A stretch of DNA of 64,000 bases, from contig NZ_CP110005.1 of NCBI RefSeq assembly GCF_025947225.1, forward strand, positions 1,302,001 through 1,366,000, given 5' to 3'. A program made the position numbers and the translations under genes. The notes below the pieces were generated by a model. That model had not been told where the DNA came from, made no database searches, and saw only the letters and a list, made by a program, of their open reading frames with translations. Source of the DNA: Flavobacterium sp. N2270 (GTDB taxonomy: Bacteria > Bacteroidota > Bacteroidia > Flavobacteriales > Flavobacteriaceae). This document shows, piece after piece, positions 1 through 64,000 of the stretch (its first letter is position 1; each line of letters begins with the position of its first letter).

Positions 1-905
1 ACACCATAGTCGTTTCCTACACTGTCAAAATATCCTAATGAGGCTCTCCCAAATCCAAAATCATCACCAAAAATCGCACCACTTCTTCTTGTAGCACCTC
101 CTCGTCCAGCAACTCCGAACTTGTAGGCTCCAGTGGTTCCTCCTGTAATTGCACCATCTCCTTTTACACCAGCAATTGGTGTGTTAAAACCCGTTCCTGG
201 TGTTGTATTGCTAATCATACCTCTAACACCTGCGCCAATATTGCTGGTTCCGTCATATTCTCCCTGTACCGCACCAAAATTAGTATTTCCTCCAGTAATT
301 AAGCCGTATATTCCTGATCCATTTTGATCTGTATAACCGTTTACTGCCCAAGGAAATAAAGCGTTTCCTTCACTAACTGCATTCATTAAATCACCAGGTA
401 ATACAGTTTCAATATCTCCAATAAAGAATTCGCCTAATGAAGAGAAACGAGCAGCAGGTAATCCTGAAGTTCTAACGTCAAAGTTGGTTGTATCATATGT
501 TCCAACAAAGTGAGTTCCAGTTGTAGCAGGGGTTCCGGTAACTCCAGTAACACCTCCGTCTATACCTCCATTTCCGATGATAGACCAATCTAGTCCACCT
601 GGAGACCCTGCTAGTGAAATCCATCTAGTTCCATCCCAATAATACATACCAGGAGCAACATTGGTTGGTATAGTACCTGCTGTATTAGTATTCCATACCA
701 AAGTACCTGCAATTAAAGCACCACCTTGCGGGTTTACAACAGGTGCTGCAACATTTGTAGCAGTTAAAGCAACTCTTGGAGGAATCATTCCAGAAGTGCT
801 AGAATTTATGTCTAATGCTCCTCTTGGTGTAGTTGTTCCAACTCCAACCTGAGCAAATAGACTAAAAGATAAGAATAATGTGGTTAATAGTAGCTTTTTC
901 TTCAT
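1..905 (-). CDS. Secreted surface protein, 'QVGVGTTTP' family (3' end outside window)
   Basis: The frame is open from an ATG at 905 to the window edge, giving at least 301 codons; the C-terminus lies outside. It begins MKKKLLLTTLFLSFSLFAQ, a signal peptide ending in a typical flavobacterial Ala-Gln cleavage point, followed by VGVGTTTPRGALDI, PPRVALTATNVA and a GMYYWDGTRWISL segment. The same order of motifs is found in the neighbouring gene at 1007-2638, so the two are paralogues. Such N-termini are common in Bacteroidota secreted or cell-surface proteins of unknown function. After residue 110 the protein becomes rich in Gly, Thr and Asn with repeated GIYG-, GVRG- and GVKG-like steps, suggesting a beta-helical stalk. 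The start is well supported by a promoter block shared with the paralogue. Function unknown; export is a confident inference. Confidence 0.8.
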   Translation of the reverse strand, partial: MKKKLLLTTLFLSFSLFAQVGVGTTTPRGALDINSSTSGMIPPRVALTATNVAAPVVNPQGGALIAGTLVWNTNTAGTIPTNVAPGMYYWDGTRWISLAGSPGGLDWSIIGNGGIDGGVTGVTGTPATTGTHFVGTYDTTNFDVRTSGLPAARFSSLGEFFIGDIETVLPGDLMNAVSEGNALFPWAVNGYTDQNGSGIYGLITGGNTNFGAVQGEYDGTSNIGAGVRGMISNTTPGTGFNTPIAGVKGDGAITGGTTGAYKFGVAGRGGATRRSGAIFGDDFGFGRASLGYFDSVGNDYG

Positions 906-921
906 AATTAGTGTTTTTTAT

Positions 922-982
922 ATTAAAAATGTAGCAATTGTTAAATTTAATATATTTTTTTAACAATTGCTACATTTTTAAT
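922..982. repeat. Perfect 23-24 bp inverted repeat between two surface-protein genes
   Basis: Bases 922-944 and 960-982 are exact reverse complements of 23 nt, and one further pair (945/959) can close the stem, leaving a 13-nt AT loop. It lies 24 nt after the stop of the gene at 1007-2638 and 17 nt before the start codon of the gene at 905. Reading minus, the distal arm contains the -7-like box of the downstream gene. It may act as a weak terminator of the first gene, as an operator, or both. The arms are AT-rich and there is no clean U-tract. Confidence 0.75.
923..949 (-). promoter_or_regulatory. Promoter block of the 905 gene, shared with its paralogue
   Basis: Reading minus, TAAATTTAACA, 5 nt, TACATTTTTAA and exactly 17 nt lead to the ATG at 905. 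The same two blocks with identical spacing precede the paralogue at 2638. TACATTTT matches the Bacteroidota -7 box TAnnTTTG except for the last base. No clear TTG -33 box is seen. Confidence 0.55.
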
Positions 983-1006
983 GTTTTTTAATTCTAAAAA
1001 AACACT

Positions 1007-2638
1007 TTATTCTTTCTTTTTCAATGGATTTTCTGCCGGCATTCCGTTTGAATATTTTCCTTTTTCTAGAAGTATTTTACCTGCGTTTGGGCCAGCAGGT
1101 ATTACATCTCCAACTGTAACATGATCTTCTGGGTTATATTTATAAACAATATGATCTGCAGGCCATTGAAAGATATTGCGTCCATCGTTTGGCTGGTTTT
1201 TTGCTTTAGCAGCTAACGGTTCTTTGTCTGCTTTTAAATATGCTGGACCTGGTGCTTGTGGAAACCTACCTTCACCATAGTTAGTTTTTGGTTTAACAAC
1301 TATTTGGTACTGTAGTTTACCTGAGTGTTTACCTCCATTAAGTTCTAAAATATCTACAGATTTTGTAGTTTGCTCCATAATGGTTATACCATTAAAATAG
1401 GGCATTCCTACTGGAGTACATATCACTCTAATTGGGTTTTCTTCATCAACAATAATTATATCTGCTAATATTTCGTCAAGTATAATAGTTGCTTTACCAT
1501 TTATCATTTGTACTGTTCCATAATCTTGGTACCAATATTCTGGAGATTCAGAGCAAGTTAATGTTATACGTCCGTGATTTTCAGTAGGTACGATTTCAGA
1601 TACTGAATTTGTACCAGTGATTTTTCTGTTTACTCCACCTACTGATGTTGCAACATATGCGAAAGCTTGAGATGTGCCAGTGTAGTTTAGTGCTTCAAAA
1701 TATCCACCTGCTCTGGTTGTTGTACTGCTATATGCAATTCCTTGTACACCATATGAGTCTTGATTTGTAGGCAATACTAATCCTTGCATTCCTACTGTGT
1801 ATCCTGGATTTCCGGTAGCTGTTCTATTAGCTAACCCTCGTAAAGCAATTTGAGTACCTCCTAATCCGTTATTTGTTATGTTTAATTGATTGTAACTTGC
1901 CGACGGGTTAAAAGCTCCTGATCCATTTTGTACATAATTATAAGATGCCATCCAAACATCTGAATAAGCAATGTTTGCTGCCACTGATGCAGCGCCTGTT
2001 GATTGCGCATAGATACTAGTGTATCCTGCCGAAGGGTTGTTGGCATATACACCTGCTCCAGAAAGTGTTTGTACTGGGTTTCCTAAAGTTATATTCGCTT
2101 CACGGCCCAATATTCCTCCTACATTCCCTGTATGTCCATAGATTCCATCACCAGTCGCTCCGCCATCTACTTCAAGTCGGGTGTTTACAGGAATTGTTGA
2201 AGTTCCAATAGCAACGTTTCCGTTTGTAGATCCAATGGTAAGTCTTTCGGTGCCATTTGTTCTTAATTGTAAGTTTTGAGCGTCTGTAGTCCCTAAATAA
2301 TTTGTTCCTGGTGTTGTTCCTGTGTTACCAGTTAAACTCCATCCAGATGAGTTTCCAGTAGCTATTCTAATCCACAATGCCCCGTCCCAATAATAATAGC
2401 CTGGCGTAACTTGATTTGGACCAACTGCAGAAGTAAATGTATTGTAAACTAATTCAGAAGTGGTTGGGGTTAACACAGTTGCTATGTTTGTAGCTGTTAA
2501 TGCAACTCGAGGAATTAATAAACCATCATTTGTTGATGCAACATCAAGTGCTGCACTTGGAGTAGTTGTACCAATACCAACTTGGGCAAATGTCCCAATT
2601 GATAGTAGTAGGGTTGTTAATAGTAATTTTTTTTTCAT
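1007..2638 (-). CDS. Secreted surface protein, 'QVGIGTTTP' family
   Basis: 543 aa. I place the start at the ATG at 2638 (MKKKLLLTTLLLSIGTFAQ), not the ATG three codons upstream, because the signal peptide and promoter spacing then match the paralogue at 905. The N-terminal part carries VGIGTTTPSAALDV, IPRVALTATNIA and PGYYYWDGALWIRI. The middle (about residues 150-330) is Gly/Asn/Ser-rich and probably beta-helical. The last third differs: SPEYWYQDYGTVQMINGKA, then a compact domain with KPKTNYGEGRFPQ and a lysine-rich end (NPLKKKE). There is no T9SS type A sorting sequence at the C-terminus, so it may use another export signal or be released. Function unknown; a surface or secreted location is inferred from the signal peptide and repeats. 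Confidence 0.85.
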   Translation of the reverse strand: MKKKLLLTTLLLSIGTFAQVGIGTTTPSAALDVASTNDGLLIPRVALTATNIATVLTPTTSELVYNTFTSAVGPNQVTPGYYYWDGALWIRIATGNSSGWSLTGNTGTTPGTNYLGTTDAQNLQLRTNGTERLTIGSTNGNVAIGTSTIPVNTRLEVDGGATGDGIYGHTGNVGGILGREANITLGNPVQTLSGAGVYANNPSAGYTSIYAQSTGAASVAANIAYSDVWMASYNYVQNGSGAFNPSASYNQLNITNNGLGGTQIALRGLANRTATGNPGYTVGMQGLVLPTNQDSYGVQGIAYSSTTTRAGGYFEALNYTGTSQAFAYVATSVGGVNRKITGTNSVSEIVPTENHGRITLTCSESPEYWYQDYGTVQMINGKATIILDEILADIIIVDEENPIRVICTPVGMPYFNGITIMEQTTKSVDILELNGGKHSGKLQYQIVVKPKTNYGEGRFPQAPGPAYLKADKEPLAAKAKNQPNDGRNIFQWPADHIVYKYNPEDHVTVGDVIPAGPNAGKILLEKGKYSNGMPAENPLKKKE

Positions 2639-2655
2639 ATTTAGCATGTTTTACG

Positions 2656-2682
2656 TTAAAAATGTAATTTATGTTAAATTTA
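2656..2682 (-). promoter_or_regulatory. Promoter block of the 2638 gene
   Basis: Reading minus, TAAATTTAACA, 5 nt, TACATTTTTAA and 17 nt to the ATG at 2638. Spacing and both boxes are identical to the block in front of the paralogue at 905, while the intervening bases differ, which points to functional conservation of the boxes. Confidence 0.55.
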
Positions 2683-2754
2683 GAAAATAAAAGTTGTTTT
2701 AATAATGATTTGATTTATAATCGATTAAGTGTGTTTTTATTTCGGTGAAAATAA

Positions 2755-2779
2755 AAAAGCCAGCTTTAAGCTGGCTTTT
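2755..2779 (-). terminator. Intrinsic terminator of the 1649-aa T9SS protein gene
   Basis: AAAAGCCAGC and GCTGGCTTTT form a 10-bp stem with a 5-nt loop 19 nt after the stop codon at 2798, followed on the minus strand by a run of Ts. Confidence 0.85.
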
Positions 2780-2797
2780 AATATAATTTTATTTTTG

Positions 2798-5700
2798 TTA
2801 AAAAATTACTTTTTTCGTTACAAATGAACCATTGTCTAATTCAATTCTTAGCAGTAGAGTTGTATTACTTTTTTGAATATTGCCAAAAGAAATTTCATTT
2901 GAGTTAACGTTTTTCTTGTTACTAATTATTCTTCCTAATATGTCATGAATTATAATTGACTTAATTTTAAGACTTGTTGATTTTACAGTTAAATGATCAT
3001 TTGTAATAACAAAAATATTATTATTCGAATCTTCTAAATCGTCATTACTTAATCTATTCTCTGTATAGCGTAAAACAAATCTATCTGTTATATTACCTTC
3101 AGATGCTGAAAAAGTATATGGAGAATCTTTTAGGTTATGAATTATATTATTTTCTAAGTCCTCAATATAAATATTTTGATTTGTAGTTTCAAATAATCCG
3201 TCTAACGCACTAATTGCAATATTATATGTTCCTTCTTGAGGAATTGTAACACCTAAATTAACCCTGTCGTTTACATTAAAAGGTAAAGCTCTTCCTTGTA
3301 TTGACATAGGGTCATTTCCAATTAAAGAATAAAAGTTTTGACTTGGTTTATAGTCTGTAAATGAATCATATAAAGCATCTTCATCTTGTGTAGCATTAGT
3401 AACATATCCAACTAGCATTCTATTTACTGCTCCTGTAGATCCAACTAAATCCAACCAAATTCTATTTTGCTCTATTGTGTCTGCGTTATTTTCAATAGTA
3501 CTATTTCTATAGAATTGATTATTTGCAAAACTAGCACTTCTCATAGAGTTGTTAAATGTAACTGAGCTAGATCCAGGTGTCCCAGGATTCATAAGAACCA
3601 TAAATCCTTGACCAGAACCAATTTTATAATCACCAGGCCCACTTGTTGCTCCAGTTAAATTAATAGTGATATAGTCAGAAGGGTAGTAGTTTGTAATAAA
3701 ATCTTGGTAAAAAGGATCTACTGCATTTGTAGGTAATTGCCCATGGGTCCATATTCTAATTCCACCAACTATAGTGTTGTTTGAAGGGAATGTTAAAAAT
3801 TCATTTACTCCTAATGCAGAAGGGTATGGGTTTCCTATAAGATTCCAGTTATCATCTGTAATTGTTCTTAGCATGCCTTGTGTACCTACAGTTATATAGT
3901 CTGTTCCTCTAAAAATAGTAGGAGTAAATACTCCATTATTAGGAACTCCTACAAAATTAGCTGTTAAAGGACTTGTTGATGCATTAGTAAAGCCTGCAGG
4001 TGCTCTTAGTATATATCCTTTAGCAGGAATCATACTTTCGCTAGTATTTAACCAAGTACCTTCACCTCCATTTGCATTTGGTGCAGTTGTACCCCATTCA
4101 AAAATATTAGCAGCTGGTGTAAGAGGAGAAACATTTTGTACAGGGAAACTTTCAACTGGAGACGACCAATAAGAATAATCTTGTAGCCTAACATTAGTGA
4201 TACGTTCCATGTTAATATTTCCAGAATTGATTGCGGCATCATTCACTTGAACAAGGTTTGCAGTGTTCTGAATATTTAGTGTTCCTCCTGTAGCTACCGT
4301 TATTCCATTAGTTACAACCAAGTTTCTGCCAGAGTTTATAGTTAAAACAGCTCCAGTTTCTACATTCAAGCTACAAGCTAATGCGTCAGCTCCAGCTCCA
4401 ATAATTGGATCGTTTGCAACATTTGGTATAAATACTGATTCAGTTATAACAGGTACTCCAGCAGGAGTCCAGTTACTAGCAGTATTCCAATTTGTACTTG
4501 TAGATCCATTCCATGTTTTATCTTTATTAACAGTTACGGTAGTCTCATCTAATTCAGTAATGGTTCTTCCATCACATAATGTATAGGTGATTTCAGCAGT
4601 ATATATAGTTGTAGAAGCCGGACAAACATTAATCACATCTGTTGTTCCTACTACAGTTCCTGAAACTCCTGACCCTTCATACCATGTTATAGATGCTATT
4701 GAATTACCATTTGGAACAAAACGCCAAGCTTCGTTAGTAGCGGCCCAGTTAGCGTCTAGTCCATTTCTTCCTGGTGGTACAGAAGCTAAAGTACCTGTTG
4801 AATTTTGGATTCCAACTACTGCATTTCCGTCATTCCAAGTTCCAGCTCCAAAATTGTCAATATTTTTTTCTTGTATATAGACTTCAATGATGTTTGAATT
4901 TTCATAAAGTACCATCATACCAGTATATAAGATCGAATTTTCATCAAACATAGGTACATCAGACCAAGAAGCAACTAATGCTCTACATCCTGATGGTAGT
5001 GTTATTAGTTCCCAACCAACTTCTCCACCAACTCCTGGGTTAATATCGTGGAATACTCCAAAAATGGAATTCTCTATTAATCTTGGATCTCCACTGATAG
5101 GAATGTTATTTGCAAAACTATATCCTGACGAACCACCTGCTAAAGCTGTATTAAAAGTCAATATTCCATTAGAACCAATAACACATTGGTTATAAGTGTT
5201 TCCGTAAAAACAAAAATCAAAAGGCAAGTTAACCACAGGAGACCAAACATCATCCGTATTAACACTTACCGGATTTGCTAGTCCACTAAAGCTAAATGGA
5301 GGGTTGTATGCTATTGGTTCTACTATATAACTAGTAGTTTCTCCTAAATCTAAATAAGTAGCTTCTAAATCCACACAACCTGATGGAGAAATACAAGTAA
5401 TTGGTGCAGGATCAGATCCACTTAATCCTAAACCACCTGACACTACATTTGGACAACCGGTTTCTACAACACTTACAGTCATAGTTACAAAAACAGCTGT
5501 TGAAGAGGTTGCACTTTGAGAACTATTAGTACAAGTTACAATAAGTTGCCAGTGTACATCTCCACTTGCTGGAGCTGTTGCAGTATAATTGGAATAGGAT
5601 GTAGTTGCTGCACCTGCGTTTGTCCATGTTGCCCCTGCATCTGTACTGTATTGCCATTGATAGGTCATATTGGATGCATAAGTATATCCACTTGCAGATA

Positions 5701-7747
5701 CAGTATAAGTACTGCCTGGCCAACCTGTGTTAGGCGAAGTTGATACTGTTCCTCCAGTTGGTGTTCCACTACAAGGCGCGGGAACCAATACTGTTATTGT
5801 ATAATCTTCTGCTTCTCCATATGCAAAATCTCCACAAGAAGGAGCTGGATTACTTAAATATGCATTTCTAATTCTCATTCTGTAATTTCCTGGAGCTGTC
5901 CCACCTGGTATTGTAACAGTTCCTAATGTTGCTGGTGTAGCTACATAACCTGTAGAGAGAACTGTTTCTCCAACATCATTAAAATCAAGGTCGTTATTCC
6001 AGTCTACCCAAACTGTATAGCCGTATGTGCTAGAAGGATGTGTAGCAGTAATGTTAAAACCTAATCCAGCATTTTGAGAAACTACCATTGCTGTGTAGTT
6101 TGCATATCCACCAGCAGTAAACCCTGTCGGTGTATTGTTTATATTTGTAACACCACCTGCTGTAGTTATTCCGCTAATATAATAAGTTGTATTAGTTGAA
6201 TTATTTGCTGTGCAGTAACCAGTTGTAGCGGTTCCAGTCGTATATGGACTCCAACATCCATTATTAGCTCTTATTCTGTAATAATAAGTTGTATTTGCTG
6301 TTAGTCCAGTTAAATTATAAGTTATAGTTGGATCGTTTATTGTAAAAGGTGATCCAAGAACGTTTATTGTGTATCCAGCGTCAGTGGTTACTTGTAATTG
6401 ATAAGAAACTGCATTTATTCCACCTCCAATTGAAGAGGGCCATGAAAAATTTATTGAATTTAAAGTGGCACTTGTAGTTACAGGAGAAGGAGTGGCAGGA
6501 CAAGTAACTGCATTGCCAGTTAATGCTCCTGAAGCATTATATAAAGGTCCTCCAGAACAGTTTGTGTTGTTGTATGCATAAATATAATAATAATATCTAG
6601 TATTGCCATTTAGACCAGTTCCAGCAATTGTTGTAGCAGTTCCGTTTTGCACAAAAGTTAATCCAGCTCCTAAGGTTCCAATATTAGCTGCTGTATATAC
6701 AACTCCATTAACTGGTTGAGTTGGAGGTGTTGCTGAAGTAGAGCGTATTACTAAATATGAATCTGCAGTTCCTGAAAAAGTTGCAGGAAATGCTGTTGAT
6801 GTGATTGTTCCAGGAGTAAAGCCATTTGCTTGTGCAGCTGGTGTTGTACAAGGTCCTGGTGATGTTGCGCAAATTCCAAAAGTTCCCTGATTATCATTGC
6901 TAAATTCCCAAATACGAACATATATTGTTGTTCCAGGTGTAAGGCCAGTTCTTGTTATAGAAGACATTAATCCATTTGCACTATCATCATCATCACATTC
7001 TAATAATGCTAAAGAGCCGCAAGCTCCTGTATACCATGCCATTCCAGAATCTGTCATTCCTCCGGTTTGAGTATCTACTGTAACTTGTCCGTTTGCAGGA
7101 ACTAAAAATGAAAACCATACGTCACCACCTGAATAGCTTGCACAACCTGGTGCTGGTGGAGTAGAGGGTAAAGTAGTTGCTGTTGCACCTACATTTGTAT
7201 AAGTTGAATATGAACAACTTGTGTTTATTGTTAACGGAATAGCTCCTGTACAATCGTCATTTGTTACTGGAGGTGCTGCAGCAGTTACACAAATACTTGT
7301 TAATGCAAGATTACTGTTTCTAGTGTTTCCTACCGCAATATAATATGTTCCGTTAGCTAGATTTGTTGCGGTAATAGTCTCTGTTTGTACTCCATTTGTG
7401 TTATCTGAATCTTCACATGCAATATTTGTTAATGAACCACATGTTCCAGAAAATAAGCCAAGTGCCAAGTTCCTTGCTCCGGATACTGCTGTAATTGTTA
7501 TAGTTTGTGGGCCAGAGCTAACCGTAAAAGAATAGTATTCTGATCTTTGCCAACCACTACAAGTAGGTGGAAATTCTGTAGTTCCATTAATTGTTCCTGA
7601 ACCACAAGTTCCATTAATTGTTAGTGGAGTTGCTGTAGCACAAGTATTACCTTGTGAAAATAGAGTAGAAGTAAAGAGAATTAACAGTAATGTTGTAATT
7701 TTTTTTACTAGTAGGTTTTGGTGCTTGTTTAATAGAAAAGTTTTCAT
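2798..7747 (-). CDS. Giant multidomain T9SS cargo protein (adhesin-like)
   Basis: 1649 aa. Signal peptide at 1-32 (KKITTLLLILFTSTLFSQG). Two PPC-like beta-sandwich domains follow at about 35-155 and 160-295, each with acidic, calcium-type clusters (CEDSDNTNG, CDDDDSANG). Then come fibronectin III-like modules (about 300-510), a GEVED domain (about 515-660, with VWVDWNNDLDFND and YGEAEDYTITV), an Ig-like module, a domain with FDFCFYGNTYNQC (about 780-1010), and the module WNGSTSTNWNTASNW ... SYWSSP ... GNPYPSALG ... GSGQGFMVLMN shared with the proteins at 7992 and 14163. The last 80 residues (VKSTSLKIKSIIIHDILGR ... VTKKVIF) look like a type A T9SS sorting domain. Exported by Sec then T9SS to the surface or medium; adhesion is inferred from architecture, not shown. 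Confidence 0.9.
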   Translation of the reverse strand: MKTFLLNKHQNLLVKKITTLLLILFTSTLFSQGNTCATATPLTINGTCGSGTINGTTEFPPTCSGWQRSEYYSFTVSSGPQTITITAVSGARNLALGLFSGTCGSLTNIACEDSDNTNGVQTETITATNLANGTYYIAVGNTRNSNLALTSICVTAAAPPVTNDDCTGAIPLTINTSCSYSTYTNVGATATTLPSTPPAPGCASYSGGDVWFSFLVPANGQVTVDTQTGGMTDSGMAWYTGACGSLALLECDDDDSANGLMSSITRTGLTPGTTIYVRIWEFSNDNQGTFGICATSPGPCTTPAAQANGFTPGTITSTAFPATFSGTADSYLVIRSTSATPPTQPVNGVVYTAANIGTLGAGLTFVQNGTATTIAGTGLNGNTRYYYYIYAYNNTNCSGGPLYNASGALTGNAVTCPATPSPVTTSATLNSINFSWPSSIGGGINAVSYQLQVTTDAGYTINVLGSPFTINDPTITYNLTGLTANTTYYYRIRANNGCWSPYTTGTATTGYCTANNSTNTTYYISGITTAGGVTNINNTPTGFTAGGYANYTAMVVSQNAGLGFNITATHPSSTYGYTVWVDWNNDLDFNDVGETVLSTGYVATPATLGTVTIPGGTAPGNYRMRIRNAYLSNPAPSCGDFAYGEAEDYTITVLVPAPCSGTPTGGTVSTSPNTGWPGSTYTVSASGYTYASNMTYQWQYSTDAGATWTNAGAATTSYSNYTATAPASGDVHWQLIVTCTNSSQSATSSTAVFVTMTVSVVETGCPNVVSGGLGLSGSDPAPITCISPSGCVDLEATYLDLGETTSYIVEPIAYNPPFSFSGLANPVSVNTDDVWSPVVNLPFDFCFYGNTYNQCVIGSNGILTFNTALAGGSSGYSFANNIPISGDPRLIENSIFGVFHDINPGVGGEVGWELITLPSGCRALVASWSDVPMFDENSILYTGMMVLYENSNIIEVYIQEKNIDNFGAGTWNDGNAVVGIQNSTGTLASVPPGRNGLDANWAATNEAWRFVPNGNSIASITWYEGSGVSGTVVGTTDVINVCPASTTIYTAEITYTLCDGRTITELDETTVTVNKDKTWNGSTSTNWNTASNWTPAGVPVITESVFIPNVANDPIIGAGADALACSLNVETGAVLTINSGRNLVVTNGITVATGGTLNIQNTANLVQVNDAAINSGNINMERITNVRLQDYSYWSSPVESFPVQNVSPLTPAANIFEWGTTAPNANGGEGTWLNTSESMIPAKGYILRAPAGFTNASTSPLTANFVGVPNNGVFTPTIFRGTDYITVGTQGMLRTITDDNWNLIGNPYPSALGVNEFLTFPSNNTIVGGIRIWTHGQLPTNAVDPFYQDFITNYYPSDYITINLTGATSGPGDYKIGSGQGFMVLMNPGTPGSSSVTFNNSMRSASFANNQFYRNSTIENNADTIEQNRIWLDLVGSTGAVNRMLVGYVTNATQDEDALYDSFTDYKPSQNFYSLIGNDPMSIQGRALPFNVNDRVNLGVTIPQEGTYNIAISALDGLFETTNQNIYIEDLENNIIHNLKDSPYTFSASEGNITDRFVLRYTENRLSNDDLEDSNNNIFVITNDHLTVKSTSLKIKSIIIHDILGRIISNKKNVNSNEISFGNIQKSNTTLLLRIELDNGSFVTKKVIF

Positions 7748-7790
7748 TTTATATTATTATAGTTTGGCAGATTTATTTATTTCTAATTTA

Positions 7791-7798
7791 CAAATATA
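7791..7798 (-). promoter_or_regulatory. -7 promoter box for the 1649-aa T9SS protein
   Basis: Reading minus, TATATTTG is an exact match to the Bacteroidota -7 consensus TAnnTTTG, 43 nt upstream of the ATG at 7747. No TTG -33 box is seen at 17-23 nt. Confidence 0.5.
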
Positions 7799-7930
7799 TT
7801 TTTTTTTATCACTTTATATTGATTTTTTGTTATTAATTTATTAAAAAAAGATGTTTTATAGATATAATGCAAAAAAAACCGATAAAAAGCATTTGTTGTA
7901 TTTTTTTTATCTAAAATGTTAAATAATATA

Positions 7931-7969
7931 GTAAACAAAAAAGAGGCTTGTGAATTTCACAAGCCTCTT
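7931..7969 (-). terminator. Intrinsic terminator of the 1983-aa T9SS protein gene
   Basis: AAGAGGCTTGTG pairs with CACAAGCCTCTT (about 12 bp, 5-nt loop) 22 nt after the stop at 7992; on the minus strand it is followed by TTTTGTTT. Confidence 0.88.
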
Positions 7970-7991
7970 AGTAATTAATTGTTTTTTTGTA

Positions 7992-10900
7992 TTAGAAAAT
8001 AATCTTTTTGTTAACTATTACTCCATTATTCAATTTAACTTTTAAAAGTAGAGTAGTGTTGTTTTTTGTTAAGCTTGATAACATAAATTCCTTAGAATTA
8101 ATATTGTTGTATTTTTGAACAACTTTTCCTAATAAGTCATATACTTCAATTGAGTTGATATTCTCATTTGAAGAATAAAGCGTTACATTATCATTTGTAA
8201 CCACTGTTAAATTGTTTTCTAAAGTTACATCATCTTGAGATAGTCTTGAAGAATTGTATAAAAGTACAAATCTATTTTCATCTCTACCAACAGTTCCAGT
8301 AAATGTATAAGGAGCAGTTCTTAAATCATGGAATATACCTAATTGTTTGTCTTCAAGATAAATGTTTTGAGCGGTGTCGCTAAATAATCCATCTACGTTT
8401 GAAATTGCAATAGTGTAAATACCGTTTTGAGGAATTGCTACTCCAAGAATAACTTCATCATTTTGGTTGAAAGGTAAACTTCTTCCTTGAATTATTAATT
8501 CTTGACTTTCAGCAATAGAGTACAATTCAAAGTTAGTTTTTACTCCTTGTGCAATAGCATCATACTTATTGTCTAAATTGTTGCTAGCTTCAGTTGTATA
8601 TCCAACTAAAGTAGAGATGCTTGCATTTGTAGGTGAACCAATAGTTAACCAAATTCTATGCTTCTCAACTTCGTTTTCAGTTCTATAGAATTGATCATTT
8701 CTATGTGCATTACTTCTCATAGTGTTATTGAATATTGCATTTTCTGAAGTAGAATTTGCATCATTCATTAAAACAAAAAATCCTTGACCAGCACCAATTT
8801 TTCCGTCATATCCAAACTGTGTACCACCTAAAGCATTATAAGTAATATAGTCAGCCGTTGAGTAATTTAAAAGATAATCTTGGTAAAATGGATCTGCAAT
8901 TGCAGCTGATGGATCAATTCCGTGAGTCCAAATTTTAACAAACTGATTTAAGTTAGCGCTATTTGCTGCTAAGAAATCATCTGCACTAATTGCTGACGGA
9001 TAAGGATTTCCTAATAAGTTCCAGTTGTCATCATCACTAGTAACTTGTGTTGATGTTGGGCCGGTATAAGTTGCACCAGTATAAGTGCTTCTTGTTATAG
9101 GTGTAGTAATGTTACCATTATTTGGTGTACCTATAAATGTACTTGTTCCAGAAGAGCCTCTTATTATGTATCCTCTACCAGTTGTCATAGCACCTGAAGC
9201 TCCAGCCCAGTTTCCAAAATTACTTGCGTAACCTGTTACTGTTGTAGGGTTCCATAGATATCTAAAAACACTAGCGGGTGTAATGTTGTTTAGGCTAAAA
9301 GCAGCAACTGGTGTTGACCAATATACGTAGTCCAGTGTATTATTAGTCACGGCGTTTCTTTTCATGTTAATAATACCAGTATTTGCAACATTGTTAATTT
9401 GGATTAAACTTGCTGAATTTTCGATATCAAATGTTCCTCCTGTTGTTACGTCAACATAATCTTGTATAGTTAATGTGTTTGTAGGTTGTATTTGTAAATT
9501 ACCTAAGTTTTTAACTTGTAATGTTCTACCAAAGGCATTGTAACTTGCACCTAAAACTTTTGATGGGTTTGTAGAAGTTACATCAGGAATAATTACACAT
9601 GTGTTAATTGTTGGAACTCCTACCGGTAGCCAGTTGTTTGGGTTGTTCCAGTCATTACTCGATGTTCCTTTCCAAACACTTGTTTTATTGTTAATAGATA
9701 CGTTTTGACTAACCGAACATCCGTTAGATAAAGTAGCTGTAGCGGTAAAACTATATGTTGGTGTTTCTAATTGTGCTAAAGTAGGTTTTACAAAAACGGT
9801 TGTAATTGGTGTACCCGTAACATATGGAATGGTACATGCTGCATCTGTGTATGCTGCAACAGGTGATCCGCTTGTCCAATTGAATGAAGTGTTTAAAGGT
9901 ACGTTACCGTATAGTTGTAAATTGTCTATAGCTAAACCATCACACCATTCTCCATAGTAACGAACTCTAACTCTAAAGTTTGGTTGATTTATGTAGGCAT
10001 TAAAATTGTAATTTTTATTTACAAAACGAGTTCCATAGCCTATATCTGCAATATATCTATCAATTTCGGTCCATGCCGTTCCTCCATCTGTAGAAATGTC
10101 TACTGTTACATAGTCTAATGTAGGGTTGGAATTGTCTACATAATATCTTGAGTAAAAAATATCAAAAGATAATGTCAAATCTAAATATGTATTTGTATTG
10201 ACAGTTGGTGTTAAAATAGCATTATGTGTTACTACTGAACCTACGTCTGAAGTTGCCATTGCATATCCGTTACCGTTAAGTCCAGACGCTATTGCTGGAA
10301 ACCATACTTGCTGCGCAGGTACAAATGTACTTGTTCTTCTTTGCCATTGTGAAATTGCGTCAGTAGCTGCTCCATTTGAAACAATATTAACGTTAGAACA
10401 TACTCCAAGTCCGCTGTCAAATTTTTCGTCAACAAGATATGTTTGTTGAACATCTCCAGAAGCTGTCAAAGATAATACCTGGTTTTCTCCGCAAATTTCG
10501 GGTACTGAAGGGGTGAAGCTAATAGTAGCTAATGGGTTTACTCTTGCGGTTACCTTTGTTCTTACTAATGATTCACAACCGTTAAATGAAGTTACCCAAT
10601 AAGTTGTTGTTGTTGATATTGAAGGTGTTGTCCATGTACCAGTTGCTGTAGTAGCTAAAGGTGTTCCTCCAAGTTCTGTGGTGTACCATCTGTATTGAGT
10701 TGCTCCACCTGAAGATGTAGCAGCTAAATTAACAGTTCCAGGTCCACACGTTACACCGTCTGTTACTCCTGTAATTATGGCAGAACAACTTGCAACTACT
10801 GTAAAAGTGTAGTCTTCAGTTTCTCCATAGTAGTCTATGTTACCACACGATCCAAAAGTTGAAATTGCATTTGCATCATACGGAGCAACATTATCATCTT

Positions 10901-13900
10901 TATTAATTCTAATTCGAACTCTATAGTTTCCTAATGGCTGTGCAGCAGGAATAATAAATCCAAAAGTCGTAGAATAGGTTGCAATTCCACCAGTATCATA
11001 AACTGTTTCACCAGCATCTATAAAATCGCCATCTCTATTCCAGTCAACCCAAGCTTTAACATAGCCACGACTACTCATTTGCATAGCAATATTAACTCCT
11101 TGTCCTTGAGCTTGTCTTGATCTATTGGCAATTGCAGAGAAATCTTGATATCCTCTAGGTGCAGAAGAATAAGAAGAAGTGTTTGATATGTCGTTAAGTG
11201 TCCCTACAAAGCTAATATTGTTAAAGTATACTAAACTTTCAAATCCAGCTCCTACACTTGGAGTACAATAAATTGGATCCGCAGATGTAGTTGTTGTAGT
11301 ACCAGTTAGTGGAGAAGTTGTGTTGTATAATGGTCCTCCAGTACAAAGACTATTATATGAATAAATAAAGAAATAGTATGTAGTAGTAGTAGTTAACCCT
11401 GTAGCTACAAAACTTGTATTGTTGTCTGTGTCAATTATTGTATTTCCTATGCCAAGAGTTCCTCCAATAGTATATGTTGTTCCATTGGCTGGAGCTGGTA
11501 TAGGAGCTATGCCTGTAGTATTCATTACAACCAAATAATTAGTAGGGTTAGGAACTGCTGGTGCAAATGAACCTCCTATAGTAGTTCCACTTGGAGTTAA
11601 CATTAAACCTGTTGGCTGAGTAGTTGGTGTTGTACAAGCAAAAATAGCTTTTACATTTACTTTGTAATCTTGAACATCTGTTAAAGTATTTGTGTTACAT
11701 GGAGTAGCTGCTCCTTCGCTGTTAAAAGCTAACTCTACCCTCATTCTTGTGTCGCTAACAACTGCTCCTGCCGGTACTGTAAAAGTATTAGTTAATGTTA
11801 CAAATTGTGCCGAAGCAACTGTTGAAGTGGTAGATAAAATAGTTTCAGTAGCTACATCGAAAACACCATTTTTATTCCAATCAACCCAAGCAGAAATGTT
11901 TTTTTGAGAAGTCGTTGCATTGTATATAGTAACACTAACAGTATAGGTTATAGTTCTGGTAACATCAGTTCCTGTTGTAGGATAGTAATCTGTGTATCCT
12001 GCCCAAGCTGCTGTGTTTTTGTCTATTGTGTTTAATGTAACATTAGATATCCATGAACTTGCAGTGCTGTTTCCTCCTGCTGTACAATAAGATAAAACGG
12101 TTGTTGTATTTCCTGTTAAAGGGCCAGTTGTTAAATATAAAGGGCCTCCAGTACAAGCTGAATTAAATGAATAGATAAAAAAGTAATAGGTTGTTGTAGC
12201 GGTTAATCCTGTAGCTGTAAATGTTGTGTTGGTATCATTGTCAACAATTATATTTCCTGCTCCTAAAGTTCCTCCTATAACATATGAAGTTCCATTTACT
12301 GGATTAGTAGGAGGTGTACCTGTAGTATTCATAACTACTAAATAATTATCAGAGGTAGGTACGGATGCAACAAAAGAACCATTTATAGTTGTTCCACCTG
12401 GCGTTAGTGCTAAAGCAGTAGGTTGAGCTGTTGGCGCAACACATGCAGGAGCTGGTATTATGTTAACGGTATAGTCTTCGGTTTCACCCCAATTATATGT
12501 TCCACATGCTGATGGTGCTGCAGATTCATTAAAAATACAACGCATGCGTGTTGTTCCTGTTAATGCTCCAGCAGGAACTGTTACAGAAACAGTTATAGGT
12601 CCAACTGATGCAGCTGCATCAGCTAAAACTTGCTCACCAGCTTCAAAAGTTCCATTTTGATTCCAATCGATCCAAGCTGCAAATCTACCAGAAAAGTTAG
12701 TTCCTCCATCACAATCATTTTTAGCAATTGTTAAATTGTAACTTGATAGTTTTGTAACAGTTGTTGAAATAGATGTAAAATCTGTATATGCAGCACAAGC
12801 TGAAGTTGTATTGTTTATAGTGTTAAAAGTAACATTGCTTATCATTGAGTCAATTGTACTTGTTGCGTTTGAAGCACAATAACTTATACATCCAGGACCT
12901 GCAGGCGAAGTGATAGTTACAGTTGTATTAGTAGAGCCACATGATCCATTCGTTACGGTCCATCTTAAAACCAAAGGTGTTCCAGGTACTATGCCGGTAA
13001 CTCCTGAAGTAGGAGAAGTTGGTGTTGTAACTGTTCCTGAGCCAGAAACTACTGTCCATAATCCAGTTGAATTTACCGGTGTGTTTGCAGCTAAAGTAGC
13101 TGTTGTAGCACATGCCGCTAATGTTTGGTTAGGTCCTGCGTTTGAAACTAATGCAGGGCAAGTGTATGTTATTTGTACAAAACCTTGAGCGCCATCTCCG
13201 CCAGTATTGTTTCTTCTTCCTCCAGAGCCTCCACCACCATAATCAAATCCTGAAGTCCCTGGATTATTAACAGCATATCCTGGCGCACCATTTCCTCCTA
13301 ATAATGTGGCTCCAGTTCCTGCTGTAGTTCCTGTTGCATCACCACCGTTAGCTGTAGTTCCTGCACCACCACCACCTGCGCCACTAGCGCTTGCGGTACC
13401 ATTACCACCATTACCACCTCTTCTTACAAAAATATTTCCTATTGCTCCAGTTGTGTTTCCAATTCCTCCAGCTCGAGAAGCATTAGCGGCAATACCACCA
13501 TTTCCTCCATTAGCTCTTGCATGTGTAACTGCTAAACGAGTTACCTCTGAAAAGCTTCCAGCATTACCGTCTTGGTAATTTGTTCCACTTGGCGCAACTG
13601 TTATTCCAGCTACGGTAACAGTGTAAACCTGTCCAGATGAAACTGCTATAGTAGATCTCGCATATTGACCACCGGCCCCACCACCGGCCCCTTGATCATT
13701 ATTTCCTCTTCCTGTTCCTCCAGAACCACCGGCTCCAATACAATCAATAGTAATGCTTGTAACACCTAATGGAACTGTAAAAGTGCCAGAAGTAGTGTAT
13801 GTGGCAGGTGATTGGGAAAATCCTATTTGAATTCCAAAAAGAAGGAATAAAATTGATAGGCTTACGCTTTGTTTTGGTAAACATCTTTTAATAAAATAGG

Positions 13901-13943
13901 TTAAAAGATTTTTAGATGCTGATTTTGAGTAATTTATTATCAT
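7992..13943 (-). CDS. Giant multidomain T9SS cargo protein with three GEVED domains
   Basis: 1983 aa. The N-terminus is unusually long before the hydrophobic core (SVSLSILFLLFGIQIGFSQ, about 26-44), and no later Met would leave a signal peptide, so the first ATG is kept. Residues 50-260 form a glycine-rich domain (GAGGSGGTGRG, GGNGGNG). Next is a PKD/Ig-like segment (262-350). Three GEVED-like domains sit at about 355-496, 619-766 and 892-1050, each with a WVDWN or WIDWN motif; the first and third end in GETEDYT, the second in the variant VQDYKV. Two near-identical fibronectin-like modules (about 503-616 and 770-885) separate them. A jelly-roll-like region follows (about 1165-1330), then the WKGTSSNDWNNPNNW ... 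GNPYPSAIS ... GAGQGFFVLMN module shared with its neighbours. The end (NINSIEVYDLLGKVVQKY ... VNKKIIF) is a type A T9SS sorting domain. Surface or secreted, probably adhesive; ligand unknown. Confidence 0.9.
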   Translation of the reverse strand: MIINYSKSASKNLLTYFIKRCLPKQSVSLSILFLLFGIQIGFSQSPATYTTSGTFTVPLGVTSITIDCIGAGGSGGTGRGNNDQGAGGGAGGQYARSTIAVSSGQVYTVTVAGITVAPSGTNYQDGNAGSFSEVTRLAVTHARANGGNGGIAANASRAGGIGNTTGAIGNIFVRRGGNGGNGTASASGAGGGGAGTTANGGDATGTTAGTGATLLGGNGAPGYAVNNPGTSGFDYGGGGSGGRRNNTGGDGAQGFVQITYTCPALVSNAGPNQTLAACATTATLAANTPVNSTGLWTVVSGSGTVTTPTSPTSGVTGIVPGTPLVLRWTVTNGSCGSTNTTVTITSPAGPGCISYCASNATSTIDSMISNVTFNTINNTTSACAAYTDFTSISTTVTKLSSYNLTIAKNDCDGGTNFSGRFAAWIDWNQNGTFEAGEQVLADAAASVGPITVSVTVPAGALTGTTRMRCIFNESAAPSACGTYNWGETEDYTVNIIPAPACVAPTAQPTALALTPGGTTINGSFVASVPTSDNYLVVMNTTGTPPTNPVNGTSYVIGGTLGAGNIIVDNDTNTTFTATGLTATTTYYFFIYSFNSACTGGPLYLTTGPLTGNTTTVLSYCTAGGNSTASSWISNVTLNTIDKNTAAWAGYTDYYPTTGTDVTRTITYTVSVTIYNATTSQKNISAWVDWNKNGVFDVATETILSTTSTVASAQFVTLTNTFTVPAGAVVSDTRMRVELAFNSEGAATPCNTNTLTDVQDYKVNVKAIFACTTPTTQPTGLMLTPSGTTIGGSFAPAVPNPTNYLVVMNTTGIAPIPAPANGTTYTIGGTLGIGNTIIDTDNNTSFVATGLTTTTTYYFFIYSYNSLCTGGPLYNTTSPLTGTTTTTSADPIYCTPSVGAGFESLVYFNNISFVGTLNDISNTSSYSSAPRGYQDFSAIANRSRQAQGQGVNIAMQMSSRGYVKAWVDWNRDGDFIDAGETVYDTGGIATYSTTFGFIIPAAQPLGNYRVRIRINKDDNVAPYDANAISTFGSCGNIDYYGETEDYTFTVVASCSAIITGVTDGVTCGPGTVNLAATSSGGATQYRWYTTELGGTPLATTATGTWTTPSISTTTTYWVTSFNGCESLVRTKVTARVNPLATISFTPSVPEICGENQVLSLTASGDVQQTYLVDEKFDSGLGVCSNVNIVSNGAATDAISQWQRRTSTFVPAQQVWFPAIASGLNGNGYAMATSDVGSVVTHNAILTPTVNTNTYLDLTLSFDIFYSRYYVDNSNPTLDYVTVDISTDGGTAWTEIDRYIADIGYGTRFVNKNYNFNAYINQPNFRVRVRYYGEWCDGLAIDNLQLYGNVPLNTSFNWTSGSPVAAYTDAACTIPYVTGTPITTVFVKPTLAQLETPTYSFTATATLSNGCSVSQNVSINNKTSVWKGTSSNDWNNPNNWLPVGVPTINTCVIIPDVTSTNPSKVLGASYNAFGRTLQVKNLGNLQIQPTNTLTIQDYVDVTTGGTFDIENSASLIQINNVANTGIINMKRNAVTNNTLDYVYWSTPVAAFSLNNITPASVFRYLWNPTTVTGYASNFGNWAGASGAMTTGRGYIIRGSSGTSTFIGTPNNGNITTPITRSTYTGATYTGPTSTQVTSDDDNWNLLGNPYPSAISADDFLAANSANLNQFVKIWTHGIDPSAAIADPFYQDYLLNYSTADYITYNALGGTQFGYDGKIGAGQGFFVLMNDANSTSENAIFNNTMRSNAHRNDQFYRTENEVEKHRIWLTIGSPTNASISTLVGYTTEASNNLDNKYDAIAQGVKTNFELYSIAESQELIIQGRSLPFNQNDEVILGVAIPQNGIYTIAISNVDGLFSDTAQNIYLEDKQLGIFHDLRTAPYTFTGTVGRDENRFVLLYNSSRLSQDDVTLENNLTVVTNDNVTLYSSNENINSIEVYDLLGKVVQKYNNINSKEFMLSSLTKNNTTLLLKVKLNNGVIVNKKIIF
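11289..11636 (-). repeat. Second copy of an internal coding repeat (fibronectin-like module)
   Basis: Encodes about residues 770-885 of the 1983-aa protein (TTQPTGLMLTPSGTTIGGSF ... YNSLCTGGPLY). It is closely similar to the module at 12096-12437, with shared strings such as NYLVVMNTTG and TTTYYFFIYS. Boundaries are approximate. Confidence 0.75.
12096..12437 (-). repeat. First copy of an internal coding repeat (fibronectin-like module)
   Basis: Encodes about residues 503-616 of the 1983-aa protein (TAQPTALALTPGGTTINGSF ... FNSACTGGPLY). Similarity to the copy at 11289-11636 suggests duplication of a module-plus-GEVED unit. Boundaries are approximate. Confidence 0.75.
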
Positions 13944-13981
13944 AGATATAGCGATTTTCTTGACCTTAAGATTTAATGTAG

Positions 13982-13989
13982 TAAATATA
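13982..13989 (-). promoter_or_regulatory. Possible -7 box for the 1983-aa T9SS protein
   Basis: Reading minus, TATATTTA matches TAnnTTTG at all but the last base, 38 nt upstream of the ATG at 13943. Position and sequence resemble the box in front of the sister gene at 7747. Confidence 0.3.
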
Positions 13990-14034
13990 TATATTATTTT
14001 AACATAATTTTAATATGATACATAAAATATATCC

Positions 14035-14084
14035 CAAAACACAATTATCACAAAAAAAACATTTTTTGTGATAATTGTGTTTTG
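14035..14084. repeat. Perfect 23-bp inverted repeat in a divergent promoter region
   Basis: Bases 14035-14057 and 14062-14084 are exact reverse complements separated by a 4-nt loop. The core is ACACAATTATCAC. On the plus strand it is followed by CA and eight Ts, so it looks like an intrinsic terminator, yet no plus-strand gene lies upstream: the neighbours at 13943 and 14163 are divergent. It may be an operator or may stop antisense transcription. Confidence 0.8.
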
Positions 14085-14126
14085 CATTTTTTTTAAAAAA
14101 AGCAGCATTAAAATAAAAAAAAATCA

Positions 14127-14134
14127 TACATTTG
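14127..14134 (+). promoter_or_regulatory. -7 promoter box of the 624-aa T9SS protein gene
   Basis: TACATTTG, an exact TAnnTTTG match, 28 nt before the ATG at 14163. A -33 TTG is not evident. Confidence 0.55.
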
Positions 14135-14162
14135 TTATTGTATTAATTCTAAATAATTGAAT

Positions 14163-16037
14163 ATGAAAAAATTACTACTCACTTTAGTGTTAACTGTAGG
14201 GTTTTGTACTCTTGCTTTTTCGCAAATGTACGTTAGTCCAAATAGTTACGTGTTTGTAAATGATCAATTTGTTTACGTTACACAAGACGTAAATTTAAAT
14301 GCGGCCACAAGTAATTTTTATTTAAGAAAAAATTCTCAATTATTGCAAGGTACTGCGGGTGCTGGTGCAAATAGAGGTTTAGGAAATTTGTCTGTTTATC
14401 AAGAAGGTTCGTCAGGAAGTACTAAGTATAACTATTGGTGTTCTCCAGTTGGTGTTCCAGGTGCAGCTGCGGGAAATAAGAATTTTGGGATAACAAGGTT
14501 ATTTCGTCCTACAACTGTAACAGCAAGTACTGCTGCAACGATATTATCTGCAACAGCGCTTGATGGTATATCTAACCCTTTGTCAATTGCTCCTAGATGG
14601 ATTTATACGTTTACAACCTCAAGCACATATGCACAATGGGGTTTAGTTGGATCTGCTTCTTCGATAGGACCTGGTTTAGGATTTACAATGAAAGGTGTTA
14701 ACGGAACAGATGCAACAGTTGCACACCCAGTTTCAGGATCATTTGGAGATGGAGTTGCAAATAATACTGGAGGCAGACAACGATATGATTTTAGAGGATT
14801 GCCAAATGATGGATCGATGACTAATGCGGTTTCTGTAGGAAATTTCACTTTGGTAGGGAATCCTTACCCTAGTGCTATAAATCTTAAGCATTTTTTAATT
14901 GGTGGAGCATCTGATGGTTTTCCAGCAATTTTAGGAAACACTAATACAACTGGAGTAGCTTATTTTTGGGAACAAGCTGGTTCAACTCATTTTATTACAG
15001 ATTATAATGGAGGTTATGGAATATATACTCCAGCAACTAATATTTATACTCCAGCTGCTTTTTGGAACTATGATGGTTCAGGTAATCAGGAAGTGAATAT
15101 TGCTGACCCTGGAACTATTTATCAAAGAAAATTTTCACCTATAGGTCAAGGTTTTATGGTTAGAGGTGCTGTTGCAGGTAATGTAACGATGAGAAATTAT
15201 TATAGAGTTTTTGTTAAAGAAGGAGCAGTTAATGAATCTGAATTTGAAAGAAATTCTAATCAAGAGAGATTGATAGATCCAGAATATTATCCTGAGATTC
15301 CTAATGTTGCAGGTATAGATTATACACAAATTAAAAAAGGTTCTTCTCCTCATTTAAAAATTAATGCAGTGTATAACAACGGACCAACTGCGCCAACAAC
15401 TTTAGCTTTAGACGATAGGGCTACTGATGGTTTTGATTTTGGTTTTGACGCACATTCTGCATCAAGTACAACTCCTATGGAGTTTTACTATGTAATTGAT
15501 GGAGAAAGCGAAGGTTTTACGGCAATAGCAACTAATTTTGATGTTGATAAAAGAATTCCTGTTGGTTTTAGAACAAATCAACAAGCCAACTTTAAAGTGA
15601 CAGTTATCGATGCTTATGATTTTGATGATTCTCAAAATGTATATATGCATGATAAAGAAACAGGAATTTATTATGATATTAAAAATGGTGTTTTTGATAT
15701 GAATTTACCTATTGGAGATAATAAAACTCGTTTTGAAATTACGTTCAAAAACTATACTGATGTATTAAACGACAATAGTAATGACCTTGAATCTTTTCAA
15801 GTTTTTCAAAACAATGATAATTCGGTGTTAACCATTTTTAATACACTTAAGAAAGATGTAACTTCTGTAAGTTTATATGATGTAACAGGTAAAATTGTTG
15901 TTTCTAAATTAAACTTAGGGAAATCAGATCAATATGAGATTTCTACTTCTGGCTTAAGCGATGGTATTTATATTGTTAAATTAAGCACAAGAGATAATTT
16001 ATCAATTGATAAGAAAGTTTCTATTTATAGAAAATAA
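14163..16037 (+). CDS. T9SS cargo protein sharing a C-terminal-half module with its giant neighbours
   Basis: 624 aa. I use the ATG at 14163 (MKKLLLTLVLTVGFCTLAFS); a TTG two codons upstream would add nothing. Signal peptide 1-20. The mature part starts QMYVSPNSYVFVNDQFVYVT and carries the module YNYWCSPVG ... FTLVGNPYPSAINLKHFL ... SPIGQGFMVRGA, clearly related to the YWSSP / GNPYPSA / GQGFMV modules in the 1649- and 1983-aa proteins but without their GEVED and fibronectin modules. The last 80 residues (DVTSVSLYDVTGKIVVSKL ... GLSDGIYIVKLSTRDNLS) are a typical type A T9SS sorting domain. Divergent from the 7992-13943 gene. Cell-surface or secreted; exact role unknown. Confidence 0.9.
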   Translation: MKKLLLTLVLTVGFCTLAFSQMYVSPNSYVFVNDQFVYVTQDVNLNAATSNFYLRKNSQLLQGTAGAGANRGLGNLSVYQEGSSGSTKYNYWCSPVGVPGAAAGNKNFGITRLFRPTTVTASTAATILSATALDGISNPLSIAPRWIYTFTTSSTYAQWGLVGSASSIGPGLGFTMKGVNGTDATVAHPVSGSFGDGVANNTGGRQRYDFRGLPNDGSMTNAVSVGNFTLVGNPYPSAINLKHFLIGGASDGFPAILGNTNTTGVAYFWEQAGSTHFITDYNGGYGIYTPATNIYTPAAFWNYDGSGNQEVNIADPGTIYQRKFSPIGQGFMVRGAVAGNVTMRNYYRVFVKEGAVNESEFERNSNQERLIDPEYYPEIPNVAGIDYTQIKKGSSPHLKINAVYNNGPTAPTTLALDDRATDGFDFGFDAHSASSTTPMEFYYVIDGESEGFTAIATNFDVDKRIPVGFRTNQQANFKVTVIDAYDFDDSQNVYMHDKETGIYYDIKNGVFDMNLPIGDNKTRFEITFKNYTDVLNDNSNDLESFQVFQNNDNSVLTIFNTLKKDVTSVSLYDVTGKIVVSKLNLGKSDQYEISTSGLSDGIYIVKLSTRDNLSIDKKVSIYRK

Positions 16038-16053
16038 AATAAAATTTAATTTT

Positions 16054-16086
16054 AAAAAGCAGCTTAGCGATAAGCTGCTTTTTTTG
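16054..16086 (+). terminator. Intrinsic terminator of the 624-aa T9SS protein gene
   Basis: AAAAAGCAGCTTA and TAAGCTGCTTTTT flank a GCGA loop, followed by a T-run. It ends just before the next gene at 16094. Confidence 0.9.
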
Positions 16087-16093
16087 TTTTAGA

Positions 16094-16993
16094 ATGATGA
16101 TTGAAAAAATTTTAGATACAAATAATAGAAAAATTTCGTTATATATTAAACGTGAAGATTTATTACATCCTCTAATTTCGGGTAACAAGTTTAGAAAATT
16201 AAAATATAATTTAGCTGAAGCTAGATCTTTAGAAGCAGAAACTTTAGTCACTTTTGGTGGTGCTTTTTCAAATCATATTTTGGCGGTCGCGGCTGCTGGT
16301 AAAGAGTATGGTTTCTGTACCATTGGTATTATAAGAGGCGAGGAGTTATTCGATAAAATTAAGGATAACCCAACTCTTAAGTCCGCACAAGATTTAGGAA
16401 TGAAGTTTGTTTTTGTTTCTCGAGAAGAATATAGGAACAAAGGTAATGAAGGTTTTTTAGAAGATTTAAATTTAATAGAAGGTAAGTTTTATGTTATTCC
16501 GGAAGGTGGCACAAATGAATTAGCAATAAAAGGTTGTGAAGAAATTATTACAGATGATTTACATAATTTTACACATGTTTGTTGCTCGGTTGGTACAGGA
16601 GGAACTATTTCTGGAATAATTAATTCTTCACATGATTCTCAAAAAATACTTGGTTTTTCTTCTCTAAAAGGTGATTTTCTTTCTGAACAAATTAGTAATT
16701 TTGTAACCAAGAAGAATTGGAAAATTAATACTGAATATCATTTTGGTGGATATGGTAAGGTTAATGATGAATTAATATCTTTTATGAATTCATTTTATAT
16801 TGAAACAAAAATTCCATTAGACCCTATTTATACAGGTAAAATGGTTTATGGGGTTCATGATTTAATAAGGAAAAATTATTTTCCGGAAAACGCTAAGATA
16901 TTAATGATTCATACTGGTGGTTTACAAGGAATTAAAGGGATGAATGATTTGTTGAGAAAGAAAAATAAAGAAATAATAAATTATGATGTTTAA
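16094..16993 (+). CDS. PLP-dependent ACC deaminase / D-cysteine desulfhydrase family protein
   Basis: 299 aa, close to the family length. Fold type II PLP enzyme: HPLISGNKFRKLKYNL places the Schiff-base lysine at K32, followed by the substrate-loop motif GGAFSNHILAVAAAGKEYG and a phosphate-binding glycine loop CSVGTGGTISG. Members open D-cysteine (to pyruvate, H2S and ammonia) or ACC; in non-plant-associated bacteria D-cysteine desulfhydrase activity is the more usual, but substrate cannot be read from the sequence. Two adjacent ATGs (16094, 16097) are possible starts. The 3' end overlaps the next gene by 11 nt, so this gene, the glucosaminidase and hemL look like one operon. Confidence 0.85.
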   Translation: MMIEKILDTNNRKISLYIKREDLLHPLISGNKFRKLKYNLAEARSLEAETLVTFGGAFSNHILAVAAAGKEYGFCTIGIIRGEELFDKIKDNPTLKSAQDLGMKFVFVSREEYRNKGNEGFLEDLNLIEGKFYVIPEGGTNELAIKGCEEIITDDLHNFTHVCCSVGTGGTISGIINSSHDSQKILGFSSLKGDFLSEQISNFVTKKNWKINTEYHFGGYGKVNDELISFMNSFYIETKIPLDPIYTGKMVYGVHDLIRKNYFPENAKILMIHTGGLQGIKGMNDLLRKKNKEIINYDV

Positions 16994-17849
16994 AAAGATA
17001 CTTTTTTTAGTTTTTACTATTTTACTAGTAAGTTGTAGTTCAAAAAAACCAGTGGTAAGAACTGTGAATAAAAACCCTACAAGCACAAATCGTACAACAA
17101 AAACAAAACCAATTACAAAAGAAAGTTCTAAGCCTAAGACTGAAATAAAAACGGTTCAATCAGAAGAAAATAATTCTTCAGAAGAGTTAGTAGCCACGTC
17201 AAAAGTATCTACAACAACAGATGATGTAAGATTGTATATTGATAGTTTTAAAGACGTTGCTAAGTACAATATGAAAAACCATGGAATCCCTGCAAGTATT
17301 ACGCTTGCGCAAGGCGTTTTAGAATCTGGTGCAGGTAAAGGAAGGTTAAGCACTATTGCAAATAATCATTTCGGAATAAAGTGCCATACAGGTTGGACAG
17401 GAGAGTCGGTTTCACACGATGATGATGCAGCTCAAGAATGTTTTAGAAAATACCAAGATCCTTCAGAATCGTATAGAGATCATTCATTGTTTTTAACTTC
17501 AAGAAGTAGGTACGATGGTTTGTTTAAATTAGATAAAGGCGATTATAAATCTTGGGCCAAAGGATTAAAAGCAGCGGGTTATGCAACCGATCCGAAATAT
17601 CCAGACAAATTAATTGGAATTATTGAAAGGTATCAGTTATATGAATACGACAATGAAGTTTTAGATAGAAATTATAAAGCAAATATTGCAGTTGTTGTTG
17701 AAAACGCAGAAAATTATCATATTATTCAAAAAGGCGATACGTTGTATTCTTTGTCAAAAAAATATAACTTAACTGTAGAAGATTTAAAGAAAATGAATAA
17801 CATGAACGATAACTCATTGTCAATCGATCAAAAAATAAAAATAAAATAA
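16983..17849 (+). CDS. Glucosaminidase (GH73) lipoprotein with C-terminal LysM domain
   Basis: 288 aa. Signal peptide with lipobox ([10 protein letters not shown]), so a lipoprotein. Residues 20-75 are a Lys/Thr/Ser-rich linker. The GH73 core lies at about 80-225: [20 protein letters not shown] has the catalytic-type Glu, then NNHFGIKC, and [19 protein letters not shown]. The last 45 residues are one LysM repeat ([19 protein letters not shown] ... QKIKIK) that binds peptidoglycan. It should cleave glycan strands between GlcNAc and MurNAc in the periplasm, for cell separation or wall turnover. It overlaps the upstream gene by 11 nt and its stop shares one base with the hemL start. Confidence 0.9.
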
Positions 17850-19135
17850 TGTTATATAAAAGAAGTAGCGAATTATTTGTTGAAGCAAATAAGGTTATAC
17901 CTGGTGGTGTAAATTCTCCAGTTAGAGCGTTTAAAGGAGTGGGAGGAACACCTATTTTTATCAAAGAGGCAAAAGGAGCTTATTTATATGATGAAGATGG
18001 GAATAAGTTTATAGACTATATTAATTCTTGGGGACCAATGCTTTTAGGTCACGCTTTTGAGCCAGTTGTAAATGCGGTTATTGAAAGAGCTAAAAAAGGA
18101 ACTTCTTTTGGAACTCCTACTGAATTGGAAACAAAAATCGCTGAATTAGCGGTTTCTATGGTTCCAAATATCGATAAAATTAGATTTGTCAATTCAGGTA
18201 CAGAAGCGTGTATGAGTGCTGTAAGATTAGCTCGTGGGTATACAAAAAAGGATAAAATCATTAAATTTTCAGGTTGCTATCATGGTCATTCCGATTCATT
18301 TTTAATTGCTGCCGGTAGTGGTTTAAGTACTTTTGGAGTTCCAAATAGCCCAGGAGTTACTGAAGGAACAGCAAAAGACACATTATTAGCAAATTATAAT
18401 GATATTGAAAATGTAAAAGCTTTATTTGAAGCCAATAAAAATGAAATTGCTGCCATTATAATTGAACCTGTTGCAGGAAATATGGGTTGTATACCTCCAA
18501 TGGAAGGTTTTTTAAACGATTTAAGAACAGTTTGTAATGATAATGATGCATTGCTTATTTTTGATGAAGTGATGACAGGATTCAGGTTGTCAAAAGGTGG
18601 TGCGCAAGAACTGTATGGAGTTAATGCTGATATTGTTTGTTTTGGTAAAGTTATTGGTGGAGGCCTTCCAGTGGGTGCTTTTGCAGCTCGTAATGAGATA
18701 ATGAATTACTTATCTCCAATTGGTCCAGTTTATCAAGCAGGAACCTTGTCAGGTAATCCTTTAGCTATGGCTGCCGGACTTGAAATGTTGAAAAGCATTA
18801 ATCAAGATAAAGAATTATTTATTCGATTAGAAGAAAAAACAAAATACTTAGAAGAAGGAATTAGAGAAAAACTAATTAATAATAAGGTTGATTTTACGAT
18901 TAACAGAGTGGGTTCAATGATATCGGTACATTTTGATAAGAATAAAGTGTATGATTTTGAAACGGCTAAAAATGGGGATAATGATTTATTTAAAAAATTC
19001 TTCCATGGGTTGCTTTCAAAAGGTATTTACATTGCTCCTTCGGCTTATGAAACTTGGTTTATTACAGATGCTCTAAGTTATGAAGATTTAGACTATACTA
19101 TTAAATGTGTGGATGAAGTTACAAAAGAATTTTAA
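17849..19135 (+). CDS. hemL: Glutamate-1-semialdehyde 2,1-aminomutase
   Basis: 428 aa, full family length. Class III PLP aminotransferase fold: [45 protein letters not shown] and the PLP lysine at K267 in [14 protein letters not shown]. It converts glutamate-1-semialdehyde to 5-aminolevulinate, the last step of the C5 route into heme. The start codon overlaps the previous stop (TAATG), indicating translational coupling. A strong terminator follows, closing the three-gene operon. Confidence 0.96.
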
Positions 19136-19136
19136 T

Positions 19137-19166
19137 AAAAAAATCCCAATCAATTGATTGGGATTT
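19137..19166. terminator. Bidirectional terminator between hemL and a convergent small gene
   Basis: AAAAATCCCAATC and GATTGGGATTTTT form a long stem with A and T runs on both sides, so it can serve hemL (plus) and the minus gene ending at 19171. Confidence 0.88.
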
Positions 19167-19170
19167 TTTA

Positions 19171-19497
19171 TTAATAAGTTAATTTTTTTAATAACTCTTT
19201 ATTATTTGAAATCTTAGCAAATTCTTCTTTTCCTAAAATAGACTCTAGTTTAGAAGATATCTTTCTTGATAACATAATTCTTGATTCTTCATCATTTTTT
19301 TCTGTAAGTGAAGAATGCTTTTGTATAAATACATTATAAAGCTCTTTTGTTTTTTGGTCGTCAATTTTTATATTATCAGACAAAAGTGTAAGATCTTTTT
19401 TAGCTAAAGTTTTCACATCTTCTCTGCTTGTTTCTTGTGCATTAACTGAAAAGCTAAAAGCAAATAATAAAATAAATAAAGAAATAATTTTTTTCAT
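19171..19497 (-). CDS. Small secreted protein of unknown function
   Basis: 108 aa from the ATG at 19497; an upstream start nine codons earlier would precede the signal peptide with a charged stretch and is less likely. Signal peptide MKKIISLFILLFAFSFSVNAQ, then a short, charged, mainly helical mature part (about 87 residues) with ETSREDVKTLAKKDLTLLS and LGKEEFAKISNNKELLKK. Size, periplasmic location and the late 'LGKEEFAKI' segment resemble its neighbour at 19571, whose equivalent is LTPEQMEKFEKM, so a distant Spy-like relationship is possible. Not recognised as a named family. It has its own promoter. Confidence 0.75.
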   Translation of the reverse strand: MKKIISLFILLFAFSFSVNAQETSREDVKTLAKKDLTLLSDNIKIDDQKTKELYNVFIQKHSSLTEKNDEESRIMLSRKISSKLESILGKEEFAKISNNKELLKKLTY

Positions 19498-19526
19498 TTT
19501 GATTTTTTTATAGTTATAAGTCAAAA

Positions 19527-19557
19527 CAAAAATAAACTAAAATTGTTTTGCAACCAA
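19527..19557 (-). promoter_or_regulatory. Promoter of the small secreted protein gene
   Basis: Reading minus: TTG (19557-19555), a 20-nt spacer and TATTTTTG (19534-19527), an exact fit to the Bacteroidota consensus, with a 29-nt leader to the ATG at 19497. Confidence 0.6.
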
Positions 19558-19570
19558 ATAAAGATATTAA

Positions 19571-19996
19571 TTACTTTTTAGGTTCCGATTTTCTTTCTCT
19601 TTTTTGCATTCTATTTGGCTTGTCTTCTTTCATTTTTTCAAATTTTTCCATTTGCTCAGGAGTAAGAATTTTTTTCAACTTAGCCTTCATTTCAATTTGA
19701 TTGTCCAATCTTTTGTTTTTCATTTCAAATCGTTCTTCTTTTGAAGGTTTTTCTTCTTTTTCCTTCTTAGATTTCATTTCAGCTCTCTTTCCTTCCATTT
19801 TCTTTCCTTCTTCAAGATATAAAGCGGTTAGTTCTTTTTGTTGTTTAGCATTTAGATCTAATTCTAAAGTCATTTTTTTAACTTTTAATTCAGTTCTTTG
19901 CTCAATAGTTAATTGATCGTCTCCTTTTTGTTCTCTCTTTTGCGATACAGCAATCATCGAAACTGATAATAAAGCTGCTAAAAATAATTTTTTCAT
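19571..19996 (-). CDS. Spy/CpxP-like periplasmic protein
   Basis: 141 aa. Signal peptide MKKLFLAALLSVSMIAVSQ, then a very charged helical protein rich in Lys, Glu and Met. The two LTxxQ-type repeats typical of Spy/CpxP chaperones are present in relaxed form: LDLNAKQQKELTALYLE (about 50-66) and ILTPEQMEKFEKM (about 110-122), separated by a Lys/Glu-rich segment. Proteins of this kind bind unfolded or membrane-stress clients in the periplasm. The C-terminal tail (KPNRMQKRERKSEPKK) is strongly basic. It lies 73 nt upstream of the small secreted gene on the same strand, but that gene has its own promoter. Confidence 0.75.
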   Translation of the reverse strand: MKKLFLAALLSVSMIAVSQKREQKGDDQLTIEQRTELKVKKMTLELDLNAKQQKELTALYLEEGKKMEGKRAEMKSKKEKEEKPSKEERFEMKNKRLDNQIEMKAKLKKILTPEQMEKFEKMKEDKPNRMQKRERKSEPKK

Positions 19997-20073
19997 AAGT
20001 TTATATTTTTTAATTGTTATATGATTAAGACAGTCAAAATTTATAAAGGTTTAATTATTAAGAAAACTTTATG

Positions 20074-20112
20074 AAAAAAAGAGCATTCAAGTTAATGAAT
20101 GCTCTTTTTTTT
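20074..20112 (-). terminator. Terminator downstream of lysS
   Basis: AAAAAAGAGCATTCA and TGAATGCTCTTTTTT form a long stem, flanked by A and T runs, between lysS (stop at 20170) and the Spy-like gene. It can work on both strands; lysS is the only gene running into it. Confidence 0.88.
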
Positions 20113-20169
20113 GACTTACTTCAAGTCTTTTATCTTTCAGTGAAGCGGTCTATTGTCTTTTATCGGAAG

Positions 20170-21867
20170 CTATTTTCCTAAATACTCGGCAATTTTATTT
20201 TCGCCATCTACTTTTATCTTCATTAAGCCATGTTTGCTAATTCCTTTACTTGCAGCATCCCATTTTTTTCCGCTTAATTCGGCTTTTATTTTTAAATCAC
20301 CAATCGAAATTCCTTCATTTGCTTTTAAAATTTCAATAATATGTTTTTCGTCTTCTGTTAATTCTGGACCTTTTTTCTCAGGACGCATTTGAGGGAAGAA
20401 TAATACTTCTTGAATAGAAGGATTGTTTGTTAAGAACATTATTAATCGGTCCATTCCTATTCCTAACCCTGAAGTTGGAGGCATACCATATTCTAAAGCT
20501 CTTAAAAAATCTTCATCAATAATGCCATTTGCTTCGTCATCTCCTTTTGCAGATAATGCCATTTGAGCTTCAAAACGCTCTCTTTGGTCTATTGGGTCGT
20601 TTAATTCTGAATAGGCATTGGCAATTTCTTTGCCACAAACCATCAATTCAAAACGCTCTGTTAATTCAGGATTATCTCTATGTGCTTTACATAAAGGCGA
20701 CATTTCCTTTGGATAATCAGTAATAAAAGTGGGTTGAATAAAGTTTCCTTCACATTTTTCACCAAAAATCTCATCAATTAATTTTCCTTTACCCATGGTT
20801 TCATCAACAGCAATTCCCATTCCTTTTGCAGCTTCAAATAATTCAGCTTCTGTTTTTCCTGTAATGTCAAAACCTGTAAAGTTTTTAATAGCATCGGTCA
20901 TTGTAACTCTTGCGTATGGAGCTTTGAAACTTACTTTATGTGCTCCAAAAGTAGCGTCAGTAGTTCCATTCACTTCATTAGCGCAATGTTCTAATAAGTT
21001 TTCGGTCATTTCCATCATCCAATTGTAGTCTTTGTAGGCTACATAAATTTCCATTGCTGTAAATTCCGGATTATGTGTTCTGTCCATTCCTTCGTTACGG
21101 AAGTTCTTAGAAAATTCATAAACACCGTCAAAACCACCTACGATTAATCTCTTTAAGTATAATTCGTTGGCAATTCGCATATATAATGGAATGTCTAAAC
21201 TGTTATGATGTGTAATAAAAGGACGAGCAGCTGCACCACCAGGAATTGCTTGTAAGACTGGAGTTTCTACTTCCATGTAACCAGCTTGGTTAAAGAAAGT
21301 TCTCATAGCCGTAAATAATTTAGTTCTTTTTACAAAAACCTCTTTAACTTGAGGGTTTACAACTAAATCTACATAACGCATTCTGTATCTTAATTCAGGA
21401 TCAACAAATGCATCATGTGTATTTCCTTCTTCGTCTCTCTTTGGTAATGGTAACGGTCGCAAAGTTTTACTTAAAAATGTAAATTTGTCTACTCGTACCG
21501 ATTTCTCTCCAACTTTCGTTAAAAATAACTCTCCTTCAATTCCTATAAAATCACCTAAATCGGTTAATTTTCTAAAAACCTGATTATACATTGTTTTATC
21601 TTCGCCAGGACAAATTACATCTCTGTTAAAGTACAATTGAATTCTTCCTTCACTATCTTGTAACTCAACAAAAGAAGCTTTTCCCATGTCTCTGTCGCTC
21701 ATAATTCTTCCAGCCAAAATAACCTGTTTGCCTTCTTCAAAATTATCTTTAACCTGTTTTGAGGTATGATTAACGGGAAATAAGTCTGCAGGATAAGGAT
21801 TAATACCTAATTGACGCAAACTGTTTAACTTTTCTCTTCTGATAATTTCTTGTTCCGAAAGTTGCAT
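20170..21867 (-). CDS. lysS: Lysyl-tRNA synthetase (class II) with C-terminal extension
   Basis: 565 aa. OB-fold anticodon-binding domain at about 45-150 (VILAGRIMSDRDMGKASFVE), class II motif 2 FRNEGMDRTHNPEF at 256-269 and motif 3 GLGIGMDRLIMFL at 467-479. It charges tRNA-Lys with lysine. Bacterial LysS is normally about 500 aa; here the core ends with FFPQMRPE at about 498, followed by a 65-residue extension (TEDEKHIIEILKANEG ... GLMKIKVDGENKIAEYLGK) that reads like a small winged-helix domain. Such an extension is, to my knowledge, seen in related flavobacteria. Single-gene unit with its own promoter and terminator. Confidence 0.97.
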   Translation of the reverse strand: MQLSEQEIIRREKLNSLRQLGINPYPADLFPVNHTSKQVKDNFEEGKQVILAGRIMSDRDMGKASFVELQDSEGRIQLYFNRDVICPGEDKTMYNQVFRKLTDLGDFIGIEGELFLTKVGEKSVRVDKFTFLSKTLRPLPLPKRDEEGNTHDAFVDPELRYRMRYVDLVVNPQVKEVFVKRTKLFTAMRTFFNQAGYMEVETPVLQAIPGGAAARPFITHHNSLDIPLYMRIANELYLKRLIVGGFDGVYEFSKNFRNEGMDRTHNPEFTAMEIYVAYKDYNWMMEMTENLLEHCANEVNGTTDATFGAHKVSFKAPYARVTMTDAIKNFTGFDITGKTEAELFEAAKGMGIAVDETMGKGKLIDEIFGEKCEGNFIQPTFITDYPKEMSPLCKAHRDNPELTERFELMVCGKEIANAYSELNDPIDQRERFEAQMALSAKGDDEANGIIDEDFLRALEYGMPPTSGLGIGMDRLIMFLTNNPSIQEVLFFPQMRPEKKGPELTEDEKHIIEILKANEGISIGDLKIKAELSGKKWDAASKGISKHGLMKIKVDGENKIAEYLGK

Positions 21868-21887
21868 AATTTTGATTTTTAAGTGTG

Positions 21888-21918
21888 CAAAGATAGGTAT
21901 AAATTAAAAAACTGCCAA
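21888..21918 (-). promoter_or_regulatory. lysS promoter
   Basis: Reading minus: TTG (21918-21916), 20-nt spacer, TATCTTTG (21895-21888), 20 nt before the ATG at 21867. Both boxes fit the Bacteroidota consensus. Confidence 0.75.
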
Positions 21919-21981
21919 CTTTCAACTGAACACTGAATACTTTTTTAGGAAGCGTAAATTTTAGGCTTTTTTGGATTTGTA

Positions 21982-22067
21982 ATTCCTGCCATTCATTCTA
22001 TCTTTTTTGTCATCCTGAGCTTTTGCCGAAGGACAAAAAAGGATGCCATTTCTGTCAGGGCTATTAG
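21982..22067. repeat. Flavobacterial interspersed repeat, copy 1
   Basis: Begins ATTCCTGCC and ends TCAGGGCTATTAG. Inside, ATCTTTTTTGTC (22000-22011) pairs with GACAAAAAAGGAT (22032-22044) around the segment ATCCTGAGCTTTTGCCGAAG. The ends are shared with the shorter copy at 32303-32362. From memory, elements with ATTCCTGC...TCAGGGCTA ends and a central CTTTTTT/AAAAAAGGAT hairpin are scattered between genes in several Flavobacterium genomes. Not coding; lies between divergent lysS and lipB. Confidence 0.6.
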
Positions 22068-22079
22068 ATAAATCATTTG

Positions 22080-22087
22080 TATATTTG
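22080..22087 (+). promoter_or_regulatory. -7 promoter box of lipB
   Basis: TATATTTG, an exact TAnnTTTG match, 25 nt before the proposed GTG start at 22113. It supports that start over any codon further upstream. Confidence 0.55.
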
Positions 22088-22112
22088 TAAAATTAATTTT
22101 CAATACAATTCC

Positions 22113-22820
22113 GTGCTTCAAAATAAAAAAATAAAGCTTCAAGATTTAGGTAATAAAGACTATAAGGAAACTTGGGATTACCAAGAAGAGCTTTTTAAAG
22201 AAATTGTCGATTTAAAAATCAGAAACAGAAGAGAAGAACTACAACTTCAAACGCCAAATTATTTTTTGTATGTAGAGCATCCGCATGTTTATACATTGGG
22301 TAAAAGTGGTGATTTTTCTAATTTATTACTTTCAGAAAAACAATTAGCAGATAAAGGAGCAACTTTTTATAAAATCAATAGAGGAGGAGATATTACCTAT
22401 CACGGACCAGGACAAATTGTGGGTTATCCAATTCTTGATTTAGAAAATTTCTTTACCGATATTCATAAATATTTACGATTTTTAGAAGAAGCTATCATTT
22501 TAACTTTAGCAGAATACGGAATTCCCGCTACAAGAAGTGATGGTGAAACCGGAGTATGGTTAGGTGTAGGAACTCCATTTCCAAGAAAAATATGTGCAAT
22601 GGGAGTTAGAGCTTCACGTTGGGTAACTATGCATGGCTTTGCATTAAATGTAAATGCCGATTTAGGTTACTTTGATAATATTATTCCATGTGGTATAAAA
22701 GGAAAAGCGGTTACTTCGTTAAACGTAGAGCTTGGTGTAGAAAAAGTAAACGAACAAGAAGTTAAAGAAAAAATACTGAATCATTTTGCAGTTCTTTTTG
22801 AAGCGAAAATGGTTGACTAA
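22113..22820 (+). CDS. lipB: Octanoyl-[acyl-carrier-protein]-protein N-octanoyltransferase
   Basis: 235 aa from a GTG at 22113 (VLQNKKIKLQDLGNKDYKETW). The frame remains open to a TTG at 22077, but that lies upstream of the -7 box at 22080, so the GTG is preferred. LipB signature: GRGGDITYHGPGQIVGYPI at the active site, RSDGETGVWLG, KICAMGVRASRWVTMHGFAL with the catalytic Lys, and a later CGIKGKAVTSL. It transfers octanoate from ACP to the lipoyl domains of 2-oxoacid dehydrogenases and GcvH; LipA, encoded at the far end of this window, then inserts sulfur. Convergent with rnhB. Confidence 0.93.
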   Translation: MLQNKKIKLQDLGNKDYKETWDYQEELFKEIVDLKIRNRREELQLQTPNYFLYVEHPHVYTLGKSGDFSNLLLSEKQLADKGATFYKINRGGDITYHGPGQIVGYPILDLENFFTDIHKYLRFLEEAIILTLAEYGIPATRSDGETGVWLGVGTPFPRKICAMGVRASRWVTMHGFALNVNADLGYFDNIIPCGIKGKAVTSLNVELGVEKVNEQEVKEKILNHFAVLFEAKMVD

Positions 22821-22830
22821 TCAGTTATAG

Positions 22831-22874
22831 ATATCTCGTAGATACTCCATACATACCTCGTACATACCCCGTGT
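22831..22874. repeat. Four tandem 11-nt repeats
   Basis: Units ATATCTCGTAG, ATACTCCATAC, ATACCTCGTAC and ATACCCCGTGT follow one another without gaps between the 3' ends of lipB and rnhB. The consensus is about ATACCTCGTAC. The period is close to one helical turn of DNA. No flanking target-site duplication or gene. Confidence 0.65.
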
Positions 22875-22945
22875 AGTCTTTAGTGATTTTATAATTTGAT
22901 TTCTCCAGTAAGAAAATAAAAATTCAAGTTTTTAATGTACTAAAA

Positions 22946-23545
22946 TCAAATTTCTAACTTAAGCTGCTCTGGCAATAATTTAAATGTCATTCTGTGGTAT
23001 TTAGTTGTTCCATACTTTCTTATAGCTTCCCTGTGTTCCTTGGTAGGGTAGCCTTTGTTTTGTTTCCAATTATACATTGGATATTCTTCATGAATTTTAT
23101 CCATATAAGCATCTCTATAGGTTTTAGCTAAAACAGAAGCAGCTGCAATACTTATAAATTTACTATCTCCTTTGATTATTGTAGTGTATGGAATGTTTTT
23201 TAAAGGTTTAAATCTGTTTCCATCAACAATAATATGCTCGGGTTTTGGATTTAATTTAAGAATTGAATGTTGCATTGCTAAAATAGAAGCATTTAAAATA
23301 TTAATTTCATCTATAATTATTGGTTCAATATGGGTTACTCCAAAAGAAATAGCTTGTGAAATAATTAAAGGTTTTAAATTGTCTCTAATTTTTTCTGAGA
23401 TTTTTTTTGAGTCATTTAATAAGGGTAAATCAAAATCTTCAGGAAGTATTACGGCTGCTGCTGTTACAGGCCCCGCGAGACAACCTCTTCCAGCTTCGTC
23501 AGTTCCACATTCAATAATATTGTCTTTATAACATTTGCTTAACAT
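22946..23545 (-). CDS. rnhB: Ribonuclease HII
   Basis: 199 aa. RNase HII signature: [20 protein letters not shown] with the first catalytic Asp-Glu pair, [17 protein letters not shown] with the third acidic residue, [21 protein letters not shown] with the fourth. It cleaves the RNA strand of RNA-DNA hybrids and removes misincorporated ribonucleotides. The length is typical. Monocistronic, convergent with lipB. Confidence 0.96.
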
Positions 23546-23558
23546 ATCAATTTTTTGT

Positions 23559-23566
23559 CAAAAATA
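23559..23566 (-). promoter_or_regulatory. -7 promoter box of rnhB
   Basis: Reading minus, TATTTTTG matches TAnnTTTG, 13 nt before the ATG at 23545. No -33 TTG at the usual distance. Confidence 0.45.
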
Positions 23567-23744
23567 TAATTTTTCACGCAACCTTTCTGCGAATAATGCA
23601 TCTAATAAGTAAGATTGTTTCGTAAATTATAAGTTTAGCGCTAAAAAATTTAACAAAATTAATTACGAATATTCCGTAGTTTTATTTGGTTATTTAAGAA
23701 ATAATTAAGAAGTTTGCGAAATAACTAACTCAAATAAATTTAAT

Positions 23745-26700
23745 ATGAGATCGAAGTTTAAATGGATTTTTACGCTTATAATGGCGTTTTCAATGCAGTT
23801 TTCGTTCGCGCAAGAGAAAACTGTAACAGGTGTTGTGTCTGATGCATTAGGACCTTTAGGTGGGGCTAATGTTGTTGTTCAAGGAACAACTAATGGAACA
23901 ACTACAGATTTTGATGGAAATTACTCTATCAAAGCAAAACAAGGTGATGTATTAGTGTTTACATACACTGGTATGAAAAAAGGAACTGCTACTGTTGGTG
24001 CTTCTAGTGTAGTCAATATGATTATGGCTGAAGATATCTTAACGGGTGGTGAAGTTGTAGTAACAGGGGCTTTAGGTATTAAGCGTTCTGAAAAAGCAGT
24101 TACATATGCTGCACAATCTATTCAAGGTGAGTCTATGACTGAAGCTAGAGAATCAAATATTGTTAATGCGTTATCAGGTAAAATTGCTGGTGTGCAAGTT
24201 ACAAATTCTTCTGGAGCAGTTGGTTCGTCTTCAAGAGTAGTATTGAGAGGTAATGCTTCTATTACAGGTAACAACCAAGCGTTATTTGTTATTGATGGGG
24301 TTCCTTTCGATAATAGTAACTATGGAAATGCTGGTTCTAGTGGTGGTAGAGATTTACCTAATGGTGCTGCAAGTATTAACCCAGACGATATTGAGTCTAT
24401 TACGGTATTAAAAGGGCCTACTGCTGCTGCATTATATGGTCTTCGTGCAAGTAATGGTGTAATTTTAATTACTACTAAATCTGGAAAAAATAAAGATAAA
24501 TTTGAGGTTTCTTTTAACTCAAATATTACTTTTTCAAATCCTTTATTATTGCCAAATTACCAAAATTCTTATGGACAAGGTGCTACTAGTGACTATTTTG
24601 AGTTCGTAGATGGTGCTGGTGGTGGTTATAATGATGGTGTTGATGAAAGTTGGGGTCCTGCTTTAGATAGAGGTCTTTCTTTTATTCAATGGGATTCTTA
24701 TAAAAATGGTGGTCAACCAACTCCTTGGGTTTCACACCCAGACAACGTAAAAGACTTTTACGATACTGGAGTTTCTCAATCTAATAGTATTACTTTAAGA
24801 TCTGGTGGAGAAAACTCTAATTTCAGATTATCTATCGGTAATTCTGATGAAAAAGGTATGATTCCTTTTACTGACTTTAAGAAATTTAATGTTGGTCTTA
24901 ACGGAACAATGAAATTAGGTGAAAAATTAACTGCTGGGGTAAATGTAACTTACTTTAATAATAAGAGTAGTAACTTGCCTACTGTTGGTTATTCTGCTGG
25001 AAACGTTGTTCAACAATTTATCTGGTCAGCTCGTAATGTTAATTTTTCTGATTTAAGAGATTGGAGAAACTTACCATTAGCTGCTGAAGGTACTGCTGCT
25101 GAAGGTACTCCTTTAAACTGGAATACTATTTATCAAAATAACCCTTATTGGGCTCTAGAAATTAATAGAAATACATTTGATCAAGACAGAGTTACTGGTG
25201 CAACATACTTAAACTATAAGTTTACTGATGCGTTATCTGCAAATGGAAAAATTAGTATTGATCATTATTCTCAATTAGAAACTTTAAGAAATGAGGTTGG
25301 TACTAATGAGAATGCTGATGGTTATTATGCTGAAGTTTCAAGAAGATATTCTGAAATTAATGCTGAAGCAATTTTAACTTATAAAAAAGATTTATCTGAT
25401 AATTTTGGATTTAGTTTAAACGGAGGTATGAACTCTTTAAAAAGAATTTATACTGCTCAAGTGGGTGAATTAACAGGTGGTTTAGAGTTGCCAGGTTTAT
25501 TTACTTTAGGTAACGTTAAGTCTGGAACAACTCCAAATATTTCTAGTAATTATACTGAGCAAAGAATAAACTCTGTTTTCGGTTTTGGTCAATTGTCTTA
25601 TAAAAGTTATGCTTTCTTAGATTTCTCAGCTAGAAATGACTGGGCTTCTATTTTACCATCTCAAAACAATTCATTCTTTTACCCTGCAGTTTCTGCATCG
25701 GTAGTTTTATCTGATATGTTAGGATTTAATGATTCAAAATTAAATTACGTTAAATTAAGAGCTGGTTGGTCTAAAGTAGGTAGTACAGGTGCTTTGAACG
25801 CTTATAGTTTAAATAGAACTTATTCTTTAGGGAATAATAACTTCGGAACTCAATCTGCTGTTCCAAATACGCAATGGAATCCAAATATTAAACCAGAATC
25901 TGTAACTGGTACTGAATTTGGATTAGATATTACTGGATTTAGTAATAGATTACGTTTTTCTGCTACTTACTATAATCAAACAAGTACTGATTTGATTTTA
26001 CCATTACAAGTTGAGGCGGCTTCAGGGTTTACATCATCTTGGGAAAATGCAGGAGAAATGGTTAACAAAGGTATTGAACTTCAATTAGGAGGTACAATTG
26101 TTAAAAATGATAATTTCTCTTTCGATGTTGATTTAAACTTCGCTAAGAATACAAATGAGGTTACTGATTTAGGAGGAGCTGATGCTTATACTTTAGGTGG
26201 TCAATGGGGAATGGAATTACAAGCAAGACCAGGTGAAGCCTATGGAGCTATCGTTGGTTTTCCATATTCTAGAACTTCAGAAGGACAAATTATTTATGAA
26301 AATGGTTTACCTAAAGTAAATAACTCTGAATTAGTTGTTTTAGGTAATATTACTCCAGACTGGACAGGAGGAGCTAATTTTACTTTCAAATATAAAGGAT
26401 TTGATTTAAGCACTTTAGTTGATGCTAAAATGGGTGGAGAAATTTTCTCTATGTCATATATGTGGGGTAGATATGCTGGTACATTAGACGAAACTCTTAT
26501 TGGTCGTGAAACTGGTGTTGTTGGTGACGGTGTTGTTTCTGATGGTAGTGGAGGTTATGTTCCTAATACTACTGTAGTTTCTGCTAAATCTTTCAACCAA
26601 TATGCATATAATTATTCTAACTTTACAGAAAGCGGAATCTTTGATGCTTCTTACGTAAAATTAAGACAAGTTGTTCTTGGGTACTCTTTACCTAAAAAAT

Positions 26701-26891
26701 GGTTACAAGGTACTTTTATACAAGACTTCAAAGTGTCAGTTGTAGGTAGAAACTTAGCTATTCTTTATAAGAAAGCTCCACATATTGATCCAGAGACTGG
26801 ATTCAGTAACTCAAATGGTGAGCAAGGTCAAGAGTTTGGTCAATTACCATCTGCAAGAACATACGGATTTAATATTAATGTTAAATTTTAA
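23745..26891 (+). CDS. SusC/RagA-family TonB-linked outer-membrane transporter
   Basis: 1048 aa. Signal peptide 1-23 (FTLIMAFSMQFSFAQ). Residues 24-105 are the carboxypeptidase-regulatory-like domain (VTGVVSDALGPLGGANVVVQ, TTDFDGNYSI). The plug domain (about 105-260) has the family motif ALSGKIAGVQVTNSSG, VLRGNASITGNNQALFVIDG and LKGPTAAALYGLRASNGVI. The rest is the 22-strand barrel, ending in NVKF with a terminal aromatic. It imports a substrate, captured by the SusD partner 10 nt downstream, using TonB energy. No sigma/anti-sigma pair, hybrid two-component regulator, glycoside hydrolase or peptidase is next to it, so the substrate is open; oligosaccharide or peptide are both possible. Confidence 0.93.
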   Translation: MRSKFKWIFTLIMAFSMQFSFAQEKTVTGVVSDALGPLGGANVVVQGTTNGTTTDFDGNYSIKAKQGDVLVFTYTGMKKGTATVGASSVVNMIMAEDILTGGEVVVTGALGIKRSEKAVTYAAQSIQGESMTEARESNIVNALSGKIAGVQVTNSSGAVGSSSRVVLRGNASITGNNQALFVIDGVPFDNSNYGNAGSSGGRDLPNGAASINPDDIESITVLKGPTAAALYGLRASNGVILITTKSGKNKDKFEVSFNSNITFSNPLLLPNYQNSYGQGATSDYFEFVDGAGGGYNDGVDESWGPALDRGLSFIQWDSYKNGGQPTPWVSHPDNVKDFYDTGVSQSNSITLRSGGENSNFRLSIGNSDEKGMIPFTDFKKFNVGLNGTMKLGEKLTAGVNVTYFNNKSSNLPTVGYSAGNVVQQFIWSARNVNFSDLRDWRNLPLAAEGTAAEGTPLNWNTIYQNNPYWALEINRNTFDQDRVTGATYLNYKFTDALSANGKISIDHYSQLETLRNEVGTNENADGYYAEVSRRYSEINAEAILTYKKDLSDNFGFSLNGGMNSLKRIYTAQVGELTGGLELPGLFTLGNVKSGTTPNISSNYTEQRINSVFGFGQLSYKSYAFLDFSARNDWASILPSQNNSFFYPAVSASVVLSDMLGFNDSKLNYVKLRAGWSKVGSTGALNAYSLNRTYSLGNNNFGTQSAVPNTQWNPNIKPESVTGTEFGLDITGFSNRLRFSATYYNQTSTDLILPLQVEAASGFTSSWENAGEMVNKGIELQLGGTIVKNDNFSFDVDLNFAKNTNEVTDLGGADAYTLGGQWGMELQARPGEAYGAIVGFPYSRTSEGQIIYENGLPKVNNSELVVLGNITPDWTGGANFTFKYKGFDLSTLVDAKMGGEIFSMSYMWGRYAGTLDETLIGRETGVVGDGVVSDGSGGYVPNTTVVSAKSFNQYAYNYSNFTESGIFDASYVKLRQVVLGYSLPKKWLQGTFIQDFKVSVVGRNLAILYKKAPHIDPETGFSNSNGEQGQEFGQLPSARTYGFNINVKF

Positions 26892-26901
26892 TTAAAAAAC
26901 T

Positions 26902-28317
26902 ATGAAAAAACTATTTTATTTATTTATTGCTTCTATCGCAGTTACTGCTGTTAGTTGTGATAAAGATTTTGAAGAGATTAATATCTCTCCAAATAGTTCA
27001 CAAGTAACAGATCCAAATCTTTTGTTATCTTCAACTATTACTGCAACTCAGAATACAATTTATAATATGCAGATTGGTGGAGATATGGGATTATGTTGGG
27101 CACAACATATGTCTAAAGTTCAGTACAATGATGAAGAGAAATATATTCCTAGAAGAGCTTTAATGAACTCTTTGTGGACTGTTATGTACACTTCTGTTAT
27201 CTCTGAAGCTGATGCTGCTTTTGCTTTAGCTGGAGAAGATGGTAACACGAACTTACAAGCTGCAGCTTTGATTATGAAAGCTAATGCTTTTCAAATTTTA
27301 ACTGATGTTTATGGTCCAGTTCCATTTACTGAAGCAAATGTGCCTGGAAATGTAAAACCTGCTTTTGATGATCAAGAGACTGTATATGATGGTATTTTGG
27401 GATTATTAGATCAAGCAGAAACATTACTTGCTTCTGGTACAGGTACTATTACTCCATCTGCAGATTTGATTTATGGTGGTGATGCTTCAAAATGGAGAAA
27501 ATTTGCAGCTTCATTAAAATTAAAAGCTTTAATGAGAATTTCTGCGAGAAGAACTGTTGATTCTGATGTTCAAGCATTAGTCTCTTCAGGTTTATTATTC
27601 TCATCTAATGCAGATTCAGCTGAATTAGCTTATACTGCAGCTCAACCAGATGCAAATCCAATTTATGAAACTATTGTTTTTGCTCCACGAGCTGAATATA
27701 AAGTGAGTTCTGTTTTAGTAAATACTTTAAATTCAATTTCAGATCCAAGACTTCCTGTTTATGCGCAGCCAAATAATGCTAGTGCTTATGTTGGAAATAC
27801 TCCTGGTGTTGAAAACCCTGGTTCTTACAATGCATTTTCTTCTCCTGGAACATTCTATTTACAACCTACATTGCCAGGAGTCTTATTGTCTTATGCACAA
27901 GTTGAGTTTTTGCTTGCTGAAGCGGCTAATGAATTAATTATTCCTGGAGCAGTTACTCAAGCTAAAATTCATTATATAAATGGTATTACTGCTAGTTTTG
28001 CTTTTAATGGTTTAGGTACTCCTTCAGCTGGTTATTTAGCTACTGTTGATTTTACAACTCAAGCTGCTGGTAGAACTCAAATTGGAACTCAACGTTGGTT
28101 AGCTCTTTATGGTCAAGGTATTGAAGCTTGGACAGAATGGAGAAGAACAGGTTATCCAGCTTTATCTCCTGTAGTTGATGCTGCAATTCCAGTAATTCCA
28201 AAAAGATTCTATTACTCTACTGATTCTCAAAACTACAATCAAGCTAATTATGCTGCTGCTGCAGCTTCATTAGATAATGGTGATAGTATGGAGTCTAAAG
28301 TTTGGTGGATGAATTAA
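26902..28317 (+). CDS. SusD/RagB-family nutrient-binding outer-membrane lipoprotein
   Basis: 471 aa. Lipobox ASIAVTAVSC with Cys at about 19. The mature part has the SusD-like helical pattern: CWAQHMSKVQYNDEEKY, KANAFQILTDVYGPVPFTEA, WRKFAASLKLKALMRISAR, LSYAQVEFLLAEAANE and QRWLALYGQGIEAWTEWRR, fitting the SusD-like 2 branch. It acts as the surface lid of the SusC channel and binds the substrate. Starts 10 nt after susC, so the two are co-transcribed and probably expressed in equal amounts. Confidence 0.92.
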   Translation: MKKLFYLFIASIAVTAVSCDKDFEEINISPNSSQVTDPNLLLSSTITATQNTIYNMQIGGDMGLCWAQHMSKVQYNDEEKYIPRRALMNSLWTVMYTSVISEADAAFALAGEDGNTNLQAAALIMKANAFQILTDVYGPVPFTEANVPGNVKPAFDDQETVYDGILGLLDQAETLLASGTGTITPSADLIYGGDASKWRKFAASLKLKALMRISARRTVDSDVQALVSSGLLFSSNADSAELAYTAAQPDANPIYETIVFAPRAEYKVSSVLVNTLNSISDPRLPVYAQPNNASAYVGNTPGVENPGSYNAFSSPGTFYLQPTLPGVLLSYAQVEFLLAEAANELIIPGAVTQAKIHYINGITASFAFNGLGTPSAGYLATVDFTTQAAGRTQIGTQRWLALYGQGIEAWTEWRRTGYPALSPVVDAAIPVIPKRFYYSTDSQNYNQANYAAAAASLDNGDSMESKVWWMN

Positions 28318-28336
28318 TTTTAAAAAAATAAAAATT

Positions 28337-29170
28337 ATGAAAAAAGTATTAAATTTATCTTTCGCTTTCCTTTTTGTACTTGGATTTGTTTCTTGTACAG
28401 ATGATGATAACGATACATTAACGGGTAGTAATACTACCGGTGGTCTTTTAAATGTTGAGACAAATGCAATTGCTTATATACAAGGAGCTCCTGCTTCTGA
28501 TGTATATACTGCTGATCTTTCTGTTTTTCAAGGAAGAGATATGGTAGAATCTGTTGATGTTTATAAAAAGTTTTACCATACTGATGCTGCAACTGGAGTG
28601 GTTTCAAGCTCTGAAAGTGCCGTTTTAACTTCGTTTTCTTTTCCTGTTGTTGATCAACATGAATCTTACCAAGTTGGATTTACTTATGCTGACTTAATAG
28701 CAGGTTTAACTTTAAATGGTACTGCTTTATCTAGTGATGATTCTACTTTAACTATTGGTGATTATTGGATACTTACTTATGTTGCAAATTTAACTGATGG
28801 TACTACAGCTCATACAAATGCTAAAACTACTAAGGTAACTGTTTCTTGTGGTTCGTTCTTAGCTGGTAACTACGTTATTAATTATACTACTGGACCTCAG
28901 CCAATTGTTGTTTCAGCTTTAGGTGGTGGTTTGTATTATGTAGACTATTTTCCTACTTTTACAAATGCATACTGGTGGGAATTTAGTGATGTTTGTGGTG
29001 ATTTAACAATTACTGACTGGCAATATCAAAGTGGAAATGCTATTTCAGGTACATCTTCACCAATGCCTCATGGTGTTGTTAATACTGATGGAAGTATTAC
29101 TTTTACAGGTGTTAACGTTGCTGGAGTTTCTTGGTACGTTGATAGATCTTGGACTATTTACCCTAACTAA
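28337..29170 (+). CDS. Surface lipoprotein of the SusCD locus, unknown function
   Basis: 277 aa. Lipobox FVLGFVSC with Cys at 20, followed by an acidic stretch TDDDNDT that resembles the Bacteroidota lipoprotein surface-export signal. The body is rich in beta-strand-type Thr/Ser/Tyr residues. I do not recognise a named domain. A segment with two cysteines (KVTVSCGSF and FSDVCGDLTI) may be disulfide-linked. It starts 19 nt after susD and belongs to the same operon, so it is probably an accessory surface subunit that helps the SusCD complex bind its substrate; that role is inferred from position only. Confidence 0.85.
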   Translation: MKKVLNLSFAFLFVLGFVSCTDDDNDTLTGSNTTGGLLNVETNAIAYIQGAPASDVYTADLSVFQGRDMVESVDVYKKFYHTDAATGVVSSSESAVLTSFSFPVVDQHESYQVGFTYADLIAGLTLNGTALSSDDSTLTIGDYWILTYVANLTDGTTAHTNAKTTKVTVSCGSFLAGNYVINYTTGPQPIVVSALGGGLYYVDYFPTFTNAYWWEFSDVCGDLTITDWQYQSGNAISGTSSPMPHGVVNTDGSITFTGVNVAGVSWYVDRSWTIYPN

Positions 29171-29178
29171 ATAATATT

Positions 29179-29213
29179 TAAACTCAGCATTTGTGTTTTA
29201 TTTGCTGAGTTTA
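29179..29213 (+). terminator. Hairpin after the third gene of the SusCD operon
   Basis: TAAACTCAGCA and TGCTGAGTTTA form an 11-bp stem with a 13-nt loop, followed by TTTTAAA. The U-tract is short, so partial read-through into the next lipoprotein gene at 29232 is likely. Confidence 0.6.
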
Positions 29214-29231
29214 TTTTAAATATCATTAAAT

Positions 29232-30245
29232 ATGAAAAAAATAAAATTAAATTATTTGTTCTTATCATTGTTAGTTGCTAGTTTATCTGTAACTTCTTGT
29301 AGTACAGATGATGCTACTGGTGATTCAGTAATTGAAGTTAATGATGGAGCTGCTGTTGTAGTTCCGGTTTCTCAACATGTGACCATGAATTCAATTAACT
29401 ACGTTAATGAAGGTGGTTTTGATAAGACGTTGACATATGCAGTTACATTGCAGGAAGTTCAACCTGTAGATGTGCATGTTCGTGTTTCTTTTGTTTCAGG
29501 AACAGCAACTGAAGATGAAGATTTTGAATATGATCATGAAGTAGTTATTCCTGCATGGTCACTTTCAGGAGAAGGGACTATTACTATCTTAGGTGACTCT
29601 GAAGTAGAATCTATGGAGACTTTTACTTTAAAAATTGGAAGTATGTATGATGCTAATATTGATTTAGCAGATACTACTGTTACTTTTGAGATTACTGATT
29701 ATGGTGATTTAGATGTTACTTTTGCATGGGATAGAACTATCCCAGGTTACCCATTCACTTTATGTGATATCGGATATGACGTTGATGTACTTCTTTTAGA
29801 CAGTAATGGTGACCAAGCTGAAAGTCAAGTTTGGACTGCAGCTACTGGGGATTGCCCTGAAACTATGACGTTAAGTATTTCTGAAGTTGCTGCTGATGGT
29901 CTTGTAGATGGTGAATATACTATTGTGTTCAATGTTTATGATGATGCTACTTTAGCTTCTGCTGGAATTACTCCTGCATTCGATATTCCTATGACAGTTT
30001 CTTATTCTCGTGCTAATTCACCATTCGCTGGTTCATTTGTACAAGATGCTGCTGATGTTATTGATTCAGATTTTGGAAACACTCCAAATTATGATACAAT
30101 TAACATTTATGTTGCTACCTTAACTGTTGAAAATGGTATTTATACATTCTCAAAGAATGGAAATTACCAAGCTTCAGGAAGAATGGCTTCACGTAGTTAT
30201 GTAAATCCTTCTAAATCTAGAACTTCTAGACCAAGTAGATTTTAA
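29232..30245 (+). CDS. Calx-beta-like surface lipoprotein
   Basis: 337 aa. Lipobox VASLSVTSC (Cys about 23) followed by STDDATGD, an acidic segment like that of the neighbouring lipoprotein. Residues 55-155 resemble a Calx-beta domain: SINYVNEGGFDKTLTYAV, SFVSGTATEDEDFEYDHEV and LGDSEVESMETFTLKI. The second half contains ATLTVENGIYTFSKNGNYQ and ends in a basic tail rich in Ser and Arg. It lies 61 nt after a leaky-looking terminator and closes the locus, with a strong terminator after it. Probably a surface accessory of the SusCD system; calcium binding is possible but not shown. Confidence 0.8.
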   Translation: MKKIKLNYLFLSLLVASLSVTSCSTDDATGDSVIEVNDGAAVVVPVSQHVTMNSINYVNEGGFDKTLTYAVTLQEVQPVDVHVRVSFVSGTATEDEDFEYDHEVVIPAWSLSGEGTITILGDSEVESMETFTLKIGSMYDANIDLADTTVTFEITDYGDLDVTFAWDRTIPGYPFTLCDIGYDVDVLLLDSNGDQAESQVWTAATGDCPETMTLSISEVAADGLVDGEYTIVFNVYDDATLASAGITPAFDIPMTVSYSRANSPFAGSFVQDAADVIDSDFGNTPNYDTINIYVATLTVENGIYTFSKNGNYQASGRMASRSYVNPSKSRTSRPSRF

Positions 30246-30255
30246 TACATAATTT

Positions 30256-30282
30256 AAGCCTCAGCTTGCTGAGGCTTTTTTT
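30256..30282 (+). terminator. Terminator closing the SusCD locus
   Basis: AAGCCTCAGC, TT, GCTGAGGCTT followed by TTTTT: an intrinsic terminator of 10 bp, 10 nt after the stop codon at 30245. Confidence 0.92.
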
Positions 30283-30299
30283 ATTCCTAAATTTCTCAT

Positions 30300-30307
30300 T
30301 ACATTTG
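30300..30307 (+). promoter_or_regulatory. -7 promoter box of the porin-like gene
   Basis: TACATTTG, exact TAnnTTTG, 17 nt before the ATG at 30325. It shows that this gene is transcribed separately from the SusCD locus. Confidence 0.6.
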
Positions 30308-30324
30308 CCAATATTTGGTTTGTA

Positions 30325-32271
30325 ATGAGAAATTTTTTTTTACTTTTTTTTACTTTTATTTCTTTAAGTTTATTTTCTCAAGAGAAAAAAAATGCTTTGG
30401 AGGCAAATGCACTTCAAGAGAACACTGTTAATGATACTGTAAGGTTATTTAAAGGTCAAGAAATAATTACTGGTTTAAGTGCTAAAGCTCCTTTTAATTT
30501 GTATAAAATATATACTATTAAAAAGGATACTACTTATATAGATACCACTTTGTCAATTCAAAAAGAATATAAATATAATTTACTTCGTAAAGATATCTTT
30601 GGATTAATGCCATTTTCAAATGAAGGCCAGCAATACAATACCCTTCATTTTTCTTTAAATGAAAATTCTATTACACCAAATTTTGGATTTAAAGGAAAGC
30701 ATTTTAATTATTTAGAGGTTTCCGATATTAAATATTATAATGTACCCACACCATTAACTGATTTGTATTTTAAAACTGTTATGGAACAAGGTCAGTCAGT
30801 AGACGCTTTTTTAACCATTAATACAAAACCAAATCTTAATTTTTCTATCGCTTATAGAGGTTTGCGTTCAAATGGAAAATATATTAATAACTTAGTCAGT
30901 TCTGGTAATTTTAGATTTACAAGTAGTTATTCTAGTCCAAACAAAAAATACTTTTTAAATGCGCATTTCACAGGCCAAGATATTTCAAATCAAGAAAATG
31001 GAGGAATTATTGATGTTTCTCTTTTTGAATCTAGTGAATCTCCTTATAATCAAAGAGATCGTTTAGACGTTTATTTTAAAGATGCTACTTCTTTTTTAAA
31101 AGGAAATCGTTTTTTTATAGATCACAACTATAAAATTAAATCTAATGATGCATTTTCATTAAACGTTTTTCATCAGTTTAATCAGGAATATAAATTTTTT
31201 GAATATACTCAACCTACTGTAAGTTCAAGATTTGGCGACGCTTATTCTTCTTCAATTAGTAATAAAACTCGTTTCAATCAACTATATAATAAAATAGGTG
31301 TTGATTTAGATTCTAAAAAGTTAGGTAAAATTTCTGCTTATATTGACACTAATACCTATAATTATTATTACAATAGTGTTGTTTATGATAATTTTGGAAA
31401 TATTGAAGTGCCAAATGCTATCAATGATAAAATTCACAGCTTAGGTGTTGATTATGCTTTTAATTATAAAGGAATAAATTTTGGTACCAGTATAAAAAAT
31501 TCAATTTCAAATCAAAATATCTCAAATATTGAATTGTTTGGAAAATACAAACTAGATAGCATTGCTTCAATCGAATTTAAATACACAAAGAAGAACTCTT
31601 TACCAAGTTTGAACTATACACTTTACCAAAGTGATTACATTGATTACAATTGGTCTAATAGCTTCAAAAATGAAAAGCGCAATCAATTTGATGCAATTTT
31701 TAAAAGTAAATGGATTAATTTAGAGGTTCAATATGCTGTTTTAAACGATTATTTATATTTTGATAATGTTACTAACGATATTACTCAGCTTACAGTTAAA
31801 CCTTTTCAGTATGCTAATACAATTAATTATACATCTGTTAAAGCAAGTAAAGAATTTAAATTAGGTCGTTTTGCATTAGATAATACGGTTTTATATCAAA
31901 ATGTAGATCAATCTAATGACATTATAAATGTACCTCAAATAGTAACTAGAAACACATTATACTACACAGATTATGTGTTTAAAAATGCAATGCAAATTCA
32001 AACAGGGTTTACATTTCAGTATTTTTCAAAATATTACGCAAACGATTATAATCCATTATTAGGTGAGTTTTATGTACAAAATGAAACTAAAATTGGAAAT
32101 TTTCCAATGATAGATTTCTTCATCAATGCAAAAGTTAAACAAGCTCGTTTATTTTTAAAAGCAGAACATTTTAATTCCGCATGGACAGGTTATAACTTTT
32201 ATTCTTCGCCTAATTATCCTTACCGTGATTTTTTAGTTCGTTTTGGAATAGTATGGAATTTCTTTCAATAG
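30325..32271 (+). CDS. Putative porin (Porin_10 type) outer-membrane beta-barrel
   Basis: 648 aa. Signal peptide MRNFFLLFFTFISLSLFSQ. Residues 30-120 contain a short periplasmic segment (YKYNLLRKDIFGLMPFSNEG), then a long alternation of aromatic and polar residues typical of outer-membrane strands (NFSIAYRGLRSNGKYINN, YFLNAHFTGQD, NAFSLNVFHQF-like repeats), ending with RFGIVWNFFQ. Length and composition match the Bacteroidota putative porin family. It should span the outer membrane; substrate unknown. Monocistronic, with its own promoter. Confidence 0.8.
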   Translation: MRNFFLLFFTFISLSLFSQEKKNALEANALQENTVNDTVRLFKGQEIITGLSAKAPFNLYKIYTIKKDTTYIDTTLSIQKEYKYNLLRKDIFGLMPFSNEGQQYNTLHFSLNENSITPNFGFKGKHFNYLEVSDIKYYNVPTPLTDLYFKTVMEQGQSVDAFLTINTKPNLNFSIAYRGLRSNGKYINNLVSSGNFRFTSSYSSPNKKYFLNAHFTGQDISNQENGGIIDVSLFESSESPYNQRDRLDVYFKDATSFLKGNRFFIDHNYKIKSNDAFSLNVFHQFNQEYKFFEYTQPTVSSRFGDAYSSSISNKTRFNQLYNKIGVDLDSKKLGKISAYIDTNTYNYYYNSVVYDNFGNIEVPNAINDKIHSLGVDYAFNYKGINFGTSIKNSISNQNISNIELFGKYKLDSIASIEFKYTKKNSLPSLNYTLYQSDYIDYNWSNSFKNEKRNQFDAIFKSKWINLEVQYAVLNDYLYFDNVTNDITQLTVKPFQYANTINYTSVKASKEFKLGRFALDNTVLYQNVDQSNDIINVPQIVTRNTLYYTDYVFKNAMQIQTGFTFQYFSKYYANDYNPLLGEFYVQNETKIGNFPMIDFFINAKVKQARLFLKAEHFNSAWTGYNFYSSPNYPYRDFLVRFGIVWNFFQ

Positions 32272-32302
32272 AAACGATTTTTTGAGCTTTTTACAAAACC
32301 AT

Positions 32303-32362
32303 ATTCCTGCTTTCGCTTTTAGTTGCTCATGCTTCGCAAGCTAATCGCTCTATCAGGGTTAG
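32303..32362. repeat. Flavobacterial interspersed repeat, copy 2 (short)
   Basis: Begins ATTCCTGC and ends TATCAGGGTTAG, the same ends as the copy at 21982-22067, but the centre is different (GCTTTTAGTTGC, then GCTTCGCAAGC). It lies in the 186-nt gap between the porin-like gene and cystathionine beta-synthase. Confidence 0.55.
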
Positions 32363-32382
32363 TTAGTAATTTATTGGACGAT

Positions 32383-32413
32383 TTGGAAACCATTAATTTA
32401 TAAAATACCTTTG
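32383..32413 (+). promoter_or_regulatory. Promoter of cystathionine beta-synthase
   Basis: TTG (32383-32385), 20-nt spacer, TACCTTTG (32406-32413): a full consensus Bacteroidota promoter, 44 nt before the ATG at 32458. Confidence 0.75.
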
Positions 32414-32457
32414 CAAACCAATAATCAGTTTTACTGATGAATTAATTTAAAAATTGA

Positions 32458-33819
32458 ATGAAATACGCAAAAAATATATTAGAAACTATTGGTAACACAC
32501 CATTAGTACAATTAAATAAAATAACACAAGAAGTGGATGCTTTGGTATTAGCAAAAGTAGAAACTTTTAACCCAGGAAATTCTGTAAAGGATAGAATGGC
32601 GGTTAAAATGATTGAAGATGCTGAAGCCAATGGTCTTTTAAAACCAGGAGGAACAATTATTGAAGGAACTTCTGGAAATACAGGAATGGGCTTAGCTTTA
32701 GCAGCAATTGTAAAAGGTTACAAATGTATTTTTGTAATTTCAGATAAACAATCTAAAGAAAAAATGGATATCCTTAGAGCTGTTGGTGCTAAAGTTGTTG
32801 TTTGTCCTACTGATGTTGAGCCAACAGATCCTCGTTCTTATTATTCTGTATCAAAGCGTTTAGCTGAAGAAACTGAGAATTCTTGGTATGTAAATCAATA
32901 CGATAATCCTTCAAATGCAATTGCACATTATGAACAAACCGGACCAGAAATTTGGGAACAAACCGAAGGTAAAATTACACATTTTGTTGTTGGTGTAGGA
33001 ACTGGTGGAACTATTTCTGGAGTTGGTAAATACTTAAAAGAAAAAAATCCAAATATTAAAATTTGGGGAATTGATACATATGGTTCTGTTTTTAAAAAAT
33101 ACCACGAAACAGGTATTTTCGATGAAAATGAAATTTACTCTTACATCACAGAAGGAATTGGGGAAGATATTTTACCTAAAAATGTAGATTTTTCTCTTAT
33201 TGATGGCTTTACAAAAGTAACCGATAAAGATGCAGCCGTTTATACGCGTAAAATCGCTTTAGAAGAAGGAATTTTTGTTGGAAATTCAGCTGGTTCTGCG
33301 GTAAAAGGTCTTTTGCAATTAAAAGAGCATTTTAAACCTAATGATGTTGTTGTGGTTTTATTTCATGACAGTGGAAGTAGATATGTAGGTAAAATGTTTA
33401 ACGATGATTGGATGCGCGAAAGAGGTTTCTTGGAAGATGAAATTATAAAAGCAGAAGATTTAATTAAAGGGCATATTGAAAAACCTTTAGTAATTGTTCG
33501 TACAGAGGAATTGGTTTCTCATGCAATCGAAAGAATGAGAAAATATAAAATTTCTCAAATTCCGGTAATTGATGTTAATGGTTTTGTAGGTTCTATTGAC
33601 GAATCTGATTTGTTTGAAAGTTATTTAAACGATAATAATATTGGTGATAAACCTATAAAAGAGGTTATGGGAAAACCTTATCCAATTATTAAAAAAGGAA
33701 CTAGTATTGAAGAAGTTTCTAAATTAATAAATAAAGAAAATCAAGCGGTTTTGATCGATTTAGGAGATAATAAACACCATATTATTACAAAATACGACAT
33801 CATAGGAGCTATCAAATAA
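32458..33819 (+). CDS. Cystathionine beta-synthase with C-terminal CBS domain pair
   Basis: 453 aa. Fold type II PLP enzyme: NPGNSVKDRMA with Schiff-base lysine K44, EGTSGNTGMGLA at 69-80 and VGTGGTISGVGKYLK. The segment HDSGSRYVGKMFNDDWM is typical of cystathionine beta-synthase rather than cysteine synthase. Two CBS motifs fill about 340-453 (VSHAIERMRKYKISQIPVID and ISKL-type second repeat ending ITKYDIIGAIK) and may bind an adenosyl ligand such as SAM. It condenses serine (or O-acetylserine) with homocysteine; some bacterial relatives also make cysteine, so substrate choice is not certain. Monocistronic between a good promoter and terminator. Confidence 0.92.
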   Translation: MKYAKNILETIGNTPLVQLNKITQEVDALVLAKVETFNPGNSVKDRMAVKMIEDAEANGLLKPGGTIIEGTSGNTGMGLALAAIVKGYKCIFVISDKQSKEKMDILRAVGAKVVVCPTDVEPTDPRSYYSVSKRLAEETENSWYVNQYDNPSNAIAHYEQTGPEIWEQTEGKITHFVVGVGTGGTISGVGKYLKEKNPNIKIWGIDTYGSVFKKYHETGIFDENEIYSYITEGIGEDILPKNVDFSLIDGFTKVTDKDAAVYTRKIALEEGIFVGNSAGSAVKGLLQLKEHFKPNDVVVVLFHDSGSRYVGKMFNDDWMRERGFLEDEIIKAEDLIKGHIEKPLVIVRTEELVSHAIERMRKYKISQIPVIDVNGFVGSIDESDLFESYLNDNNIGDKPIKEVMGKPYPIIKKGTSIEEVSKLINKENQAVLIDLGDNKHHIITKYDIIGAIK

Positions 33820-33840
33820 TTAGTTTTAAATAATTTAATC

Positions 33841-33870
33841 AATACCACGTTTATGCGTGGTATTTTTTTT
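33841..33870 (+). terminator. Terminator of cystathionine beta-synthase gene
   Basis: AATACCACG, TTTATG, CGTGGTATT followed by eight Ts, 21 nt after the stop codon. Confidence 0.92.
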
Positions 33871-33881
33871 GGAATAATATT

Positions 33882-33889
33882 TATATTTG
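33882..33889 (+). promoter_or_regulatory. -7 promoter box of the DUF2851 gene
   Basis: TATATTTG, exact consensus, ending 19 nt before the ATG at 33909. An alternative start at 33894 would fall at or before the transcription start, so the box decides the start. Confidence 0.6.
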
Positions 33890-33908
33890 ATAATTGTTTC
33901 AATATTTT

Positions 33909-35174
33909 ATGAAGGAAGATTTTTTACATTATTTGTGGAAAAATAAGAAATTTGACATTTCAAATTTACAAACCGTTTGTGGTGAAGAAGTTGTAATACT
34001 TAATTCAGGTGCTTATTTAAAAGAACAAGGACCAGATTTTTTTAATGCACAACTTATCATTGCCAACCAAAAATGGGCCGGAAATGTAGAAATCCATCTT
34101 AAATCTTCAGATTGGTATGTGCATCATCATGAAGTAGATATTAATTATGATAATGTCATTTTGCATGTCGTTTGGGAACACGATGTCGACGTTTTTCGTA
34201 AAAACAACACTAATATTCCTGTTTTAGAGCTTAAAAAATATGTGTCTAATGTCGAATTAGAAAAACACAACTATTTATTTAAAAGTAAAACTTGGATTAA
34301 CTGTGAAAACGACATTCATAATGTCGATTCATTTACGCTAAAAAAATGGAAAGAACGTTTGTTTTTAGAGCGTTTAGAAATAAAAACAGAATCAATTCAG
34401 ACTTTTTTAAATGAAAACGAGAATGATTGGGAAGCAACTTTTTTTGTTTTTTTGGCAAAATATTTTGGATTAAATGTAAATGGAGAATCTTTTTTTAAAA
34501 TTGCAAAAAGCATTCCTTTTGCAATAATTAGAAAGGAACAGACTAATTTATTAAGTTTAGAAGCGCTATTGTTTGGTTTCGCTAATTTGTTGAATGATGA
34601 AAATGAAGATGTTTATTATCAAAATTTAAAAGAACGATGGAAGTATTTACAAATAAAATATAAACTTACTAATGACGGTTTTGTAAATCTTCATTTTTTT
34701 AAATTAAGACCTGATAATTTTCCTACAATTAGATTGTCTCAATTAGCTGTTTTGTACCATTTAAATACTAATTTATTTTCTAAAGTAATTGATCTGAATA
34801 ATCTAAATGATTTTTACAAGTTGTTTAATTCAGAAGTTTCAGAATATTGGAAAACACATTATGTTTTTGATAAAGAAAGTAAGTTCAAAAATAAAAAGTT
34901 GTCAAAGTCATTTGTTAACTTACTTGTTATCAATGCGGTGTTGCCTATTAGGTTTTTGTTTGTGAAACAAAGAGGTGAGATTATTATTGATGATTTAATT
35001 GATCTATTAATTGAAATTCCTTCCGAGAAAAATACTATCATTGATAAATTTAATTATCATAAATTAAAATCCAATTCTGCATTTGATTCTCAAACATTAA
35101 TTCATTTAAAAAATGAATATTGTAATCCTAAAAAATGCTTAAATTGTGATATTGGATTATCTTTGCTTAAATAA
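33909..35174 (+). CDS. DUF2851 family protein
   Basis: 421 aa from the ATG at 33909 (MKEDFLHYLWKNKKFD), which fits both the family N-terminus and the promoter. The conserved front half reads GAYLKEQGPDFFNAQLII, WAGNVEIHLKSSDWYVHHH and NVILHVVWEHD, with acidic and His residues spaced like a nuclease-type active site (GPDF, E, K/HLKSSDW), though this is only a resemblance. The C-terminus has a four-Cys-like segment YCNPKKCLNCDIG. Function not established. The following PspC gene starts 9 nt after its stop, so the two form an operon. Confidence 0.85.
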   Translation: MKEDFLHYLWKNKKFDISNLQTVCGEEVVILNSGAYLKEQGPDFFNAQLIIANQKWAGNVEIHLKSSDWYVHHHEVDINYDNVILHVVWEHDVDVFRKNNTNIPVLELKKYVSNVELEKHNYLFKSKTWINCENDIHNVDSFTLKKWKERLFLERLEIKTESIQTFLNENENDWEATFFVFLAKYFGLNVNGESFFKIAKSIPFAIIRKEQTNLLSLEALLFGFANLLNDENEDVYYQNLKERWKYLQIKYKLTNDGFVNLHFFKLRPDNFPTIRLSQLAVLYHLNTNLFSKVIDLNNLNDFYKLFNSEVSEYWKTHYVFDKESKFKNKKLSKSFVNLLVINAVLPIRFLFVKQRGEIIIDDLIDLLIEIPSEKNTIIDKFNYHKLKSNSAFDSQTLIHLKNEYCNPKKCLNCDIGLSLLK

Positions 35175-35183
35175 ACAATTAAA

Positions 35184-35402
35184 ATGCATAAAATTCTTCA
35201 TTTTTTTGAAAAACATGGCTTTTTTGTAGCATCAAGACTTGCTGAAAGGTTAGGAATGCGAGCATCTAATGTAAGACTTTTTTTTGTTTACATTTCCTTT
35301 GTTACTGTCGGTTTAGGATTTGGTTTTTATTTAACAATTGCTTTTTTATTAAAGCTAAAAGATATGATTTACACAAAAAGAAGTTCAGTTTTTGATTTAT
35401 AA
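35184..35402 (+). CDS. Small PspC-domain membrane protein
   Basis: 72 aa, little more than a PspC domain. An N-terminal amphipathic stretch (HFFEKHGFFVASRLAERLGM) is followed by RASNVRLFFVYISFVTVGLG and a second hydrophobic stretch FGFYLTIAFLLKLKD, giving one or two membrane segments. PspC domains are linked to envelope stress in Proteobacteria; the role of short forms in Bacteroidota is unclear. Coupled to the DUF2851 gene by a 9-nt gap. Confidence 0.8.
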   Translation: MHKILHFFEKHGFFVASRLAERLGMRASNVRLFFVYISFVTVGLGFGFYLTIAFLLKLKDMIYTKRSSVFDL

Positions 35403-35432
35403 TTAATTTTTTTAAGCGATTTAATAAATTTT

Positions 35433-35461
35433 TTGTTTTTTGGATAGTTTTGTTACCTTTG
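35433..35461 (+). promoter_or_regulatory. Promoter of the NSS transporter gene
   Basis: TTG (35433-35435), 18-nt spacer, TACCTTTG (35454-35461), 25 nt before the ATG at 35487; both boxes fit the Bacteroidota consensus. Confidence 0.75.
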
Positions 35462-35486
35462 AGAAATTATCAACCAAAAAAATTAT

Positions 35487-37157
35487 ATGTCTACAAAAGC
35501 AGATTCTTGGGGATCACGTGTTGGTCTTATATTAGCAATGGCAGGAAATGCTGTTGGTCTTGGAAATTTTTTAAGATTTCCAGTGCAAGCAGTTCAAAAT
35601 GGAGGAGGAGCATTTATTATTCCTTATTTAGTATGTTTTTTAGTAATGGGTATACCATTATTATTTATAGAGTGGTCTTCAGGTAGATTTGGAGGTAGAT
35701 CTGGAAATCATAGTACTCCTTATATTTTAGATTCAATGGTTAAAGGAAGAATACTTAAATACATTGGTGTTTTTGGTATTTTTACAAATATTGCAGTAGC
35801 TGCATATTACTGTTATATTGAATCATGGACTATGTCTTATGTATATCATACCCTAATAGGAACTTTTGATGGAATGAGTCAAGCAAATGTTGCTGGTTTT
35901 TTTAATTCATATGTAGATGTAGCTCATTCAACAACAGGAATTCCTTATGAGGCTGTTGTTTTTTATGTAATTTGTTTAGTCTTAAATACTTTTATTCTAT
36001 CTAAAGGTATTGGAGGGATTGAAAAAGTTGCAAAAGTTGGGATGCCTTTATTAATTCTTTTTGGAGTTATATTAGCAGTTCGAGGATTAACTCTAGGAAC
36101 ATCTGGAGCTTCTGAAATTTTTCCAGATGCAAACGCGTGGGATGGTTTAAATTTTCTTTGGACACCGCAGTATGAATCAATTCTTGATTTAAAGGTTTGG
36201 ATGGCCGCAGCAGGTCAAATCTTTTTCACATTGTCAGTTGGTATGGGAACTATTCATTGTTATGCAGCTTATATTGAATCTAAAGATGATATTGCTTTAA
36301 ATGCTGTTTCTGCTGGTTTTATGAACGAATTTGTAGAAGTGGTTTTAGGTAGTTTAATTGTAATTCCTATTGCTGCTGGATATTTAGGGCTGGATTGGGT
36401 TATTCAAAACGCTGGTTTTGGTATGGCTTTTCAAACAATGCCTTATCTGTTTCAACAATGGGGTTCTACATTAGCTGTAGTAGCTGGAGTTTGTTGGTTT
36501 GGGCTTTTGTTCTTTGCTGGAATTACTTCTTCATTAGCAATGGGTACGCCATGGATGGGGTTTATGAGAGATGAATTTGGTTGGTCTAAAAATAAAGGAG
36601 CTTGGTCTTTTGGAGCAATGATTTTAGTTTTAGGTTTGCCAACTGTTATATTTTACCAAGAAGGAGTTTTTGATGAGTATGATTATTGGGCTGGTACGGT
36701 TAGTTTGGTTGTTTTTGCAATGTTAGAAACAATTTTGTTCTCTTGGATTTTTGGAATGGATAAAGGTTGGAGAGAAATAACAAGTGGTGCTGATATTAAA
36801 GTTCCAAATATTTATAAATTTATAATCAAATATGTAACTCCGGTTATGTTAATAATTATTTTCTTAGGTTCATTATTTAAGCCTTTAGATAATGATTGGT
36901 CAGGAAATGTTTCTAGTTTATTCTCAGGAAATGGATGGGCTTTAGATAACGGTTCTATAATTAAAACAATAATGCACTCTGGAATTAAAGAACAAATAAC
37001 TATTGCTACTGATCCTGTTATTATTGAACAGTTGCAAGATAAAATTTTCTATTTAAATTTTGCTAGGCTTTTATTAGTTGGTTTGTTTATGTTTATCAGT
37101 TTGTTAGTTTACATGGCTTTTCAAAAGAGACGTAAAGAAGGAAGAGCTACATTATAA
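35487..37157 (+). CDS. Sodium-dependent transporter of the NSS/SNF family
   Basis: 556 aa with about 12 membrane segments. The first helix carries the unwound sodium/substrate-site motif NAVGLGNFLRFPVQAVQNGG, and EWSSGRFGGRSGNHS follows helix 2. Later parts GVCWFGLLFFAGITSSLAMG contain sodium-site residues in helix 8. Bacterial members import amino acids (for example methionine, alanine, leucine or tryptophan) with Na+. The substrate is not readable from sequence. It is followed 19 nt downstream by a 53-aa membrane peptide, an arrangement like metP-metS of actinobacteria, then by a helix-hairpin-helix gene. Confidence 0.93.
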   Translation: MSTKADSWGSRVGLILAMAGNAVGLGNFLRFPVQAVQNGGGAFIIPYLVCFLVMGIPLLFIEWSSGRFGGRSGNHSTPYILDSMVKGRILKYIGVFGIFTNIAVAAYYCYIESWTMSYVYHTLIGTFDGMSQANVAGFFNSYVDVAHSTTGIPYEAVVFYVICLVLNTFILSKGIGGIEKVAKVGMPLLILFGVILAVRGLTLGTSGASEIFPDANAWDGLNFLWTPQYESILDLKVWMAAAGQIFFTLSVGMGTIHCYAAYIESKDDIALNAVSAGFMNEFVEVVLGSLIVIPIAAGYLGLDWVIQNAGFGMAFQTMPYLFQQWGSTLAVVAGVCWFGLLFFAGITSSLAMGTPWMGFMRDEFGWSKNKGAWSFGAMILVLGLPTVIFYQEGVFDEYDYWAGTVSLVVFAMLETILFSWIFGMDKGWREITSGADIKVPNIYKFIIKYVTPVMLIIIFLGSLFKPLDNDWSGNVSSLFSGNGWALDNGSIIKTIMHSGIKEQITIATDPVIIEQLQDKIFYLNFARLLLVGLFMFISLLVYMAFQKRRKEGRATL

Positions 37158-37176
37158 TATTTAAAAATAATTCATT

Positions 37177-37338
37177 ATGAATACAGAAGCACTAGTAACA
37201 ATGATATTGACGCAAGGAATTGTAATTTCTTTTGCATCATATTTTTTCTATAAGGTTTTAACGATACCGCCAAAACAAGAACCTGATTCGTTTTCAGAAA
37301 ATGATGATGAATTAGTTAGACAGCCTGAAAAAAAATAA
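37177..37338 (+). CDS. 53-aa single-pass membrane peptide behind the NSS transporter
   Basis: ATG at 37177, stop at 37336-37338. It starts MNTEALVTMILTQGIVISFA, continues SYFFYKVLTIPPKQEPDSFS and ends in an acidic/charged tail (ENDDELVRQPEKK). One hydrophobic segment covers about residues 5-30, with the charged tail presumably cytoplasmic. It lies 19 nt after the transporter stop and 7 nt before the next start, so it is in the operon. Size, topology and position match MetS-type small subunits, which in Corynebacterium are needed for MetP transport. Sequence identity to MetS has not been checked. Confidence 0.7.
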   Translation: MNTEALVTMILTQGIVISFASYFFYKVLTIPPKQEPDSFSENDDELVRQPEKK

Positions 37339-37345
37339 TTCAGTT

Positions 37346-38233
37346 ATGTTTCATAATATAAAATCCCATTTCCTATTTTCTAAAGAACATAGAGGTGGGA
37401 TTTTTTTGCTTATTGTTTTAATTGTATTGGTTCAATTAATGTATTTTTTTATCGATTTTTCTAAATTTGAAACTTCATCAAAAGAAAAAAATATTAACAA
37501 AGATTGGCTTTTGGTTCAATCTGAAATAGATAGTTTAAATGCAATTTCTAAAGTAAAAAAGTTTACAATTTTACCTTTTAATCCAAATTTCATATCCGAT
37601 TATAAAGGGTATTTGTTAGGTATGTCGGTTAATGAAATTGATAGGTTGCATAAATATAGAGAAAATAATAAGTTTGTTAATTCTGCTAAAGAATTTCAGG
37701 ATGTGACTAAAGTTTCAGATTCTTTATTAAAAATAATTTCTCCAAATTTTAAATTTCCAGATTGGGTTACGAAAAAAAATAAATATCAAAATAACTCTTC
37801 TCATAAGTTTTATAATAAAACTGAAAAAGTAATAACTCAAAAAGATATTAATATTGCTACTAAAGAAGAAATTATGGAGGTTTATGGAATTGGAGATAAA
37901 ATTTCAGATATTATTTTACAGGAAAAAGAAAAGTTCGGTGCTTTCGCATCAATTGATCAATTAGAATTTGTGTGGGGAGTTTCTCCAGAAGCTTTAGTCG
38001 ATATAAAAAAGAGGTTTTTTGTTAAGCCAAATATTCAAATTAAAAAAGTAAATATTAACAATCAATCAATAAAAGAGCTGGCTAAATTTCCTTATTTTAA
38101 ATACACGCTTGCAAAAGAAATTGTTACTTACAGAAGTATGAATGGAGATTTTAAAAGTATTGATGATTTAACAAAAATTAAAGGAATGCCTAATGAAAAA
38201 TTAAAAATAATAGCCTTATATTTGGAATTCTAA
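37346..38233 (+). CDS. Membrane-anchored helix-hairpin-helix (ComEA-like) protein
   Basis: 295 aa. One N-terminal membrane segment (GGIFLLIVLIVLVQLMYFF, about 17-36) after a short cytoplasmic KSHFLFSKEHR. Three HhH-type segments follow: MSVNEIDRLHKYRENNKF (about 92-110), INIATKEEIMEVYGIGDK (about 170-190), with ILQEKEKFGAFASIDQLE, and VNINNQSIKELAKFPYFKYT (about 232-252) with IDDLTKIKGMPNEKLK. HhH pairs bind DNA without sequence preference; the ComEA family acts in DNA uptake, but this protein is longer and a competence role is not shown. Its start is 7 nt after the small membrane peptide. Confidence 0.82.
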   Translation: MFHNIKSHFLFSKEHRGGIFLLIVLIVLVQLMYFFIDFSKFETSSKEKNINKDWLLVQSEIDSLNAISKVKKFTILPFNPNFISDYKGYLLGMSVNEIDRLHKYRENNKFVNSAKEFQDVTKVSDSLLKIISPNFKFPDWVTKKNKYQNNSSHKFYNKTEKVITQKDINIATKEEIMEVYGIGDKISDIILQEKEKFGAFASIDQLEFVWGVSPEALVDIKKRFFVKPNIQIKKVNINNQSIKELAKFPYFKYTLAKEIVTYRSMNGDFKSIDDLTKIKGMPNEKLKIIALYLEF

Positions 38234-38259
38234 AAAATTAACACAAAAGTAAGTTACAC

Positions 38260-39426
38260 ATGAGTATATATTTCACTGAAGAACATGAAATGTTTAGAGC
38301 AAGTTTTCGCGATTTTTTACAAAAAGAAGTTGTACCTCACATTGAAAAATGGGAAAAAACAGGAACTATAGAACGTTTTATTTGGAAAAAATTTGGTGAA
38401 ATGGGTTTTTTTGGGATTCGTTATCCAGAAGCTTATGGAGGAATGAATTTAGATTTGTTTTATACCGTTATTTTTTTAGAAGAACTTCAAAAAATTAATT
38501 CTGCTGGTTTTGCAGCTGCAATGTGGGCACACTCTTATTTAGCTATGACGCATTTAAATGCTGAAGGTGATGATAGAATTAAACAAGATTATTTAGCGCC
38601 AAGTATTTCGGGTGATAAAATAGGAGCTCTTTGTATTACTGAGCCTTTTGGAGGAAGCGATGTTGCTGGCATGCGAACAATAGCAGAAAAAAAAGGTGAT
38701 AAATACATTATTAATGGTTCTAAAACATTTATAACTAATGGTGTATATGCTGATTATTATGTGGTTGCTGCAAAAACAAATGTAGAACTTGGTAATAAAG
38801 GAATAAGTATTTTTTTAATAGATACAAATCTTAAAGGTGTTTCTGCTACTAAGTTAGATAAGTTAGGATGGAGAGCTTCTGATACTGCGGAAATAGCTTT
38901 TGATAATGTTGAAATCCCGGTTGAAAATCTTATGGGTGAAGAAGGGAAAGGCTTTCCTTATATAATGCAGCATTTCGCTTTAGAAAGATTAATAATGGCT
39001 ATTAATGCTCATGCAAGAGCAGAATATGCTATAAATTATACTATAGATTATATGTCGCAAAGAGAAGCTTTTGGTAAAACAATTAATAAGTTTCAAGCTT
39101 TAAGACATAAAATGGTTGAACATGCAACAGACGTAGAGCATTGTAAAGTTTTTAACTATGCTGCAGTAGCTCGTTTAGATAAAGGAGAATATGTTGTTAA
39201 GGAAGCAACTATGGCTAAACTGAAATCAACTAAAGTTGCTGATGAAACCATTTATAGTTGTTTGCAGTTTTTAGGAGGTTATGGTTATATGGAAGAATAT
39301 CCATTAGCACGATTGTCTAGAGATAGCCGCTTAGGACCAATTGGAGGAGGGACATCAGAAATTTTAAAGGAAATTTTATCAAAAATGATAATAGATAATC
39401 AAGATTATAAACCTGCTGTAAAGTAG
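38260..39426 (+). CDS. Acyl-CoA dehydrogenase
   Basis: 388 aa, full length. N-terminal helical domain, middle beta domain with ALCITEPFGGSDVAGMRT and GSKTFITNGVYADYYVV, C-terminal FAD/acyl-CoA domain with REAFGKTINKFQALRHKM and FLGGYGYMEEYPLARLSRD. At the usual medium-chain catalytic position (YEGT) it has IGGGTSE, so the base is not there; a Glu in FALERLIMAINA matches the position used by isovaleryl- and long-chain-type enzymes. It oxidises an acyl-CoA to the enoyl-CoA and passes electrons to ETF. The substrate may be long-chain or branched; not certain. 26 nt after the HhH gene; terminator follows. Confidence 0.9.
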   Translation: MSIYFTEEHEMFRASFRDFLQKEVVPHIEKWEKTGTIERFIWKKFGEMGFFGIRYPEAYGGMNLDLFYTVIFLEELQKINSAGFAAAMWAHSYLAMTHLNAEGDDRIKQDYLAPSISGDKIGALCITEPFGGSDVAGMRTIAEKKGDKYIINGSKTFITNGVYADYYVVAAKTNVELGNKGISIFLIDTNLKGVSATKLDKLGWRASDTAEIAFDNVEIPVENLMGEEGKGFPYIMQHFALERLIMAINAHARAEYAINYTIDYMSQREAFGKTINKFQALRHKMVEHATDVEHCKVFNYAAVARLDKGEYVVKEATMAKLKSTKVADETIYSCLQFLGGYGYMEEYPLARLSRDSRLGPIGGGTSEILKEILSKMIIDNQDYKPAVK

Positions 39427-39454
39427 TTAATAATTTAAAAAGCATATAATAAAT

Positions 39455-39495
39455 AAAAAAGTCAAGATATAGGTAATTATATCTTGACTTTTTTT
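39455..39495 (+). terminator. Terminator of the acyl-CoA dehydrogenase gene
   Basis: AAAAAAGTCAAGATAT and ATATCTTGACTTTTTT with an 8-nt loop, followed by Ts, 28 nt after the stop at 39426. Confidence 0.92.
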
Positions 39496-39639
39496 AAGCC
39501 GATGCAGTTGTCGTCCATGTCTTTTATTAAAATATAAAGGACGTTGTTTCCATTTGAGCTAGAGGCGTCAGTTTTAGTTCAAAAATAAAATCTATTAAAA
39601 TAATTAAGAAATCATAACTTATAATTCATAATTATTTTA

Positions 39640-39647
39640 TAGTTTTG
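39640..39647 (+). promoter_or_regulatory. -7 promoter box of rpsU
   Basis: TAGTTTTG matches TAnnTTTG, giving a leader of roughly 25 nt to the ATG at 39677. The upstream 140 nt holds no gene; a weak hairpin GTCTTTTAT/ATAAAGGAC lies at about 39519-39542. Confidence 0.6.
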
Positions 39648-39660
39648 CACTCTTAACGAG

Positions 39661-39668
39661 AGGAGGTG
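39661..39668 (+). promoter_or_regulatory. Full Shine-Dalgarno sequence of rpsU
   Basis: AGGAGGTG, complementary to all eight bases of the anti-Shine-Dalgarno CACCUCCU, 8 nt before the ATG at 39677. I saw no comparable sequence before other genes in this window, whose starts are preceded by A/T-rich bases. Known for Flavobacterium johnsoniae: the anti-SD is hidden on the ribosome by bS21 with bS18 and bS6, and rpsU keeps an SD, consistent with autoregulation by bS21. Confidence 0.9.
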
Positions 39669-39676
39669 TCAAGATT

Positions 39677-39871
39677 ATGTTAATTATACCAATTAAAGAC
39701 GGAGAAAATATCGACAAAGCGCTAAAACGCTATAAGAGAAAATTTGATAAAACAGGAACTGTTCGTCAGTTACGTGCACGTCAACAATTCATTAAACCGT
39801 CTGTTACAAACAGAGCTAAAATCCAAAAAGCATATTATATTCAACGAATGAATGACGCTTTAGAAGGATAG
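39677..39871 (+). CDS. rpsU: 30S ribosomal protein bS21
   Basis: 64 aa. MLIIPIKDGENIDKALKRYK followed by FDKTGTVRQLRARQQFIKPS: the standard bS21 pattern with a basic C-terminal half. It binds near the 3' end of 16S rRNA. In Flavobacterium it helps sequester the anti-SD, so free ribosomes lacking bS21 can initiate at the strong SD of its own message; the SD seen here fits that feedback. Monocistronic: terminator-like hairpin 25 nt after the stop. Confidence 0.97.
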   Translation: MLIIPIKDGENIDKALKRYKRKFDKTGTVRQLRARQQFIKPSVTNRAKIQKAYYIQRMNDALEG

Positions 39872-39895
39872 TAATTATAGATTACTAAATAATAT

Positions 39896-39940
39896 AACCG
39901 TTAGATAATAAAGTGTAACTTTGTGTCTAGCGGTTTTTTT
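39896..39940 (+). terminator. rpsU terminator whose U-tract abuts the recombinase start codon
   Basis: AACCGTTAGA (39896-39905) pairs with TCTAGCGGTT (39926-39935), one G-U pair, 20-nt loop, then T-run to 39940. The ATG of the next gene is at 39941. The loop contains the next gene's -7 box. Confidence 0.75.
39916..39923 (+). promoter_or_regulatory. -7 promoter box of the tyrosine recombinase gene
   Basis: TAACTTTG, exact TAnnTTTG match, inside the loop of the rpsU terminator, 17 nt before the ATG at 39941. Transcription should start inside the 3' arm, so the recombinase message itself would not form the hairpin. Confidence 0.55.
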
Positions 39941-40837
39941 ATGGATTCAAATTTAAATGCATACCAGAATTACTTATTAAAAGAAAAGAACTACTCAGTT
40001 CATACAATAAAAGCTTATTTAAGAGATGTTAGTTCTTTTAAACAATACTTGGTGAATAATCACGATAATGTTCAGTTGGAAAATGTCAATTATTCTTTAA
40101 TCAGAAATTGGATTGTTTTTTTAGTTGAAAGTGATAATTCAAATATATCTGTAAACAGAAAAATTTCCTCGTTAAAATCATTCTATAGGTTTTTGCTAAA
40201 AATAAAAGCAATTCAACAAAATCCGCTTTTAAAACATAAATCATTGAAAACGGCAAAAAAAGTTCAAATTCCATTTTCTGAAAATGAATTAAATGATGTT
40301 TTTAATTTAAATATTTATAATTCTGATTTTGAGGGAATACGAAATTATTTAATTATAGAGCTTTTTTACACTACAGGAATAAGGAGAGCTGAATTAATAG
40401 GATTGAAATTAAGTAATGTAGATCTTTTAAATAAAACAATTAAGGTTTTGGGAAAAAGAAATAAGGAAAGAATTATTCCGCTTCTAGATTGTACTATAGA
40501 TTTAATTAAAAAGTATTTATTAGAAAAAAAAGGTATAGATAAAGCTATTGAGAATGACGTGTTAATTTTATCAAAAAAAGGTCATAAAATAAGCGAATCG
40601 TTTGTTTATAGATTAATAAATGATTACTTTAGTACTGTGTCTCAAAAAATAAAAAAGAGTCCGCACGTTCTTAGGCATTCATTTGCAACTCATTTGCTAA
40701 ATAATGGAGCTGATTTAAATTCAGTAAAAGAATTGTTGGGTCATTCAAGTTTGTCTTCAACGCAAATTTATACTCATAGCAGTTTGTCTGAGATTCAAAA
40801 TGTATATAAGAACGCGCATCCTAGAAACAAAAAATAA
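39941..40837 (+). CDS. Tyrosine recombinase, XerC/XerD-like
   Basis: 298 aa from the ATG at 39941; a GTG at 39923 lies in the promoter box and is rejected. N-terminal SAM-like core-binding domain (about 1-95: YLLKEKNYSVHTIKAYLRD). Catalytic domain: Arg at 148 (TTGIRRAELIGLK), Lys in KVLGKRNKERIIPL, HxxR at 242-245 (HVLRHSFATHLLNNGADL), His 268 (LLGHSSLSSTQIY) and nucleophile Tyr 277. It is the right size and has the conserved rpsU/hpf/tuf context of a chromosomal Xer recombinase that resolves chromosome dimers at dif. No attachment site or phage gene is nearby. Confidence 0.9.
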   Translation: MDSNLNAYQNYLLKEKNYSVHTIKAYLRDVSSFKQYLVNNHDNVQLENVNYSLIRNWIVFLVESDNSNISVNRKISSLKSFYRFLLKIKAIQQNPLLKHKSLKTAKKVQIPFSENELNDVFNLNIYNSDFEGIRNYLIIELFYTTGIRRAELIGLKLSNVDLLNKTIKVLGKRNKERIIPLLDCTIDLIKKYLLEKKGIDKAIENDVLILSKKGHKISESFVYRLINDYFSTVSQKIKKSPHVLRHSFATHLLNNGADLNSVKELLGHSSLSSTQIYTHSSLSEIQNVYKNAHPRNKK

Positions 40838-40872
40838 TTCAAATGTTTAACTTAACCTAAATTAAATATAAT

Positions 40873-41175
40873 ATGAAGGTAGATATTCACGCAGTAAATT
40901 TTAATATCGACAGAAAACTTGTTGATTTTATTCAAGAAAAATTAGATAAGCTAGAAAAGTATTATGATAAGGTTGTTGCTTCTGATGTTTATTTAAAATT
41001 AGAGAACACTAGTGATAAAGAGAATAAAACCGTAGAGATTAAAATACATGTACCTGGTGATGAAATTCTTGTAAAGAAAACAAGTAAATCATTTGAGGAG
41101 GCTATTGATTCTGCAGCAAGTTCTGCTGAAAGAATGTTAGTGAAAAGGAAAGAGAAAATTAGAATGTTTTCTTAA
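40873..41175 (+). CDS. hpf: Ribosome hibernation-promoting factor, HPF/YfiA family
   Basis: 100 aa, short form. The family beta-alpha-beta-beta-beta-alpha fold is seen in MKVDIHAVNFNIDRKLVDFI, LDKLEKYYDKVVASDVYL, KTVEIKIHVPGDEILVKK and FEEAIDSAASSAERMLVKRK. It lacks the C-terminal dimerisation domain of long HPF. It should bind the decoding centre of idle 30S subunits. 35 nt after the recombinase; probably the same transcript. Confidence 0.93.
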   Translation: MKVDIHAVNFNIDRKLVDFIQEKLDKLEKYYDKVVASDVYLKLENTSDKENKTVEIKIHVPGDEILVKKTSKSFEEAIDSAASSAERMLVKRKEKIRMFS

Positions 41176-41200
41176 ATGTAAAAAAAAAGCAAAAAAAGTT

Positions 41201-41229
41201 TTGATTAAAAAATAAATTATATACATTTG
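41201..41229 (+). promoter_or_regulatory. Promoter of the tRNA-tuf operon
   Basis: TTG (41201-41203), 18-nt spacer, TACATTTG (41222-41229): full consensus, as expected for a highly expressed stable-RNA/tuf operon. Confidence 0.8.
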
Positions 41230-41230
41230 C

Positions 41231-41257
41231 AGTCCGTTAGAAATAGCGGGCTTTTTT
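41231..41257 (+). terminator. Terminator-like hairpin directly after the tRNA operon promoter
   Basis: AGTCCGTTA and TAGCGGGCT (9 bp, two G-U pairs) around a GAAA loop, then five further Ts. It would begin at or near the transcription start, 10 nt before tRNA-Thr. It may belong to hpf upstream (read-through stop), with the tRNA transcripts starting inside it. Confidence 0.6.
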
Positions 41258-41267
41258 AATAAAATAT

Positions 41268-41341
41268 GCCGATGTAGCTCAGCTGGCTAGAGCAGCTGAT
41301 TTGTAATCAGCAGGTCGTGGGTTCGAGTCCCTCTATCGGCT
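41268..41341 (+). tRNA. tRNA-Thr (anticodon UGU)
   Basis: 74 nt. Acceptor arm GCCGATG/TATCGGC with one G-U, anticodon loop TTTGTAA, T-loop TTCGAGT. CCA is not encoded. First of three tRNAs ahead of tuf. Confidence 0.96.
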
Positions 41342-41377
41342 CAAGTTCTTAAGATACTGAAAATTAAATGTTTAAAT

Positions 41378-41459
41378 GGGGAGATACTCAAGCGGCCAAC
41401 GAGGGCGGACTGTAAATCCGCTGATTACATCTTCGCAGGTTCGAATCCTGCTCTCCCCA
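41378..41459 (+). tRNA. tRNA-Tyr (anticodon GUA)
   Basis: 82 nt, class II with a long variable arm. Acceptor GGGGAGA/TCTCCCC, anticodon loop CTGTAAA, T-loop TTCGAAT. CCA is not encoded. Confidence 0.96.
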
Positions 41460-41523
41460 CATTTTTTTGTATTTAATAAGTTGAAAAATAATAACTTTAT
41501 AGTTATAGACCTGAGGAATTTTA

Positions 41524-41595
41524 GCCGGTGTAGCTCAGGGGTAGAGTGCTTCCTTGGTAAGGAAGAGGTCACGGGTTCAAATCCCGTCATTGGCT
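41524..41595 (+). tRNA. tRNA-Thr (anticodon GGU)
   Basis: 72 nt. Acceptor GCCGGTG/CATTGGC with two G-U pairs, anticodon loop TTGGTAA, T-loop TTCAAAT. CCA is not encoded. Immediately upstream of tuf. Confidence 0.95.
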
Positions 41596-41659
41596 CATAA
41601 GTTGTTTAAATTTGAACACTAATATATTATATAACACTAAGATTAAAAATCATTAAGTC

Positions 41660-42847
41660 ATGGCAAAAGGAAATTTTGATCGTTCGAAACCGCACTTAAA
41701 TATTGGTACAATCGGGCACGTAGATCACGGAAAAACTACATTAACAGCTGCAATTACAAAAGTATTGTCTGATGCAGGTTTGTCTGAGGCAAAATCATTT
41801 GACCAAATTGATAATGCTCCAGAAGAAAAAGAAAGAGGTATTACAATTAATACATCTCATGTTGAGTATTCAACAGCTAATCGTCATTACGCTCACGTTG
41901 ACTGTCCAGGTCACGCGGATTATGTAAAGAACATGGTTACTGGTGCTGCTCAAATGGATGGAGCTATCTTAGTAGTTGCTGCTACAGATGGACCTATGCC
42001 TCAAACAAGAGAGCATATCCTTTTAGGTCGTCAGGTAGGTATTCCTCGTATGGTTGTATTCATGAATAAAGTGGATATGGTTGATGATGCTGAGTTACTT
42101 GAATTAGTAGAAATGGAGATTAGAGATTTATTATCTTTCTATCAATATGATGGTGATAATGGTCCTGTTATTCAAGGTTCTGCTTTAGGAGGGTTAAATG
42201 GTGATGCTAAATGGGTTGCTACTATCATGGAGTTAATGGATGCGGTTGATAACTGGATTGAATTACCTGCTCGTGATATTGATAAGCCTTTCTTGATGCC
42301 TGTTGAGGATGTATTTACAATTACAGGTCGTGGAACTGTTGCTACAGGTCGTATCGAAACTGGTATTGCTAATACGGGTGATGCAGTTGAGATTATTGGT
42401 ATGGGTGCTGATAAGTTAACTTCTACTATTACTGGTATTGAGATGTTCCGTCAAATCCTTGATAGAGGTGAGGCAGGAGATAATGCAGGTATCTTATTAA
42501 GAGGTATTGCTAAAGAAGATATTAAAAGAGGAATGGTTATTGTTAAGCCAGGTTCTGTTAAGCCACACGCTCATTTCAAAGCAGAGGTTTATATCTTGAA
42601 AAAAGAAGAAGGTGGACGTCATACTCCATTCCATAATAATTACCGTCCTCAGTTTTATGTACGTACTACTGATGTTACAGGAACTATTACTTTACCAGCT
42701 GGTGTAGAGATGGTTATGCCTGGAGATAACTTGACTATTGAAGTTAATTTATTAAGTCCAATCGCATTATCTGTAGGTTTACGTTTTGCTGTCCGTGAAG
42801 GAGGTAGAACTGTAGGTGCAGGTCAGGTTACTGAAATTTTAGACTAA
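41660..42847 (+). CDS. tuf: Translation elongation factor Tu
   Basis: 395 aa. GTP-binding motifs: GHVDHGKT (19-26), DCPGHADY (81-88) and NKVD (136-139), followed by domains 2 and 3 ([25 protein letters not shown]). It delivers aminoacyl-tRNAs to the ribosome. Encoded between tRNA-Thr and tRNA-Trp, the classical tRNA-tuf linkage also found in other phyla. No SD at the start. Confidence 0.98.
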
Positions 42848-42871
42848 TTAATTAGTTTATAGATATTTTTA

Positions 42872-42903
42872 AAGCCAGTTGATGTGAATTCATCAACTGG
42901 CTT
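42872..42903 (+). other. Strong hairpin between tuf and tRNA-Trp
   Basis: AAGCCAGTTGATG and CATCAACTGGCTT form a perfect 13-bp stem with a 6-nt loop. There is no U-tract (CAATAAAC follows), so RNA processing or mRNA 3'-end protection is more likely than termination. Confidence 0.75.
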
Positions 42904-42909
42904 CAATAA

Positions 42910-42980
42910 ACGGGCGTAGTTCAAGGGTAGAATAGCGGTCTCCAAAACCGTTGATGGGGGTTCGAATCCCTCCGCCCGTG
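42910..42980 (+). tRNA. tRNA-Trp (anticodon CCA)
   Basis: 71 nt. Acceptor ACGGGCG/CGCCCGT, discriminator G, anticodon loop CTCCAAA, T-loop TTCGAAT. Sits between tuf and secE. Confidence 0.95.
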
Positions 42981-42995
42981 CAAATTATAAAGATA

Positions 42996-43190
42996 ATGAC
43001 AAAATTAGTTAATTATATATCTGAAGCTTTTCACGAGTTGAAAACAAATGTAACTTGGCCTGAATGGGCTGAAGTTCAACGTTTAACTATTGTTGTAGCT
43101 GTTTTTTCGATATTATTTGCTCTTTTAACTTTCGGTGTTGATGAGTTATTTGTAAAGGCTCTTGAAGGGTTTTTTAATTTAATAAAATAA
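42996..43190 (+). CDS. secE: Preprotein translocase subunit SecE
   Basis: 64 aa from the ATG at 42996; an upstream in-frame ATG lies in tRNA-Trp. An amphipathic N-terminal part (NYISEAFHELKTNVTWPEWA) precedes a single membrane helix (LTIVVAVFSILFALLTFGVD), the minimal SecE form. It clamps SecY in the translocon. Starts 15 nt after tRNA-Trp and 7 nt before nusG, the usual secE-nusG pair. Confidence 0.95.
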   Translation: MTKLVNYISEAFHELKTNVTWPEWAEVQRLTIVVAVFSILFALLTFGVDELFVKALEGFFNLIK

Positions 43191-43197
43191 TTTATTT

Positions 43198-43749
43198 ATG
43201 GCTGAGAACAGTGTTAAAAAGTGGTATGTAGTAAGAGCTGTAAGTGGGCAAGAAAATAAAGTAAAAGCTTATATTGAAACTGAAACAGTGCGTTTGGGTA
43301 TGGAGGATTATGTTTCTCAGGTACTTGTTCCTACTGAGAAAGTTGTTCAGGTTAGAGATGGTAAAAAAATAGCTAAGGAAAAGGTATATTTTCCGGGTTA
43401 TATAATGGTTGAAGCTAATCTTACTGGTGAGGTTCCTCATATTATTAAATCTATTCCTGGTGTAATCGGTTTTCTTGGAGAAACAAAAGGTGGAGAGCCT
43501 GTTCCTTTAAGAATGTCGGAAGTTAATAGAATGTTAGGTAAAGTTGATGAGTTGTCTGTTAAAATTGACAATGTTGCTATACCTTATTCTGTTGGTGAAA
43601 CAGTAAAGGTTGTTGATGGGCCTTTTAATGGTTTCAATGGAACTATTGAAAAAGTTAATGAAGAAAAGCGTAAACTTGAGGTAATGGTTAAAATTTTTGG
43701 AAGAAAAACACCATTAGAGTTAAGTTTTATGCAAGTTGAAAAAGTATAA
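43198..43749 (+). CDS. nusG: Transcription termination/antitermination factor NusG
   Basis: 183 aa. NGN domain (KKWYVVRAVSGQENKVKAYI, VYFPGYIMVEANL, IPGVIGFLG) and C-terminal KOW domain (YSVGETVKVVDGPFNGFNGT). It binds RNA polymerase and couples it to Rho or the ribosome. Directly after secE. Confidence 0.97.
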   Translation: MAENSVKKWYVVRAVSGQENKVKAYIETETVRLGMEDYVSQVLVPTEKVVQVRDGKKIAKEKVYFPGYIMVEANLTGEVPHIIKSIPGVIGFLGETKGGEPVPLRMSEVNRMLGKVDELSVKIDNVAIPYSVGETVKVVDGPFNGFNGTIEKVNEEKRKLEVMVKIFGRKTPLELSFMQVEKV

Positions 43750-43769
43750 TATTTGTTACATATATAAAC

Positions 43770-43796
43770 CACATTTTCGCTTCCAATGAAAATGTG
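43770..43796 (+). other. Hairpin in the rplK leader
   Basis: CACATTTTC and GAAAATGTG (9 bp, 9-nt loop) lie 14 nt before the rplK start. In many bacteria protein L1 represses the L11-L1 operon at this place; I do not see a clear L1-binding motif, so it is only a candidate. Confidence 0.35.
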
Positions 43797-43810
43797 CTAA
43801 AATTTAAAAA

Positions 43811-44254
43811 ATGGCAAAAGAAGTTAGTAAAGTAGTTAAACTACAAGTTAAGGGAGGTGCAGCGAATCCATCGCCACCGGTTGGACCTGCTTTGGGTGCT
43901 GCTGGAGTTAACATCATGGAGTTCTGTAAGCAATTTAATGCTAGAACACAAGATAAACCCGGCAAAGTGTTACCAGTACAAATTACTGTGTACAAAGATA
44001 AATCTTTCGATTTTATTGTAAAAACACCACCAGCAGCGATTCAAATTTTAGAAGCGGCTAAAGTAAAGTCTGGTTCAGGAGAGCCTAACCGTAAAAAAGT
44101 AGCTAGTGTTACTTGGGATCAAATTAGAACTATTGCAGAGGACAAAATGCCAGATTTAAATGCATTTACAATGGAATCGGCAATGAGTATGTTAGCTGGT
44201 ACAGCTAGATCTATGGGTATAACAGTAACAGGAGATGCTCCTTTTAATAGTTAA
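43811..44254 (+). CDS. rplK: 50S ribosomal protein uL11
   Basis: 147 aa, usual length. Family segments [20 protein letters not shown] with the conserved proline-rich switch, [14 protein letters not shown] and [13 protein letters not shown]. It forms the GTPase-associated stalk base with 23S rRNA. First gene of the rplKAJL cluster; rplA starts 12 nt after it. Confidence 0.98.
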
Positions 44255-44265
44255 AAGAATTAGAC

Positions 44266-44955
44266 ATGGCAAAATTAACAAAGAAACAAAAAGAGGCTGC
44301 ATTAAAAATTGATAAGAACAAATTATATTCTTTAAAAGATGCTTCTGCATTACTTAAAGAAGTTGCTTCTGCAAAATTTGATGAGTCTGTAGATATTGCT
44401 GTTCGTTTAGGAGTTGATCCTAGAAAAGCAAACCAAATGGTTAGAGGTGTTGTTACACTTCCTCATGGTACTGGAAAAGATGTTAGAGTATTAGCATTAG
44501 TTACTCCAGATAAAGAAGCTGAAGCTAAAGCTGCAGGTGCAGACTATGTAGGTTTAGATGATTATCTTCAAAAAATTAAAGATGGTTGGACGGATGTTGA
44601 TGTTATCATCACTATGCCAGCTGTTATGGGTAAATTAGGGCCATTAGGTCGTATTTTAGGACCTAGAGGTTTAATGCCAAACCCTAAAACTGGAACTGTA
44701 ACTATGGATGTAGCTAAAGCTGTTGAAGAAGTTAAGTCTGGTAAAATTGACTTTAAAGTTGATAAAACAGGTATAGTGCATGCTGGTATTGGAAGAGTTT
44801 CTTTCGATGCTAACAAGATCTATGATAATGCACACGAAATAATTCAAACATTAATCAAATTAAAACCAACTGCAGCAAAGGGTACTTATATTAAGTCTAT
44901 ATATCTTACAAGTACAATGAGTCCTGCTATTGCTTTAGATCCTAAGGCAGTATAA
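44266..44955 (+). CDS. rplA: 50S ribosomal protein uL1
   Basis: 229 aa, usual length. Signature [20 protein letters not shown] and [20 protein letters not shown]1-stalk protein and, in other bacteria, translational repressor of its own operon. rplJ starts 22 nt downstream. Confidence 0.98.
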
Positions 44956-44977
44956 TTGGTAGTTAAAAATTTTTAGT

Positions 44978-45475
44978 ATGACTAGAGAAGAAAAATCAAT
45001 CGCGATTGAAGATTTAACTGCAAAGTTAGCTGGTGTTAATGTTATTTATTTAGCGGATACATCTGGTTTAGATGCAGCTACTACTTCAAGCTTAAGAAGA
45101 GCTTGTTTTAAAGCAAATATAAAATTAGAAGTTGTTAAGAATACTTTATTAGCTAAAGCTATGGAGGCTTCTGATCTTAACTTCGGAGATTTAGCAAGCG
45201 TATTAAAAGGTAATACTTCAATGATGATTGCTGAGACAGCTAATGGACCTGCAAAAATTATTAAAGAATTCCGTAAAAAAGGTAAAAAACCTCTTTTAAA
45301 AGGAGCTTTCATAACTGAAGATATTTATATCGGAGATGAAAATCTTGATAACCTTGCAGCAATCAAATCTAGAGCTGAAGTTATTGGTGAAATCATCGGA
45401 TTACTTCAATCTCCAGCACAAAGAGTTATTGCTGCTCTTCAAAACCAAGAAGGTAAAGAAGAGGTTGCTGAATAA
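44978..45475 (+). CDS. rplJ: 50S ribosomal protein uL10
   Basis: 165 aa. TREEKSIAIEDLTAKLAGVN, SLRRACFKANIKLEVVKNTL and C-terminal helix IIGLLQSPAQRVIAALQNQ that holds L7/L12 dimers. There are only 22 nt between rplA and rplJ, so the long L10-binding leader known from Escherichia coli has no room here. Confidence 0.97.
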   Translation: MTREEKSIAIEDLTAKLAGVNVIYLADTSGLDAATTSSLRRACFKANIKLEVVKNTLLAKAMEASDLNFGDLASVLKGNTSMMIAETANGPAKIIKEFRKKGKKPLLKGAFITEDIYIGDENLDNLAAIKSRAEVIGEIIGLLQSPAQRVIAALQNQEGKEEVAE

Positions 45476-45531
45476 TAAAAGAACGCACTTAATAAAAATT
45501 ATATTTTACAAAATCATTAAAGATAGAAAAA

Positions 45532-45900
45532 ATGGCAGATTTAAAACAATTCGCAGAGCAATTAGTTAACTTAACAGTTAAAGAAGTTAATGAATTAGCT
45601 ACAATATTAAAAGATGAGTATGGTATCGAACCAGCTGCTGCAGCTGTAGTAGTTGCTGCTGGTGGTGGTGATGCTGGTGCAGAAGCACAAACTGAATTTA
45701 CAGTAGTATTAAAAGAAGCTGGTGCTTCTAAATTAGCTGTAGTAAAAGCTGTTAAAGAATTAACAGGTTTAGGTCTTAAAGAAGCTAAAGATATCGTAGA
45801 TTCTGCTCCAACTAATGTAAAAGAAGGGGTTTCTAAAGATGAGGCTGAAGGTCTTAAAAAATCTTTAGAAGAGGCAGGAGCTGTTGTTGAGCTTAAATAA
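45532..45900 (+). CDS. rplL: 50S ribosomal protein bL12
   Basis: 122 aa. N-terminal dimerisation helices ([20 protein letters not shown]), Ala-rich hinge ([17 protein letters not shown]) and C-terminal factor-binding domain ([20 protein letters not shown]). Stalk protein that recruits GTPase factors. Followed by two hairpins before rpoB. Confidence 0.98.
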
Positions 45901-45923
45901 GCTAAACTTAGTTTAAAAAACCA

Positions 45924-45961
45924 GGTTTAGGCCTTGAGATTGACTCTCAAAGGCCTAAACC
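45924..45961 (+). terminator. Attenuator-like hairpin between rplL and rpoB
   Basis: GGTTTAGGCCTTGAGA pairs with TCTCAAAGGCCTAAACC (16 bp with one bulged A). No long U-tract follows (ATTTTG), so partial termination or RNA processing is expected, as in the rplL-rpoB gap of other bacteria. Confidence 0.7.
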
Positions 45962-45967
45962 ATTTTG

Positions 45968-45988
45968 CGTATATTATGTTAATATACG
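45968..45988 (+). terminator. Second hairpin before rpoB
   Basis: CGTATATTA and TAATATACG form 9 bp around TGT, followed by TTTTAAATTATTTT. It is AT-rich and weak, but with the preceding hairpin it may tune the ribosomal-protein to polymerase ratio. Confidence 0.45.
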
Positions 45989-46024
45989 TTTTAAATTATT
46001 TTCTTAATAAAAATTTGTCCATAG

Positions 46025-49000
46025 ATGATTGCTAATCAGACTGAAAGATTAAATTTTGCTTCAACAAAAAACATCCCAGATTATCCGGATTTTCTAGATA
46101 TTCAGGTAAAATCTTTTCAAGATTTTTTCCAACTAGAAACCAAATCTGATGAAAGAGGCAACGAAGGTCTCTATAATACCTTCATGGAAAATTTCCCAAT
46201 TACAGATACAAGAAATAACTTTGTATTGGAATTCCTTGATTACTTTGTCGATCCACCACGTTATTCAATACAAGAGTGTATAGACAGAGGGTTGACTTAT
46301 AGTGTACCATTAAAAGCTAGGCTTAAATTATATTGTACTGACCCAGAACATGAAGATTTTGAAACTATTGTTCAAGATGTTTATTTAGGGACTATACCTT
46401 ATATGGCGCCAAGTGGAACTTTTGTAATTAATGGTGCAGAACGTGTAGTTGTATCTCAATTACATAGATCTCCAGGTGTATTCTTTGGACAATCTTTCCA
46501 TGCAAATGGAACAAAGCTATATTCTGCAAGAGTTATACCTTTTAAAGGTTCTTGGATTGAATTTGCTACAGATATCAATAGTGTTATGTACGCTTATATT
46601 GATAGAAAGAAAAAATTACCTGTAACAACTTTATTTAGAGCTATTGGTTTCGAAAGAGATAAAGATATTCTTGAAATATTTGATCTTGCTGAAGAAGTTA
46701 AAGTTTCTAAAACAGGTTTAAAAAAATATATTGGACGAAGACTTGCTGCTCGTGTTTTAAATACATGGCATGAAGATTTCGTTGATGAAGATACTGGAGA
46801 AGTAGTTTCTATTGAAAGAAATGAAATTATTTTAGATCGTGATACGGTTTTAGATAAAGACAATGTTGAAGAAATTTTAGATGCTGACGTTAAAACTATC
46901 CTTTTACACAAAGAGGATAATAACGCGGCAGATTATACTATTATCCACAATACACTTCAAAAAGATCCAACAAATTCTGAAAAAGAAGCTGTTGAACATA
47001 TTTATAGACAATTACGTAATGCAGAACCGCCAGATGAGGAAACTGCAAGAGGTATTATTGATAAATTATTCTTCTCTGACCAACGTTACAACTTAGGTGA
47101 AGTAGGTCGTTATAGAATGAACAAAAAACTTGGTTTAGATATTGCTATGGATAAGCAAGTCTTAACTAAAGAAGATATTATTACAATAGTTAAGTACTTA
47201 ATTGAATTAATCAACTCGAAAGCTGAGATTGATGATATTGATCACTTATCAAACCGTCGTGTAAGAACAGTTGGTGAACAACTTTCTTCACAATTTGGTG
47301 TTGGTTTAGCTCGTATGGCTAGAACTATTCGTGAAAGAATGAACGTTAGAGATAATGAAGTGTTTACTCCTATTGATTTGATTAATGCTAAGACTTTGTC
47401 TTCTGTAATTAACTCATTCTTTGGAACAAATCAGTTATCTCAATTTATGGATCAAACGAATCCATTAGCTGAGATTACTCACAAACGTCGTTTATCTGCA
47501 CTTGGACCTGGAGGTTTATCTAGAGAAAGAGCTGGTTTCGAGGTTCGAGATGTTCACTATACTCATTATGGTCGTTTATGTCCTATTGAAACTCCTGAGG
47601 GACCAAACATTGGTTTGATTTCATCTTTAGGTGTTTATGCAAAAGTTAATGCAATGGGATTCATTGAAACTCCTTATCGTAAAGTAACAGATGGTGTTAT
47701 CGATATTGAGAGCACACCTATTTACTTAAGCGCTGAAGAAGAAGAAGGTAAAATGATTGCTCAAGCTAATATTGAAATGGATGCTAACGGTAAAATATTA
47801 GCTGACAAAGTAATTGCTAGAGAAGAAGGTGATTTTCCTGTTGTTGATCCATCACAGGTTCATTATACAGATGTTGCTCCAAATCAAATTGCATCTATTT
47901 CTGCATCTTTAATTCCATTCTTGGAACATGATGATGCCAACCGTGCTTTGATGGGATCTAATATGATGCGTCAAGCAGTTCCTTTATTACGTCCAGAAGC
48001 TCCTATTGTTGGTACTGGTTTAGAGAGACAAGTAGCTTCAGATTCAAGAGTTTTAATTAACGCTGAGGGTGACGGTACTGTTACTTATGTTGATGCAAAC
48101 GAAATTACTATCAAATATGATAGAACTGATGCTGAGCGTTTAGTTAGTTTTGATGCTGATGATAAGACATATAAATTAATAAAGTTTAGAAAAACGAATC
48201 AAAGTACAAGTATTAACTTAAAACCTATCGTAAGAAAAGGTGATAGAGTTTCTAAAGGTCAAGTACTTTGTGAAGGATATGCAACTCAAAAAGGAGAATT
48301 GGCTTTAGGAAGAAACTTGAAGGTTGCCTTTATGCCATGGAAAGGATATAATTTTGAGGATGCAATCGTAATTTCTGAAAAAGTAGTTCGTGATGATATT
48401 TTCACATCTATCCACATTGATGACTATTCATTAGAGGTTAGAGATACTAAATTAGGTAACGAAGAGTTAACTAATGATATTCCTAATGTTTCTGAGGAAG
48501 CAACAAAAGATTTAGATGAAAATGGAATGATTAGAATTGGTGCAGAGGTTAAGCCTGGCGATATTCTAATTGGAAAGATTACTCCAAAAGGTGAATCTGA
48601 TCCAACTCCAGAAGAAAAATTATTACGTGCAATCTTCGGTGATAAAGCAGGAGATGTTAAGGATGCTTCATTAAAAGCTTCTCCATCATTACATGGTGTA
48701 GTTTTAGATAAAAAATTATTTGCTAAAGCTGTAAAAGATAAGCGTAAGCGTTCTAAAGATAAAGAAGATATTGATAATCTTGAAACAGAATATCAAGTAA
48801 AATATAACGACTTAAAAGACGTTCTTGTAGAAAAATTATTTGCTATTGTAAATGGTAAAACATCTCAAGGTGTTATGAATGATTTGGGTGAAGAAGTATT
48901 ACCAAAAGGTAAAAAATATACTCAAAAAATGCTTAACTCAGTAGAAGATTTTGCACACCTTACAAAAGGACAATGGGCAACTGATGATGCTACAAACAAG

Positions 49001-49837
49001 TTAGTAAATGACTTAATTCACAACTATAAAATCAAATTAAATGATTTACAAGGTTGGTTAAGAAGAGAGAAGTTTACAATCACTGTTGGAGATGAACTTC
49101 CGGCTGGAATATTAAAACTTGCAAAAGTTTATATTGCTAAAAAACGTAAGCTTAAAGTTGGTGATAAAATGGCAGGACGTCACGGTAACAAAGGTATTGT
49201 TGCAAGAATCGTTCGTCATGAAGATATGCCTTTCTTAGAAGATGGAACACCAGTTGATATTGTTTTAAATCCACTTGGAGTACCTTCTCGTATGAACATT
49301 GGTCAGATTTATGAAACTGTTCTAGGTTGGGCTGGAATGAATTTAGGAAGAAAGTTTGCTACTCCTATTTTTGATGGTGCTACTTTAGATCAAATTAACG
49401 AGTTTACTGATGAAGCAGGAATCCCAAGATTCGGTCATACCTATTTATATGATGGAGGAACAGGAGAACGTTTCCATCAACCAGCAACTGTAGGTGTAAT
49501 TTACATGCTTAAATTAGGACATATGGTTGATGATAAGATGCATGCTCGTTCTATCGGACCGTACTCTTTAATTACTCAACAACCATTAGGTGGTAAAGCA
49601 CAGTTTGGAGGTCAGCGTTTTGGAGAAATGGAGGTTTGGGCTCTAGAGGCTTATGGAGCTTCTAGTACTTTAAGAGAAATCTTGACAGTTAAATCTGATG
49701 ATGTTATTGGTAGAGCTAAATCTTACGAAGCAATCGTTAAAGGTGAATCTATGCCAGAACCAGGATTGCCAGAATCATTTAATGTATTAATGCATGAATT
49801 AAAAGGTCTTGGTTTAGATATCAGATTAGAAGAATAA
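46025..49837 (+). CDS. rpoB: DNA-directed RNA polymerase subunit beta
   Basis: 1270 aa, the usual Bacteroidota length. Rifampicin-region motifs [20 protein letters not shown] and [20 protein letters not shown], then [32 protein letters not shown] near the active site and [20 protein letters not shown] at the end. The rifampicin-site residues look wild type (Q, D, H and S retained). Start at the ATG at 46025, without SD. Confidence 0.98.
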
Positions 49838-49847
49838 ATATTTTTTT

Positions 49848-49881
49848 AGTAGTCAGTCTCATTTTTTTGGGGCTGATTACT
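49848..49881 (+). other. Hairpin in the unusually long rpoB-rpoC gap
   Basis: AGTAGTCAGTCTC pairs with GGGGCTGATTACT (13 bp with G-U pairs, T-rich loop) 11 nt after rpoB. No T-run follows. The remaining gap to 50066 holds no ORF and no exact TAnnTTTG box that I can see. Confidence 0.55.
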
Positions 49882-50066
49882 CATTTTATAAGTTTTTAGG
49901 ATTTATACCCGTAAACCGTTCCGATTTTTTATAATTTTTATTATAATTAGCACTTCATAACAGCGGTTAGAAGTTTAGAGAAGTAATTCGAGGTTAATGG
50001 TTTTATGAATTTTAAACATAAAACAAAATCAATTTTTTAGTTGTACATAAATCAATAGTAAAAGCT

Positions 50067-53000
50067 ATGATGAATAATAGAAATAATAAAGATAAAAATC
50101 CTGTAAAGAGATTTAACAAAATTACGATTGGATTAGCATCTCCTGAATCAATTTTATCTGAGTCAAGAGGTGAGGTTTTAAAGCCTGAAACTATAAACTA
50201 TCGTACGCATAAACCAGAAAGAGACGGTCTTTTCTGTGAGCGTATTTTCGGTCCAGTAAAAGATTATGAATGTGCATGTGGAAAATACAAGAGGATTCGT
50301 TATAAAGGAATCGTTTGTGATCGATGTGGAGTTGAAGTTACAGAGAAAAAAGTACGTAGAGATAGAGTTGGTCACATTAATTTAGTTGTACCAATTGCAC
50401 ATATCTGGTATTTCCGTTCTTTACCAAATAAAATAGGTTATTTATTAGGTTTACCTTCTAAGAAATTAGACATGATTATCTACTACGAAAGATATGTAGT
50501 TATTCAAGCTGGTATTGCTAAAGGACCAGAAGGTGAGGATTTAAAAAGACTAGATTTCTTAACAGAAGAAGAGTATTTAAATATTTTAGATACTATTCCT
50601 ATGGAAAACCAATATTTAGATGACAACGATCCTAATAAATTCATCGCCAAAATGGGTGCTGAATGTATTATGGATTTATTAGCTCGTATTAACTTAGATG
50701 AACTTTCATATGAGTTACGTCATGCAGCTAATACAGAAACATCTAAACAAAGAAAAACGGAAGCATTAAAAAGATTAAACGTTGTTGAATCTTTTCGTGA
50801 AGCTAACAAAAACAGAGAAAATAATCCTGAATGGATGATTTTAAAAGCAATTCCGGTTATACCACCAGAATTACGTCCTCTTGTGCCTCTTGACGGTGGT
50901 CGTTTTGCTACTTCAGATTTAAATGACTTATACAGAAGAGTTATTATCCGTAATAATCGTTTAAAAAGATTAGTTGAAATTAAAGCGCCAGAAGTTATCT
51001 TAAGAAACGAAAAACGTATGCTACAAGAATCTGTAGATTCGTTATTCGATAACACAAGAAAAGCTTCAGCTGTTAAAACTGAATCTAACAGACCGTTAAA
51101 ATCTTTATCTGATTCGTTAAAAGGTAAACAAGGTCGTTTCCGTCAAAACTTACTTGGTAAGCGTGTTGATTATTCAGCTCGTTCGGTAATTGTTGTTGGT
51201 CCAGAATTAAAATTGTATGAATGTGGATTGCCAAAAGACATGGCAGCAGAATTATACAAACCTTTTGTTATTCGTAAATTAATAGAAAGAGGAATTGTAA
51301 AAACAGTTAAATCTGCAAAGAAAATTATAGACAAAAAAGAGCCAGTAGTTTGGGATATCCTTGAAAATGTAATTAAAGGACACCCAGTTATGCTTAACCG
51401 TGCTCCTACGTTACACAGATTAGGTATTCAGGCTTTCCAGCCAAAATTAATTGAAGGGAAAGCAATCCAGTTACACCCATTAGTATGTACAGCATTCAAT
51501 GCCGATTTCGATGGTGACCAGATGGCTGTTCACTTACCATTAGGACCAGAAGCTATTTTAGAATGTCAATTATTAATGTTGGCTTCTCATAATATCTTGA
51601 ATCCTGCAAATGGTGCTCCAATTACAGTACCTTCTCAAGACATGGTACTTGGTCTTTATTATATGACTAAAGAACGTTTGTCTGACGAAACAAGAACAAT
51701 TAAAGGACAAGGTTTAACTTTCTATTCTGCTGAAGAGGTAAATATCGCTTTAAATGAAGGAAGATTAGAACTTAATGCTAGTATAAAAGTAAGAGCAAAA
51801 GATTTTAATGAAAAAGGTGAGTTAGTAAACCAAATTATTAAAACAACTGCTGGTAGAGTTTTATTTAATGAAGTTGTTCCTGAAGAAGCAGGTTATATCA
51901 ATGAAGTTTTAACTAAAAAATCATTACGTGATATTATTGGTAAAATTCTAGGTGTAACTAGTGTTCCTGTAACTGCAGAATTCTTAGATAATATTAAAAA
52001 TATGGGATATAAATTTGCCTTCCAAGGTGGTTTATCATTCTCATTAGGAGATATTAGAATTCCAGATCAAAAACCTCAGTTAATTGCTGATGCTCGTACT
52101 CAGGTTGAAGGAATTTCTTTGAATTATAACATGGGTCTTATTACTAATAACGAACGTTATAACCAAGTTATTGATATATGGACTTCTGCTAATGCTCAGT
52201 TAACAGAACTAGCAATGAAAAATATTAGAGAAGACCAACAAGGTTTTAACTCTGTATATATGATGCTTGATTCTGGAGCAAGGGGTTCTAAAGAACAAAT
52301 TCGTCAGTTAACTGGTATGCGTGGATTAATGGCTAAGCCTAAAAAATCTACTGCTGGTGGTGGTGAAATTATTGAGAATCCAATTCTTTCTAACTTTAAA
52401 GAAGGACTTTCAATTCTTGAATACTTTATTTCTACTCACGGTGCTCGTAAAGGTCTTGCCGATACAGCTCTTAAAACGGCCGATGCAGGTTACTTAACAA
52501 GAAGGTTACATGATGTGTCTCAAGATGTTATTGTAAACTCTGTAGATTGTGGTACTCTTAGAGGTGTAGAAGTTTCTGCCTTAAAGAAAAATGAAGAAAT
52601 TGTTGAAACTTTAGGTGAGAGAATTTTAGGACGTGTTACTTTAAATGATATCATTAATCCATTAACTTCTGAAGTTATTGTTAAGGCTGGTGAAGAAATT
52701 AAAGAACATGCTTTGCAAGCAATAAACGAGTCTCCATTAGAGCAAATCGAAGTTCGTTCTCCATTAACGTGTGAGGCAGAAAAAGGAATTTGTGCTAAAT
52801 GTTATGGACGTAACCTTGCAACAGGTAAAATGACTCAAAGAGGTGAAGCAGTAGGAGTTATTGCTGCTCAATCTATTGGTGAGCCAGGTACTCAGTTAAC
52901 ACTACGTACATTCCACGTTGGAGGGGTTGCTGGAGGTATTTCTGAAGAATCAAGTATTGTAACTCGTTTTGCAGGTAAACTTGAAATAGAAGATTTAAAA

Positions 53001-54374
53001 ACAGTTAAAAGTGAAGATGCTGAAGGTAATACTGTTAATACTGTTATTTCTCGTTCAACAGAGTTAAAATTAGTAGATATTAAAACAGGAATTGTTTTAA
53101 ATACACATAATATACCTTACGGTTCAAGTATCTTTGTTAAAGATGGTGATACTGTTGAAAAAGGAACAACTATTTGTAAATGGGATCCATATAACGGAGT
53201 TATTATTTCTGAGTTTACAGGTAAAGTAGAATATGAAGATCTTAAGCAAGGTGAAACTTTTGCTGTTGAGATTGATGAACAAACAGGTTTCCAAGAAAAA
53301 GTTGTTTCTGAAGCTCGTAACAAAAAATTAATCCCAACATTGCACATTTATGGTAAAGACGGTGAATTAATTCGTTCATACAACTTACCAGTAGGTGCTC
53401 ACATGATGGTAGATGACGGAGAGAAAATTAAAGCAGGGAAAATTCTTGTTAAAATTCCTCGTCGTTCTTCTAAATCAAGTGATATTACAGGAGGTTTACC
53501 AAGAATTACTGAGTTATTAGAAGCTCGTAATCCTTCAAATCCGGCTGTAGTTTCTGAAATTGACGGTGTTGTTACTTTTGGTAAAATTAAAAGAGGAAAT
53601 AGAGAAATTGCAATTGAATCTAAATTTGGAGATGTTAAGAAATACCTAGTTAAATTATCAAATCAAATTCTTGTTCAAGAAAATGACTTTGTTAAAGCAG
53701 GTACTCCATTATCAGACGGTGCAATTACTCCAGTTGATATCTTAAATATTAAAGGACCTTCAGCTGTACAACAATATCTTGTAAATGAAATTCAAGAAGT
53801 GTACCGTTTACAAGGAGTAAAAATTAACGATAAGCACTTTGAAGTAGTAATACGTCAAATGATGCGTAAAGTAAGAATTGTTGATCCAGGTGATACTTTA
53901 TTATTAGAAGATCAATTAGCTCATACAAGAGATTTTATCGTTGAAAATGATAAGTTATACGGAATGAAGGTTGTTGAAGATGCAGGAGACTCTGAAACAC
54001 TTAAAGCAGGTCAAATTATTTCACCACGTCAATTAAGAGATGAAAATTCTATCTTAAAACGTAATGATCAAAACTTGGTTGTAGCTAGAGATGTTATTCA
54101 AGCAACTGCAACACCTGTATTACAAGGTATTACAAGAGCTTCTTTACAAACTAAATCTTTCATTTCTGCTGCGTCGTTCCAGGAAACTACTAAAGTATTA
54201 AATGAAGCTGCTGTTGCAGGTAAAATTGATACATTAGAAGGATTGAAAGAAAATGTAATTGTAGGACATAGAATCCCAGCCGGAACAGGTATGAGAGATT
54301 ATGATGATATAATTGTAGGTTCTAAAGAAGAATTCAATGAATTAATGGCTGCTAAAGAAGAATTTAATTACTAA
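50067..54374 (+). CDS. rpoC: DNA-directed RNA polymerase subunit beta'
   Basis: 1435 aa, usual for Bacteroidota. N-terminal zinc site with Cys 69, 71, 84 and 87 ([23 protein letters not shown]), catalytic NADFDGDQM at 478-486 with three Mg-binding Asp, bridge-helix/trigger-loop region [20 protein letters not shown], and second zinc site [22 protein letters not shown] at 50067 is followed by a second ATG codon; either may be used. The gap to rpoB is 229 nt; a strong terminator follows. Confidence 0.98.
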
Positions 54375-54403
54375 TATTCATCTTTAAGCTTTCAAAATAA
54401 CTT

Positions 54404-54438
54404 AAAAGCCTAACAGATGTTTCTGTTAGGCTTTTTTT
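54404..54438 (+). terminator. Terminator of the rpoBC operon
   Basis: AAAAGCCTAACAGA and TCTGTTAGGCTTTT around TGTT, then Ts: 14-bp intrinsic terminator 29 nt after rpoC. Confidence 0.93.
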
Positions 54439-54451
54439 AAAACAACTAATT

Positions 54452-54760
54452 ATGGAAAATAACAACCCACAAGGACAAATTAACATTGAGTTAGATGAGA
54501 AAATAGCTGAAGGAATTTATTCTAATTTAGCTATTATTAATCATTCAAATAGCGAGTTTGTATTGGATTATGTTTCGGTTATGCCAGGAGCCCCAAAGGC
54601 AAAAGTAAAATCGAGAATTATTTTAACGCCTCAACATGCTAAAAGATTATTAAAAGCATTAGCTGAAAATATTCAACGATTTGAAGCTGCTCATGGAGAA
54701 ATTAAAGAAGGTGATCAACCTCACATGCCACTTAATTTTGGACCTACAGGTCAAGCTTAA
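54452..54760 (+). CDS. DUF3467 family protein
   Basis: 102 aa. QGQINIELDEKIAEGIYSNL, HSNSEFVLDYVSVMPGAPKA and LTPQHAKRLLKALAENIQRF match the DUF3467 pattern: a small predicted beta-sheet plus helix protein. Function unknown. It lies just after the rpoC terminator; I believe that position recurs in related flavobacteria, but co-transcription would need read-through. Its own terminator follows. Confidence 0.85.
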   Translation: MENNNPQGQINIELDEKIAEGIYSNLAIINHSNSEFVLDYVSVMPGAPKAKVKSRIILTPQHAKRLLKALAENIQRFEAAHGEIKEGDQPHMPLNFGPTGQA

Positions 54761-54767
54761 TAAAATA

Positions 54768-54800
54768 AAGTCTCGCACAATTAGCGGGACTTTTTTATTT
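54768..54800 (+). terminator. Terminator of the DUF3467 gene
   Basis: AAGTCTCGC and GCGGGACTT (9 bp, one G-U) around ACAATTA, then a T-run that overlaps the next gene's -7 box. Confidence 0.88.
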
Positions 54801-54803
54801 TTG
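54796..54803 (+). promoter_or_regulatory. -7 promoter box of the GNAT gene
   Basis: TATTTTTG (TAnnTTTG) 15 nt before the ATG at 54819. Its T-run is also the U-tract of the DUF3467 terminator. Confidence 0.55.
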
Positions 54804-54818
54804 TATAAATTCTACAAT

Positions 54819-55313
54819 ATGGAAGCAGTTTTAGCAAATTCATCACACCTTAGTATTATTAAAGATTTGGCATACGCTATTTGGCCATCTGCTTATGGAG
54901 AAATTCTTTCGCCTGAGCAATTGACTTATATGTTGAGCATGTTTTACTCTGAAACCGCTTTAAAACAGCAAATGGAGGAAAAGAAACATGTTTTTTACTT
55001 AGTAAAGAATGATGCTGAAAAATTTGTAGGTTTTGTAGCTTATGAAATAAATTGTGAACCTCACAAAACAAAAATTCATAAAATATACGTGTTGCCCGAA
55101 ACACAAGGAACAGGAGTTGGAAAATTATTTTTCAACTTAGTAGTAGAAAAAGCAAAAGAAAATAACCAAAAAGCTGTTTTCTTAAATGTAAACAAGTACA
55201 ATAACGCCAAACAATTTTATGAAAAATTAGGCTTTACAATTACAAAAGAAGAAGTAATTGATATTGGAAATAATTACATTATGGATGATTATGTAATGGA
55301 AGTTGAAATTTAA
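54819..55313 (+). CDS. GNAT-family N-acetyltransferase
   Basis: 164 aa from the ATG at 54819; longer in-frame starts overlap the DUF3467 gene and its terminator. The acetyl-CoA loop is KIYVLPETQGTGVGKLFFNL (about 90-109; QGTGVGK), with FVGFVAYEINCEPHKTKIHK before it and FYEKLGFTITKEE after it. It transfers an acetyl group from acetyl-CoA to an unknown amine. Its stop codon and that of the convergent rluF gene share the palindrome TTAA. Confidence 0.9.
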   Translation: MEAVLANSSHLSIIKDLAYAIWPSAYGEILSPEQLTYMLSMFYSETALKQQMEEKKHVFYLVKNDAEKFVGFVAYEINCEPHKTKIHKIYVLPETQGTGVGKLFFNLVVEKAKENNQKAVFLNVNKYNNAKQFYEKLGFTITKEEVIDIGNNYIMDDYVMEVEI

Positions 55314-56098
55314 CGATTTCTTTTCCCGTAATTCCTACTTCCTGTAAATTTGGCTTTGTTGCTAGGTAAACTCGCTTCTTCGGTTTTACTAGAATCAGAA
55401 ATTAAAGAATTTAACTCTTCTAATTCTTTTGGTGTTAGATTTCTGTATTTTCCAACAGGTAAATCTAACTTAATGTTTATAATACGAGTTCTTTTTAAGG
55501 CAACAACATCATAATCTAAATATTCGCACATTCTACGAATTTGACGGTTTAAACCTTGTGTTAAAACAATTCTAAATACATTATTGCTAATGCGTTCTAC
55601 TTTACATTTACGCGTAATGGTATCTAAAATAGGAATTCCATTTGCCATTTGATCAATAAAACGGTCGGTAATAGTTCTGTTTACGGTTACGATGTATTCT
55701 TTTTCGTGATTGTTTCTTGCGCGAAGAATTTTGTTTACAATATCTCCGTCATTAGTCATGAAAATTAATCCTTCACTTCCTTTGTCTAAACGACCAATAG
55801 GGAAAATACGTTCAGGGTAATTAATTGCTTCAATAATATTATCGCGAACATCTAAGTTGGTAGTGCATTCAATTCCTTCAGGTTTGTTGTATGCTAAATA
55901 AATATGTTCGTCTTTTTTCTCTTTTATCAATTCGCCATTCACACGAACTTCATCAGTCGGGCTAATTTTTGTGCCCATTTCTGGCACAACTCCGTTTATG
56001 GTTACTCTTCCTTGGTCGATAAGTCTATCAGCCTCACGACGTGAGCAATAACCACTTTCTGATAAAAATTTATTGATGCGAACTAAATTGTTTTCCAT
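55310..56098 (-). CDS. rluF: 23S rRNA pseudouridine synthase, RluF-like
   Basis: 262 aa. N-terminal S4 domain (VRINKFLSESGYCSRREADR), then the RsuA/RluB/E/F catalytic core: LAYNKPEGIECTTN, FPIGRLDKGSEGLIFMTNDG with catalytic Asp in GRLD, and LTQGLNRQIRRMCEYLDYDV. The GIECTT element suggests RluF (U2604) rather than RluB. The tail (SNKAKFTGSRNYGKRNR) is basic. The -7 box ends 4 nt before the ATG, predicting a leaderless or nearly leaderless message. Confidence 0.9.
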   Translation of the reverse strand: MENNLVRINKFLSESGYCSRREADRLIDQGRVTINGVVPEMGTKISPTDEVRVNGELIKEKKDEHIYLAYNKPEGIECTTNLDVRDNIIEAINYPERIFPIGRLDKGSEGLIFMTNDGDIVNKILRARNNHEKEYIVTVNRTITDRFIDQMANGIPILDTITRKCKVERISNNVFRIVLTQGLNRQIRRMCEYLDYDVVALKRTRIINIKLDLPVGKYRNLTPKELEELNSLISDSSKTEEASLPSNKAKFTGSRNYGKRNR

Positions 56099-56102
56099 AA
56101 TG

Positions 56103-56110
56103 CAAAGATA
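56103..56110 (-). promoter_or_regulatory. -7 promoter box of rluF, close to the ATG
   Basis: Reading minus, TATCTTTG then CATT then ATG at 56098. Exact consensus. With the usual few bases between box and start site, the transcript begins at or within about 4 nt of the start codon. Confidence 0.6.
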
Positions 56111-56193
56111 ATCTTTTTAGTGAATGTATAGTAGTAATTAGTTACTAGTGATTAGTAAATAGCAGCTTGAGATTTAGAAAAAAAATGAAGCAT

Positions 56194-56221
56194 AAAAAAT
56201 CCCGCTATTGCGGGATTTTTT
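56194..56221 (-). terminator. Terminator of the Nif3/coiled-coil operon
   Basis: AAAAAATCCCGC, TATT, GCGGGATTTTTT, 20 nt after the stop at 56242; T-run on the minus strand. Confidence 0.92.
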
Positions 56222-56241
56222 ATTTTATATAAAAATTGGAA

Positions 56242-57021
56242 TTACATTTTAGCAAAAAGTTTTTCCATTTTTTCTCTTTCTTCCTCAGCAAGAACGTTGT
56301 CTACTAAAATACGTCCACTGTGCTCATCAGTTAATACTTTCTTACGACCAGCAATTTCCATTTGAGTTTGAGGTGGAATAGTAAAGAATGAACCTGCAGA
56401 AGCTCCTCTTTCGATAGATACAACAGCTAAACCGTTTCTTACGCTTCCTCTAATTCTTTTGTATGCTGCTAATAAACGTTCTTCAATTTTTCCTTGATAT
56501 TCTTCTGATTTCTTGTTTAAGAAATCTTCTTCTTTTTCAGTTTCAGCCATAATGTCGCTTAATTCAGCTTTTTTATGTTTTAAATGCTGTTGTTTAGATT
56601 CAAGTTTCTCTTTAGATTGATTTAAAACTTCTTTTTTATGTTCGATAGAAGCTTTCATTTCTTTAATGTGCTTTTCAGCTAATTGAATTTCTAACTCTTG
56701 GAATTCAACTTCTTTTGTTAAAGAGTTAAATTCTCTGTTGTTACGAACATTTTTTTGTTGTTCTAAATATTTTTTGATAGCAGCTTTATGCTCATCAATC
56801 GCATTTTTCTTTTCCTTAATTTGAGTATCTATAATATCTAAATCTCCTTTAAGTTTGTCTAAACGGATAGTTAAGCCAGCTACTTCATCTTCTAAATCAT
56901 CTACTTCTAAAGGTAATTCACCTCTTACATTACGAATTTCATCAATTTTAGAATCGATTAATTGTAATGAATAAAGTGCTCTTAACTTATCTTCTACGCT
57001 TAGTTCTTTTGTCTTTGCCAT
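56242..57021 (-). CDS. Coiled-coil protein of the C4-type zinc-ribbon family, without its cysteines
   Basis: 259 aa from the ATG at 57021 (MAKTKELSVEDKLRALYSLQ). Residues 20-185 are a long charged coiled coil (VDDLEDEVAGLTIRLDKLK, KKEVLNQSKEKLESKQQHL). The C-terminus keeps the family frame (RNGLAVVSIERG ... IPPQTQMEI ... HSGRILVD) but the four Cys expected in the RGACGGC and C-x-x-CGR positions are Ala/Ser (RGASAGSFF) and Asp/Ser (LTDEHSGRI). It therefore cannot bind zinc there. Starts 1 nt after the Nif3-like gene, so co-translated. Family function is not firmly known; members are linked to nucleic acid or ribosome-related tasks. Confidence 0.88.
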   Translation of the reverse strand: MAKTKELSVEDKLRALYSLQLIDSKIDEIRNVRGELPLEVDDLEDEVAGLTIRLDKLKGDLDIIDTQIKEKKNAIDEHKAAIKKYLEQQKNVRNNREFNSLTKEVEFQELEIQLAEKHIKEMKASIEHKKEVLNQSKEKLESKQQHLKHKKAELSDIMAETEKEEDFLNKKSEEYQGKIEERLLAAYKRIRGSVRNGLAVVSIERGASAGSFFTIPPQTQMEIAGRKKVLTDEHSGRILVDNVLAEEEREKMEKLFAKM

Positions 57022-57022
57022 A

Positions 57023-58117
57023 TTAAAAATATTGAACAGGATTAGTGTTTTCTTCTGATAAAATGATTGCAAAATTAGTGATTTTTTCTTTAAGATAATC
57101 TAAAATATAATTTTTTGTATATCTTTCACTTTCAAAATGACCAATATCTGCTAAAAGTAGTTGATTTTCAGCTTCATAGAATTGGTGGTATTTTAAATCT
57201 GCAGTTAAATAAGCATCAGCTCCAGCTTGTATTGCGTTTTTAATGGCGTAGCTGCCCGAACCGCCTAAAACGGCTATTTTTTTGATTTTTTTATCTAATA
57301 AGGCACTATGTCTTATTCCTCCACATTGCATTTTAGTTTTTACTAACGATAAGAATTCATTTTCTGATAATGCATTTTCAAGTTCGCCTATCATGCCTAA
57401 TCCAATATTTTGATGCTTGTTTTTGGTTTCATAAATTTCATAAGCAACTTCTTCATATTCGTGATTAGTAAATAATGCTTTTAAGATTTTGTTTTCTAAA
57501 TATTTTTCAAAAATAACTTCTATTTTAATCTCTTTTGCTTGAACAAATTCAAATCTTGAGCCTATTACAGGATTACTGTCTTCGCCTCCAGAATAGGTTC
57601 CAATTCCTTCCGAATTAAAACTGCAGTTTTCATAATTACCAACTTGTCCTGCTCCAGCATCAAAAAGAGCATTTCTTAAATGAGTTTCGTTTTCTGGAAT
57701 GGTGTAAGTAACTAGTTTTCGAATAAAGTTTTCTTTTGGAATTAAAGTTTTCGTATTTATTAAGCCAAGTGCATCACAAAATATCTTGTTTACTCCGTTT
57801 TTATGGTTGTCTAAAGCAGTATGAAGTGCATAAATTGCAATGTCATTTTTAATAGCTTTGATAATAGCTCTTTCAACATAATTTTTTCCGGTAATTTTCT
57901 TTAACCCCGAAAATAAAATAGGGTGGAAGCAAACTACTAAATTGCAATTTTTAGCTATAGCTTCGTCAATTACATTTTCTAAAGCATCATGACAAACAAG
58001 AATTCCGTTAATATCTGCGTTACTGTTACCTACTAATAAGCCTACATTGTCAAAGTCTTCGGCATAAGCAAGCGGAGCAAGTTCTTCTAAAACGGAAATG
58101 ATTTCTTGTAATTTCAT
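57023..58117 (-). CDS. Nif3-like dinuclear metal-centre hexameric protein
   Basis: 364 aa from the ATG at 58117 (MKLQEIISVLEELAPLAYAE); a longer TTG start would fall in the promoter. Metal-site residues: LAYAEDFDNVGLLVGN, VVCFHPILFSG, YALHTALDN at the front and ADIGHFESERY near the end. A central insert of about 120 residues (110-235) with a PII-like fold is typical for this length class. NIF3 proteins (GTP cyclohydrolase 1 type 2 homologues) have an uncertain biochemical role. Operon with the coiled-coil protein, a pairing seen in many bacteria. Confidence 0.92.
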   Translation of the reverse strand: MKLQEIISVLEELAPLAYAEDFDNVGLLVGNSNADINGILVCHDALENVIDEAIAKNCNLVVCFHPILFSGLKKITGKNYVERAIIKAIKNDIAIYALHTALDNHKNGVNKIFCDALGLINTKTLIPKENFIRKLVTYTIPENETHLRNALFDAGAGQVGNYENCSFNSEGIGTYSGGEDSNPVIGSRFEFVQAKEIKIEVIFEKYLENKILKALFTNHEYEEVAYEIYETKNKHQNIGLGMIGELENALSENEFLSLVKTKMQCGGIRHSALLDKKIKKIAVLGGSGSYAIKNAIQAGADAYLTADLKYHQFYEAENQLLLADIGHFESERYTKNYILDYLKEKITNFAIILSEENTNPVQYF

Positions 58118-58153
58118 ATCGAATTGATTTAACCCAAAAGGTTTTATTTTATT

Positions 58154-58161
58154 CAAAGATA
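58154..58161 (-). promoter_or_regulatory. -7 promoter box of the Nif3-like gene
   Basis: Reading minus, TATCTTTG, 36 nt upstream of the ATG at 58117. It overlaps the alternative TTG start at 58156, which rules that start out. Confidence 0.55.
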
Positions 58162-58170
58162 AAAAATCGC

Positions 58171-58178
58171 TACTTTCG
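58171..58178 (+). promoter_or_regulatory. Possible -7 box of lpxK, close to the ATG
   Basis: TACTTTCG (one mismatch to TAnnTTTG) lies 4 nt before the ATG at 58183, the same spacing as for rluF. Only 65 nt separate the divergent Nif3-like and lpxK starts. Confidence 0.35.
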
Positions 58179-58182
58179 TACT

Positions 58183-59202
58183 ATGAATTTCTTAAGAAAA
58201 ATACTTTTTCCGGTTGCTTTTGTATATTGGATAGTTACTTGGATGCGTAATTATTTTTATGATAAGCAAATTTTTAAAAGTAAATCGTTTGATTTGCCAA
58301 TAATTGCTGTAGGTAATTTAAGTGTTGGTGGAACAGGAAAAACGCCTCAAATTGAGTATTTAATTCGTTTATTACAAGATAATTTTAAAGTAGCGACTTT
58401 AAGTCGTGGTTATAAAAGAGAAACGAATGGGTTTGTTTTAGCAAATAATTCTACAACGGTTAAAGAAATAGGAGATGAGCCTTTTCAGTTTTTTACTAAA
58501 TTTCCAAAAATAAAAGTGGCTGTTGATGCAAACAGAATTAATGGAATTACACAGCTTTTAAAATTAGAAAATAAACCAGAAATAATTTTGCTAGATGATG
58601 CTTTTCAACACCGAAAAGTAAAAGCAGGCTTTTATATTTTACTCACGACTTATTCAGAATTGTTTTGTGACGATTTTATTTTACCTTTTGGAAACCTTCG
58701 AGAACCAAGTTCGGGTAAAAAAAGAGCAAATATGATAATTGTCACTAAATGTCCTTCAGATATTTCAGAACTTGCAATGAGTGAAATTAAGAAGAAGTTA
58801 GATGTTGATGTTCCTGTTTTTTTTAGTAAAATTGTGTATGATGAATTAGTTTATTCAGAAGTTAAACCAATTAAGACAGCTGAGATAAAGCTAACTGAGA
58901 AAACAATTATTACAGGTATTGCAAAACCATTTCCTTTTATAAGTCATTTAAAAAAAGAGAATGATTTGGTTTTAGAATTTTCAGATCATCATAATTTCAC
59001 TAAAAAAGAAATTGATAATATTAAAGAATTAGCAAATAACAAAACCATCATAACAACAGAAAAAGACTTTATGCGATTAAAAGGAAGTTTGTCTAAAGAG
59101 CAACTTTTCTATTTACCTATTAAAAGTGCATTTCTTAATGAGGCTGATGTTTTAGATAAAATTATTTTAGATTATGTGGGAAAAAGTAGCAGAAACAGTT
59201 GA
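58183..59202 (+). CDS. lpxK: Tetraacyldisaccharide 4'-kinase
   Basis: 339 aa, usual length. N-terminal membrane-associated helix (LRKILFPVAFVYWIVTWMRN), Walker A GNLSVGGTGKTPQIEYL, the conserved YKRETNGF region, GDEPFQFFTKFP, and DDAFQHRKVKAGFYIL with catalytic residues, then FGNLREPSSGKKRANMIIVT. It phosphorylates the 4' position of the lipid A disaccharide at the inner membrane. Its 3' end overlaps the next gene by 29 nt in another frame. Confidence 0.95.
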   Translation: MNFLRKILFPVAFVYWIVTWMRNYFYDKQIFKSKSFDLPIIAVGNLSVGGTGKTPQIEYLIRLLQDNFKVATLSRGYKRETNGFVLANNSTTVKEIGDEPFQFFTKFPKIKVAVDANRINGITQLLKLENKPEIILLDDAFQHRKVKAGFYILLTTYSELFCDDFILPFGNLREPSSGKKRANMIIVTKCPSDISELAMSEIKKKLDVDVPVFFSKIVYDELVYSEVKPIKTAEIKLTEKTIITGIAKPFPFISHLKKENDLVLEFSDHHNFTKKEIDNIKELANNKTIITTEKDFMRLKGSLSKEQLFYLPIKSAFLNEADVLDKIILDYVGKSSRNS

Positions 59203-59986
59203 ATTTATTCAAAAAACAGTTAATTGCACACCAGATTATGGCGTAATTTTAGGTTCTGGATTAGGCGGATTTGTAAATGATATAGAAGTCGAATATAAAT
59301 TAGCTTATAAAGACATTCCAAATTTTCCCATATCTACAGTTGAAGGTCACGAAGGAGCTTTGCTTTTTGGATCAATTGGAAATAAAAAAGTGATGGCTAT
59401 GCAAGGACGTTTTCATTATTATGAAGGTTATGATATGAAGCAAGTTACTTTTCCGGTAAGAGTTATGAAACAATTAGGGATTAATAAATTGGTTGTTTCA
59501 AATGCTTCAGGTGGCGTAAATCCTTCTTTTAAAGTTGGCGATGTCATGTTAATAACTGATCACGTAAATATGATGCCAGAACATCCACTAAGAGGAAGTA
59601 ATGATGTTCGTTTTGGGCCTCGTTTTGTGAATATGAGTGAGCCTTATTCTAAAAGCATGAATGCTAAGGTTAGAGCAATTGCTAAAGAAAATAAAATTGA
59701 CCTTAAGGAAGGTGTTTATTTGGCTTTACAAGGGCCAACTTTTGAAACTTTAGCCGAATATAGAATGGTTAAAGCTGTTGGTGCTGATTGTGTAGGAATG
59801 TCTACTGTTCCAGAAGTAATTGTTGCAAAACACATGAACATGGATTGTATTGGTGTTTCTATTATTACAGATATGGGAGATGAAGAAAATATTGAAGAAG
59901 TAAATCATCAAGAAGTTTTAGAAGCTGCAAAAAAAGCGGAACCAATAGTAAGAAAACTAATTAAAGAATTTATTCTTACTTATTAG
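59174..59986 (+). CDS. Purine-nucleoside phosphorylase
   Basis: 270 aa, class I trimeric type. GVILGSGLGGFVNDI (phosphate loop), STVEGHEGALLFG, MQGRFHYYEGYDMKQVTFPV, SNASGGVNPSFKVGDVMLIT and YLALQGPTFETLAEYRM with the purine-site Glu. It cleaves inosine/guanosine to base and ribose-1-phosphate. ATG at 59174 lies inside lpxK (29-nt overlap), implying translational coupling. Its 3' end overlaps the convergent histidine kinase by 11 nt. Confidence 0.95.
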   Translation: MWEKVAETVEFIQKTVNCTPDYGVILGSGLGGFVNDIEVEYKLAYKDIPNFPISTVEGHEGALLFGSIGNKKVMAMQGRFHYYEGYDMKQVTFPVRVMKQLGINKLVVSNASGGVNPSFKVGDVMLITDHVNMMPEHPLRGSNDVRFGPRFVNMSEPYSKSMNAKVRAIAKENKIDLKEGVYLALQGPTFETLAEYRMVKAVGADCVGMSTVPEVIVAKHMNMDCIGVSIITDMGDEENIEEVNHQEVLEAAKKAEPIVRKLIKEFILTY

Positions 59987-62174
59987 TTAAATACTGAATT
60001 ACAATTTCATAGAATTTCTCTGGTAAGAATGGTTTTGTTATTACATCATTCATGCCAAAAGAAAGTAACATTTCTCTGTTTTCGTTTAACGAAATTGCTG
60101 TTAAAGCAATAATGGGTATTGTTGAATTAAACTTTCTAATTTCGGCAGTTGCTTCAGTACCGTTTATTCCGGGTAAATGTACATCCATTAAAATTAAATC
60201 ATATGAATTAGTTTTCATATGTTCTATAGCATCTTCTCCATTATCAATAATTACACAAGCAATGTTTTTACGGTCTAACATTTTTTGTGTAATCATTTGA
60301 TTGATTTTATTGTCTTCTACTAATAATATTTTTTTGTTTGAAGTATCAATTTCTAGTACTGGTTCAGAGTTATCGGTGTTAGTAATTGTATTTGATTTTT
60401 TAAAATTAATAGAGAAACTAAATGTACTTCCAGATTTTCCATCACTTGATAATGTAATTTGAGAACCCATTATTTCTAAAATTTTCTTTACAATAGATAA
60501 CCCAAGTCCTGTTCCTCCAAAAGTCCTATTTATTTCAACAGAACCTTGACTGAAACTATCAAAAATGGAATCTTGTTTATCTAATGGAATTCCAATTCCG
60601 TTATCTTTAATTTCAAAAAATAATACTACTTCATCTTTTGTTTCAAAAGATTTTTTAATAGTTAACCAAACAATACCATTTTTACTAAATTTAATAGCAT
60701 TGTTCAATAAGTTAATTAATACTTGAGATAATTTTGTTTGATCACCAATAAGGTTGTAGTTAATTGAACTGTCAATGTTGGTGCGAAAATCAATATTGTT
60801 TTCAGAAATAAATTCGTTAAACGATGTTTTAATATTTTCGGCTAATTCAACAATATTAAAATTTATTTTTTCATTAGAAACTTTATTTGATTCTAAACGA
60901 TTAATTTCTAATATATCGTTAATGAAATTTAATAAGTAATTACCTGAAAACTCTAACGATTTTAAATATTCAAGCTGACTTGGTTTAGGGTTTTCTTGTA
61001 GTAATAAGTAAGTTATACCATTAATTGCATTTAAAGGTGTTCTTAATTCATGACTAACTGTTGCTAAAAATTTTGAACGTGCTTTTGAGGCTAGTTCAAC
61101 TTTTTCTTTCTGAGCAATTAACTCTTTGTTTTTTGTTTTTAACAACTTATTTGTGCTTATTCTAATCTTATTATTTTTATATAAAGATAAACTCAATAAA
61201 GACAAAATTGAAATTAAGGCAATACTCAATATACTTATTAATTTTGAAAATCGTAAGGTTCTTTGTTGGCTTTTTTTCTCCTTGTCTAATTGTTCAATAG
61301 TTTGAAGTTGTTTGTCAAATTTAATTTCATTGAATGTGTTTTCTGAAATTAAATTATTAAAATCACTACCTATAGAATCTAATATTTCAGCATATTTTTC
61401 TAAGTAAAAATTTGATTTTTCAAACTGCTGTGTTGATTGATATAGTTTGCTTAGTTCTTTAAGTATTTTTATTTCTAATTGAATGTTTTTATTTCCTGAT
61501 TTATTTGTTTTCAGCGATTTTTCAAAATATTGAATAGATCTAACGTTGTTTTTTTTAATGAAATAAATTTGGCCTAATTGAAATAAAGCTTCTACTTTAG
61601 TATCAATAAAATCTTCATTTGTAACATCTGTAATTATGTTTTGAAAAATAATTTCTGCTTCAGAATAATTATGTTTGTTTTTTTGAATAATACCTTTTTG
61701 AAGATTTATCAAATCAATTGCATCTGGAAAATTAAGTTGATTGTAAAGTTGGGCAGATTTGTTAAAGTAAATTTCAGAAAGATCTGTTTTGTTTTTTTCT
61801 AAATAACAATTACCTAAATTATAATAGGCTAAAGCTAAGTTGGTGCTTTTTTCTTTTTTGTTGTAATAATTGATGCTTCTTATAAAGTTTTCAATGGCAC
61901 TATCCATCTTGTTTAAATCAAAATGAATACTTCCAAGAACTAAATAACAATCTGCTAATTTTTCATTTAGATTGTTTTCTTTAGCATATTCAATTGCTTT
62001 TTCAGTATAAATAATTGCCTTATTAAATGATTTTTTATCATCTTTATTAAAAACAGCGACTTCTAAAAAGTAATCTACACTATCATTTATTTTAGTAGTT
62101 TCTTTATATAGCGATTGTGAATAACTTAATGAAGTTAAGAATAAAAGAGAGAATAAGTATCTTTTAATTTGCAA
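59976..62174 (-). CDS. Hybrid sensor histidine kinase with TPR sensor domain and receiver
   Basis: 732 aa. Signal sequence 1-20, then at least five TPR-like repeats at about 45-270 (for example ALAYYNLGNCYLEKNKTDLS and ALFQLGQIYFIKKNNVRSIQ), a coiled stretch, a membrane segment at 309-331, HisKA with His375 (FLATVSHELRTPLNAI), HATPase (NNAIKF, DNGIGIP at 524, GGTGLGLS at 553) and a C-terminal receiver with Asp664 (LILMDVHLPG) and Lys714. The periplasmic TPR part should sense a protein or peptide. The start must be non-ATG: TTG at 62174 has an in-frame stop two codons upstream and no ATG precedes the signal sequence. Output partner not in the window. Confidence 0.92.
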   Translation of the reverse strand: MQIKRYLFSLLFLTSLSYSQSLYKETTKINDSVDYFLEVAVFNKDDKKSFNKAIIYTEKAIEYAKENNLNEKLADCYLVLGSIHFDLNKMDSAIENFIRSINYYNKKEKSTNLALAYYNLGNCYLEKNKTDLSEIYFNKSAQLYNQLNFPDAIDLINLQKGIIQKNKHNYSEAEIIFQNIITDVTNEDFIDTKVEALFQLGQIYFIKKNNVRSIQYFEKSLKTNKSGNKNIQLEIKILKELSKLYQSTQQFEKSNFYLEKYAEILDSIGSDFNNLISENTFNEIKFDKQLQTIEQLDKEKKSQQRTLRFSKLISILSIALISILSLLSLSLYKNNKIRISTNKLLKTKNKELIAQKEKVELASKARSKFLATVSHELRTPLNAINGITYLLLQENPKPSQLEYLKSLEFSGNYLLNFINDILEINRLESNKVSNEKINFNIVELAENIKTSFNEFISENNIDFRTNIDSSINYNLIGDQTKLSQVLINLLNNAIKFSKNGIVWLTIKKSFETKDEVVLFFEIKDNGIGIPLDKQDSIFDSFSQGSVEINRTFGGTGLGLSIVKKILEIMGSQITLSSDGKSGSTFSFSINFKKSNTITNTDNSEPVLEIDTSNKKILLVEDNKINQMITQKMLDRKNIACVIIDNGEDAIEHMKTNSYDLILMDVHLPGINGTEATAEIRKFNSTIPIIALTAISLNENREMLLSFGMNDVITKPFLPEKFYEIVIQYLTNK

Positions 62175-62215
62175 TGCTTAAAACTTTAGTGAAATATTTT
62201 TTATAAATATAAAAA

Positions 62216-63217
62216 TTATTTTTTGGAGATAAAGCTAATTAAGTCAATTAATCTCGAAGAATAACCAATTTCATTATCATACCAGCCTACAACTTTTACC
62301 ATATTATCAATTACACTTGTTAATTGCGAATCAAATAAACAAGAATTTGGGTTTCCAATAATATCTACTGAAACTATTGGATCTTCTGTATAAGCTAATA
62401 TTCCTGATAATTCTGTTTCAGAAGCTTTTTTAAATGCGTTATTGATTTCTTCAATGGTTACTTTTTCTTTTAAATTGAAAGTAATATCGGTTAAAGAACC
62501 ATCTGGTACAGGAACTCGAATTCCGCAACCACCAATTTTTCCATCTAAATCAGGAAAAATCTTAGTTATTGCTTTTGCAGCTCCAGTTGTTGTAGGTACA
62601 ATAGATTGCGATGCTCCACGAGCTCTTCTTAAATCTTTATGTGGTTGATCGTGTAAACTTTGATCTGTAGTGTAAGAATGAATAGTTGTAATGTAAGCTT
62701 GCTGTATTTCGCCCAATGATTGCATTACTTTTATCATTGGTGCTGCATTATTAGTAGTACAACTGGCATTGGAAACAATAACTTCAGAACCGTCTAAAAT
62801 ACTTTCGTTAATTCCCATAACGACTGTTTTAATAGTTTCGTCTTCAGCAGGAGCGGAAAGTATTACTTTTTTAGCACCCGCAGTAATATGTTGGTTGGCT
62901 AATTCATATGTTTTGAATTTTCCTGTAGCTTCAATGACAATGTCAATATTTAATGTTTTCCAATCTAAATTAGAAATTTCTTTTTCGTGAAAAAATAAAT
63001 ATTCTTTTTTGTCAACAATAATAGATGAGTTTGTAAAACCTACTTCATAAGGTAAAACTCCGTGAATACTATCATATTTTGTTAAATGACTCATTGTTTT
63101 GTTGTCAGCAATGTCATTTATGGCTATTACTTCAATGGTAGGATGATTAAGCAATAAACGAAATAAATTTCGACCTATTCTTCCATAGCCGTTAATAGCA
63201 ATTCTTATTTTACTCAT
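62216..63217 (-). CDS. gapA: Glyceraldehyde-3-phosphate dehydrogenase, type I
   Basis: 333 aa. NAD-binding INGYGRIGRNLFRLL, catalytic Cys153 in SNASCTTNNAAP and His180 in TTIHSYTTDQ, then RRARGASQSIVPTTTGAAKA and WYDNEIGYSSRLIDL. It oxidises glyceraldehyde-3-phosphate to 1,3-bisphosphoglycerate. It starts 2 nt after the lipA stop, so it is co-transcribed with lipA, and runs toward the histidine kinase 41 nt downstream. Flavobacteria often have more than one gap gene; whether this one is the main glycolytic copy is unknown. Confidence 0.95.
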   Translation of the reverse strand: MSKIRIAINGYGRIGRNLFRLLLNHPTIEVIAINDIADNKTMSHLTKYDSIHGVLPYEVGFTNSSIIVDKKEYLFFHEKEISNLDWKTLNIDIVIEATGKFKTYELANQHITAGAKKVILSAPAEDETIKTVVMGINESILDGSEVIVSNASCTTNNAAPMIKVMQSLGEIQQAYITTIHSYTTDQSLHDQPHKDLRRARGASQSIVPTTTGAAKAITKIFPDLDGKIGGCGIRVPVPDGSLTDITFNLKEKVTIEEINNAFKKASETELSGILAYTEDPIVSVDIIGNPNSCLFDSQLTSVIDNMVKVVGWYDNEIGYSSRLIDLISFISKK

Positions 63218-63219
63218 TT

Positions 63220-64000
63220 TTAATGGATGTGTTTTTCTGCATGATAAGAAGAACGAACTAATGCGCCACTTTCTACATGTCTAAAACCAAGTTCTTTTCC
63301 TATTTTTTCGTACTTCTCAAATTGTTCAGGACGAATAAATTCTTTAACTGGTAAATGTTTTTTTGAAGGTTGTAAATATTGACCAATGGTTACAATGTCT
63401 ACTTTAGCATCTGCTAAATCATGAAGCACTTGTATTACTTCTTCTTCAGTTTCTCCTAAACCAAGCATAATTCCCGATTTAGTTCTTTTAATACCTTGTT
63501 CTTTTAAATAACGTAAAACTTCTAAGCTTTTTTCATATTTAGCCTGAATTCTAACTTCTCTAGTTAAACGTTTTACGGTTTCCATATTATGAGAAACTAC
63601 TTCTGGAGCAACTTCAATAATTCGATCTAAATTTCTTGTGTTTCCTTGAAAGTCAGGGATTAAAGTTTCAAGAGTTGTGGTTGGGTTCATTCGTCTGATG
63701 GCTTTTACAGTTTCAGCCCAAATGATTGATCCCATGTCTTTTAAATCATCTCTATCAACACTTGTAATAACAGCGTGTTTAATTCCCATTAATTTAATAG
63801 AACGCGCTACTTTTTCGGGTTCGTCCCAGTCAACCGTTTCTGGTCTTCCAGTTTTTACACCGCAAAAACCACACGAACGCGTACAAATATTTCCAAGAAT
63901 CATAAATGTAGCAGTTCCTTCTCCCCAGCACTCTCCCATATTAGGGCAACTACCAGATGTGCAAATAGTATTTAACTTGTATTTATCTACTAAACCTCTT
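63220..64000 (-). CDS. lipA: Lipoyl synthase, radical SAM (5' end outside window)
   Basis: The frame is open through the window edge; at least 260 codons are present. An ATG at 63939 is internal, because the auxiliary-cluster motif [13 protein letters not shown] lies partly upstream of it. The radical SAM motif is CTRSCGFC, followed by GLGETEEEV and the C-terminal RSSYHAE with the serine that ligates the auxiliary cluster. It inserts two sulfur atoms into protein-bound octanoate made by LipB (gene at 22113). Forms an operon with gapA, 2-nt gap. Confidence 0.95.

Follow-up and report, generated by a model that had tools for sequence, protein, structure and literature searches.

The rpsU locus and its extended Shine-Dalgarno sequence

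The rpsU gene of Flavobacterium sp. N2270 is located in the window, i.e. the whole 64-kb stretch of DNA that was analysed, and the genes between positions 39677 and 41175 are arranged in the order rpsU, a gene for a XerC-like tyrosine recombinase, which scored below the XerC equivalog cut-off, and the gene for the ribosome hibernation-promoting factor, followed by tRNA genes and tuf. The features assigned to rpsU are the following:

39640..39647, + strand: putative -7 promoter element of the TAnnTTTG type, TAGTTTTG
39658..39669, + strand: extended Shine-Dalgarno (SD) sequence GAGAGGAGGTGT, forming 12 contiguous pairs, one of them G-U, with nucleotides 1532-1543 of the 16S rRNA
39670..39676, + strand: SD-to-start spacer of 7 nt, counted from the end of the 12-pair helix
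39677..39871, + strand: rpsU, encoding ribosomal protein bS21 of 64 amino acids with Tyr54, scoring above the cut-off of the NCBIfam S21p equivalog
39896..39935, + strand: probable rpsU terminator, a stem-loop with a run of T residues behind it that extends to 39940 (39882-39941 folds with -18.9 kcal/mol)

The TAnnTTTG sequence at 39640..39647 presumably represents the -7 promoter motif of the Bacteroidota, and by eye TTTG occurs at roughly the same place in the rpsU leaders of relatives (best 80 of at least 540 loci). According to the main text of PMC9976891, the rpsU gene of F. johnsoniae is transcribed alone and its leader is predicted to comprise 25 nt; extrapolation from this length would place the transcript start of the present gene near 39652. 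Since the stem-loop and the T run are located 3' of rpsU, the gene probably constitutes its own transcription unit, as in F. johnsoniae. This terminator was not reported by a consensus terminator scan, which was restricted to loops of 3-8 nt. Additionally, the -7-like element TAACTTTG was detected inside the loop region of the probable terminator (39896-39941), and the recombinase gene begins directly thereafter at 39941, so that the rpsU terminator and the promoter of the next gene may overlap. A further recurrent pattern seen by eye 5' of rpsU, SD-less cases included, begins with TTTGCA, continues with CCC or CCT and then turns A-rich; it is perhaps the transcription start region of rpsU.

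A preceding sequence-only reading of this DNA had placed the octamer AGGAGGTG 8 nt (39669-39676) before the rpsU ATG at 39677 and had matched it to the anti-SD. The position was confirmed and the pairing turned out to be understated, as the eight bases (39661-39668) are the core of the 12-pair helix, in which the mRNA reads GAGAGGAGGUGU (39658-39669). The genome (G000) consists of one contig of 2.79 Mb with four 16S genes, and the 3' ends of the 16S rRNA are identical in the four rRNA operons, terminating in ...GGAACACCTCCTTTCT with nucleotides 1532-1544 being ACACCUCCUUUCU; CCUCC, the absence of which had been named as an argument against the reading, is thus present in all four genes. The duplex of the rpsU SD with the organism's own 16S tail yielded -20.9 kcal/mol and passes the limit of < -13 kcal/mol that defines an extended SD in the main-text survey of PMC9976891, the energies being calculated with RNAduplex here and with free_scan there. 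Runs of 12 pairs were found in none of 300,000 simulated 20-mers under either of two first-order models, one trained on initiation regions and the other on mock windows, and the longest pairing run was 7 among 358 sampled real starts and 8 among 358 mock windows.

Folding of the rpsU leader revealed no structure beyond chance (z 0.51); in the minimum-energy fold, the last five of the 12 SD bases pair with the start-codon region, and the other 7 stay unpaired. A candidate SD-masking hairpin of the form CTCT...AGAG (39650-39663) was rejected, because the inferred transcript starts inside it, its 5' arm is variable among relatives (by eye) and the leader fold does not exceed chance. Likewise, the two most frequent leaders had suggested that the helix always keeps exactly one G-U pair; this rule was abandoned in view of Watson-Crick-only leaders that form 12 pairs (G002, G018 and G148) or 10 or 11 pairs before a mismatch (G109, G102 and G167).

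Search for strong SD sequences elsewhere in the genome

Gene starts were sampled from the window and from twenty evenly spaced 20-kb stretches, together 464 kb of the 2.79 Mb, by taking the first ATG of open reading frames of at least 100 amino acids as the start, which provided 358 starts besides rpsU. The best energy among them was -8.1 kcal/mol. A value of -6 kcal/mol or lower was reached by 8 of 358 initiation regions as opposed to 21 of 358 mock windows, and a value of -9 kcal/mol or lower by 0 of 358 as opposed to 5 of 358. As strong SDs are rarer at initiation regions than in mock windows, they are avoided. The lack of an SD that the sequence-only reading had ascribed to eight other genes holds for tuf (-0.5 kcal/mol), nusG (1.8), rplK (-2.1), rplA (-1.5), rplJ (-2.9), rplL (-2.3), rpoB (0.0) and rpoC (-0.3), with a range of -2.9 to +1.8 kcal/mol, and additional values were 0.1 kcal/mol for rpsR and -4.8 kcal/mol for rplI. 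The statement that this genome region lacks SDs is accordingly true of the region and too narrow in its wording, since the whole sampled genome is SD-poor. Strong SDs on many other genes, which would have spoken against the reading, were not encountered, none of the 358 sampled starts reaching -9 kcal/mol.

A genome-wide search for the core RRGGRGGTG yielded 30 sites, comprising the complements of the four 16S genes, the rpsU site and 25 sites outside an initiation position. Most of these 25 sites are embedded in longer reading frames on either strand. For two of them (L147 and L168), a TTG or GTG close by would open a long frame, yet they lie within frames with an ATG farther upstream, as does a third site (L156); L174 falls into a frame of 100 codons whose coding value is doubtful, and no start in its range gives more than 15 codons. 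The proposed ranking of genes by SD strength therefore places rpsU first among the 358 sampled starts and as the sole RRGGRGGTG in initiation position, which makes it the outstanding SD gene of both sets, as far as ribosomal protein genes are concerned among the sampled ones. A short SD gene outside the 464 kb whose helix does not include the RRGGRGGTG core could escape both scans.

Conservation of the rpsU leader, the 16S tail and the tail-binding proteins

The protein bS21 of Flavobacterium sp. N2270 is identical in 52 of 63 aligned residues to chain 7jil_z, bS18 in 95 of 98 residues (counted by eye) to 7jil_w and bS6 in 92 of 111 residues to 7jil_k, the latter two being the closest solved chains; we take 7jil to be the ribosome of F. 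johnsoniae. Accordingly, the predicted proteins of the tail-sequestering pocket, bS21 with Tyr54, bS18 and bS6, are all encoded in this genome, Tyr54 being the single contact that was examined. In F. johnsoniae, this residue stacks on A1534, as described in the main text of PMC9976891.

A scan of named genomes confirmed at least 540 rpsU loci, and the best 80, many of them from genomes named Flavobacterium, were inspected as a set of near relatives that are not independent of each other. All 80 contain Tyr54, a helix of 11-13 pairs including G-U and a spacer of 7 or 8 nt. Their 20 distinct 25-nt leaders gave -19.0 to -21.4 kcal/mol, all computed with the tail of Flavobacterium sp. N2270. The closest locus among the matches listed (L065) belongs to a Flavobacteriaceae MAG, in which neither bS21 nor the 70 nt upstream differ from those of Flavobacterium sp. 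N2270.

The comparison was extended to an order-wide sample of 196 genomes, 180 of which contained a bS21 match. Besides that of Flavobacterium sp. N2270, 111 leaders (89 + 15 + 7) were collected, 107 from these 180 genomes and those of G203, G206, G211 and G223 from 60 sampled genomes of family f7. Tails were available for 78 genomes (53 + 20 + 5), of which 63 (48 + 12 + 3, Flavobacterium sp. N2270 included) provided the leader as well. A tail without a leader remained in 15 genomes, namely 11 of family f16 and G120, G172, G189 and G226, with no bS21 match in G189 and G226. In seven genes of f16 the assumed start codon was at least 3 nt off, and the respective windows therefore include the start codon.

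The tail ACACCUCCUUUCU was accompanied by a strong SD in 26 of 26 genomes (-17.6 to -21.4 kcal/mol), and the tail ACAUCUCAUUUUA by the matching leader AUGAGAUGU in 13 of 13, with -14.6 to -14.9 kcal/mol for the own tail compared with -4.5 to -6.3 kcal/mol for the canonical one. Read from both partners, the leader of another family has changed to suit an altered 16S tail, which is a compensating change. All 39 genomes with either intact 13-nt tail consequently had an extended SD, compared with 0 of 24 genomes with any other tail, the strongest value among the latter being -8.3 kcal/mol (G014). Ten of the 24 SD-less genomes retain ACACCUCC and differ only farther 3', by UUUUA in seven and UUUUU in three; several of these ten share genera and need not represent as many independent losses. 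Both the SD-bearing and the SD-less state occur in family f7. A prior prediction of an SD in G206 and of none in G203, G211, G223 and G226 agreed in the four testable cases, G226 falling outside the test for want of a bS21 match; the test was weak for G203, G211 and G223, which have congeneric genomes already found to be SD-less, only G206 representing a genus not yet sampled. A more general rule, by which any tail ending in UUUCU goes along with an SD, was discarded because G020 has the tail AUACCUCCUUUCU and no SD. Within the genomes compared, the association thus holds only for complete 13-nt tails. It was not encountered in the consulted passages of PMC9976891.

The main text of PMC9976891 describes an alternative anti-SD, UCUCA, and a covarying rpsU leader for the Chryseobacterium group, and this covariation was reproduced by all 13 genomes with ACAUCUCAUUUUA and AUGAGAUGU. 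From its 16S tail, we infer that family f5 corresponds to the Chryseobacterium group. The Chryseobacterium-type rpsU follows the same logic as the present gene in that leader and altered tail of the same genome are complementary, and differs in the tail ACAUCUCAUUUUA, the leader AUGAGAUGU, a weaker helix and residue 54, which is His in four and Tyr in three of seven proteins.

Probable autoregulation by bS21, and bS21 genes of phages

The SD helix, the rarity of SDs elsewhere, the pocket proteins and the conservation with a compensating change of leader and tail make it very probable that bS21 autoregulation operates in Flavobacterium sp. N2270, and the rpsU leader is in all likelihood its translational sensor. 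In complete 30S subunits, bS21 together with bS18 and bS6 would hold the 16S 3' tail, so that SDs are not read and nearly all genes do without them. A subunit lacking bS21 would expose a free tail and, by pairing with the extended SD of rpsU over 12 bp, would initiate there efficiently, until newly made bS21 occupies the subunits and the tail is sequestered once more. A model of rpsU autoregulation was reportedly put forward by Jha et al. in 2021. Genetic and biochemical proof of rpsU autoregulation by bS21-lacking ribosomes has been provided for F. johnsoniae, along with a survey of 200 Flavobacteriales (McNutt et al. 2023, main text of PMC9976891). The same claim in the sequence-only reading is thus well supported by the helix, the intact tails of all four operons and the pocket proteins, the step to this organism being a strong one by orthology with F. 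johnsoniae. The sequence shows the helix, its isolation among the examined starts, an unaltered tail, the proteins of the pocket and the conservation with a compensating change; that bS21-free subunits exist in Flavobacterium sp. N2270 and drive rpsU would follow from the findings in F. johnsoniae.

Many bacteria initiate more efficiently at a strong SD, and the rpsU SD could in principle merely boost expression, serving as a plain enhancer through which ordinary ribosomes produce bS21, a small and essential ribosomal protein, at a steady high level. The seeming equipment of rpsU with its own promoter element and terminator would fit such a role; however, tuf, rplL and rpoB, which are expected to be highly expressed, lack an SD, and bS21-containing ribosomes of F. 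johnsoniae read SDs poorly (main text of PMC9976891), which renders an enhancer free of feedback improbable. We regard it as similarly improbable that bS21-free ribosomes serve a wider regulon whose other SD genes were missed, a reading that draws on the partial coverage of the start sample (464 kb of 2.79 Mb) and on the single core used genome-wide. The core sites other than that of rpsU were accounted for by 16S complements and by 25 positions outside initiation regions, mock windows contain SDs more often than initiation regions do, and one such gene is typical across the 200 Flavobacteriales surveyed in PMC9976891. A chance match 5' of rpsU has nothing in its favour and can practically be dismissed, considering the 0 of 300,000 simulated windows with 12 pairs in each of two models, the helix retained by all 80 near relatives inspected (best 80 of at least 540) and its compensation in another family.

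The autoregulatory leader with its SD is therefore already known, and the present element is the orthologue of the proven one in F. johnsoniae. Both share the orthologous gene, Tyr54, an SD-poor genome, a short leader, apparent solo transcription and an extended SD near -20 kcal/mol that is the outstanding SD of the genome. They differ in the host only, and the likeness refers to these features rather than to a letter-by-letter comparison of leaders and tails. A more distant parallel in the main text of PMC9976891 is provided by yeast ribosomes lacking eS26, in which the loss of a protein at the equivalent site of the small subunit also alters the choice of mRNAs, although the protein is unrelated, no SD is involved, the targets are many and the outcome is a stress response instead of autoregulation. 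Clear cases of specialized bacterial ribosomes are few, and the present genome with its own 16S tail confirms one of them, the principle being that a ribosome without one protein selects the mRNA encoding that protein.

A scan of candidate viral contigs yielded 29 loci with bS21 genes of the Bacteroidota type (L286-L314). In 27 of these (L287-L313, 13 distinct proteins), Tyr54 is present and an SD is absent, with energies of -4.8 to +2.9 kcal/mol for the canonical and -0.7 to +1.9 kcal/mol for the alternative tail. Five of nine phage records were analysed (L335-L339), leaving out H4, which has the length and coordinates of H3, and H7-H9 with less than 40% identity. A strong SD was found in L337 (-12.1 kcal/mol) and not in the other four records (-5.1 to +2.0 kcal/mol); residue 54 is Tyr in four of the five, and in L335 a gap of one residue is followed by a Tyr that stands one position too early (by eye). 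An aromatic residue is described as conserved in phage bS21 in the relevant passages of PMC9723584, and phage bS21 is also discussed in those of PMC9976891; no statement on the presence or absence of SDs on phage bS21 genes was found in these passages of either paper. The absence itself is expected, since the genes of SD-poor hosts and of their phages are SD-less by default. Phage bS21 would merely stand outside the feedback loop.

The association of the SD with the 13-nt tail and the SD-less bS21 genes with Tyr54 on viral contigs may represent new side results. A tentative and rather doubtful extension is that Flavobacteriales keep the whole 13-nt 16S tail, beyond the anti-SD core, to serve the rpsU mRNA alone, SD and tail being lost jointly even where ACACCUCC is retained, and that phage bS21, with the tail-closing aromatic residue kept and an SD-less mRNA, would occupy ribosomes outside the feedback and shut off the host rpsU. 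The distal-tail result opens a natural approach to the question of what conserves the anti-SD in hosts where SDs are hardly read, and the phage comparison offers a testable idea on why phages of these hosts carry bS21. The remaining two loci of the viral-contig scan are of a different kind: L286 resembles a Chryseobacterium-type host gene, with His54 and the alternative SD at -14.6 kcal/mol, and L314 is only a partial relative.
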